Part shown: positions 1 through 35,628 of the stretch, piece by piece
Numbering within the stretch: position 1 is the first letter of the stretch
Layout of the letters: each line of letters starts with the position of its first letter
The notes under the pieces: model-generated
What the model saw: the letters and a program-made list of their open reading frames with translations, nothing else
Databases searched by the model: none
What the model was told of the DNA's origin: nothing
Position numbers and translations under genes: made by a program
From: a virus
Reading direction: 5' to 3' (one strand)
DNA: 35,628 nucleotides
IMG/VR virus record: IMGVR_UViG_3300033156_001392
Span: 1-35,628 of that record

Positions 1-1143
1 GCACTTGGAGACGTAGGACCCCCTCCCCTGGGGCCAAGTCTCGCCGGCAGTTTCGCGCACGGCCCGATCCGTGCTCGGTGGTCGCGGCCAATCGTTCGAT
101 TGCCAGACTTGGCAACACGCCGTATTGCAGAGGTCCGCACCACGATCGGCGTGACGCGGGAAGCGGGTAGCATGCAATGCATACGTGCGCGCGGCCACCG
201 CCTGCGCCTTCAGCGCCTCAATGGGCCAGCTTGCCGGCATCTCGCCGGGCACTACGCCGCGCAGGTATTCCTCGATCTCCAGCGTCACTACGGTGTTCTC
301 GATGCGCCGCAACACGCGAACGGTCGTGACTCCCATATCCTCTTCCTTCCCCCCTGGCTGCGCAGAGATGTCGCCGTATTTGGCCACCACGCGTGGCCAG
401 ATATCGGTCACATCAAAGTTATGCCAGCGAGGGTCGTGACCCACGGTGAAAACCGTGGCCCCCACGACTTGGGAGTGGCGCTGCAAGAGCGCATTGTATG
501 CCTGCAACTCTGCAAAGAACGTGTCTGCATCGCAACTGAGTCGCCAGCCCGGCCGACCGCGGCCCTCGACCACGTCACGCCCGCATTCGGTAATGGCAAT
601 GACTCTACCCGCCAAGTAAGGTCGCACTTCGGGGTGTGCGAACCGGCCACAGACCCAGTGATTCGTTATGTCATCAACATTCGCCCAGTATTCGTGGAGT
701 AGCACGACGTCATCAGCGTGCATGGCCGTAATCACCGGCCGATAGATGGGCCACACAGGAATGTCCGGGCAACCCACGCTCCAGGCGCCCACGCCGGCGC
801 GCAGCCCCATGGCATGCAGGAGGCGCAGCCGCATCAGCTCGAAGCGGGCGAACGCGGGCGCCTGATCATCCGGCGGCTCGTTACGGCCTTGGTAGACAAC
901 GTTTGGATCGGCCATATCCCGCAAGTCGGCGTAGTGGCGGGCGACCCAGTGCTCGGCCTGCTCCTCGGGGTGAGTTAGCGCCGGTTGGTCCTCGACCCAC
1001 CGGATCACGATCAGGCAGTCGGGGCCAACCTCGGCACGAATCTGGCGCTTGTAGGCGACGTCCACGTTGGCGAGTGTGACGATGCGCGGGCGACCCAAGG
1101 CGACGCGTGTACCCCCGATGATGTGCAAGCCGAGTTTGTTCAC
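1..1143 (-). CDS. Phage lysin: clan-A-like glycosidase fused to SpoIID domain (partial)
   Basis: Cell-wall degrading protein, open to the window edge, so its C-terminus is missing; 381 codons are seen. Residues ~1-230 resemble a TIM-barrel glycoside hydrolase of clan A: an NEP motif gives a candidate acid/base at Glu89 and a TECG motif a candidate nucleophile at Glu186, a normal spacing for the clan. Residues ~285-381 match SpoIID/LytB: a YLRGVVPGEMP motif whose Glu301 corresponds to the SpoIID catalytic glutamate, then QAVAARTYA and TDRAV. SpoIID-type enzymes are glycan-strand lytic transglycosylases. The start is GTG at 1143, overlapping the upstream stop by four bases and preceded by GGGGAAGG. 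Its place after the tail genes fits an endolysin or a virion-borne wall hydrolase. The SpoIID part is sure; the glycosidase family is inferred from motifs. Confidence 0.85.
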   Translation of the reverse strand, partial: MNKLGLHIIGGTRVALGRPRIVTLANVDVAYKRQIRAEVGPDCLIVIRWVEDQPALTHPEEQAEHWVARHYADLRDMADPNVVYQGRNEPPDDQAPAFARFELMRLRLLHAMGLRAGVGAWSVGCPDIPVWPIYRPVITAMHADDVVLLHEYWANVDDITNHWVCGRFAHPEVRPYLAGRVIAITECGRDVVEGRGRPGWRLSCDADTFFAELQAYNALLQRHSQVVGATVFTVGHDPRWHNFDVTDIWPRVVAKYGDISAQPGGKEEDMGVTTVRVLRRIENTVVTLEIEEYLRGVVPGEMPASWPIEALKAQAVAARTYALHATRFPRHADRGADLCNTACCQVWQSNDWPRPPSTDRAVRETAGETWPQGRGSYVSKC

Positions 1144-1358
1144 GACGCCTTCCCCGCCCGCTTGCCCTTGCCGTCAGATTCAGGGACCTTGGTTTTCTCC
1201 GTCTCCTCCTGAGGCGCGACCATCTCCCGGTACGCCTCGATCTTGCCGTTCAGCCACGCAATCCGCTGGTTGGCCTGCTGCACGAGTTGATCGCGCTCGG
1301 CCTCCCATTCAGCGATCTGCGCCCGTACCTGTTCTACTTGTTCGTCCGTTAGTTGCAT
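1140..1358 (-). CDS. Small coiled-coil protein next to the lysin
   Basis: 72 residues. The first ~50 are rich in Glu, Gln, Ala and Arg with heptad-like spacing and look like one long helix; the tail is charged (Lys, Glu, Gly). No membrane segment is visible, so it is not an obvious holin. It starts at ATG with GGGAG five bases upstream and ends in a GTGA overlap with the lysin, so the two are translationally coupled. I do not recognise a family. Position suggests a lysis accessory or tail-associated role, but that is inference only. Confidence 0.7.
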   Translation of the reverse strand: MQLTDEQVEQVRAQIAEWEAERDQLVQQANQRIAWLNGKIEAYREMVAPQEETEKTKVPESDGKGKRAGKAS

Positions 1359-1367
1359 ATCACTCCC

Positions 1368-1772
1368 TCAGTTGAGTTTGACGCTCGTCGAACCGTTCCA
1401 CCAGTACAGGTCACCGTTCTCGGCATACAGGTAGCCTACCTCGCCAAGGTACAGCCTCCCCGTCACCTGCAGGTCGCCCAATACCAGGACACTCTCCGCC
1501 GCCCCTTGAAGCGGAAAGGTCCACTCACCACCTTGCTGCACAGCTATCTGGAACTCACCCGGAAAAAGCTGCAGCACCGTCGCATTCGCATCCCCTTCCG
1601 CCCATCCGATCTCCATTACACCCCGACGAATGCCGTTCGGGTCCTCATCATGGAGTCCCACGTACCCGCGCGCGCCCGGCACGTCGGGGTGCCGATAGGT
1701 TGTAATAGTGTCCGACGCGATACTCCCGATCCCCAAAGACAGAGCCAGGATAACTCCCACGATACGTCGCAC
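1368..1772 (-). CDS. Secreted-looking short copy of the tail-fibre C-terminal domain
   Basis: 134 residues. The first ~20 look like a signal peptide: two Arg, a hydrophobic run (IVGVILALSLGIG), then a small-residue cleavage site near SIAS. Residues ~50-134 resemble the C-terminus of the preceding 1633-residue fibre: both have MEIG, a GG.W.FPLQG segment, and end in YWWNGSTSVKLN. The last ~40 bases of the two genes are also nearly identical. Start is GTG with a perfect AGGAGGT three bases upstream, and that site overlaps the fibre's stop codon. A fibre tip carrying its own export signal is odd. It could be a tip or adhesin subunit, a surface-displayed receptor mask, or a duplicated module evolving separately. 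The homology is clear; the function is not. Confidence 0.75.
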   Translation of the reverse strand: MRRIVGVILALSLGIGSIASDTITTYRHPDVPGARGYVGLHDEDPNGIRRGVMEIGWAEGDANATVLQLFPGEFQIAVQQGGEWTFPLQGAAESVLVLGDLQVTGRLYLGEVGYLYAENGDLYWWNGSTSVKLN

Positions 1773-1781
1773 AACACCTCC

Positions 1782-4700
1782 TCAGTTAAGTTTAACGCTC
1801 GTCGAACCGTTCCACCAATAAATGTCGCTTCCGATCCTGTGCAGATAACACGTAGTGCCAAAGTACACGCGCCCCTGGAGGCTATCGCCATCCGTGCGTA
1901 GGTATCGTCCAGCACAGATATCGCCGGGTCCAGGATGAAAACTGATGTTCGCGCCAATGCCCTTGGAGACGCGCAAGGAACCGCTCTCTGCCGCATTCGC
2001 TACCCCAACGTTGAGGCCCGCAGCGACGTTCACTGCCGTGCGGGTGCCTTGCAGTGGAAAGCCCCAGACCCCCCCATCCAGGATGGAAAACTGGAACTGG
2101 CTCTTGAAGAACTGGACAAAGGATTGGTTGTTGGCATCATGATTCGCGCCAATCTCCATCGTACCCCAAGTGTGACCGTCCGGGTCCGTTTTGGCCGTAG
2201 CGATGAAACCGAAAAAGTTTGTGTAAGTTGTCACGTCGGTGTGTTTGAACTTGAACCACGTCTGAGCGCTAGGAGGATCACCGGCAGATACAACCTCTAT
2301 ACCAGCCGCGTTGAGCCGGATCGCCCCTGCCCCCGCTTTGATCACGCCGTCGGTATCCAGTACCACTTGGTCGGCGCCGTCCTTTTGGCCGACGATCTCA
2401 TCCGCGCCGATGTGCCACCCATTCAACGTGGAATCCTTAGTGCCCGAACCGACCTGAATGTAACCGCCCGAGATGATCGTTTTGCGGACTTTGCCGTAAG
2501 TCGTACCCTCGGGGAGAGTGTCTACTGTGGTCCCCTCGGTCACGACGATTCGGCCTTTCACCTCGAAGGTGCTGCCGTCATACTTGACGTAGTTGTTGCC
2601 GTCCTTGGAGAAGTAGAACGTCCCATTGCTCCGGATGTAAACCGGCCAACTCGACCCGTTCCAGTAACCCATGTCATAGCCGGTGAGCCATAGTCCGGCT
2701 GACCCCGGATTACCGCCCTGAGTAGCAGTGCCCAAACGGCCAGCGCCATCCGGCTTGTTCGTAATATCGTCCCAGGCCACGGAGACGGTGCCCTCGATGG
2801 CGAGGTCGCCCCGCACAGTGAGCCTAGCCTCCGAATCGTCCCAGTGCAGGTAGTGGCCCTGCGACAGGTTGCCGATGAACACGTCGCCCGCGCCCAGGTT
2901 GGCCCCGCCCCAGCTCTTGGTCGTGCCCGAGACGGCAAAGGCGGCCTCGCCGTCCTCGTCCACCATCCACAAGCCCTCGGAGTCGGCCCAAACCAGGTTG
3001 CGGCCCGCCCGCCAGTGCCAGGTGGAGGTCTCGGCGAACACCGGCGCGTTGCTCTCGTAGACCGCCCGCACCTCGTCGGCGGAGAGAGCGCGGTCGAGGA
3101 TCACAAAGTCGTCGATGAGCCCGTTCAACGGCCTTGCGCCGTCAGGCCTGTTGCCGACGTAGATCCCTGCCCCTGGGGCCTCTGTTCCTCGATTTGCCGT
3201 ATACACCAACACGCCGTTCAGATACAGGTACTGGTATGTGTCGTCCCAGACATGTGCGATGTGCATCCACTCGCCGTCGTCGGAGAAGTAATCTTCAAGG
3301 GGGGGAGTCGTCGACCATATGCCTCCAGCCCATATGGTAATCTTATACTCTGCGTTGAGCTGGACCTCCCAGGCACCGCCGCTGGGGTTTCTGTACAAGC
3401 GTGGGGCTGGCTCCGTCGAAGTTGCGGGCCAAATGCTACGATACACCCAGGCCATTATGGTGCCATAGTCACTAGGTACGGATTGCGTGGCATACTGTAG
3501 ATTCGCCACGTCCCGCGTGCTCGTACTGGCATGAGCCGTGCCTGTCCAGGCATGACCGGGGCCGAGGGAGCCGTCGCAGTAGGGAGTTGGGTAGGCCTTG
3601 GCTTCCACCTGTACACCGTCGGCGTAGAACGTATCGCCTGTCGTGCCCGAGTGGGAGTACACGACGACGTGCATATCGCCTGTGGATGTTGCGGTGACAG
3701 TCATCACCGCACGTTCCCACTCGGCATTTCGGCCAAGCGCCACCCGTGTTGAAGGTACAGCACCTCGTACCCAAAGGTAACCGTTAGGGTTGCCACTACC
3801 CAAACGACCCCATGCACTGACTGTGTAGGTCTGGCCTTCCGCAACAGGCACGATGGTATAGCGACCCTGATACTCAACACCAGTAGTTTGGCGCTGCACG
3901 CGGAGCGAATACTCGCCAAAGTAAGACGCTGCATCGCTTCGCGTACCCGCCGAGCCATAGTTGCCCTCCTGAATCCAGCCGCTCAAGCCCACCTCAAAGC
4001 TCGGGTTAGTGACCAAGTTGGTCGTCGCTTGGGCCACCTGCACGGCCTTGCCGAAGCGCCCTGGCCGGTAGATCACCCCACCGCTCACCGTCGCCACCTG
4101 CCCCATGTGGCCCGTCGGGTTACCAGTGAAGTCGGTCCCGTAGGGCCCCTGACCATCGTAGTGGCAGATCATCTTTGCGCCCTCGAGCTGAATGGCGTGC
4201 TTGCCGACGATCCACCCGCGCACCAACAAGTTGTCATCCACGTCCAGGCCAAACTGCTCGTCGAGAGTCCAGCCGGCGGTTGGGTTCACCACGACGTGAC
4301 AATGGTCATAGTCGTGAGTGTGGTGTATCACCCGGAAGGCCGATTCAGCCGCCCAGAGCGACTCGCCCACTGTGGCTGCTCCGGTCACGTCCAGTTGGCC
4401 GAGTGTCAGCCCGCCCTCCGAGGTAGATTTGAGCAGCGCGGCCGTTGGCGAGGTACCTACGTCACTGGAGGCCGTCACCGCATGAGTATGGTTCCCAGAT
4501 GCGGAGTTGGCGCTATCATGAGCCAAAGTCCCAGGCGTGGTGAGAGACACGGCGTCGGCGGTTACGGTGAGCCCCGCGCCCTGGCCCACGGCCAGTACCT
4601 TGTCGGATATGGTCAGGCCGTTGCCGGCCACGGTGTCGGCTAAGGCCAGCTTGCCACTCTCAAAGGCCAGCCCGGACGGATCCGCCAAGTCCACGCCAAC

Positions 4701-6683
4701 CTGTTGTCCAACAACAGCAATGCCATTGCCGGCCGTAACAGGGCTGTGGTGTGCTGCCTCGTTTGCCGCATGAGCCGATATGTCCACACCGTCCACGGTG
4801 CCGGTTACGCCGATATCACCGTTGACTTGCACGTCCGTAAAGGTGGCAGGACCCGGGAACATGGCGCCGATGGTAACTCCATCGATTGTCCCTCCGGTGA
4901 TAGTTACCTCGCCACCTATCGCATGAGTCACGACTTGACGAGCCACCACACCGCCCATCGCACCGGCCATGCGTTGCGTATCCTGAATTGTGTTTACCAG
5001 TACATCGGCGTCGCGAGTGGGCTCTCGATCCACGTCAGCCACGTCCAGTTGGACGGTGTGCACCCCCTCACGATCTACTCGAACTGTGGGGGCTAGAAGG
5101 TACAAGGGCTTCCCCTCGGCCACAGTGTCGATATCCACCACGTGGTATCCATCGGTGTACTCGTGGTATACCACGTCTACCGTTTGACCGGGTCGAAGCA
5201 CCTTGGGCAGTTTGGTCACCGTCAGGTCGTAGTGGTGCGTCTCCACACAGCGAGTTCGGAGCCATTCCAGAGCGCGATCGAAAAGGGCATTGGCGGTCAT
5301 GGAAGGGTGCCAGTAGAAGGAGTCGGCCTGCTGCGTGGAAACGTCGGTGAAGCGCACCACGGCCTCGATGACGCCGTGAGCCAGAACGCCAGCGTCGTTT
5401 TCCAGATAGCCCTGAGTCCTGCTAAGCGTCCAGCCGCTGGGCGCCGATCTAGTAGTGAGAGCCAGGGGGATCCCGTCCGCCGACACGGGATAGACTCGGG
5501 TCACCAGTTCGCTAGCGTCCCGTCGCTGTTGCAGATCTTGAATGAGACAGATGTCGGCGTTGTTCTCGGCCTCCACACCTCCCTGCACCGCGCGCAGACC
5601 GGAGTCCTCCCAAGTATCGAACCACTCGATGTAGCGCCCCTCGCCGAGGCGAAAGTGCTCGCCGTCTCCCTGAGCCACCAACGTCCTGAGCGCCGCGAGG
5701 ACGCTTTCACCACGGAACTCTGCGTATTTGGGCGTTGTGGTAGGCGGATATCCGCTCTTCTGCCAACCCTCGGGGGCATAGGCCATAATGAGATTTAGGC
5801 CGTTGGTGGTCGGTACGTCGGCATAGACCTCTACCTCACGCAGAGTGATGTCCTCTCGTGTGGCCTGTCCGGACAGCACGGTGAAGCGCACCCAGAACCA
5901 AGAGCCGGCCTGGGCCGTGGGCGCGTAACGGGTCCAGTCTGATGGGCGGTCGAAGGTGATGGCTCCGCTCTTGCGGAAGGTGCACCACCAGCCCCCCGGA
6001 TCTTGCGCCTGCGTCCCGTCCACCATGTTGGGCAGGTCCACCCAGTCGTGGCCGTTGTAGTATTGCCCGACCAGAGTGGTCTCCAGGTCGTTCACCACGT
6101 CGCCCATGGTGATGTATACCCGGTCGAACCGGGCATCACAGCCGACGTACACCCACCAAGCGTGGACGTCGGCCTCGCGCCACATCTTGATGGGTTCGCC
6201 GCCCGAGGTCGTGTTGCCATTGTGGGCCTCAGGCAAATCGATGTCCCCCGTGTCGCTGTAGACGCTCCACAACTGGCGCACCGACCCGCGCCAGTAAGGG
6301 GGGTCCGCCTCCAGTTCCTGGGTGAGGAAAATCCAATCCTTCTCGCAAACCTGGAGATCGTGCACACTGCGCATCGCCAACTCAGCCAACAGATCGCGGC
6401 CATGCACTTGTAGCGTGGTCCCACGGCGCGCAGAGGTGCGAATGTCGATGCGCTCGATGATACCCGAGCCGAGTTCTACTACCTCGCCATCGATCACTGC
6501 TCGACACCGGGCCACGCGACGCTCCTGGACCAGGCTGGAGCGCGGGTCGGAGGCGGGCATGGCGAAGCTAAAGGACCCCGCCTCATCCAGTCGGGGCGTA
6601 TACTCCCAGCGCGTAGCCGTGACGATGGGTCCATCCCCTAATCGATTGCCCGAGCCATCCTCAATGTCGATCCAGTACTCCAT
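1782..6683 (-). CDS. Tail-tip / receptor-binding fibre protein, multidomain
   Basis: 1633 residues. The N-terminus (~1-110) resembles the siphovirus Gp37-like or tail-endopeptidase-type baseplate hub found just after Dit. Residues ~110-310 hold an inserted beta-rich region and ~310-580 the rest of the hub. Residues ~580-760 are a Gly/Thr-rich shaft (HAANEAAHH, then repeated GNG and LT turns). Residues ~885-1060 look like a CBM4/9-type carbohydrate-binding module (NLVTNPSFE start). Residues ~1065-1210 look like a LamG/ConA-like lectin (YLYLNG, LIDDFVILDRALS). The C-terminus has WDDITNKP-type fibre motifs and ends in YWWNGSTSVKLN. The likely role is adsorption to surface glycans at the tail tip. 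Its ATG directly follows the Dit stop (TAG then ATG). Two carbohydrate-binding modules in one protein point to a polysaccharide receptor. Confidence 0.85.
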   Translation of the reverse strand: MEYWIDIEDGSGNRLGDGPIVTATRWEYTPRLDEAGSFSFAMPASDPRSSLVQERRVARCRAVIDGEVVELGSGIIERIDIRTSARRGTTLQVHGRDLLAELAMRSVHDLQVCEKDWIFLTQELEADPPYWRGSVRQLWSVYSDTGDIDLPEAHNGNTTSGGEPIKMWREADVHAWWVYVGCDARFDRVYITMGDVVNDLETTLVGQYYNGHDWVDLPNMVDGTQAQDPGGWWCTFRKSGAITFDRPSDWTRYAPTAQAGSWFWVRFTVLSGQATREDITLREVEVYADVPTTNGLNLIMAYAPEGWQKSGYPPTTTPKYAEFRGESVLAALRTLVAQGDGEHFRLGEGRYIEWFDTWEDSGLRAVQGGVEAENNADICLIQDLQQRRDASELVTRVYPVSADGIPLALTTRSAPSGWTLSRTQGYLENDAGVLAHGVIEAVVRFTDVSTQQADSFYWHPSMTANALFDRALEWLRTRCVETHHYDLTVTKLPKVLRPGQTVDVVYHEYTDGYHVVDIDTVAEGKPLYLLAPTVRVDREGVHTVQLDVADVDREPTRDADVLVNTIQDTQRMAGAMGGVVARQVVTHAIGGEVTITGGTIDGVTIGAMFPGPATFTDVQVNGDIGVTGTVDGVDISAHAANEAAHHSPVTAGNGIAVVGQQVGVDLADPSGLAFESGKLALADTVAGNGLTISDKVLAVGQGAGLTVTADAVSLTTPGTLAHDSANSASGNHTHAVTASSDVGTSPTAALLKSTSEGGLTLGQLDVTGAATVGESLWAAESAFRVIHHTHDYDHCHVVVNPTAGWTLDEQFGLDVDDNLLVRGWIVGKHAIQLEGAKMICHYDGQGPYGTDFTGNPTGHMGQVATVSGGVIYRPGRFGKAVQVAQATTNLVTNPSFEVGLSGWIQEGNYGSAGTRSDAASYFGEYSLRVQRQTTGVEYQGRYTIVPVAEGQTYTVSAWGRLGSGNPNGYLWVRGAVPSTRVALGRNAEWERAVMTVTATSTGDMHVVVYSHSGTTGDTFYADGVQVEAKAYPTPYCDGSLGPGHAWTGTAHASTSTRDVANLQYATQSVPSDYGTIMAWVYRSIWPATSTEPAPRLYRNPSGGAWEVQLNAEYKITIWAGGIWSTTPPLEDYFSDDGEWMHIAHVWDDTYQYLYLNGVLVYTANRGTEAPGAGIYVGNRPDGARPLNGLIDDFVILDRALSADEVRAVYESNAPVFAETSTWHWRAGRNLVWADSEGLWMVDEDGEAAFAVSGTTKSWGGANLGAGDVFIGNLSQGHYLHWDDSEARLTVRGDLAIEGTVSVAWDDITNKPDGAGRLGTATQGGNPGSAGLWLTGYDMGYWNGSSWPVYIRSNGTFYFSKDGNNYVKYDGSTFEVKGRIVVTEGTTVDTLPEGTTYGKVRKTIISGGYIQVGSGTKDSTLNGWHIGADEIVGQKDGADQVVLDTDGVIKAGAGAIRLNAAGIEVVSAGDPPSAQTWFKFKHTDVTTYTNFFGFIATAKTDPDGHTWGTMEIGANHDANNQSFVQFFKSQFQFSILDGGVWGFPLQGTRTAVNVAAGLNVGVANAAESGSLRVSKGIGANISFHPGPGDICAGRYLRTDGDSLQGRVYFGTTCYLHRIGSDIYWWNGSTSVKLN

Positions 6684-7475
6684 CTAGGCCCATCCGTCTC
6701 GAAAGGTCACCTGCACTCTGGAGTCTTCCGAGCCACCGGTGCGGTAAATCTGTACGTTGTTTTCGCCCGGCTCTATCCTAAGCCACTGGGGAACGCTGTG
6801 ATCCGAGAGGTACTCCAGGTCGTACGCATCAGCGCCTCCAATCCGCATGCTGCGCGCCCCACAATCGATGGTCAACGTCTCCCCCACTCCCAACGTGCCA
6901 GTCCACTGAATGTCACTCACCCCCGCTACGCGTACTCGCACCGCGCTAATGGCTGAGCCTGCCGCCGTGACCCGTATCAGGGCGTCGTCTATGCGGGCGT
7001 TCCCGTGGTTGGTGCACGCCACCGTTGTGGGGCTATCGGTGAGGTTTATGTCAACCTCTCGCTCGGCGCCCTTCCAGGGACCGGGGTATAGTTCGAAACG
7101 TATGCTTATCAGTGCATCACTGGCGACGCCCGGCTCCAGGTCGCTGTCCACCTCCAGGAGGCGGGCCAGACGCCGGTGTTGGTCGGTGCCATTGGAGCGC
7201 CACAGGTAGGAGCGAGCTCCCACCAACGCTTTGAGCGCCGACAGCTTGGCCTCCATAGCGCCGATGCTCTCCGCCACCCACACACCGCGCAACTGCACTT
7301 CGGTGGCCTCGAAGACCGCGCGATCGGTACCCCGCCAATCGTGGGCCAAGCCGCCAGGAAGCTGTATCAGTGAACTGCGTAACCGTCCCGCTCCTTGTGG
7401 TTGCCGACCGTCCAGTGTGGGCAACACCTCGGCTGTTGTGTAGGTTTCTCCAAAGCGATCGATCACATATGCCAT
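6684..7475 (-). CDS. Distal tail protein (Dit-like)
   Basis: 263 residues. Siphovirus tail-tip component that would form a ring at the distal end of the tail tube and carry the hub/fibre protein. Support comes from gene order (tape measure, this gene, hub/fibre) and from the sequence: a Phe-Glu-containing N-terminal beta domain (FEATEVQLRGVW), a WRSNGTDQHRRLARLLEV segment, and a beta-rich C-terminus. This combination is typical of long Dit proteins in high-GC phages. The start ATG touches the tape-measure stop (TAG then ATG) with GAGG six bases upstream. The family call rests on synteny and general resemblance rather than a hallmark motif. Confidence 0.75.
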   Translation of the reverse strand: MAYVIDRFGETYTTAEVLPTLDGRQPQGAGRLRSSLIQLPGGLAHDWRGTDRAVFEATEVQLRGVWVAESIGAMEAKLSALKALVGARSYLWRSNGTDQHRRLARLLEVDSDLEPGVASDALISIRFELYPGPWKGAEREVDINLTDSPTTVACTNHGNARIDDALIRVTAAGSAISAVRVRVAGVSDIQWTGTLGVGETLTIDCGARSMRIGGADAYDLEYLSDHSVPQWLRIEPGENNVQIYRTGGSEDSRVQVTFRDGWA

Positions 7476-10337
7476 CTAGGGCCTCGATACCCCGCCTCTG
7501 CGCAACCCATCCACCACGGCATCTTGTACGTCATCAGGATCAGCGGGGCCGTAGAAGCTGTTTTCGATATGGATTTCGTACCCCTCCACTCCGCCTGGAG
7601 TAGCAGGGAAAGGAGGGGGAGGCGGTCCCTGATCTAGCTGCTCTTCGGAGCGAAAGAGAAAGCCCTTGAGCAACCTGTCGGCCTCGCGCAAGGCGTCGCC
7701 GATATAGTCCAACGCCCTCTCGCCAAAGGATTGCCCGTAGGCCTCGCCGGCGGCCTCTCCCGCGTCCTCGATCACCCCGATCACGCCATCGTCCAAGGCC
7801 AGTTCGTTGAACTGCTCTTTGGTCATCACACCGAGATCCTCTCGGACCTTGAGGTCGTAATCCGTGATCCACCTCTCGGCTTGCTCCTCGGCGGCCCGTC
7901 GTATCGCCGGCGAGACGTTCGGATCATCAGCAACTGCTAGCCACTGGTTGGCGATGTTGACGGCCAGGTCCTCTGCGTCGAATACCTTGGCCCATAATGC
8001 GGCCCCCACGCCTGCCTCGGGTTCGGCAAACCCCCGCATACCCATCTCCCAGGCAGCGGCGATTTCAGCGGCATCGACGTCTATCCCAGGTACCCAGCTC
8101 AGCAGACGAGCGGTGAGACCAAAGATCACACCATCGCCGAGCATCATCCCCAGCTGCCAAGCCTGCGCTCCAACACGGAAGACAGCGTCCGCGAGGTGGG
8201 CACCAAGACTATCGGCGGTATCTGCCCTGGCTTTGTCGTACCCAAAGAGTGCGCGGATGCCGTCCACGAGGAAGTTGGCGATGAACTCACCGGAACCAAA
8301 CACGTCGTCTTCAACGGTTGGCACCCATTCCTCGATCTTGGTTACGATGATGCCCAACTGCTCCTTGGCCTGTGCCTTTATCCACGCCGCAAAGCCCCCG
8401 AACAGCGCCCCAGCAAGACTCTCACCTTCTCCTTCGAAGGCTTCTCTCAGGTCATCCCAGGCCTGCAACAGCTCGCTGCGAGTCTCCTCCATCGCATCGT
8501 GGGCCTCGTCACTCACTTCGTCCATGGCATCAGACCAGGCGTCGGCCATCCCCGCAGCGCCGCCGGCACCAGTTTCAGCAGCCCGAGCGATCTGTTGTTC
8601 CAGGCGAACGATCTGGGTCATGGTGTCGTACCACTCGGCGGTGCCCTCCTCGATACCCGCCAACTCGCGGCGCCATATCTCCAGTTGCGCCTCGGGAGTC
8701 TGAGCCACGGCCAGCTCGTACCGCAGCCGCGCCTGAGCAATCCGTCGAGCCTCCGCCTCGGCCTCCCGATCGGACACCTCTTGAATGGCTCGCAACTCCG
8801 CCCGAGTACGCTCCTCAATGGCCTGGGCCAGCCGGGCCTCATCGGACATACGCTGGGCGACCCGACTCTGCTCCATGGCCAGCTGGCGCATGGCCTGGCG
8901 TTCCTCGGCCTGGGCTTGTTCCAACCGCGCCTCGGCGGCGGCGAGGGCCTCCTCGTCACCTTCTTCGAGCGCCAGGTTGTAGGCCTCCTGGGCCTCGGCG
9001 GTCTCCTCGGCGGCCTCCACCAATCGACCGTAGGCCCGGACATAGCCCTCAAATCGCGATGCCTCAGTGCCAAAGGCCCCGCGAAAGCCTGTCAAAATGC
9101 CCTCAGTAAGCCCTCCTGCCTCCCGGATATCGCGGAGGTGAGGCTCCAGACTGCGCATGGCGTCCTGCATCCAATACCCAATGTCCGGGTCCGCTTGCGC
9201 CCAGCCGGCCCAGTACACGGCTGCGGCGTCGGCGCCCCACTGGTCCAGCTCCGGCGCAATGCGAGGTGGAGACCGGGTGACCAGCCAGTCGCGCAAAGCC
9301 ATGGCCATGTTGGTCATGGCCCGAGCAATGGGACTCACGTCGGCTAACCCCGCGGCATACTCCCTCATGAAATCGGCGCCGAACTCGAAGGCACGGGCGG
9401 TCAACTCGCCGAAATGGGCGATCCAGTCGTCTACCATCTCCGAAAGCCAACCTACGCCGGCGGCCCACATCTCACGACCCAACTCGATCATCTCCTCGAC
9501 CGCTTCGTTATCCAGAAAGTCGAGGAGGCCCCGCAGGTGCTCTTGGTAGGCCTCGGTCACCGGCTCACCCCACAACTGCTTCTGCTTGTAGATCCAGTCG
9601 GCCAGCTCCTCCTCCATTCCGCCGACAGAACGGTGAAAGGCCTCCATCATCCCGCCAAACTTGCCCTCCATGCTGCGCAGGAGGATACCCAGAGCCTCGT
9701 CTACGTCGGTGACCACCTCCCCGGTGTTGCTGAATTCGATGCCCATAGCCCGGAGCTCGCGCCGGGAGACAACGCCCAACTCCTCAAAGCGGCGGATGGC
9801 TCGGGCCGTGTCGCCCATGGCGAACCGACCGAGCCACATGCTGATTTCCTCAAAGGAGGCGACTGTCCCGGATGCGACCTCAGCGGCTATCCAGCGTATC
9901 TCGTCGCCGGCGTAACCCCAGCGTTGGGCGGCGTTCGCTGCGTGCAGACCGTAGTTCTGCATGATGATGTCGGCCTGCATGAGGTCTTCCAGGGTTCCCG
10001 GAGCGATGATGGAGAATTCACGCAGCTCTTGAATGCGGCGCATGGCGGCCTCTTGACTTCCCAGCTGCACCTCAAACTGCGCCTGAAAGGTCTGCCACTG
10101 GCGGTTGACGGCGACAAAGTCGTGAGTCACCCCGGTAAGAACGTCTCGGAACCGCTGGTAAGACCCAACCACAATATCGCGAATGATGAACCCTGCAGCG
10201 ACAGACGCGGCCCGGGCAGCTATGTTATGGAAGCTGCCGGCCAACCCCTGCAACGTACCGTGAGCCCGGTCCACACCCTGCTCTAGGTCGCGTACGTCCA
10301 GGCCCACACGGGCGTACAAGTCGGCTACTTGGGGCAC
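7476..10337 (-). CDS. Tape measure protein
   Basis: 953 residues. Sets tail length and is threaded inside the tail tube; by the usual ~1.5 angstrom per residue rule this implies a tail of roughly 140 nm. It begins with the standard tape-measure N-terminus (VGLDVRDLEQGVDRA). A middle region (~90-270) has the FEEISMWLGRF and RRFEELGV type motifs shared by tape measures with a transglycosylase-like or membrane-active region. A long Glu/Ala/Arg/Gln helical stretch (~420-590) is predicted coiled coil. The C-terminus has Trp- and Gly-rich amphipathic segments. Start is GTG right after the TAA of the small chaperone frame, with AGGAAG upstream. Size and position between chaperones and Dit make this secure. 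Confidence 0.92.
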   Translation of the reverse strand: MPQVADLYARVGLDVRDLEQGVDRAHGTLQGLAGSFHNIAARAASVAAGFIIRDIVVGSYQRFRDVLTGVTHDFVAVNRQWQTFQAQFEVQLGSQEAAMRRIQELREFSIIAPGTLEDLMQADIIMQNYGLHAANAAQRWGYAGDEIRWIAAEVASGTVASFEEISMWLGRFAMGDTARAIRRFEELGVVSRRELRAMGIEFSNTGEVVTDVDEALGILLRSMEGKFGGMMEAFHRSVGGMEEELADWIYKQKQLWGEPVTEAYQEHLRGLLDFLDNEAVEEMIELGREMWAAGVGWLSEMVDDWIAHFGELTARAFEFGADFMREYAAGLADVSPIARAMTNMAMALRDWLVTRSPPRIAPELDQWGADAAAVYWAGWAQADPDIGYWMQDAMRSLEPHLRDIREAGGLTEGILTGFRGAFGTEASRFEGYVRAYGRLVEAAEETAEAQEAYNLALEEGDEEALAAAEARLEQAQAEERQAMRQLAMEQSRVAQRMSDEARLAQAIEERTRAELRAIQEVSDREAEAEARRIAQARLRYELAVAQTPEAQLEIWRRELAGIEEGTAEWYDTMTQIVRLEQQIARAAETGAGGAAGMADAWSDAMDEVSDEAHDAMEETRSELLQAWDDLREAFEGEGESLAGALFGGFAAWIKAQAKEQLGIIVTKIEEWVPTVEDDVFGSGEFIANFLVDGIRALFGYDKARADTADSLGAHLADAVFRVGAQAWQLGMMLGDGVIFGLTARLLSWVPGIDVDAAEIAAAWEMGMRGFAEPEAGVGAALWAKVFDAEDLAVNIANQWLAVADDPNVSPAIRRAAEEQAERWITDYDLKVREDLGVMTKEQFNELALDDGVIGVIEDAGEAAGEAYGQSFGERALDYIGDALREADRLLKGFLFRSEEQLDQGPPPPPFPATPGGVEGYEIHIENSFYGPADPDDVQDAVVDGLRRGGVSRP

Positions 10338-10499
10338 TTACTTCTTCCTCCGCGGCATCTCCGCCCGTTCCGCAGCAAGGGCCAGATGTTGCCAGACGGC
10401 GGGCCGCTCTAGCAGTTCCCAAGGGGGCACTCTCAGGTAGCGTGCCGCCCTGATTAGGGGGTACCAGGACGGCACGCTGCCAACTGCCCCCTCGGTCAC
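10338..10499 (-). CDS. Second tail assembly chaperone frame (gpT-like)
   Basis: 53 residues. Contains ARYLRVPPWELLERP, a signature of the short downstream partner of tail assembly chaperones, and ends in a basic tail (MPRRKK). Its GTG overlaps the TGA of the upstream chaperone as GTGA. In most siphoviruses this segment is made by a ribosomal frameshift from the upstream chaperone; here the -1 frame is also open upstream of the GTG (...GRLLRRYI), so a -1 fusion is possible. I see no classic XXXYYYZ slippery heptamer, so coupled reinitiation at GTG is equally likely. The role is to guard the tape measure and recruit tube subunits during tail assembly. Confidence 0.75.
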   Translation of the reverse strand: MTEGAVGSVPSWYPLIRAARYLRVPPWELLERPAVWQHLALAAERAEMPRRKK

Positions 10500-10831
10500 G
10501 ATGTATCGCCGAAGGAGCCTGCCCTCTTGGTAGGGCGGATTCTCACATCCTGGTTGATGGCCGAAAACACATCCAGCAAGAACGATCTGGGTAGCTCCTT
10601 GAGCGACTTGAGGTTGGTCGGGTACATCTCCTCGCCATCCATCAGGTCCCAGCGAACCAGCCAGCGCTCCAAGAGTTCCAGCACGCTCTCGAAGCCGGGC
10701 TTATCGTGCTCCTCCAGAGCGGTCTCGGTGACATCACCAAGCCGGTACACGATGGTGACACACCCGGCCACACTGTCTACCTCGATCTCCCGTTCCATCT
10801 TCTTCAAATCAGCCAACTGCAACTGGGACAT
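10496..10831 (-). CDS. Tail assembly chaperone (gpG-like)
   Basis: 111 residues between the tube gene and the tape measure, the fixed place of tail assembly chaperones. Acidic and mostly helical, with a Trp-rich stretch (LLERWLVRWDLMD) and a LKELPRSFLLDVFSAI segment typical of this class. ATG start with AGGAGG four bases upstream. It probably binds the tape measure during tube polymerisation and is absent from the finished virion. The identification is by synteny, size and composition. Confidence 0.8.
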   Translation of the reverse strand: MSQLQLADLKKMEREIEVDSVAGCVTIVYRLGDVTETALEEHDKPGFESVLELLERWLVRWDLMDGEEMYPTNLKSLKELPRSFLLDVFSAINQDVRIRPTKRAGSFGDTS

Positions 10832-10855
10832 CTCTCCTCCTTAGGCTTCTCTGCC

Positions 10856-11872
10856 CTACGCGATGTCGGTTAGCGCGCTGGTGATCATCGCAATGCACGG
10901 CGTCTCGCCGGTCTCAGGATGCGACAACTCCGGCGTACCGGTGAAAGTCCACTCCACGGCGTAGACACCTTCATCGTCCTGAAAAGCACTCATGTCGGTG
11001 ACCTTGGCAGCCAGGTCCAACTGCAGTGCATAGGGCACGCCCGTGTCGGCCTCCACGCTGCTCTCCGCCTTCAGACGGAAGAACAGCGTGCTGCCCGCCC
11101 GAACGTGATCCAGAGGTATCATGCCGGTGTCGTCTGCCTCCATCAGGAGCGAGAAAGTGAGCTCGGGCTGGGTCTCCACCTCTCGCGACCACGACGGCTG
11201 GGCGGCGTTGAGCGCCCAGCGAGCGTTAAACCGGTTGGCCAGCCGCCACCTCACCCGACTGGTACTGGTGAGCAACGTTGTGCCTATGTTGACCAGGTCA
11301 TCGTCCATGTAGAGCGAAACGTCCGGAGGGTTGACAGGCACCTCGGACAGGGCCGCCCCCAGCGTCATGGTGGTCTCCAGCGTTTTATAGTTCCGCCCGA
11401 TCATACGCCCGGTGACTGACGGGTCTGCCGTGCGGCTGATCTCCAACTGCAGCTCGGTGACCAACCCGTACTCCCAGCCGTGGGCGATCACCTCACCCGC
11501 GTACGTGCTGGGATCCCCCTGCTCCACCGCGAAGGTCAACACATCGTCGGGCGCCGATCGATTCAGCGCGTAGGTGTGGGTGTAAGCTGCAGAGGTGTCG
11601 ACCTGCTCCGATACGGGATCGCACATCAGTGAAGCCAACAGATAGGCCAGATCGTCGTAGCAGGGAATGCCCCGGATGGAAGCCTCCAGCCACTCCCTTC
11701 GCAAAGCGGCGACGGTGACATACTTTTGCCCCACCGGGCGAAACGTGCTCACCTCGGGCCGCAGGTCGGCCTCGAAACTGGTGCCCGGCAGAATGATGCC
11801 TGCTGTGCCGCCGGCCCCCTTCTCGGCCTCCACCCCGATCTGAGTCAACTGCTGTACTGTGTCTCTTGCCAT
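10856..11872 (-). CDS. Major tail tube protein
   Basis: 338 residues. Structural subunit of the non-contractile tail tube. The N-terminus (GVEAEKGAGGTA) and the later beta-rich stretch with ATGRMIG-type and FNARWALN motifs are characteristic of large siphovirus tube proteins, and the C-terminal ~90 residues look like the extra surface domain often found on them. It lies between the tail terminator and the chaperones. ATG start with AGGAGG eight bases upstream, overlapping the end of the terminator gene. The call is secure from order and sequence type. Confidence 0.85.
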   Translation of the reverse strand: MARDTVQQLTQIGVEAEKGAGGTAGIILPGTSFEADLRPEVSTFRPVGQKYVTVAALRREWLEASIRGIPCYDDLAYLLASLMCDPVSEQVDTSAAYTHTYALNRSAPDDVLTFAVEQGDPSTYAGEVIAHGWEYGLVTELQLEISRTADPSVTGRMIGRNYKTLETTMTLGAALSEVPVNPPDVSLYMDDDLVNIGTTLLTSTSRVRWRLANRFNARWALNAAQPSWSREVETQPELTFSLLMEADDTGMIPLDHVRAGSTLFFRLKAESSVEADTGVPYALQLDLAAKVTDMSAFQDDEGVYAVEWTFTGTPELSHPETGETPCIAMITSALTDIA

Positions 11873-11875
11873 GCC

Positions 11876-12316
11876 TTATCCCTCCTGGACGCTTTGCGTC
11901 CGCGCTCGTATGCGATATACCCCGCCCAGATGGTAATACGTGGAACCGGACACCACCTCTGGCGGTAGTTTCAGCGGCCTTTCCCGATAGCAGCTCAGAA
12001 TCACGCCGTTCTCCAAACGCCCCCGCGCCCCGTGCAACAAGGCGTCAATCCGATCGGCAATGGGTTGCGCCTGGGAAAAGCCGGCACCCTCAACTACCGC
12101 TCGCACCGTGTACACCACATTGGCCGCCAACCGAATAGCGCCCACCACGATGGTATCCGGCGCCGCCGCCTGGAACTGGTAGATGACATAAGGCGGAATG
12201 ACTCTCTCGGGGGCCAGGGCGTCGTACACCCGGCCGTCCACCAGCGCCTCCAACTCAGCATCGCCGATGAGGATCGTGTCCAACCAGGCATCGATGAGAC
12301 CGATCTCAGTGCTCAC
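11876..12316 (-). CDS. Tail terminator protein (DUF3168-like)
   Basis: 146 residues. Would cap the tail tube and join it to the head. The pattern IGLIDAWLDTILIGD, then RVYDALAPERVIPPYVIYQF and a C-terminal YRIRA, matches the DUF3168/gpU-like tail-terminator fold. GTG start inside a GTGA overlap with the upstream tail-completion gene. Position immediately before the tube gene supports the assignment. Confidence 0.8.
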   Translation of the reverse strand: MSTEIGLIDAWLDTILIGDAELEALVDGRVYDALAPERVIPPYVIYQFQAAAPDTIVVGAIRLAANVVYTVRAVVEGAGFSQAQPIADRIDALLHGARGRLENGVILSCYRERPLKLPPEVVSGSTYYHLGGVYRIRARTQSVQEG

Positions 12317-12741
12317 CGCGTCGCCTCGTCAAAGAGTTCAGCCACACCGCGCCGCCAGGCTTCACGAGCCTCCTCCACCGCCGGTCTCAGATAGGGTTGA
12401 GCGGCCATTCGCGCGGTGCCGAACTCTACAAAGGCCCCGTACTCGGCGCCCACCATCACCAGAGCAGAGAGTTCGCTGGGTCGAACCATCTCCTCAAGGA
12501 ACACGCGCGGCGCGATCTCCTTGGCGATTCGCCAGGCCTCAGCATAGCCGCTGCTCTCGGCGGTCACCGTATAGATCGAGTTGCGCAGAAACCCCGTATC
12601 CACCGGCGCGTGCACTTTGGCACGGCGCTCGACATCCAGCGCCGTGCGCCGCACCAACCGCTGGCCGGCAGCCCGAAAGCGCCGCGGCAGATTTCTCAGC
12701 CGATCGTCGGTGAGCGTAAGCTCCTCGATGGTGAGTCGCAT
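12313..12741 (-). CDS. HK97 gp10-like tail completion protein
   Basis: 142 residues. Contains ALDVERRAKVHAPVDTGFLRNSI and VGAEYGAFVEFGTARM..QPYLRPA, the clear signature of the HK97 gp10 / minor tail family that sits at the head-tail joint. I place the start at ATG 12741, not further upstream, because it overlaps the preceding stop as TGATG and has a strong GGAGGTG seven bases ahead. It is the fourth of the connector genes between major capsid and tube. Confidence 0.9.
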   Translation of the reverse strand: MRLTIEELTLTDDRLRNLPRRFRAAGQRLVRRTALDVERRAKVHAPVDTGFLRNSIYTVTAESSGYAEAWRIAKEIAPRVFLEEMVRPSELSALVMVGAEYGAFVEFGTARMAAQPYLRPAVEEAREAWRRGVAELFDEATR

Positions 12742-13094
12742 CAGGTCACCTCCACGGCCAACACCCTCAACGCCGTGGTCCAAGTGCCCCCCGATAGTAC
12801 CGCCACAACGTTCAGTTCACGGTCCCCGATAACAAGGCGATCCCTGGGCTGTACATCGGCATCGTGAGGCAGTGTCACCGTGAGAGTCAGTTCTGACGTG
12901 ATTCGCGAGGCGATCTCTATCTCTCGCCCCTTGGTCGGGGCCACGCGACAGACATACTCGGCTTCCTCGGACGTACCTTCGGTGTGCCCGCCGCGCCCGT
13001 CGCGGATCAGCACTGCCCGTCTGCGTGTGCAGGTCTGCGGAAGGGCCGCTTCCTGCGTCTCTCGCATGACCTCGATCTGATTGCTACTCAGCAT
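12741..13094 (-). CDS. Head closure / head-tail joining protein
   Basis: 117 residues. A compact beta protein in the place of a head-closure protein (SPP1 gp16 / lambda FII-like). The C-terminal part (ADVQPRDRLVIGDRELNVVAVL) has the oxidised-barrel feel of these neck proteins, with the familiar D..RL.IGDRE.NVV motif. Start at ATG 13094 is chosen for its GGAGGGGTGACC ribosome site and because the gene before it ends at 13111. It would plug the portal side after packaging. Family assignment is by motif and position. Confidence 0.72.
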   Translation of the reverse strand: MLSSNQIEVMRETQEAALPQTCTRRRAVLIRDGRGGHTEGTSEEAEYVCRVAPTKGREIEIASRITSELTLTVTLPHDADVQPRDRLVIGDRELNVVAVLSGGTWTTALRVLAVEVT

Positions 13095-13110
13095 GAGGTC
13101 ACCCCTCCAT

Positions 13111-13380
13111 CTAGCGTCCCGCCGCCCGACGAATGGCGCTGTTGACCTGGTCGTTACTGGCCGGCTCGAACCGCCCGCCGTGCTCACGACAGTGGGCGCG
13201 GGCCTCCGCCTCGCTCCACCTATCCCTCGGGTACCGGTAGGCCTGTGCCGTCGTGGTGCTCTTGCCCTTCAGACGCCCCACGATGATGGCCAGCCTGCCC
13301 TGAGTCACCCGTCGAAAGGAGCCCTTCTGAAAAGCCCCCGGCGAGCGCAGTCGACAGGCGTGTTCATTCGGATAGGGCAT
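13111..13380 (-). CDS. Small conserved phage head-region protein
   Basis: 89 residues, basic. Starts MPYPNEHACRL and contains RLAIIVGRLKGKSTTTAQAYRYP followed by EARAHCREHGG.FEPA. I recognise this type from head-morphogenesis loci, where similar sequence occurs beside or inside prohead protease or capsid genes; here it stands alone with no protease domain, so no enzymatic role is claimed. Start ATG overlaps the upstream stop as TGATG with GGAG ahead. It ends 16 bases before the head-closure start. Confidence 0.7.
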   Translation of the reverse strand: MPYPNEHACRLRSPGAFQKGSFRRVTQGRLAIIVGRLKGKSTTTAQAYRYPRDRWSEAEARAHCREHGGRFEPASNDQVNSAIRRAAGR

Positions 13381-13772
13381 CAGCTCTCCTCCGGCAGGTT
13401 GCCGATGTACGAGTCCCCGGTCTCACGCGGGCGCTTCACCAATCGGATGGTGCGCGGCGCCCGTCTGGCCCGATAGCGCGCCGCCTGACGTTGATACTGC
13501 GCCACGATCTGCGATCGCGAGTAGCTGGCTCCATCGGCCTGAAAATCGAAGGCGCCGGCCACCGCCGAGGCCTTCTCCTCCCACACCTCGGCAGCGGCGG
13601 CGCACAGATCGTACGTCGGCGTCCAGTCATCCTCATCGGGGTCATACCCCGATGGGTCGATGAGCGGATACCGCTCAATACAGGTGGCCAGGTCCTCGTC
13701 GGAGTAGTTCTCCTCCGTGGGCTCGGCCACCATTCGGCGTAGTCGGGCCACATCCTCGACGCTGGCCGTCAC
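13380..13772 (-). CDS. Head-tail connector (neck) protein
   Basis: 130 residues. Helical protein of the connector class that docks under the portal: VARLRRMVAEP..ENYSDEDL, a proline-rich stretch, then AAAEVWEEKASAVAGAFDFQADGASYSRSQ, the most typical segment of these adaptors. Basic C-terminus. GTG start with GGGGGAG nine bases upstream. It follows the capsid gene by one small gene. Confidence 0.82.
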   Translation of the reverse strand: MTASVEDVARLRRMVAEPTEENYSDEDLATCIERYPLIDPSGYDPDEDDWTPTYDLCAAAAEVWEEKASAVAGAFDFQADGASYSRSQIVAQYQRQAARYRARRAPRTIRLVKRPRETGDSYIGNLPEES

Positions 13773-13811
13773 AAAGCCTCACTCCCCCTGCAATCCGTTC
13801 GAGACGGAGCC

Positions 13812-14024
13812 TTACGACACAATGGCTACGATCTCCCAGTTACTCCCACAGGCGAGTCTCAGCGCCGAGACGGTAGTATCCCACACCAGCATGCCGTTGA
13901 CCGTGCTCGCATCGGGCAGGTCAGCCGTAGCCATTTGCGGCACGAGGAAGGTCGGGGCGTCCCTCAAGTCGACATTCCCCCTGATCTCGACATCAGCCGC
14001 AATCTGCTTAGGGTGCAAACCCAT
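13812..14024 (-). CDS. Small head-region protein, possible capsid decoration or fibre
   Basis: 70 residues directly after the major capsid gene. Contains ADLPDASTVNGMLVWDTT..ALRLACGSNWEIV, a short beta-hairpin pattern that recurs in phage fibre and head-fibre proteins. Strong ribosome site (GGGAGGTG seven bases before ATG) suggests high expression. Position and fibre-like motif favour a head decoration or short head fibre, but this is inferred. Confidence 0.68.
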   Translation of the reverse strand: MGLHPKQIAADVEIRGNVDLRDAPTFLVPQMATADLPDASTVNGMLVWDTTVSALRLACGSNWEIVAIVS

Positions 14025-14039
14025 GATCCTTCACCTCCC

Positions 14040-14990
14040 TTACAGTGCCGGCGTCAACACGGCGAACGGGTACCGAGTGCCCTCTTCCGGGTTCACCCTG
14101 TTGATGGGGTTGGGAAGCTGCCACCCCAAGCGCATCACGGCTCGCAGAGCCACCATGTCCTGCTGGGCCAGGTTGAACACCACGGTGCCCCCCGAATCGG
14201 TGAGTACCGCCTCGGTAAGCATCTTATAGGTGATGTCGGTGCGCATGGAGTAGACCAGCTGATCCCAATCGCCCGAGAAGAGCAGGGCCGCCGTGGGATC
14301 GATGCCCCCGTTCTTGGGAAAAGTCATGGGCGAGCCGTCAAGCTCGTAACGGGTCCGATCCTGGATCGTGCGCACAAAGATAGGCTGCCCGTTGGCGTCC
14401 CGCAGTCCTCGCAAGATGGAGCGCATGCGCAATGCCGCCACGTGGCCGGTGACGTCGTAACCGTCCTCCTCTACCAGACTGAACAGGCCGTTCTCGCTCA
14501 TTAGATCGTCGTACACGTCGGCGCCCACGCTTCCCCGCGCAATCACGTGGCCGGCAGCGGTGGCGCCCGTCATCAGGTCACTAGGCCAGGTGGCCGGTGC
14601 GTCCTCGCCGTGGAGCACCGCGGCATCGAACTTGCGACCAAAGGCCTCGACGATCCGCGGTTGCACTTCGCCCCAAATGTCGTAGTCGGCATCATCCAGC
14701 ACCGTCTCAGGGATAGGTACGATCACCGCCAGCTCCTCGGCGATGATATACTTGTTATCCCAAGCCGCCTTCGAGGTTTGTTTCAAACCGGTGTCACCGG
14801 CCACGAAATACGCCTCGATGAGCGCCGATAGAATCGGAAGGCGCTGCTGCTTGCGCGACATGTTGGGCAGCCTTCGAGCCATCGACATGACCGCGGACGC
14901 CTCCGGTACGCTCTGGATGATCTCCCGAGACACTTCCTCAGGGATCAGTGCCTCGGCGTCGGTTCGAGTTATCACACTGTCATAGGGCAT
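14040..14990 (-). CDS. Major capsid protein (HK97 fold)
   Basis: 316 residues, the right length for an HK97-fold capsid made with a separate scaffold. Typical elements are LIPEEVSREIIQSVPEASAVM near the N-terminus, then RLPNMSRKQQRLPIL, WDNKYIIAEELAVIVPIPETVLDDA, a C-terminal domain with IFVRTI.D and FSGDWDQLVYSMRTDI, and the closing VALRAVMRLGWQLPNP. It follows the scaffold gene and has AGAGG upstream of ATG. Assembles the icosahedral head. Confidence 0.93.
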   Translation of the reverse strand: MPYDSVITRTDAEALIPEEVSREIIQSVPEASAVMSMARRLPNMSRKQQRLPILSALIEAYFVAGDTGLKQTSKAAWDNKYIIAEELAVIVPIPETVLDDADYDIWGEVQPRIVEAFGRKFDAAVLHGEDAPATWPSDLMTGATAAGHVIARGSVGADVYDDLMSENGLFSLVEEDGYDVTGHVAALRMRSILRGLRDANGQPIFVRTIQDRTRYELDGSPMTFPKNGGIDPTAALLFSGDWDQLVYSMRTDITYKMLTEAVLTDSGGTVVFNLAQQDMVALRAVMRLGWQLPNPINRVNPEEGTRYPFAVLTPAL

Positions 14991-15028
14991 GATGACTTAC
15001 CTCTCTTTACCCTCACGGAAGAGACTGG

Positions 15029-15628
15029 TCAGCCTCTCCCCGCCGCCGAGCGGATAAAGGCGTTCATCCCCCCTTGCGGCGTTACTTGCTGTGTGCCGGC
15101 CCCCGCATTCACGTTGGCCGACGGTCGCTTCTGTACAAACAGCTCCGGCGCCGCTTCCTTGATGGCCTCCCAGTCGGGGTTGCCCCGCTTGTCAAAAAGG
15201 TCGTCCGCCTGAGCCACCAGAAAGGCTGCCTTGGGATTGGTGCAACCGATCTCCGGTCGCACCGCTTCCTCGGCAAAGGTGGCTCGACGATTGGCCAATT
15301 CCAGGCTGGCAGACATGTCGTCAATCATTCTCTTGGCCTCCGCTGGGTCCTGTCCCAACGTCTTGGTGATGTCCGCCAGTTGTTGTCGCAGTGCATCTCG
15401 CTCCTGTCGCGTCGCCTGGACGGTGTTACGCAAGCCGCCGATGTGTTGGTTGTACAGGTTTTGTTGGGCCTCGGGCAGCGACTCCAGAACCTCTTCCCAG
15501 GTCTGTTGCCGATCCGATTGCTGCTCGTCGTCCCCTTGCCCCTGATCGGTCTGCGCCTGATCGAACGTCCCGTCCTGATCCTGCGCCTCCGAACGCTGTC
15601 GGGTATCGTCGTTCGTATCCTCTGGCAT
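15029..15628 (-). CDS. Capsid scaffolding protein
   Basis: 199 residues immediately before the capsid gene. Very acidic, Gln/Asp-rich N-terminus (~1-45), a long helical middle (ATRQERDALRQQLADI) and a C-terminal segment with PDWEAIKEAAPELF and GMNAF, the common layout of phage scaffolds. It guides procapsid assembly and is then removed. No protease is found nearby, so removal may be by exit rather than cleavage. Its ATG lies only 31 bases after the terminator at 15659-15689, so its transcription needs read-through or an unseen promoter. Confidence 0.85.
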   Translation of the reverse strand: MPEDTNDDTRQRSEAQDQDGTFDQAQTDQGQGDDEQQSDRQQTWEEVLESLPEAQQNLYNQHIGGLRNTVQATRQERDALRQQLADITKTLGQDPAEAKRMIDDMSASLELANRRATFAEEAVRPEIGCTNPKAAFLVAQADDLFDKRGNPDWEAIKEAAPELFVQKRPSANVNAGAGTQQVTPQGGMNAFIRSAAGRG

Positions 15629-15658
15629 CTCGCCTCTCCCACGCCTCTCGCTGTGGAC

Positions 15659-15689
15659 AAAACAAAAAGACCCGCCATCACAGCGGGCC
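15659..15689 (-). terminator. Rho-independent terminator upstream of the scaffold gene
   Basis: On the minus strand a 7-bp stem (GGCCCGC with GCGGGTC, one G-U pair) with a 7-base loop is followed by TTTTTGTTTT. It lies between the 47-residue gene and the scaffold gene. Either it tunes head-gene expression by partial read-through, or an antiterminator acts here. Confidence 0.75.
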
Positions 15690-15730
15690 TGTCTCGGGCA
15701 GCCGTGTGTTAGCGGGCCGGGATCACCCTC

Positions 15731-15754
15731 GGACAGTCTACGGCTAGACTATCC
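15731..15754. repeat. 10-bp hairpin with GCCG/CGGC tetraloop
   Basis: GGACAGTCTA and TAGACTATCC form a 10-bp stem with one mismatch (a G-U pair in minus-strand RNA) around a 4-base loop. No T-tract follows on either strand, so it is not a plain terminator. It lies 42 bases upstream, in the transcription sense, of the terminator at 15659-15689 and could be an RNA-processing or stability element. Confidence 0.6.
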
Positions 15755-15797
15755 ACATGATGCGGGCACTATGCGATTGTCGGTCAGTCCTTGTGTA

Positions 15798-15941
15798 CTA
15801 CTCGCGAGCTTTGCTTCGCCCACTGAAATGCCAGCGCCTATCCAGCGCCGCAAGGACCATGTGGAGCGCGCGCCATACGATGAACCAGAACTCGCGCTCT
15901 GTGAGCTCATCCCCTATGAACTCACTACACTGACGCTCCAC
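15798..15941 (-). CDS. Very small phage protein (47 residues)
   Basis: GTG start with GGAGG six bases upstream. The middle reads ELTEREFWFIVWRALHMVLAALDRR: a short acidic lead, then one amphipathic or membrane-like helix with Trp and Leu, ending in basic residues. Similar tiny proteins (a D/E-R-E-h-h-h pattern plus a helix) are common in phage structural operons. No function can be named. It sits alone between the Cys-rich gene and the scaffold terminator. Confidence 0.55.
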   Translation of the reverse strand: MERQCSEFIGDELTEREFWFIVWRALHMVLAALDRRWHFSGRSKARE

Positions 15942-15952
15942 TCCTGCCCTCC

Positions 15953-15981
15953 AGTGTATACAGTGTCCAACAACTTGTCAA
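15953..15981 (-). promoter_or_regulatory. Possible promoter before the 47-residue gene
   Basis: On the minus strand a perfect TTGACA (15976-15981) is followed after 17 bases by TACACT (15953-15958); an overlapping TATACA has 15-base spacing. The -10 abuts the ribosome site of the 47-residue gene, leaving almost no leader, which weakens the case. If active, it would lie upstream of the scaffold and capsid genes and help explain the terminator between them. Confidence 0.4.
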
Positions 15982-16023
15982 CTGATTCATTGTACCGTCA
16001 TGCCGCTGACTCACCACCGGCGA

Positions 16024-16239
16024 TCAATCGGCCGGCTTCTTCACTCGCGGCTCAAAGCGAATCCCTCGATCACCAGGATAGGAACTGCGATGATTATGCT
16101 CGCCAGTCCAGATGGCTTCAGGAATGGTCACCGGATACGCGTCGCATTTCCGGCCCTCACCCACCCACCAATGTCGGCAATAGGTACAAATCGGGCTGTA
16201 GGTGGGCAACGCAAACTCGCGATCATCGATGCCCTTCAC
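16024..16239 (-). CDS. Small Cys-rich protein (putative metal-binding)
   Basis: 71 residues. Contains ICTYCRHWWVGEGRKCDAYP followed by IPEAIW.GEHNHRSSYPGDRGIRFEP. The CxxC plus a later Cys and His pair suggests a small metal-binding fold; I recognise this pattern as a conserved small protein in phages and bacteria without a known role. I favour GTG 16239, which overlaps the upstream stop as GTGA with GGAGG four bases away; the ATG at 16242 is too close to that site. Confidence 0.72.
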   Translation of the reverse strand: MKGIDDREFALPTYSPICTYCRHWWVGEGRKCDAYPVTIPEAIWTGEHNHRSSYPGDRGIRFEPRVKKPAD

Positions 16240-17789
16240 CATTCCTCCCTTCGATACCCCAAGGTCGCCGCGCCGCCGCTGTCCCTGCGCAACTGGGCAT
16301 CTACCCGCGACCATAGCTCATGATGATGAAGCCGATTGGCCTCGCCGGGCGTCATGATGCCTGCGTTGATCTTACCGGAAAACTCGGCGATCAGCGCCCT
16401 CTCAATGGTGTTCACCAGGTGAGCAAATCGCCCAGGATCGATGTTGCCCTGTGGCCTCATGACGTAGCGGTAGCGAGTGCCCTGCTGCTCGCCCACGGCA
16501 CGCAACTCCCGCAGGCCCTCCTGAAGCAACAACTTCACATCGTCTAGCGAGAAGCTGTTGCCGCTGGGATGATTGTGGGTCACATAGGCCCCTCGTAGCT
16601 TGGCCATTTCCGCATCGCTGAAGCGCACGTAATCCCGGGCCCCCGTCTTGGCGAAAACTACCTTACCGTCCTCATCGACCACCACCGCACGTTCAGTGGT
16701 TCGCGTTACAATACGAGCCTCCTCTCTGCTAAGCGCCGCATCACGCGCCGCTACAGGATCGATCACCACAACGGACTCCGGCTCTACGCCGCGACGCAAC
16801 TTACTGAGCGGCGTTACCCGCGGGCTGTCCCCCCACACATCGGAATGCACCGTGGAACACAACGCGCCCAAAGCGAAATCGCCCCGTTTCCACGACTCGT
16901 AATACTCCTCGCCCATCATACGCCGCTGAATACTCTCGGGCTGACGCAGGAACCACTCACGACCCGTTTCCCACTTCACATCGGGAAGCCCTTGGATGCA
17001 AGGAATGGCAGTGCATCTCCCCCGCGGATGATCGCTGAGCTCTTTGTCCAACGAAAAGACCTCGCCATCGGAGACCAAACAGGCCATACAGGTCCGCGAG
17101 TCCCTGGCGGACAGCCTCTTGTATTGCGTTACCACGCCACTGGCTCGGTACTGTTCTACGATTGCATGCCGATAGACCCGCATCTGTTCGGTGCGAGCGA
17201 TGGTGATAGCCTTGTCCAACCCAGCGGCCAGTCCGTCCTTCATGGCCCGAGCCGTCTTGTTGGGATTCCAGCCGAGCGCCGTGCCGCGCACCAGGGCGTT
17301 CACCAAGCCGTCCACCGACGTCGGAGTCAGCGCCCGATCCTTGAGTACAGCGAAAAGGGGCGAGCCGTCACCGGCCAACCCCACCATGCCCTCGACGACC
17401 TCGGCGGGCAGCCGGTAGAAAGTGCCCGTCACCTCGGGCGCGGAGGACTGCAGGGCCTCGTAAGCGCTCTGTATGCCCATAGCACCGGCCTCCGCCTGCC
17501 AACGCACGATAGACGGTTCGGCATACTCGTTCTCAAAGCGCCGTACCTGTTGCTGAATCTGTGCCTTGAGCGCCTTGTAGCGCTCCATTCGATAGAGTGC
17601 GCCATGGGAGATGGCCAGCCCCTCTCGTCGGCGCTCCTCGAACTCCCTGGCCAGCGCGGATATCTGGGCGTCCAGGGCCAACTCCACCTGCAACCACCGC
17701 TCGGCCATCTCCCGCATCTGATCGAGCTCGCGAGCCACCAGGTGGCGCTTCCACTCCTGCAGGACCTGGACAACGAGGGGATCCGCCAC
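16236..17789 (-). CDS. MuF-type minor head protein with C-terminal JAB/MPN-like domain
   Basis: 517 residues, longer than a plain MuF/SPP1 gp7-like protein. Residues ~1-285 are the head-morphogenesis part: a helical N-terminus, NKTARAMKDGLAAGLDKAITIARTEQMRVYRHA, then DSRTCMACLVSDGEVF and HPRGRCTAIPC, the Cys/His signature of MuF. Residues ~320-460 form an extra domain: ERAVVVDEDGKVVFAKTG, then AYVTHNHPSGNSFSLDDVKLL (~400-420). The HxHP...S.xD pattern resembles JAB/MPN (JAMM) metalloproteases and RadC. MuF proteins with C-terminal effector domains are a known class of phage-borne polymorphic toxins delivered with DNA. Enzyme activity here is inferred from the motif. GTG start after the 74-residue gene. 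Confidence 0.85.
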   Translation of the reverse strand: MADPLVVQVLQEWKRHLVARELDQMREMAERWLQVELALDAQISALAREFEERRREGLAISHGALYRMERYKALKAQIQQQVRRFENEYAEPSIVRWQAEAGAMGIQSAYEALQSSAPEVTGTFYRLPAEVVEGMVGLAGDGSPLFAVLKDRALTPTSVDGLVNALVRGTALGWNPNKTARAMKDGLAAGLDKAITIARTEQMRVYRHAIVEQYRASGVVTQYKRLSARDSRTCMACLVSDGEVFSLDKELSDHPRGRCTAIPCIQGLPDVKWETGREWFLRQPESIQRRMMGEEYYESWKRGDFALGALCSTVHSDVWGDSPRVTPLSKLRRGVEPESVVVIDPVAARDAALSREEARIVTRTTERAVVVDEDGKVVFAKTGARDYVRFSDAEMAKLRGAYVTHNHPSGNSFSLDDVKLLLQEGLRELRAVGEQQGTRYRYVMRPQGNIDPGRFAHLVNTIERALIAEFSGKINAGIMTPGEANRLHHHELWSRVDAQLRRDSGGAATLGYRREEW

Positions 17790-17790
17790 C

Positions 17791-18015
17791 TCAATTCCAC
17801 CGCCAACGGGGCCAATACTCGGGGGGCAACCACAACGGCTCCCACACGATCAGGCCGAATCGAGCTAACAGCAACATGTCCTGTACGAAACGTCGAGTGC
17901 GCTCTTCCTTCTTCTTGGCCCGAGTGAGCCGTTCCTTCTTCTTAGCAGTTACGCCACATCGCAACAGGCGCAACACCCACGACCAGAAGGTCTCGCCTGG
18001 GACAGCATCGTTCAC
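17791..18015 (-). CDS. Small basic protein between portal and MuF
   Basis: 74 residues. GTG start in a GTGA overlap with the portal stop and GGGGAGG ahead. An N-terminal FWSWVLRLLRCG segment, a strongly basic middle (AKKKERLTRAKKKEERTR) and a Trp-rich end (PPEYWPRWRW). It could bind DNA or the portal, or be a small membrane-interacting protein. No family recognised; tight coupling on both sides argues it is real. Confidence 0.62.
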   Translation of the reverse strand: MNDAVPGETFWSWVLRLLRCGVTAKKKERLTRAKKKEERTRRFVQDMLLLARFGLIVWEPLWLPPEYWPRWRWN

Positions 18016-19367
18016 GTAACGTCCTCCCCCTGCTCCAACCGACGGCGGGCCTCTTCCAAGGCCAACCGTCCCACCGTGGAGCGCTGCATCTCCTCGGCCT
18101 GACGGTCAACTTCCATTTGATCGATCTCATCCTGCGCCCAACCCTCGCGCCGCAAGATGGTGTGAAGCGGTATGTTGGCTCGCACCGCTGCCTCGCGTAC
18201 CTGAGCCTGGGTCAGAGGTTGTACCGTCTCCACCGGCGCCCAGATGGGCAGAATCGCCGACGTGGGCACCTCCATGCCTTGCAGCTTCAATATGAATCGC
18301 CCCAGGTTCTGCCAGGTGATGGAAAACCGCTCTTGATACTGACGCGCCTTGTGTACCAGGGGCGCTTCCATCGCCAGCAGGGCCTCGCCTGAAATGTTGG
18401 CCCCCTGCCCGTAGAAGTAATGCTTGGGCGTTCGCGTGATAATGGCGATGGAGGAGGCCAGCTTGTCGATGGCGTTGAGATAGTTTCCCAGATCGGCGGC
18501 CTCGAACTGGCCGGCAGAGGTCGGCTGATCCCCCGCCATGCCGGCGGCCAGGTCCCAGATTTCGCTCGGCGCGTTTTTGAGTTTGGAGGCCCCCTCCGCC
18601 GCCGAGATCACGTAGCGCTGGGGAAAGGCACCGAACTCCGCGGCGACCATCATGTCGGCCAGCAGTTTGTTCACGGCATCCTGCAGGTGCACCACGTTGG
18701 TAAGCTCAGACGTGCGCGCCCGACGGTGCCGGCGAAGGTGAAAGACGGGCACCTCTTTGTAGGGGTTCTCCTCCACCACCTGCAGGTCCAGGGCATTGGC
18801 GCTGGTTAGGTTCTCCCCTTTGCCGCGGCTGACGTAATGCTCTATATACTCCGGATAGTAGAGATCGACATACCGCCGCCCATCCTCGCCCACCCACCAC
18901 TTGGCCGCAAAGCGCTTAGTCTTCGGACGCTCGGAGTCGTACACCAGGTGGCATAGCCGCGGATCGTTCCAGTAGACGGCGATTCGCTCCTCATCGTTGA
19001 GATCGGGCCAGGCGATGAGATAAGCCTCGCCGGTCACCAGCGCCGCCTCATGAGCCTCGAAAGCCTCCAGCTCCAGGTGTTGATCGATCCATATGCTATC
19101 CAGCACAGCGTTAGCCTCCTCGGCCAGCGCCTGGTCGTTCTCGATGCTCACGTCCCAACCCTTGAGCGTTAGGCGCTCCTGTACCGAATCTATCACCACG
19201 GCACACCAGTTCTGCTCGAAGTGAGCCTTGATGTCCTCAAAAGCCTCCCGCAGCCGCTCAGTGGAGTAGACCAACGGTTGATTCCCGTCGTAATAGTTGT
19301 ACAGTTTGGTGTACAGGGCCTGTTTGGCGCTGAGAGCGCCAAAGGCCAGCTTTAGATCCTCTGTCAT
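18012..19367 (-). CDS. Portal protein (SPP1 gp6-like)
   Basis: 451 residues. Forms the dodecameric ring through which DNA enters. Typical segments: YYDGNQPLVYSTERL near the N-terminus, NWCAVVIDSVQERL, EAALVTGEAYLIAWPD, WNDPRLCHLVYD, LQDAVNKLLADMMVAAEFGAFPQRYV, and the helix TPKHYFYGQGANISGEALLAMEAPL. These are diagnostic of SPP1/gp6-type portals. ATG overlaps the terminase stop as ATGA. It is followed by MuF as in SPP1-like phages. Confidence 0.93.
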   Translation of the reverse strand: MTEDLKLAFGALSAKQALYTKLYNYYDGNQPLVYSTERLREAFEDIKAHFEQNWCAVVIDSVQERLTLKGWDVSIENDQALAEEANAVLDSIWIDQHLELEAFEAHEAALVTGEAYLIAWPDLNDEERIAVYWNDPRLCHLVYDSERPKTKRFAAKWWVGEDGRRYVDLYYPEYIEHYVSRGKGENLTSANALDLQVVEENPYKEVPVFHLRRHRRARTSELTNVVHLQDAVNKLLADMMVAAEFGAFPQRYVISAAEGASKLKNAPSEIWDLAAGMAGDQPTSAGQFEAADLGNYLNAIDKLASSIAIITRTPKHYFYGQGANISGEALLAMEAPLVHKARQYQERFSITWQNLGRFILKLQGMEVPTSAILPIWAPVETVQPLTQAQVREAAVRANIPLHTILRREGWAQDEIDQMEVDRQAEEMQRSTVGRLALEEARRRLEQGEDVT

Positions 19368-20668
19368 CCTCTATGACTCCCGTGTGCACGTCTCCCCCGA
19401 CGCTGTGACAGGGCGTTGAAGGCGCCGGCAGAGGCATCCATGATGTCATTGTGAGGAGCGGTCGGCTGGCTGTGCATGTGGTTGAGCCACATGTCGTTCC
19501 ACGCCGCGCCTAGCAGCTTCACGTTGCCGGCCTCCGATTGCGCGGCCAGGGCCTTGGCCCGGGCGAGCTTGTCCCCCTGCGAGGGCACGCCCCGCGCGTC
19601 CAAGCCGGCCAACAACCGCGTCAACCGCACGGCCTCGCGGCGACCGGCGCTGCCCGGTTCCACCTCCCAGCGCACCAAGAAGCGTGCTCCCCCCGCCGCC
19701 GCGGATTGCGCGCCTTGCCGGCTCAGGTTAACAAAGGCACGCTCTACGTCGGCAGGACCCATCTGCTCGGCAAAGACGTCCATCACGTACCAGGTACCCT
19801 TCACCTCGCGCATCCGCACCGCTGCGGTGTAATCGGGATCATCTTTGGCGATCTCCTTGCGCGTGGAGGCGAAATCCCAAAACAGACACTCCACACCGCC
19901 TCGCGGGACGGCTTCCACTATCTGAAACCAGCCGCGATTGAACACCTTGCCGGCCTCGGGACGGACATGCCAGTTACCGCCCAGGAGACGCTCCCGATCC
20001 ACATAAGGCAGAGCCAACAGATTCGCCCGATACTCCGGATTCGCCTTCAAAAGGGCCGGATTGTCATCCAGTCTCGCCGGAATGAAGGTGAAGCTCTTGG
20101 CGGCGATCCCCGAATCGCCCGACGCCTCTTCCGGCGTATCCCCCCAACGCAACTCCTCGCCCACGCGCACGAAGTAGCGCACCACGCCGGCCCGCTCGGG
20201 GATCGGGTAACCGTCCTCGCCAATCCACCAATCCACCATCTTGGCCACCCAGGAATCGGCGTCGGGATTGGTCGTGGCCCTCACATAAGGTCGTACACCG
20301 CAGGTCGAGCGGTTCCGCGATAGCATGTAGAAGAACTGTGTCTCGCTCAGGTGGGTAAGCTCGTCGAAACCCAAGAGGGGAATCTGTGCGCCCTGCCATT
20401 CGTACTTGTCCTTCTCGTACTGCAAGTGCCCAAACCGCACCCGCGCACCGCTAGGAAAAGTCCATTCCAGGGTGGTCAGCTTCGGCTCAGCTCCCAACAG
20501 CGGATAGATGCGCGACGACTGATCCCATAAGCCGCCCTGGTTGGTGATCTGCGGCGACGTGCGCCGAAAGATCACCGCACCGAAATCCGGATTGTGAATG
20601 TGCCGCAAAGGCTCCATGAGCAGACCCCAGGTCTTGCCCCCGCCAGCGGCTCCGCCGTAGATCACCAT
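19364..20668 (-). CDS. Terminase large subunit (main frame)
   Basis: 434 residues. ATPase: Walker A GGAAGGGKT at residues 5-13 and Walker B LLGFDE at ~98-103. C-terminal RNase H-type nuclease: WDFASTRKE near residue 262 with the first catalytic Asp and HNDIMDASAGAF near 411-422 with another. It packages DNA into the prohead. The frame starts only four residues before Walker A. The usual ~25-residue N-terminus with the adenine-binding Q motif is present just upstream in another frame (20670-20741), separated by one extra base and a TGA. As it stands, either the ribosome shifts frame, or a truncated protein is made from ATG 20668, or the lesion is a sequencing error. Confidence 0.9.
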   Translation of the reverse strand: MVIYGGAAGGGKTWGLLMEPLRHIHNPDFGAVIFRRTSPQITNQGGLWDQSSRIYPLLGAEPKLTTLEWTFPSGARVRFGHLQYEKDKYEWQGAQIPLLGFDELTHLSETQFFYMLSRNRSTCGVRPYVRATTNPDADSWVAKMVDWWIGEDGYPIPERAGVVRYFVRVGEELRWGDTPEEASGDSGIAAKSFTFIPARLDDNPALLKANPEYRANLLALPYVDRERLLGGNWHVRPEAGKVFNRGWFQIVEAVPRGGVECLFWDFASTRKEIAKDDPDYTAAVRMREVKGTWYVMDVFAEQMGPADVERAFVNLSRQGAQSAAAGGARFLVRWEVEPGSAGRREAVRLTRLLAGLDARGVPSQGDKLARAKALAAQSEAGNVKLLGAAWNDMWLNHMHSQPTAPHNDIMDASAGAFNALSQRRGRRAHGSHRG

Positions 20669-20669
20669 C

Positions 20670-20741
20670 TCATATGTCCGCGGAGCTGCTCAGGAAGGCC
20701 TCCTGAGGCCCAGGCTGAGGCCTGATCACCTCCACAGACAT
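20670..20741 (-). other. Displaced N-terminus of the large terminase (frameshifted)
   Basis: A 23-codon frame with a good start (ATG, GGAGGTGA upstream, overlapping the small-terminase stop region). It ends QPGPQEAFLSSSADI then TGA. QPGPQEAFLSS is the usual large-terminase start and contains the Q motif. Skipping the T at 20672 would read ...ADIEMVIYGGAAGGGKT and restore a standard protein of about 458 residues. The sequence at the junction is ATA TGA GATG, which also allows termination-reinitiation at the ATG two bases after the TGA. Confidence 0.8.
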
Positions 20742-20742
20742 G

Positions 20743-21225
20743 TCACCTCACCTCCTCGTCATCATCATCGCTTCGCTCGCTCTCATCCCGCGAGTTTTCG
20801 GGCAGGTAAATGACCACTGCGCTCTCAATAGGCTGACCGGCGCTGGTGATATCCTTGCGCTCCGGCGCATCCAGGCCCAACAACTTTGCACGACGCTCCA
20901 TGATCTTCAGTATGCGGTCGGTAACCAGAGGATCGGCCCGTTTCGGCCACAGCGTCCTGAGAAGCGCATCAAGACGTTCAACCTCCAGACGTCGGATCGC
21001 TGCCGTATCCTGATCGCGCTCCCGATTGAGTCGATCCAGTTCGCGCTTGACGTCCTTGTACGCGTAGAGCTCATCCCAATGCTTGGGCAACTCCTCGGCA
21101 CCAAACTCCTCCAGCACTTCCCGAGCGATCTGCCGGTAGTGCATCCCCGACAGGCGCTTGGCAAGCACCACCGCTCGCCGTTGAGCCGTTTTGATTCGAG
21201 AGGCCGAGGTCATAGGCTGAGGCAC
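20743..21225 (-). CDS. Terminase small subunit
   Basis: 160 residues upstream of the large subunit. N-terminal DNA-binding helices (RRAVVLAKRLSGMHYRQIAREV, an HTH-like pattern), a coiled middle with AYKDVKRELDRLNRERDQDTAAI, then ERRAKLLGLDAPER, a typical small-terminase oligomerisation motif, and an acidic tail. It recognises the pac or cos site and hands DNA to the large subunit. GTG start with AGGTGG ahead; it is the first gene after the likely late promoter. Confidence 0.85.
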   Translation of the reverse strand: MPQPMTSASRIKTAQRRAVVLAKRLSGMHYRQIAREVLEEFGAEELPKHWDELYAYKDVKRELDRLNRERDQDTAAIRRLEVERLDALLRTLWPKRADPLVTDRILKIMERRAKLLGLDAPERKDITSAGQPIESAVVIYLPENSRDESERSDDDDEEVR

Positions 21226-21271
21226 ATTACCACCTAGTTGTTACCATAAGTCACATAGTATACGTGCTCAT

Positions 21272-21280
21272 ATTATAACA
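21272..21280 (-). promoter_or_regulatory. Extended -10 promoter for the late (packaging/structural) operon
   Basis: On the minus strand TG-T-TATAAT is a perfect extended -10, about 45 bases before the small-terminase GTG, with no good -35 17 bases upstream. A weak -35 with an extended -10 fits a promoter that needs an activator, and the small HTH gene just upstream is a candidate. A second TATACT lies a little further downstream at ~21258-21263. Confidence 0.6.
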
Positions 21281-21319
21281 GCGTAACAGAACACATTGGG
21301 ACCAAAAACGTCAAAAGTG

Positions 21320-21583
21320 TCACGACTTCCGGTGGGTATCGTTCGTCATCCGGGCATAGCACTGATAGGCCTCGGCCAAGTCACGCCCCACCGTAGTGGG
21401 AGAGATGCAGAGGCGCCAGGCGGCCTGCTGCTGTGTGAGACGTTGACCGTAGACCAGCTCCACACAGCGACCCACGCGCCAACGCACCGAGGCCAGGAAC
21501 GCCCGGGTGTGAGGATCAACATCGGGCCAGGCGGCCATGGCGATGCGCAATCGATCGCGGGCGTCGCGGATATCGTCTTGCAC
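21320..21583 (-). CDS. Small HTH protein, candidate late-gene activator
   Basis: 87 residues. The second half, VYGQRLTQQQAAWRLCISPTTVGRDLAEAY, is a clear helix-turn-helix of the sigma-region-4 / RinA / ArpU kind: a helix, a turn with CISPTTV, then a recognition helix. GTG start with GGAG six bases upstream. It lies immediately before the late promoter and terminase genes, where phage late regulators usually sit. The HTH is visible; the activator role is inferred. Confidence 0.72.
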   Translation of the reverse strand: MQDDIRDARDRLRIAMAAWPDVDPHTRAFLASVRWRVGRCVELVYGQRLTQQQAAWRLCISPTTVGRDLAEAYQCYARMTNDTHRKS

Positions 21584-21609
21584 GGGTATCTCCTATATCA
21601 CTTGGGCGA

Positions 21610-21804
21610 TCATTCTCGGGCCACGTAAGTGGCCAGATCGCGCAACCAAGTTGCCAGTTCACTTCGTAGACTGCCGATCCGTTCTGGTGGCATGTCATAG
21701 CAGCGCTCGCATTCGTAGAGCAGGTGGTAACCGGCAGCGCGAAGACGGCGGACCAGCTCACGACGTTCGTCAGGAACAGGGCGCGGGTAGATGTGCTGAG
21801 TCAT
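21610..21804 (-). CDS. Small unknown phage protein
   Basis: 64 residues. Starts MTQHIYPRPVPDERRELVRRLRAAG, then YECERCYDMPPERIG with two Cys, then a helical end. The ATG overlaps the resolvase stop as ATGA. No family recognised. It is part of the coupled chain leading to the HTH gene. Confidence 0.62.
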   Translation of the reverse strand: MTQHIYPRPVPDERRELVRRLRAAGYHLLYECERCYDMPPERIGSLRSELATWLRDLATYVARE

Positions 21805-22127
21805 GTTGGCTTGACATCCTCCTCTTGCGGATCGCCGAACCAATCTAGGAAGTCGGCCAGCCGGCACAACACAATGTCGTTGTCGTGGCGTCGCCCTTTT
21901 TGGTGCAGTACCACCAGGGGGCACTTACCGGCGCTGGCATTGCGAACGGCCTGGTCGATGGCCTTGGTAAGCCAGGCGGGAAATCGGGAGCGGGTTTTGA
22001 TCTCTACGGAGAAGGCTCCGGTCTCCACGTCGGGAGTTCGCAGGCCCAAGGCGTAGTTGGACGTACGCCGGCCCCCGAAGCGCCGTGCGATCGTACGCTC
22101 GCAGGCCTTCCAGGTCTTATCGGGCAT
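21801..22127 (-). CDS. PDDEXK-type Holliday junction resolvase-like nuclease
   Basis: 108 residues. WKACERTIARRFGGRRTSN is the usual start of short phage and archaeal-type resolvase/restriction-fold nucleases. It is followed by TPDVETGAFSVEIKTR, where D..(x)n-E-x-K forms the PDDEXK active site (Asp, Glu, Lys), then PLVVLHQKGRRHDNDIVLC. It likely resolves branched replication or recombination intermediates before packaging. It overlaps the previous gene by 11 bases and the next by four. Placement next to terminase genes supports a debranching role. Confidence 0.75.
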   Translation of the reverse strand: MPDKTWKACERTIARRFGGRRTSNYALGLRTPDVETGAFSVEIKTRSRFPAWLTKAIDQAVRNASAGKCPLVVLHQKGRRHDNDIVLCRLADFLDWFGDPQEEDVKPT

Positions 22128-22359
22128 GAACGGTATCCTCCTTCGGCACGATCACGCGTAGGTCTGTCGCAGGGCAGGTCCACTCGCTCCCCAGGGCCAA
22201 GCTGGTGCCCCTCGACTGCCTCGCCAACCTGACGGCGTAGTACACTGTGTCGTCAAAGGGGCTGACAAAGGAGTGCTGATAATCCAGCACCAGCCGGAGT
22301 ATCGGATGGTAAAGCTGCCGACCGGCCAGGCGCGGATCCACGAAAGTGAGCGGGTCCAT
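22117..22359 (-). CDS. Small unknown phage protein
   Basis: 80 residues. VDPRLAGRQLYHPILRLVLDYQHSF, then FDDTVYYAVRLARQ and a C-terminal TCPATDLRVIV. No recognised domain. I start it at ATG 22359, which overlaps the upstream stop as TGATG with GGAG ahead. Part of the coupled block before the resolvase. Confidence 0.62.
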   Translation of the reverse strand: MDPLTFVDPRLAGRQLYHPILRLVLDYQHSFVSPFDDTVYYAVRLARQSRGTSLALGSEWTCPATDLRVIVPKEDTVHAR

Positions 22360-22721
22360 CAAGGGATCTCCTTGGAACCGTGTTGACGACAGGCCTCACG
22401 CGTCTCCAGGTAGCGGCGTTCGGCAGCCTCGAAGCGCCGGCGAGCGGCGTACCACTCCTGACAGCGCAGACGATCGTCGGGATCACTGCGCGCCTGGGTA
22501 AGTCGCCGCCGGAGCTGGGCCAGGTGCTTGACTGCGCGGCGATCATTGGGGTGTTCTTTGACATAGATCTCGCCGGCGGCGATACGGGCCTCCAGTTGCA
22601 CGGCCCGAGGGAGTGCCCCATCCTGGCCGGCGTCGATGGGTCCCCAGGTGGCTTGCCAGGCCTGGTAGGCCTCCTCCAACTCAGCCCTGGCTTGAGCCAC
22701 CGGTTCATGTGTGCGGTCCAT
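22359..22721 (-). CDS. Helical unknown protein
   Basis: 120 residues, almost entirely helical and rich in Arg, Glu, Ala and Gln, with heptad-like stretches (VAQARAELEEAYQAWQATW and WYAARRRFEAAERRYLETRE). ATG with GGAGG seven bases ahead. First gene after the iteron region and so possibly the first of a separate transcript. No family recognised. Confidence 0.68.
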   Translation of the reverse strand: MDRTHEPVAQARAELEEAYQAWQATWGPIDAGQDGALPRAVQLEARIAAGEIYVKEHPNDRRAVKHLAQLRRRLTQARSDPDDRLRCQEWYAARRRFEAAERRYLETREACRQHGSKEIP

Positions 22722-23232
22722 TGACGTTCCTCCTGAGGCGATGGCTTGTTACACCTCTTGGAGAAAGTCCTCCCGACGGGAAGTTCATGCCCCATAGTTC
22801 CTCAGGCAGGTGTAACAACTGTAACAATCTTAGACTAGGGTCCAACTTGGTTACACTTGTTACACTTGTTACACCTGTTTAGAAAAGTCCCTATATAGAA
22901 AAATTTTCCTCGGGACTTTTTTAAAATGGTGTAACGAAGTGTAACAGTGTAACAACTTAGACTGGGGTCCAACTTTGTTACACTTGTTACACCTATCTGG
23001 GAAACTCCGGCGCGGGAACTCTGCGCTAGAACTTTCTCAAACTGGTGTAACAAGTGTAACAGGCCTCCCTCACCGTCCGATTGGAGCGACTCCGTTACAC
23101 TTGTTACACTTCTCCGGCAAACTTCTGCCGGAGCATGCCGCGGCGTTAGAGTTTCCAAGACAGGTGTAACAAGTGTAACAGGCGATGTGTTTGTGTCCTC
23201 ACGTTCGTCTCGTGTCTCTCCAAAGTGATGCA
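22722..23232. repeat. Iteron array with four dyad modules: probable replication origin
   Basis: A gene-free stretch downstream of the primase-helicase. Copies of the 9-bp unit TTGTTACAC and its complement GTGTAACAA form four modules. Each has left-facing copies, a 55-70-base spacer, then right-facing copies: 22746 with 22810-22827; 22847-22874 (three copies) with 22929-22955 (three); 22975-22992 (two) with 23045-23062 (two); 23092-23109 (two) with 23164-23181 (two). Inside each module the symmetry continues as GAAA-type words facing TTTC-type words. Module 2 has a 9-bp inner stem (AAAAGTCCC) around an AT-rich core that could unwind; module 4 has an 8-bp inner stem (CTCCGGCA). The linker CTTAGACT(A/G)GGGTCC recurs at 22829 and 22956. 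Such iterons beside a primase-helicase are what an origin looks like. Confidence 0.8.
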
Positions 23233-25767
23233 CTAGAAGGGTACCTCCTTGTCTTTGTCGTAAGGTGAATCGGCAGTCGAATCATCTGCCTGGCTTTCCA
23301 GGGGAAGCAGTTCATCATCCGCCATACCCTGCAAGCCGATGCCCACCCAGCAACGCTTGGGGTTGCCGTTGATGCGGATGACCTGTGACGGTTTGCAGCC
23401 GCGCTCTCTGAGTCGATCGGTAAACTCCCGCCCTCGCAGAGCGCGTTCGCCGCGATCGCGTGCCCAACACTCGTAAGCGTTGCGCAGGTCCCGCGAGGGC
23501 ACATAGGCCACGGGGCTCAACACACAGCATTCCTCGATGAAGGGTCCCAGGGGATCCTGCTGTGCGCGGTAGTTCTCGGTGGCCTCCTCGACGCTGGTGG
23601 GCACGTTCAACCCGTGGGCCTGCCAGTCGAGACAGCCGCGCACAGCCCAGGCCAGAATCGCCGCGCCGGAACGCTTCGGATCGCGCAGAGTCTGCTTCAC
23701 CGCTGGATCGCGTTTGTCGACCGGCACCACACATTCGAAGGGCACCCGTAGGATTCGGCGCCACATGGCGTCATCCACGTCGCTGAGGCGGGGGGCGTGG
23801 TTGGCGCAGAGCCACAAGGTGAACTGGGGCACGAACTCGAAGGCCTCCTTGTACATGAAGCGGGCGGTAACGGTGTCCCCCCCGGTGATGGTCTTGACCA
23901 GACCCTCGGCCAGCCGTTTGCCCTCGTCGACTTCGATGCTGGCCACCAAACGAGCGCCGGCCAGACGCGCGATATCATTTCGGGGTGAACCGGTGACCAT
24001 GGTGCGTTTGATGAAGGTCTCAAAGTCAGCGGTCAAGGCGTAATCTCCCAAAGTGGCCTTGATGGCCTCGACGAAGGTGGATTTGCCCGCTGCGGTGGGG
24101 CCGTGTATGAAGAAGAGCTTCTCCTCGCTGGGTGCGCCTACCAGGGAATAGCCCACGGCGCGGGCCAGGAAGGCTTGCAGCTCCTCATCACCGCCGGTGA
24201 CATCGTCAAGGAAGTGTTCCCACAGATCGGAGTGTGCTTCGAGGTCGTAGTGCACGGGGGTTACCTTGGTGATCAGATCTTCACGGCAGTGGGGCTTGAG
24301 TTGACCGTTGCGCAGGTCGAGGGTTCCGTTCTGGCAGTTGAGCAGCCAGGGATCGGCGTCCAGGTCTGCGGGGAGGACGGGCACGCCGGGTTCGCTCTCG
24401 GCCAGGCTGATCATGGCCTTGAGGCGTGCCTCGCTCTCGCTGGTACGAGCCCATTTGGCCAGGGCCTTGCGCCGCTCGTCGTCGGGTTCGTCGCTGGCTT
24501 CGCGATAGATCTGCCGCACCGTGTTTTTGGCTCGTCGGTGTACCTCGCCGGTTTGGTCCGTGGCCCAACGGACGCCTGTCCATACGTACCAGGTCTTGGA
24601 GACGTGGCAGTAGCGTAAGTCCTTGCCGTGCTGAGCGATGAGGCGCTGAGCGTTGCCCATATCGGTGAGGTTGTAGCCTTCATTGGGAGGTCTATGGGTG
24701 ATAGCGGCGCCGCCAGAGTCTTCGCGCGCCCAGTGCACAAGACTCCCCAGGCCAAGGCCGTGGTTGGGATCGAAGGTTTCCCACTTGGTCTCGCAGTCTC
24801 CTTCCTGATACTTGGGGCTGCGGCGCGACCACTGATCCCATAGCGAAAGGCCCACGTCGCCGAGTTCGGAGAGGGCCATGCCCACCGCAAGCCAAGCGTT
24901 ATAGTCATCCTGGCGCCAGGGAGCCAGGCGCTCCAGATTACGGGCTGCCTGGGCTATACTGTCGGCATAGGCGTACTCGCCGTGGTTCGTGGCCGGCGTG
25001 TCCAACTTGGTTGCATGGTGGTTCGGCATGTCGTCGGGGACCCATTCGTCGAGGATGGCGGCAACCTCTTCTGCCGTGATAGTCTGAGCGTTCTCCAAGA
25101 GGGCCACTTGATCGGCGTAGGGCTTGAACTCCTCGTCGACGAAGAGACAGCGGTTGCCGGTCTTACGATGTCGCCCCAAGGGGACTTTGACCAGGTTTCC
25201 GTAGGGATCGCTGGCGTCGAGTTGATCCTGTTTGGGAAAGACCTCGACGTGGCAGTTAGCCGGCTGCCCCTCCTCATCGAGGGTACTGTCGACGATCCAG
25301 CGCCCCAGACGGCGGAGGTCTCTGGCGGGACAACCGGCGGGACAGAAGGTCCAGATGTGAAAGCCCTTGTTACCCGTGTATTCGACGTAGGTCGGCAGTC
25401 CGATCTGGCGAGTGCGGGCGACGAGTAGGTTGGTGAGATGCTTGACGTTGGTGCGAGCGTGCTCTTCGTCGACGTCGGCGTCCACGTCCAGGCAGAGCCA
25501 GCCGGCGGTGGCGTCGTCACGCAGCTGATAGGCGCCCAGAGTGATACGTCCTCGCAAGTGGGCGTCCAGCCGTTCGTCGGTGAGGGCGGTGGGCGACTTG
25601 TGGGCGCAGTCCCGGCACCGGAAGCCCTGTTCTTTGCATTGGGCGGTGAAGCGATTGTCGCAGGCCGGGGAGTAACCGGTGCGACCGTCGCGGGTGCGCC
25701 ATTGTTCGGCGTGGCGTGAGGATTGATAGAAGAACAGGCGGCGCAGGAGGGCGTTGGGATCACTCAT
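23233..25767 (-). CDS. AEP (TOTE-type) primase fused to D5/SF3 helicase
   Basis: 844 residues. Residues ~15-215 are an archaeo-eukaryotic-type primase of the TOTE kind: HAEQW..RDGRTGYSPAC, a Cys set (36, 44, 51, 54) for zinc, PTALTDERLDAHL, the metal-binding DVDAD at 94-98, NKGFHIW at ~133-139, and VEVFPKQDQL at ~174 followed by GNLVKVPLG. Residues ~400-530 are a D5_N-type domain and ~545-760 an SF3 helicase with Walker A GPTAAGKS at 556-563 and LWLCANHAPRLSDVDDAMWRR. It ends DKEVPF, similar to the tail of the SSB-like protein. It would open and prime the adjacent iteron origin; some AEPs also polymerise DNA, which matters since no polymerase is seen. Start ATG 25767 overlaps the upstream stop as ATGA. 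Confidence 0.93.
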   Translation of the reverse strand: MSDPNALLRRLFFYQSSRHAEQWRTRDGRTGYSPACDNRFTAQCKEQGFRCRDCAHKSPTALTDERLDAHLRGRITLGAYQLRDDATAGWLCLDVDADVDEEHARTNVKHLTNLLVARTRQIGLPTYVEYTGNKGFHIWTFCPAGCPARDLRRLGRWIVDSTLDEEGQPANCHVEVFPKQDQLDASDPYGNLVKVPLGRHRKTGNRCLFVDEEFKPYADQVALLENAQTITAEEVAAILDEWVPDDMPNHHATKLDTPATNHGEYAYADSIAQAARNLERLAPWRQDDYNAWLAVGMALSELGDVGLSLWDQWSRRSPKYQEGDCETKWETFDPNHGLGLGSLVHWAREDSGGAAITHRPPNEGYNLTDMGNAQRLIAQHGKDLRYCHVSKTWYVWTGVRWATDQTGEVHRRAKNTVRQIYREASDEPDDERRKALAKWARTSESEARLKAMISLAESEPGVPVLPADLDADPWLLNCQNGTLDLRNGQLKPHCREDLITKVTPVHYDLEAHSDLWEHFLDDVTGGDEELQAFLARAVGYSLVGAPSEEKLFFIHGPTAAGKSTFVEAIKATLGDYALTADFETFIKRTMVTGSPRNDIARLAGARLVASIEVDEGKRLAEGLVKTITGGDTVTARFMYKEAFEFVPQFTLWLCANHAPRLSDVDDAMWRRILRVPFECVVPVDKRDPAVKQTLRDPKRSGAAILAWAVRGCLDWQAHGLNVPTSVEEATENYRAQQDPLGPFIEECCVLSPVAYVPSRDLRNAYECWARDRGERALRGREFTDRLRERGCKPSQVIRINGNPKRCWVGIGLQGMADDELLPLESQADDSTADSPYDKDKEVPF

Positions 25768-26174
25768 ACAGCAGACACTTCCTCGTTCCTGGCGGCCAGG
25801 AATCGCTCCAGTGGCGATATGACGTCGGTGATCGGTTGAGTCCACAAAGTCAGGGCTGTGTCCGGGTCCAGGCCGGTGAGTTCGACGATGATGGCCAGGC
25901 TGATTTGGCAGTCATCACACAGACTGTCCTCATTCCAGGTGCACCAGGCTTCGTTCAGGATGATTTCGCAGGCCCGGCAGCGCGACACCTCGGTTTCAGT
26001 TTCGGGAGTTTCTTCCTTCCAGACTGGTTGTGAGAATCGCTTCAGAGCGCGGCGTACTCGATCCGAGCGCATCTCCATACGGCGGGCGATGTCGCTAATC
26101 GTCTCGCCCGCGCGAAAGGCCTCCAGGATGTCGAGGGCCTGGTCGATCTCCTCCGCGGTCATGTAAGTGGTCAC
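25764..26174 (-). CDS. HTH plus zinc-ribbon-like protein
   Basis: 136 residues from GTG 26174 (AAGGA six bases ahead). N-terminal helix-turn-helix ETISDIARRMEMRSDRVRRALKRF (~17-40), then a Cys cluster CRACEIILNEAWC...CDDC (CxxC, C, CxxC) that looks like a treble-clef or ribbon zinc site. Helical C-terminus. It overlaps the primase-helicase start by four bases. A DNA-binding partner just ahead of the replication protein could regulate or assist initiation; that is inference. An upstream ATG would add 36 residues from the repeat region and is less likely. Confidence 0.72.
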   Translation of the reverse strand: MTTYMTAEEIDQALDILEAFRAGETISDIARRMEMRSDRVRRALKRFSQPVWKEETPETETEVSRCRACEIILNEAWCTWNEDSLCDDCQISLAIIVELTGLDPDTALTLWTQPITDVISPLERFLAARNEEVSAV

Positions 26175-26359
26175 GATACGTCCTTGCCGTGCTTTGGCAC
26201 GCTGAGCGATGCTCAGCCATGCCGAGATCTGCCGTTGTGTGCCTGGCAAAGCCACGGCGGGCAGTGTCCTGGCCGGCCCCATTGCCGGGTCAAGCTCCTC
26301 GGCAATGGGGCCTTGCCTTGGACTGCCGTGACAAGCCTAGCCGAGCGTTGCCCCCGCAC
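26175..26359. repeat. Hairpin-rich intergenic array of GGCAAGG-like words (A)
   Basis: No supported gene. Read on the minus strand it is built from words such as GGCAAGG, GGCATGG and GGCAATGGGGC. Perfect hairpins: GGCCCCATTGCCG (26275-26287) with its complement (26300-26312), a 13-bp stem; GCTGAGC-GAT-GCTCAGC (26201-26217); GTGC-TTTG-GCAC (26189-26200). None has a T-tract, so they are not simple terminators. Same texture as the array at 26849-27299. Confidence 0.6.
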
Positions 26360-26848
26360 TCACCCGACCCGTGATAGGCGCCTTTTGGCCAGTGTCTCTA
26401 GGGTCTTCAGAGCTTCACGGACCAGGATGGCGGCGGGGCGCAGTTCTCGACAAGACTCGTACCGCTGGTGCCAGCGGGCCAGGTCTTCTTTGGCTTGATC
26501 TACCAGGTTTTGGGCTGTTTCGATGTGTGTGGTCGCGGGCCGGCGTTGGCGGGCTGGCGTAATCCGCAGAAGCTGATCGGCGCGGATTGCCTCCCTGCTC
26601 TCCCGGCGTACCACATAGATATTGGTCAAGTAGTGACGCGCTTGGCCGATGCGATAGCGCTCGGCAGCCACAGCATCGTTCCACTCAAAGAACCGGTGCG
26701 TGGGGCTGTCTTCCGGTCGAGCATCGTCTACGACGCGTTCAGGTGTCAGATTGCCCTGTGCCGAAAGGACACTGATGCGCTCGCCCAGCACGGCGGCGTC
26801 CTCATCCGAGAAGCCCGCTCCTGGGGCTGCGAAGTAACGATGGGTCAT
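26360..26848 (-). CDS. Conserved phage protein of unknown function
   Basis: 162 residues. The first half has DEDAAVLGERISVLSAQGNLTPERVVDDAR then EDSPTHRFFEWNDAVAAERYRIGQAR; the second half is basic and helical. The SP.H.FFEW.D..AAE.YR..QAR pattern recurs in phage early-gene proteins without an assigned role. ATG with GGAGG six bases ahead. It lies between two GGCAAGG-type arrays. Confidence 0.75.
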   Translation of the reverse strand: MTHRYFAAPGAGFSDEDAAVLGERISVLSAQGNLTPERVVDDARPEDSPTHRFFEWNDAVAAERYRIGQARHYLTNIYVVRRESREAIRADQLLRITPARQRRPATTHIETAQNLVDQAKEDLARWHQRYESCRELRPAAILVREALKTLETLAKRRLSRVG

Positions 26849-27299
26849 GTCTCACCTCCTATGTGACCTTTGTTTTGCCCTGGTATGCACTGACAGGCTC
26901 TACCAAGCCTTGGTGCGCCAAGCCGACTGTGCCTCGACATTCCACCTGAGCCTTCCTTGCCTCGCCGTGCAGGGCATCGGCTAGCCGGGACACGACGGGC
27001 CAAGGCTCTACTCGCCATGCCATGTCCCATTCCACTGTGCCAAGCTGGGGCCTGTCGGTAGAAGGGGGGGGGCGGGGGGGGGGGTTGACCCCCCCTATGC
27101 TGACTCACGGTGTCGACTCGCCGTCGTCGGGCATAAGCTTTTGCCCCCGCGAAACTCCTTGCGTTGCTTTGCTGAGCATGGGCGTGCGCAGGTACGCCGA
27201 TCACCGCCCCGCTTAGCCAAGTCCTTGCCAGACCAGACTCCGCTCCGCTGAGCGCCGCCCAACGGTGCAGGGCCTCGACAGGCCACGACATGTGACATG
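26849..27299. repeat. Intergenic array of GGCAAGG/GGCATGG-like words with G/C homopolymer hairpin (B)
   Basis: 450 bases without a convincing gene. On the minus strand short GGCNNGG-type words recur (TTGGCAAGG, CATGGCATGGCGAG, GGCGAGGCAAGGAAGG, CTTGGCGCACCAAGG), with small palindromes such as CCAAGCCTTGG at 26903-26913. At 27064-27084 a run of nine G, one C and eleven G is followed by TTGA and seven C, giving a G/C hairpin and a G-quadruplex candidate. A TTG-started open frame crosses it (to 26845) but its Arg/Gly/Ser/Pro-rich product looks like translated repeat. Such word arrays occur between early genes in several temperate phages. Confidence 0.55.
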
Positions 27300-27878
27300 T
27301 CAAGTCCGTTTGATCTCAAACATTCCCATGTTCCCCGACTTTTCCGGTCGCCAATCGCCAACACCTACGGCGAAACCGGCAATCTCTACCAGGTTGAGAA
27401 TTTGCTCCGCGGAGATGACGTCGGCGTTGTAGCGGATACACAGGGTAACTTCCCACTCGCGAAACTCGGGACGGTAGGCTACCGACGTGATCCCCCTGCC
27501 GATCACGACTCGGTCACGGCGCATGTAGGGACCGTCATAATTCTCCAAGGGCAACAGGTCGCCGATCACCTGAAAGGCGCCCCTGGCTACCGTCATGGGC
27601 ATCTCGGTATGCCGGCAGGCGGAGACCAGGGCTTGCTTGAAGGCGATGGCTGGGAAGCCGTAACTTCCGTCGGGCAGGTAGTACAGGGAATCCTGGAACT
27701 CCTGCTCAGGGTCTCGGGCGCCCTTGGCTCTTGACGCTCGTTTCTGTTGTTTGCCCTCGATCTGCTCGATGTTGCTTTCCGCGAAGCGGTGGCAGATCAA
27801 GGGCGAGACGCCCCGAACGGTCACCAGCAAGTCCTGCAGATTGACTTCGTATAGGGTTACGCTTTCGTTCTTAACCAT
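27300..27878 (-). CDS. Conserved phage protein of unknown function (early region)
   Basis: 192 residues. VTVRGVSPLICHRF near the N-terminus, a Lys/Arg-rich loop, then DGSYGFPAIAFKQALVSACRH, MTVARGAF, REWEVTLCIRYNADVISAEQILNLVEIAGFAVGVGDWRPEKSGNMGMF. I recognise this as a widespread phage family, usually near recombination or replication genes. Its glycine-rich GVGDWRPEKSG end is loosely like RAMP-type folds, but I would not assign it. ATG start with GGA upstream. A nucleic-acid role is plausible from context only. Confidence 0.78.
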   Translation of the reverse strand: MVKNESVTLYEVNLQDLLVTVRGVSPLICHRFAESNIEQIEGKQQKRASRAKGARDPEQEFQDSLYYLPDGSYGFPAIAFKQALVSACRHTEMPMTVARGAFQVIGDLLPLENYDGPYMRRDRVVIGRGITSVAYRPEFREWEVTLCIRYNADVISAEQILNLVEIAGFAVGVGDWRPEKSGNMGMFEIKRT

Positions 27879-27915
27879 GGTTGGGTTTTCCTTAGTGCAT
27901 CAGTCATGACAAGGG

Positions 27916-28110
27916 CTATCGAGGTGGATCGAGAGGCACCAGCGCACTGCGAACCGCCATCGTGCGCTCTGCGGTCCACGCGTTCTCGACCTCCACAAAC
28001 ATGCCGGTGTAGTACTCAGCCACTATGCGCAGCTGATACCATTGTCTGGTGCGCGCATCGCGGGCACGGTGAGTGGCTGCGGGGTGTGGCAGGGCCTGTA
28101 AGTCACTCAT
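27916..28110 (-). CDS. Small unknown phage protein
   Basis: 64 residues. HRARDARTRQWYQLRIVAEYYTGMFVEVENAW has alternating strands; the rest is short and basic. ATG in an ATGA overlap with the upstream gene's stop. No family recognised. Confidence 0.6.
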   Translation of the reverse strand: MSDLQALPHPAATHRARDARTRQWYQLRIVAEYYTGMFVEVENAWTAERTMAVRSALVPLDPPR

Positions 28111-28391
28111 CGGTGTGACGACTCCCCTACTGCTATGGTGTAGGCGTGCCAGAGCATCTCCATGATGTGGGTTGGGTCACTACGTGTTCCGCAGTGATAG
28201 TCGATAGCCTGTTTGACCGCGTCCAGGAGAAGTGGTGCGGCGGCGATCAGCCGGGCGTGTTCCTCGCGCCAGACTTGGCCGGCAATCTCGGTCAGGTCGT
28301 TGTTGCGTCGTGCCACGACACGCCAGCAGTCCGCAAACAGAGAGTCGGTTTCCTCGTAACTCCAAAGGGCCGTTGGCTGGTGCTCAGGCAT
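28107..28391 (-). CDS. Small unknown phage protein
   Basis: 94 residues from ATG 28391 (AAGGAGA five bases ahead; an upstream extension would run through the previous gene). Helical: EETDSLFADCWRVVARRNNDLTEIAGQVWREEHARLIAAAPLLLDAVKQAIDY, then a His/Cys-containing end. The HARLIAAAP..L segment recurs in many small phage proteins. Function unknown. Confidence 0.65.
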   Translation of the reverse strand: MPEHQPTALWSYEETDSLFADCWRVVARRNNDLTEIAGQVWREEHARLIAAAPLLLDAVKQAIDYHCGTRSDPTHIMEMLWHAYTIAVGESSHR

Positions 28392-28650
28392 GAGATTCTC
28401 CTTCGCCGCGGAGGTCCTCCAGTGTTTGTCGGAACTCCAGGAACGCTTGACATTGGGCACGATGACCGTCAAGGTTGTCCTTGATTGCCCTGTACAACGT
28501 GGGGTTCTTGATGGGCATTGCGGAGTCAATGCGCTCCAGTTCGTCGGCCAGGGCATGCGCATCTTCCAGAGAGATGAGCAAAGCCATGGCGCAGATCATG
28601 TCCATTGTCTCCTTGATTGTGGCCAACAGGCCCGTCGATTGGGTCGTCAT
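28384..28650 (-). CDS. Small unknown phage protein
   Basis: 88 residues from ATG 28650 (AGGAG nine bases ahead). Mostly helical with a hydrophobic stretch MICAMALLISLEDAHALADELERI, then NPTLYRAIKDNLDGH. It overlaps the next gene by 8 bases and follows the previous stop by one base. No family recognised. Confidence 0.62.
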   Translation of the reverse strand: MTTQSTGLLATIKETMDMICAMALLISLEDAHALADELERIDSAMPIKNPTLYRAIKDNLDGHRAQCQAFLEFRQTLEDLRGEGESHA

Positions 28651-28651
28651 C

Positions 28652-28837
28652 TTAGCGTTCTCCTGTTGTGTCCTCGCTGAATCTGATCTCACAACCCAGG
28701 ATGCTCGCCGCCAGACGTAACAGGCGAGCGGCCAGCCACAGGCGTAAGCGCATCTCTCGGGTGAGATGCACCTTCACGTCCATGGTGACCTCCCTGGGCA
28801 AGCGGCGAATGGCGTATTCGGACTTCGACGTAGCCAT
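28652..28837 (-). CDS. Small conserved phage protein (VHLTREMRLRLW type)
   Basis: 61 residues from ATG 28837, which has GAGGAG four bases ahead. The core VKVHLTREMRLRLWLAARLLRLAASILGC is a one-strand, one-helix pattern I have seen in other small phage early proteins. A second in-frame ATG at 28783 also has an excellent site (GGGAGG, five bases), so a 43-residue form starting MDVKVHL may be the main or an additional product. Function unknown. Confidence 0.65.
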   Translation of the reverse strand: MATSKSEYAIRRLPREVTMDVKVHLTREMRLRLWLAARLLRLAASILGCEIRFSEDTTGER

Positions 28838-28848
28838 GGTTCTCCTCG

Positions 28849-29162
28849 TTATGTCGAGCCTTGCTCGTTTGAGTCGTGCATTACTGCGCAACGGTTGCCC
28901 GGGTTGCAGGTCGGACACAGCCGGGGCGCGTTGTGCCAGCTCTTGAGGCGACGCTCCAGTGTGCGGTCGCCCGGCCAGGTGCGTACCAGTCGCCCAGCCG
29001 ATGCCCGCCTCGGCCACGACCTCTATCAGCCGGGCGCCGTTGCCGGCACGATGCTGAGCCAAGCGCGCCTCTAGGTCGGTCGTCTAGCCCAGGTAGTGAC
29101 GGGGCGTGCTGGTACGGTTTGGCAAAGTGAAGTAGGTACACGGTACCGATCTGATCGTTCAT
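28849..29162 (-). pseudogene. Decayed GIY-YIG-like nuclease gene
   Basis: Three frame segments read as one protein. From ATG 29162: IGTVYLLHFAKPYQHA; after an extra C in the run at 29101-29104: RHYLG, then TAG (29084-29086) where Trp is expected, then TTDLEARLAQHRAGNGARL and EVVAEAGIGW; after an extra G (C-run 28993-28995): RLVRTWPGDRTLERRLK, ending with CPTCNPGN. Together this resembles small GIY-YIG-fold proteins of phages (VYLLHF..HYLG). Two homopolymer insertions plus a nonsense codon argue for decay, though the insertions could be read errors. Its ATG overlaps the upstream gene's stop, so it was once part of the operon. Confidence 0.75.
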
Positions 29163-29425
29163 GACCAGTGCAACCATGCGGTCAGCATCTGCCAGAGAAG
29201 GCGTACCGGTGAGATGCCGCATCGAGCGCCGAGCAGGCACTGCAACCCCGATTGCACTGCGGAGACGCCTCCAAAGGCCCAGACCCGCAGAATCCAGAAA
29301 CTCAATGCGACAATCACGTAGGCTTTGGCCGCCTTGAGAGCTGTCCTAATGACGCGGCTGGCCATCGGTGCCACAGCGCGAGCCTTTCCCAAGAGAAGTG
29401 CTCCAACCACGGTTACCTTGCTCAT
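29159..29425 (-). CDS. Small membrane protein
   Basis: 88 residues. A hydrophobic helix at ~36-50 (AYVIVALSFWILRVW) and a second weaker one toward the C-terminus (GISPVRLLWQMLTAWL). Basic N-terminal part. Starts in an ATGA overlap with the next small membrane gene upstream and ends in one with the decayed GIY-YIG gene. Possible membrane-acting early protein; no family recognised. Confidence 0.6.
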   Translation of the reverse strand: MSKVTVVGALLLGKARAVAPMASRVIRTALKAAKAYVIVALSFWILRVWAFGGVSAVQSGLQCLLGARCGISPVRLLWQMLTAWLHWS

Positions 29426-29661
29426 TGGGGCTTCTCTCCTGGTTCACGATCGGGCAGCACGGCGGCTACGAAGAGTCCCGTCAATCCCGACATCTCCAAG
29501 AACCTCAGGGCGCCGGGTGTGTAGCAACTCACTACGGCAAGTGCGATGGCGGCCAGACCCGCTGCCCTGACGGGTCCTGTGTCGTATCCTTTGACGTTCA
29601 CCAGGAGGGCAACGCCCATCGTAAAGAGCGTGATGCCCAAGAGGTAAAGGATCCATCCCAT
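29422..29661 (-). CDS. Small membrane protein
   Basis: 79 residues from ATG 29661 (GAGGAG six bases ahead). Two or three hydrophobic segments: WILYLLGITLFTMGVALLV (~3-21), AAGLAAIALAVVSCY (~34-48), and GLTGLFVAAVLP (~59-70), then a charged tail. Paired by overlap with the following membrane gene. It could be an exclusion or lysis-related protein; not recognised. Confidence 0.65.
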   Translation of the reverse strand: MGWILYLLGITLFTMGVALLVNVKGYDTGPVRAAGLAAIALAVVSCYTPGALRFLEMSGLTGLFVAAVLPDREPGEKPQ

Positions 29662-29687
29662 GAGTCTCTCCTCCCTTTTGCCGGTGC

Positions 29688-29930
29688 TTATCTGTAACGC
29701 GCAGATCGGCGCACTACGACGCTCACCACGGCCTCGCCGCCATCCAGGCGCCGCACTCGCCCGCCCCAATGCCGCGGATTGGTCGGGTGATCTCTGTTGC
29801 ACAAGCTGACCAGGTCATCGTCTGACGGCCAGCTGCCCTGCAACAACTTGACACGGTACACGTGAACAGTATCGCCCCTCTCCATGCGTTCGCTGCTCAG
29901 ACGAGTGCCCCGATACACTATGGTGCTCAT
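29688..29930 (-). CDS. Small unknown phage protein
   Basis: 80 residues from ATG 29930 (AAAGGA ahead). A beta-rich N-terminus (STIVYRGTRLSSERMERGDTVHVYRVKLL) and a C-terminus GGEAVVSVVVRRS. No family recognised. It lies just downstream of the dinG-like gene, separated by a strong hairpin. Confidence 0.62.
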   Translation of the reverse strand: MSTIVYRGTRLSSERMERGDTVHVYRVKLLQGSWPSDDDLVSLCNRDHPTNPRHWGGRVRRLDGGEAVVSVVVRRSARYR

Positions 29931-29944
29931 CTTGTTGTCCTTTC

Positions 29945-30014
29945 CTGACAGGGAGGTTGAGGGGGTGTCCCTCATCGGACACCTTCTCCGCACGCGGCCC
30001 CTCCCCACTGTCAG
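29945..30014 (-). other. Long nested hairpin between the DinG-like gene and the next gene
   Basis: Outer stem CTGACAG (29945-29951) with CTGTCAG (30008-30014), extended by GGAGG with CCTCC after a 3-base bulge, and an inner perfect 7-bp stem GGTGTCC (29964-29970) with GGACACC (29977-29983). The outer arm includes the DinG-like stop codon. No T-tract follows. Likely an mRNA stability, processing or translation element. Confidence 0.6.
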
Positions 30015-31891
30015 CCGGTCTGAAAAAAGGCCCGCACATCGTCAATGGACGTGGTTACCGTCGCATCCGGTAGTGCGTCGACGATTTGTAGCCCGTAGCG
30101 TTGGGTCCAAAGGCGCGGATCCAGCAGGGCCACCACGCCGTGATCGGTCCGACTGCGAAGCAAGCGTCCGAAGCCCTGCTTGAGTCGCAAGGTGGCTTCG
30201 GGCACCACTAAGCTGAGGAAGGCACGTTTGCCCGCGGCGTCCTGCCGTGCTTTTTCCACCGGCCCGGGCGCCTCGAAAGGAATCTTGTCGATAGCTACCA
30301 GACGCAATGCCTCTCCCGGTATGTCCACACCTTCCCAGAAACTGGCCGTCGCGCACAGCACCGCGTTCGGCGTGGAGCGCAGCCAATCGATCAGGGCGCT
30401 CTTGGGGAGATCTCCCTGCCGACGCACCGGATAGGACAAGTGTTGGGAAAGCGTGTTGGCTGCGGCGTGCATGGAGTTGTACGATGTGAACAGGAGCAGC
30501 GCCCCGCCCTGGGAGGCCTGCGTGAGTAGCCACATCTGCCGTTGTACGGCCAAGTCGAACCGCCCGCGATTACGTCGCGGATCGGGCATGCCGTGCTCCA
30601 TGGGCACGTACAGGAGACATTGGCGCTGATAATCGAAGGGGCCGGAGACGATCAATTCCTGAGCAGCTCCGACGCCGTTACGCTCTCGGAAGTAGGCGAA
30701 ACCGCCGGCGGTGGAGAGCGTTGCCGAGGTGTAGATCACGGTGTCAAACAGAGCCCCCAACCCGGCCAGCATCTCGCTTACGTCGAAGCGCGTGGCGCAG
30801 CCCACCAGGACCCCCTTGCGCCGCGTAACGTGGCGGACGTAGCCTTCGGGCGTGGGCTCGGCCAGCACCCGAATGCGCTGGGCGAGGTTGCGCATCTCTT
30901 TGGCGTCGGCCTCGGCCTGAGCCAGATCGTGATCGTATGAGGAGCCGTTGCTGCCTCGGGCTATGGCGAGCTCGAACTCCCCCTGCTCCGCGATCTCTCG
31001 GGAGGCCTCGGACAACGCCTCAGCCAGTGTGAGGCCCTCTTCGTAACAGGCCTGCGGCGGTATCAGCACGTCCGAGTCGCCGTTGTCTCTCAATCGGTCA
31101 CCGGCCAGGGCCTGGAGAAACTCTTGTCCCTGCTGAGCAAACGGTTTGGCCGCTCGACGAAAGGACCACGGAGAAACCTCAATGCTCTGGCAACCTATGG
31201 CGTAGCCTTCAAGTTGGTGCGCCTCATCTACGATGCATACCGGCACCTCAGGTAGTAGTTCCGCAAAGGGGAGCATGAGGTGCTGGCAGAGCAACGCGTG
31301 GTTGGTCACGACTACGTCGGCTTGGAAGCGCACTCGCTTGGCCCGGTAGTAGAAGCAGTCGGCGTAGAACGGGCAGTTCTTGCCGGTGCAATCGTCACCG
31401 GCGCACATGGCCCGTTGTTCTTCGGCGCTGGGTACTGCGGGGGCCTCGTCGAGATCGCCGGTCTCGGTGGTGGCCGCCCAACGCCGGAAAGGTAGTGGTA
31501 ATCCCTTGCGGGCTTTGGCCACACAGAGGTAGTTGCTCTTTCCCTTGGCCACGCTGAACTCAAAGTCGTAACCAAACGGACTCAGAATCTCCCGCAACAG
31601 CGGTAAGTCCTTGGCGGTCAGTTGTGTTTGCAGGGTCTTGTTGGCGGTGGAGACGATGCAGTTACGATGGCTCAGAATGGCGGGCACCAGGTAGGCAAAG
31701 GATTTGCCCGTGCCGGTACCTGCCTCCACGATGCCGTCGTGCCCCGTGGCGATGCAGTCCTGAACCAACCTGGCCATGGCCAACTGCTCAGTACGGTGCT
31801 CGTATCCGTCGAGGACCTGCGACAGAATGCCGTCCGGACCGAGCACGTCATCGGAAGTCAGTGTTTCGAGCTTGGTTATCTGTGCATCCAT
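30011..31891 (-). CDS. DinG/XPD-like iron-sulfur DNA helicase
   Basis: 626 residues. SF2 helicase: Walker A AGTGTGKS at 57-64, DEAH at 222-225, and C-terminal motifs (ALLLFTSYNSMHAA, FWEGVDIPGEALR, GFGRLLRSRTDHGVVALLDPR). Cysteines 123, 168, 173 and 179 have the spacing (5 and 6 between the last three) of the DinG 4Fe-4S cluster. It unwinds DNA 5' to 3' and in other systems clears R-loops and forked structures. In phage genomes it may act in replication or against host barriers. ATG with AAAGGA seven bases ahead. Confidence 0.92.
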   Translation of the reverse strand: MDAQITKLETLTSDDVLGPDGILSQVLDGYEHRTEQLAMARLVQDCIATGHDGIVEAGTGTGKSFAYLVPAILSHRNCIVSTANKTLQTQLTAKDLPLLREILSPFGYDFEFSVAKGKSNYLCVAKARKGLPLPFRRWAATTETGDLDEAPAVPSAEEQRAMCAGDDCTGKNCPFYADCFYYRAKRVRFQADVVVTNHALLCQHLMLPFAELLPEVPVCIVDEAHQLEGYAIGCQSIEVSPWSFRRAAKPFAQQGQEFLQALAGDRLRDNGDSDVLIPPQACYEEGLTLAEALSEASREIAEQGEFELAIARGSNGSSYDHDLAQAEADAKEMRNLAQRIRVLAEPTPEGYVRHVTRRKGVLVGCATRFDVSEMLAGLGALFDTVIYTSATLSTAGGFAYFRERNGVGAAQELIVSGPFDYQRQCLLYVPMEHGMPDPRRNRGRFDLAVQRQMWLLTQASQGGALLLFTSYNSMHAAANTLSQHLSYPVRRQGDLPKSALIDWLRSTPNAVLCATASFWEGVDIPGEALRLVAIDKIPFEAPGPVEKARQDAAGKRAFLSLVVPEATLRLKQGFGRLLRSRTDHGVVALLDPRLWTQRYGLQIVDALPDATVTTSIDDVRAFFQTG

Positions 31892-32016
31892 CGTCCGATC
31901 CTTTCACTTGGGCCACCGCCCCGTCGCCAAGATCAAGGCTGATCGGGTCGCGGACGGGGCAGTAGCTCGGGTGGCGCTCGAACCCATCATTCGATGCGGT
32001 CGGGAGCGTTCCACAT

Positions 32017-32994
32017 CTAGAAGGGGATGTCCTCCTCCTTCACGTAGGCCGGATCGTCGTCGGTGTCTTCTTCATCGCTTTGGGCATCGTCGCCGCCGAT
32101 GACTCGCTGGCCGTCGAGCTGCTCGGAATCCCAGGTGTGTGCCCACTGCTCGGCTTCCTCGTACCAAGTGCTGAACAGATCGAGCCTCTCCTTACCTACA
32201 AAGAGCTCGCCCAACTCGTTCAGCGTCATCTTGTCGTGGAGTCCGAGGGCACAGGGCAGCGTCACTGTAGCCTGGGCGCCTTTGTCGCCCACGGTCGTGT
32301 AGATCGGCTGCTCGTCGTCGTCGCGCTGGGGACCCACGGTGAGCCAAAAGGCCCGATACGGCCACAGTGCCTTTTTCCCGCGCTTTCGGTTGGCGGCGTT
32401 GGCTGGCGTGATCACGCTGCGGATGAAGTCGTTCATCACCGAGTCACCCTGGCGGCTGGGGCTGAAAGCACGGGATACCGAGCCGCCCATGGTCAACACG
32501 AAGGGTCCCAAATCCTCCAGGTCACGAAGGGCGACCAGGACCTGCAACCTCCCACTGAGTCCTCCGCCCGCCGGCACGCTGGCTGCTGCGCGGTTGTACT
32601 CGTTCCAGGCGTACAGGGTGATCTTGTTGCCGCTTCGCACCCGCCAGCATCGCCGGCTGCGGATCAGGGCCACAGTGAGATCGCGGACAAAGAAGCCCTC
32701 GGTTGAACCTCCCTGCTCGTGCATGAGTTCGCCGGCCTCCCAGCCGGGGAGTTCGTCCAGGGTGATGCCCTGTTCCGCGTTCATGAACCAGCCGCCCGTG
32801 TAGGGCACTCCGCCGGCCTTTTTCAGCCTGTGGTCGCCGTGGACCCACTGGATGAACGGGTACTGCGGTCCTTCGAGGTCTACGGTCGATTGGTCGACGC
32901 CGTCCACGGCGTCCAACCATTCCTCCTCGGCAGGCTTCGTGGTATGGGCCATGGCCGAGGCGTCTGCCTTACGGTTCTTCGGCAAGTTAGCCAT
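32017..32994 (-). CDS. SSB-like protein with acidic DIPF C-terminal tail
   Basis: 325 residues. A compact N-terminal domain with PYTGGWFMNAEQGITLDELPGW and VALIRSRRCWRV, a middle domain with ALWPYRAFWLTVGPQRD, and a long acidic tail ending KEEDIPF. The tail closely resembles the SSB C-terminal tip (DDDIPF) that binds replication partners. I judge it a phage single-stranded-DNA-binding or replication-scaffold protein, but the core fold is not recognised with certainty. Notably the primase-helicase ends similarly (KEVPF). ATG with AAGGAG nine bases ahead. Confidence 0.7.
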   Translation of the reverse strand: MANLPKNRKADASAMAHTTKPAEEEWLDAVDGVDQSTVDLEGPQYPFIQWVHGDHRLKKAGGVPYTGGWFMNAEQGITLDELPGWEAGELMHEQGGSTEGFFVRDLTVALIRSRRCWRVRSGNKITLYAWNEYNRAAASVPAGGGLSGRLQVLVALRDLEDLGPFVLTMGGSVSRAFSPSRQGDSVMNDFIRSVITPANAANRKRGKKALWPYRAFWLTVGPQRDDDEQPIYTTVGDKGAQATVTLPCALGLHDKMTLNELGELFVGKERLDLFSTWYEEAEQWAHTWDSEQLDGQRVIGGDDAQSDEEDTDDDPAYVKEEDIPF

Positions 32995-33027
32995 TGTTAG
33001 GTTCTCCTTATGCCTATGGGGAGCCGC

Positions 33028-33531
33028 CTAGAGGCGCGGCTCCTCAAAACGCTCCACGATCTCGGACTCCGTCTCTTTCCGCGCGAGCAGTTGCAGATAG
33101 GCGGTCTGCAGGGCCGCGTCGCTGCGGGTTGCGGCCAGGCGACCCCAGGCGGCCTTGTAGTCGGCCTCCGCTGTCTCCAGTTGCGCTTCGACAGCAGCCA
33201 TCTGGACTTCCACGTCGTGCAGTCGCTCCTGAGCCTCCCGGACGCTAGTGTCCTTGCTGAGGTAGTCGGCGATCTGTACGTCGCGTTCGGCCTGGTTCTT
33301 GCCCGTGATCGCGCCGGAGGCGTAGGCTTCCATGGTAGCGCTGTTAGCGGCCAGGTGGGCTTCGCCCTTGGCCTGGGGCAGGTCCACGCTCTTGAGCTGA
33401 ATCATCTCGCCGCGGAGTCGGGCCACACGGGCGGCGGCCTCTTCGAGCCGTTGGGGAGCCTGACGCAAGGTGTCGTGAGTCTCGTCCAGCTCGAAATCAT
33501 CGATCAGGCGTGCTTGCGGTAGCTTGGCCAT
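33028..33531 (-). CDS. Coiled-coil early protein
   Basis: 167 residues from ATG 33531. Two long charged helices (QRLEEAAARVARLRGEMIQL and VREAQERLHDVEVQMAAVEAQLETAEADYKAAWGR) suggest a coiled coil; a short middle links them. It directly precedes the SSB-like gene, so a partner or scaffold role in recombination or replication is plausible. No family recognised. Confidence 0.7.
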   Translation of the reverse strand: MAKLPQARLIDDFELDETHDTLRQAPQRLEEAAARVARLRGEMIQLKSVDLPQAKGEAHLAANSATMEAYASGAITGKNQAERDVQIADYLSKDTSVREAQERLHDVEVQMAAVEAQLETAEADYKAAWGRLAATRSDAALQTAYLQLLARKETESEIVERFEEPRL

Positions 33532-33582
33532 TGTGATCACGTTCCTTTCGTGGTATACTCGGTTTGATAGGTTCTTTATCTT

Positions 33583-33617
33583 GAGACGCTCCCGAGCTCA
33601 CCGCTTGGGGGCGTCTC
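33583..33617. repeat. Hairpin across a stop codon
   Basis: GAGACGC (33583-33589) plus TCCC pairs with GGGG plus GCGTCTC (33611-33617), an 11-bp stem with one T-G mismatch, loop 13 bases. It covers the stop codon of the 97-residue gene at 33598. No T-tract follows on either strand. Possible mRNA end-protection or processing element. Confidence 0.5.
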
Positions 33618-33891
33618 CGTTGCCGATGGCGCAACGCTCGATAGCGCGGCGGAACTCCTCGGCGTGCTCGGCCCGCAGGTGAGCCGCCAGATTGGACATC
33701 TGTTTTTCCAGGATGCTCACGCGCATCTCCAACCGCTTGCGTTGGTGCCGTTCCTCGATGAGCAGGTGCCCATCCTCGGCCAGGCCCTGTTCGTGCTCGT
33801 CAAGTTTGGTGCGTACTTGGTCGAGGCCCTCCTCTAGTTGGGCCAGACGCCGCTCTTGAGCCCAGTACTCCGATCTCGATAGGCTGTTCAT
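33598..33891 (-). CDS. Coiled-coil small protein
   Basis: 97 residues from ATG 33891 (AAGGAG seven bases ahead). Nearly all helical: WAQERRLAQLEEGLDQVRTKLDEHEQGL, then RKRLEMRVSILEKQMSNLAAHLRAEHAEEFRRAIERC. Looks like a short dimeric coiled coil. Unknown function. Confidence 0.65.
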   Translation of the reverse strand: MNSLSRSEYWAQERRLAQLEEGLDQVRTKLDEHEQGLAEDGHLLIEERHQRKRLEMRVSILEKQMSNLAAHLRAEHAEEFRRAIERCAIGNGDAPKR

Positions 33892-33908
33892 GACATGTCT
33901 CCTTTCTC

Positions 33909-34046
33909 TCAGCGGAACAGCCCTCGCACTACCAGCAGCACGGCAATGACCAGGGCCACACCCAGTAGCGTGCCCCGGCGGGTGGTCCCGCGCTGCTCGT
34001 GCCAGTGGCTGCCATGGAAACGTCCGTTCACCATCTGCCAGGTCAT
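33909..34046 (-). CDS. Single-pass membrane mini-protein (45 residues)
   Basis: Starts in an ATGA overlap with the upstream gene and has GGAGG six bases ahead. N-terminal WQMVNGRFHGSHWHEQRG with several His, then a clean hydrophobic helix (LLGVALVIAVLLVVRGLF) at ~27-44. Likely a tail-anchored inner-membrane peptide. Could affect superinfection or lysis timing; no family recognised. Confidence 0.6.
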   Translation of the reverse strand: MTWQMVNGRFHGSHWHEQRGTTRRGTLLGVALVIAVLLVVRGLFR

Positions 34047-34354
34047 GCGGCGTCCTCCAGTTCCAGGAAGCGCGGCTGGTGGCTCTCGCGACGCTGGCGA
34101 ACCAGCTGGCAGTACATGCCACAGAGCTGGCGCATGTAGCGTAAGCACTGGATGCTGTCTGCCCGGATGGTGGGCAGCAGACTGAGGAGTTCCAGCACGT
34201 CGGGTAGGCTGTCTCGGGTGAGCCGACCGTCGGCCACGATGCGATCCCTGGCCTGCACCGCGCGCTCTATGCTTGCATGGAGGCGGATTCCGCATGCGAC
34301 GTTGTTTTCGTGTGTTTCGCGAATCTGTCGTTCGAGTTTCGTGAGTGTCGGCAT
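34043..34354 (-). CDS. Helical small early protein
   Basis: 103 residues from ATG 34354 (AGGAGG five bases ahead; an in-frame ATG at 34399 would add 15 residues). Helical with several Cys: LTKLERQIRETHENNVACGIRLHASIERAVQARDRIVADG, then DSIQCLRYMRQLCGMYCQLV. Unknown function. Confidence 0.65.
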   Translation of the reverse strand: MPTLTKLERQIRETHENNVACGIRLHASIERAVQARDRIVADGRLTRDSLPDVLELLSLLPTIRADSIQCLRYMRQLCGMYCQLVRQRRESHQPRFLELEDAA

Positions 34355-34395
34355 AGAGCCCTCCTTTCCCCGTGACTGGACATGCGCGGTTCTCA

Positions 34396-34686
34396 TCATC
34401 GCCTTACCTCCTGCCAGACCTCGCAAGCCGGTTCGTCGTAACGCACCAGACGGGCGTAGCGCCGACGGCAATAGCCATAGGTGTTTGCCATCGGTGTACC
34501 GTAACGGCTCCCCGAGTCGTGGTAGGCCCGGCACGTACCACAGGTCTTCTCCGGCGGTCGATCGGTGGTCACCTCCTTTCGCGGCGCTTGGCGATATGCT
34601 CCGTCCTGCTCGGCGTGCGGGTCATCTCCAGCGCGCCGTGGAGCAGTCTTCGTGCTACTGTGTGCCTCCCTACTTCGATGTGTCAC
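34396..34686 (-). CDS. Small Cys-rich (zinc-ribbon-like) early protein
   Basis: 96 residues from GTG 34686, chosen because GGAGG lies six bases ahead. The first ~45 residues are charged and disordered-looking; the second half has TCGTCRAYHD...YGYCRRRYARLVRYDEPACEVW, a CxxC plus two more Cys that could bind zinc. A GTG further in (EVTTDRPPEK) is possible but its ribosome site abuts it. Overlaps the previous gene by 17 bases. Confidence 0.6.
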   Translation of the reverse strand: MTHRSREAHSSTKTAPRRAGDDPHAEQDGAYRQAPRKEVTTDRPPEKTCGTCRAYHDSGSRYGTPMANTYGYCRRRYARLVRYDEPACEVWQEVRR

Positions 34687-34846
34687 GATGCCCCTCCTCG
34701 GTGATTCCGGTGGTTTCGTGCGCGGCCATGATCTCGCGGCCCTCGCGGGCCAAGCAGAGCAGCAGATCGGCGGTGTTGCGAATCATGAGAAGGGCCTCTT
34801 CAGGCCCGGGCGCCTTCTCGGAACGCAAAACGAACCCCGCACTCAT
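34670..34846 (-). CDS. Small early protein after the Cro-like gene (58 residues)
   Basis: ATG overlaps the Cro-like stop as ATGA. Reads FVLRSEKAPGPEEALLMIRNTADLLLCLAREGREIMAAHET: mainly one helix. It is translationally coupled to the regulator, so expressed from the early promoter. No family recognised. Confidence 0.62.
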   Translation of the reverse strand: MSAGFVLRSEKAPGPEEALLMIRNTADLLLCLAREGREIMAAHETTGITEEGHRDTSK

Positions 34847-35088
34847 GCTGCACTGCGTTCTACCGTATCCTCAGTGAGAGCCTCGAAAAGCGCATCCAGG
34901 GCAGCATCCACAGAGGCGTTCCAGCCCAATGTGGCGCGAATGTTGGCGTCCATGTCCGGACTGGGCATGATCTCACCTGTCTCCAGTCGGCTGATGATGC
35001 TGCGCTCCACACCTGTTCGGGCGCTGAGTTCGCGTTGGGTCATGTTGCAGCGAGCGCGCATCATCCGAAGCCGAACGGCGTAATCCAT
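34843..35088 (-). CDS. Cro-like Xre-family regulator
   Basis: 81 residues from ATG 35088 (GGAGG eleven bases ahead; an ATG-initiated extension to 35145 lacks such a site). Helix-turn-helix MDYAVRLRMMRARCNMTQRELSARTGVERSIISRLETGEIMPSPD (~1-45), classic Xre. First gene of the leftward early operon, facing the repressor. By analogy with Cro it would favour lytic growth by acting on the shared operator; that is inferred from position. Confidence 0.85.
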   Translation of the reverse strand: MDYAVRLRMMRARCNMTQRELSARTGVERSIISRLETGEIMPSPDMDANIRATLGWNASVDAALDALFEALTEDTVERSAA

Positions 35089-35198
35089 GAGCTTGTGTAC
35101 CTCCAATCTGTGCGTCTCGGGCACTTGACCGTGCCTTATCTGCACCCCACACCCAAAAAAGAGAGAGGCGTCGATCAGCGGTGCCGATTCTGCACATT

Positions 35199-35227
35199 AT
35201 TCTACCAGATTGTCACACGCCTGTCAA
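35199..35227 (-). promoter_or_regulatory. Leftward early promoter
   Basis: On the minus strand a perfect TTGACA (35222-35227), a 17-base spacer and TAGAAT (35199-35204). Transcription would begin near 35192, giving a leader of about 100 bases to the Cro-like start. Strong sigma-70 type and the obvious target of the repressor. Confidence 0.9.
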
Positions 35228-35232
35228 GCCCT

Positions 35233-35252
35233 TTGTGCACAACGGGTGCACC
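35233..35252. promoter_or_regulatory. Candidate repressor operator pair
   Basis: Two palindromes, TTGTGCACAA (35233-35242) and GGTGCACC (35245-35252), share a GTGCAC core. Their centres are 11 bases apart, one helical turn. They lie between the -35 of the leftward promoter and the -10 of the rightward one, so a bound Xre dimer pair could control both. GTGCAC-like pieces also occur at 35190-35196. Confidence 0.6.
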
Positions 35253-35256
35253 AAAG

Positions 35257-35265
35257 TGGTATACT
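35257..35265 (+). promoter_or_regulatory. Rightward repressor promoter with extended -10
   Basis: TG-G-TATACT with -10 at 35260-35265 and no good -35. The predicted transcript start (about seven bases after the -10) coincides with the repressor ATG at 35272, so the mRNA would be leaderless. There is no ribosome site before the ATG, consistent with that. Confidence 0.7.
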
Positions 35266-35271
35266 AGTGCC

Positions 35272-35628
35272 ATGGAGGAACAAGTGGGGGAGAGGGTTCG
35301 TCGGCGCGTGATACGCGCTCGCAAGGCTGCCGGCCTTTCTCGGAAGGAGGTGGCCGACGCCCTGTCGATTACTGAGAACACTTATGGACATTACGAACGG
35401 GGACGTACACCGTTCACCATAGAGCAACTGTTTGTGCTGTCACGCGTTCTGGGGCATCCGGTCGAGTACTTCCTGGACCTGACGCCTGGGCTGAGCGAGG
35501 AAGAGAATCACCTGGTCGCCTTGTATCGCAGTTTGGAGCCTCCCGGCCAGCGCTGGCTGATGGAGCTTGCCGAAACGACGGCCCGCACACAGCGGGAGAT
35601 GGAGCAGGAGCAGGAACAGGGCCAGTAA
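35272..35628 (+). CDS. Xre-family phage repressor
   Basis: 118 residues, the only plus-strand gene. Helix-turn-helix RARKAAGLSRKEVADALSITENTYGHYERGRTPFTIEQL (~13-52), then VLSRVLGHPVEYFLDL and a helical C-terminus rich in Glu and Gln. No peptidase domain, so it is the short repressor type, probably induced by a means other than RecA-aided self-cleavage. It likely maintains lysogeny by blocking the leftward promoter. The gene ends exactly at the window edge; whatever follows on the right (integrase, attachment site) is not visible. Confidence 0.85.
   Translation: MEEQVGERVRRRVIRARKAAGLSRKEVADALSITENTYGHYERGRTPFTIEQLFVLSRVLGHPVEYFLDLTPGLSEEENHLVALYRSLEPPGQRWLMELAETTARTQREMEQEQEQGQ

Follow-up and report, generated by a model that had tools for sequence, protein, structure and literature searches.

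Known origins beside initiator genes

Origins in which iterons lie just behind the gene of their own initiator are already known from P4 and the SaPI satellites. Separated from the end of alpha by 46 bp, the annotated P4 crr consists of two 120-bp direct repeats in which type-1 octamers (TGTTCACC) occur in both orientations and in pairs 9 bp apart. PICI origins are found immediately 3' of rep, where two iteron sets flank an AT-rich region (PMC6092414). For SaPI Rep and SCCmec Cch2 alike, it is the C-terminal domain that binds iterons lying a short way behind the protein's own gene (PMC7581432). The Cch2 iteron is AAGTG, and Cch2 binding survives deletion of the inverted repeats but is abolished by deletion of the direct repeats (PMC7581432). 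In pRN1, replication needs a stem-loop of ~100 bp that follows an AEP-SF3-winged-helix gene; an origin of the stem-loop type has also been proposed for Bordetella phage BIP-1 (PMC4234260).

The locus described here belongs to a virus record of 35,628 bases (IMG/VR record IMGVR_UViG_3300033156_001392), the whole of which we refer to as the window. An array of 17 TTGTTACAC-type units (22746..23181, no strand assigned), grouped into four convergent modules, lies 51 bp from the stop codon of the gene for P0001, an 844-aa primase-helicase and the proposed initiator (23233..25767, minus strand). With a probability of roughly 0.87, this array would be a phage replication origin of the P4-crr/SaPI type, read by the adjacent primase-helicase. 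The original prediction had placed an origin beside a TOTE-type primase-helicase at this site, and it is supported by the domains of P0001 (AEP-TOTE, PriCT_2, D5_N and P4-family helicase), by the plan shared with P4 crr and by the 3' position of repeat clusters in loci collected without regard to the motif. The arrangement and position of the array, the recurrence of repeats at 3' gene ends, the fold of the P0001 C-terminus and the covariation between word and C-terminus were all computed here. This kind of origin is already known, its layout is widespread among ordinary phages in our data, and what is new is the row of four tandem dyads and a word common to unrelated primase types. We claim no precedence for the rule that iterons lie at the 3' end of the gene, our coverage of the literature being partial.

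As in P4 crr, iterons spaced 9 bp apart and facing both ways form modules of ~120 bp directly 3' of a primase-helicase gene of the alpha type, and the modelled C-terminus of P0001 is a winged helix of the same fold as that of alpha. Unlike P4, however, the window uses TTGTTACAC rather than TGTTCACC and has four modules rather than two, and the primase part of P0001 is AEP-TOTE whereas that of alpha is bacterial-type (Toprim). Neither a second iteron site like ori1 nor any other cluster of units was found elsewhere in the 35.6-kb contig, which may be incomplete, and the array is therefore filed under the wider kind only and not as a P4 crr. With SaPI/PICI origins it shares the place immediately 3' of the initiator gene and the iteron sets around an AT-rich stretch (3+3 units around core 2); it differs in having four successive dyads instead of two iteron sets and in residing in a tailed phage, whose own large terminase gene sets the record apart from PICI/SaPI satellites. 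The AAGTG of Cch2 forms part of AAGTGTAAC, which is the window's wider unit GTTACACTT in reverse complement, whereas the Cch2 site is a 23-bp direct-repeat region with three iterons and Cch2 itself is a helicase without a fused primase. The likeness to pRN1 and BIP-1 lies in a dyad directly 3' of an AEP-SF3-winged-helix gene; pRN1, however, is devoid of iterons, and structure rather than a repeated word is taken as its signal.

Arrangement of the array and its surroundings

The array fills most of a 511-bp gap between the primase-helicase stop codon and the start of the gene for P0003 (22359..22721, minus strand), a 120-aa protein without assigned function whose start lies 25 bp from the first unit. 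Allowing at most one mismatch, the window contains 20 copies of TTGTTACAC, 16 of them within 22746-23181, compared with a mean of 2.8 and a maximum of 7 in the shuffled window; the 17th unit of the array is two mismatches away. The convergent groups of this unit bounding four modules are confirmed as originally described. Eight units lie on the plus and nine on the minus strand, which separates the array from one-orientation iteron plasmid origins, again as had been foreseen.

In module 1 (22746..22827), one plus-strand unit (22746-22754) faces two minus-strand units (22810-22827, starting at 22810 and 22819) across a core of 55 bp. Module 2 (22848..22955) has three units on either side of 54 bp (22848-22874, plus, starting at 22848, 22857 and 22866; 22929-22955, minus, starting at 22929, 22939 and 22947). 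Two units face two in module 3 (22975..23062; 22975-22992, plus, starting at 22975 and 22984; 23045-23062, minus, starting at 23045 and 23054; core 52 bp) and in module 4 (23092..23181; 23092-23109, plus, starting at 23092 and 23101; 23164-23181, minus, starting at 23164 and 23173), where a core of 54 bp contains a perfect inner stem. The copy numbers of one, three, two and two given earlier for the arms are correct for the left arms, but the right arms carry two, three, two and two. Units within an arm are spaced by 9 bp, with one spacing of 8 and one of 10 as exceptions, facing arms lie 52-55 bp apart, and the modules recur with a period of 116-120 bp, the left-arm ends being 120, 118 and 117 bp apart. 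The linker reported to repeat between the first three modules is indeed present in two copies of 19-20 bp (CTTAGACTRGGGTCCAACT), one between modules 1 and 2 (22828..22847, TCTTAGACTAGGGTCCAACT) and a near-copy of it between modules 2 and 3 (22956..22974, CTTAGACTGGGGTCCAACT). In most units one strand reads GTG, a trinucleotide that can serve ORF904 and NrSPol as a priming site (PMC8718748). Two open reading frames of the window (22835-23233, minus, and 22613-22882, plus), with CNKCN and VTLVT runs in their translations, look like frames that probably owe their existence to the repeats.

Being intergenic and repeated, the array might instead be regulatory, that is, a cluster of operators or terminators for the primase or the late genes. 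This is most improbable: neither a sigma-70-like promoter nor a terminator-like site was detected in 22300-23600, no Rfam family was found in the window, and, since the P0003 and P0001 genes are both read leftward, the array lies downstream of the primase gene. Early-type genes (a DinG-like helicase and others) are found to its right, and a Holliday-junction-resolvase-like gene (21801..22127, minus strand; a weak match, E 6e-4), the terminase large subunit gene with which the late block starts (19364..20668, minus strand) and further late genes to its left. GC3 skew, calculated over same-strand genes, is mostly positive or near zero in the late block and negative in all genes rightward. The change of sign that had been proposed as a check on the origin does exist, but it falls at about 21.2-21.8 kb, ~1.2 kb left of the array and not exactly at it; the composition of early and late genes could have caused it, and the skew is kept as weak support.

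Cores, symmetry and folding

The core of module 2 (22875..22928, no strand assigned) is the proposed melting site (DUE), as no other 50 bp of the 35.6-kb window is as AT-rich as the stretch 22878-22927 within it (74% AT compared with a window mean of ~38%). The degenerate inner word pair of the original prediction proved to be an AAASTYC-like word that is present in 8/8 half-sites at a fixed distance inward from the unit; its alignment reaches 20.5 bits over 20 columns, while shuffles average 6.2 and do not exceed 10.2. In relatives, neither the inner word nor the core length of 52-55 bp is conserved, and both are therefore treated as local.

Alternatively, the modules could drive initiation by structure, extruding stem-loops or cruciforms in the manner proposed for pRN1, in which case the repeats would matter mainly by pairing. 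Folded as ssDNA on both strands, module 2 (z -9.4/-10.1), module 3 (z -8.9/-9.5) and module 4 (z -5.6/-6.7) all fold much more stably than shuffles, and the requirement for the pRN1 stem-loop offers a precedent. However, module 1 folds no better than shuffles (z about -1.6); set beside the ~100-nt stem-loop of the pRN1 type, strong folding is confined to modules 2-4. When inner symmetry about the centre was compared with shuffles, module 2 scored higher (p=0.002), module 4 marginally so (p=0.037) and the other two did not. Moreover, the same word stands in tandem within arms and recurs across unrelated phages, neither of which pairing alone would need, and Cch2, as noted above, depends on direct and not on inverted repeats. 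BPP-1, which we take to be the sister of BIP-1, has 2+2 convergent repeats spaced by 9 bp in the region corresponding to the BIP-1 stem-loop; therefore, the stem-loop and the iteron readings may describe one and the same thing. An origin driven by structure is, in our estimate, quite unlikely, and the extrusion of cruciforms that had been suggested is possible though not required.

Repeats behind D5-primase genes

Eighty viral loci were fetched by D5 helicase similarity alone, without reference to the motif. The strongest 7-mer cluster was located at the 3' end of the gene in 45 of them, where random placement predicts 8.9, and by this measure the remaining 35 had no 3'-end cluster. Forty-four clusters beat all 20 dinucleotide shuffles; 37 of these lay at the 3' end, every one of them with the word in both orientations, and 67 of the 86 spacings in the motif-blind clusters measured 8-12 bp. 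The words vary by lineage (GGTTACT, GGTTAAT, TGTTACT, TGACGG, GTTCACT and others), and exact TTGTTACAC occurred in none of the clusters of the 80 loci; this absence, like the 35 loci without a 3'-end cluster, counts against the origin reading. Repeats spaced by 9 bp were found behind the primase genes of phi105, AcaML1, BcepC6B, BPP-1 and Validus. The original prediction would have expected the unit itself in phages with the same primase; this needs restating, since close D5 relatives such as phi105, AcaML1 and BPP-1 lack the exact word but possess, in the same position, 9-bp-spaced iterons of their own (the phi105 word being TGTTACT). Given the 3'-end repeats across D5 loci, the array of the window is therefore the TTGTTACAC version of a general feature.

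The GTTACAC word in other viruses

At least 119 viral-contig stretches contain the 17-mer TGTTACACTTGTTACAC, compared with 18 for the pattern read backwards. In most of its loci, 5-17 units facing both ways are gathered in 600 bp, at GC contents of 28-63%. Across 34 representative loci, neighbouring GTTACA words were 9 bp apart in 68 cases, by far the commonest spacing. Among the 16 lineages with both a GTTACAC cluster and an SF3 gene, the two lay within 223 bp of each other in 15, and the 3' end of the gene faced the cluster in 13; the backward control showed neither a P4-family gene in its records nor an SF3 gene in the loci fetched from them. The primase parts beside these clusters are completely different from one another, comprising AEP-TOTE, Prim-Pol, CHC2/Toprim, Toprim_3, DUF927 without a primase, and the NrS-1 prim-pol, and a mixed alignment was too divergent for scanning. 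A search for close relatives of P0001 returned four viral loci only, and when the array was compared with plasmids by blastn, no origin relative emerged that was convincing. Since a scan of genome contigs with the 17-mer yielded 61 matches where ~30 were estimated by chance, only loci with real clusters were considered. Two further loci may be mentioned. A single 47.8-kb contig (IMGVR_UViG_3300031867_000119; L054 and L085) carries two separate ten-unit clusters, recalling P4 crr plus ori1, and in a Hymenobacter volaticus plasmid (L152, 5008-5026) two tandem TTGTTACAC-type units lie between genes, ~70 bp from a ParA gene.

The 37-kb genome of NrS-1 (AB746912) has 11 GTTACAC sites, every one of which falls within 17062-17377; they occur in both orientations and form a cluster of about 310 bp that separates the genes for the prim-pol and TerS. 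NrSPol has been shown to start at 5'-TTTGGTTA-3' (PMC8718748), and the only exact copy of this site found in the genome (17198-17205, minus strand) extends across two units; two copies of the priming site have been placed near the genome centre (PMC7102993), against the one exact copy found here. NrS-1 is like the window in having GTTACAC sites in both orientations behind its primase gene, and its cluster encloses a known priming site; it is unlike the window in its unit (GGTTACACTT), its irregular spacing without regular modules and its different prim-pol family. The hypothetical gene NRS1_29 (17055-17456; L153) spans the entire cluster and is probably a frame made by the origin repeats.

Lying as it does between the replication and packaging blocks, the array might also be a packaging site (pac/cos), the repeats of which would be bound by the small subunit of the terminase. 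This reading can appeal to the many TTACAC-cluster contigs in which the small terminase gene follows the cluster at a distance of 0-175 bp, to the F3-group contigs, which are without an SF3 helicase, and to the order primase, cluster, TerS in NrS-1 and BPP-1, which BcepC6B shares with one gene between. In the window, however, TerL is several genes away from the array; in the ten motif-blind loci checked, the cluster was followed by a Holliday-junction-resolvase-like gene in four and by a terminase gene in none; at SF3-adjacent clusters such as those of L036, L048, L050, L087 and L090, no TerS could be recognised as the immediate neighbour; P4, with the same plan, is annotated without a terminase gene; and the word covaries with the primase C-terminus, as shown below. 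We therefore regard a packaging site as an unlikely explanation and favour an origin read by the primase-helicase.

What counts against an origin read by an SF3 initiator is that in many phages with TTACAC clusters (terminase families F0/F1 and F3) the cluster adjoins TerS while the SF3 gene is distant or absent; some of these phages encode a stand-alone AEP-TOTE primase instead. In F0/F1 loci (L012, L014, L031, L033 and others), the small terminase gene lies ~160 bp downstream of the clusters, and the SF3-like 571-aa gene, where seen, is 7-9 kb or more away. The stand-alone AEP-TOTE primase (L159:14484-16016 and L323-L371) has ~510 aa and ends in a winged helix; it occurs in phages with PolA and a Dda/UvrD-like helicase, the checked contigs of which yielded no SF3 helicase, and in several of these phages the small terminase gene has a TTACAC cluster next to it. 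The C-terminus of the stand-alone protein (A4) folds as a winged helix, for which SCCmec Cch is among the tied matches (Z 6.6) and not set apart from them. A near match to the doubled unit was present in 7/33 records with the stand-alone gene and in 0 for the reversed control, the loci fetched around the gene itself stopping short of the cluster.

The probable reader of the word

P0001 consists of an AEP-TOTE domain (residues 7-237), PriCT_2 (276-347), D5_N (373-524), an SF3 core of the P4 family (474-782) and a Pox_D5 winged helix. It matches TIGR01613 with E 3e-86, passing the cut-off, and AEP-TOTE (PF22548) with E 6e-47, the Pox_D5 match likewise being above its cut-off. "TOTE" is used here as the name of the primase domain only, and none of the ten window proteins scanned was a TOTE conflict effector.

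Based on covariation and on a modelled fold, we propose that the winged helix at the C-terminus of P0001 (about residues 736-815; 23323..23562, minus strand) would bind the iterons. Among 27 dereplicated primases, word distance was related to C-terminal identity once helicase-core identity had been removed (r=-0.45, permutation p=0.001), whereas it was not related to core identity after removal of the C-terminus (r=-0.03, p=0.36). The C-terminus of P0001 was modelled as a winged helix (pLDDT 83.7), the nearest structures being RFX5 (Z 10.2) and RFX1 (Z 10.1); the NrS-1 tail scored Z 5.6, and the P4 origin-binding domain 1ka8 was matched at Z 7.5 over 74 residues with an rmsd of 3.0. The eukaryotic RFX half-site is GTTRCC, which the GTTAC core of the window's unit resembles; this may point to a very ancient way of recognising DNA. 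Rfx1 and the P4 domain have both been noted as winged helix family members with a likeness to the C962R tail (PMC10516667).

The original prediction had named two candidate binders, the primase-helicase and the HTH-zinc protein ahead of it, and it is the former that these results favour. The latter, P0002 (25764..26282, minus strand), an HTH and zinc-ribbon-like protein, could bind the same origin as an accessory initiator, given its weak HTH match and its gene directly ahead of the primase gene. Yet P0002 has no relatives in the other fetched loci, although the repeats recur there, and the covariation of the word points to the primase C-terminus. P0002 is thus an unsupported candidate, to which we give very little credence.

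Proposed initiation and wider meaning

With the primase-helicase as reader, we infer the following course of events. The C-terminal winged helix of P0001 would bind the 9-bp units as duplex DNA, and SF3 helicase rings would assemble on both arms, pointing at each other because the units of an arm are 9 bp apart and the arms are opposed across 52-55 bp. Driven by ATP, the rings could then melt the DNA between them, which would be easiest in the AT-rich core of module 2, the AEP domain would prime on the opened strands, and replication might proceed bidirectionally with the host polymerase.

A broader claim is put forward tentatively, and we hold it to be somewhat more doubtful than probable: TTGTTACAC, with its core GTTACAC, may be an origin word common to initiators whose primase parts are unrelated (AEP-TOTE, Prim-Pol, DnaG-like, DUF927/Cch-type and the NrS-1 prim-pol) in several bacterial phyla and at GC contents of 28-63%, the word being set by an RFX-type C-terminal winged helix. 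If it is true, origins might be exchangeable between phages, and, since the word would be set by this domain, origin words could be predicted from it. The origins of most phages are unknown; should the rule hold that D5/SF3 initiator genes are closely followed by convergent iterons ~9 bp apart, whose word depends on the C-terminal winged helix, many could be read from sequence and tested. The same rule would link three types of origin that have been described separately, namely P4 crr, the SaPI/PICI iterons and the pRN1/BIP-1 stem-loops.

A further observation concerns the extreme C-termini. P0001 ends in KDKEVPF, a 325-aa protein of the window (32017-32994) in KEEDIPF, and P0004 of a related phage in NDIPF; these tails resemble the acidic tail by which single-strand binding protein recruits host replication enzymes.
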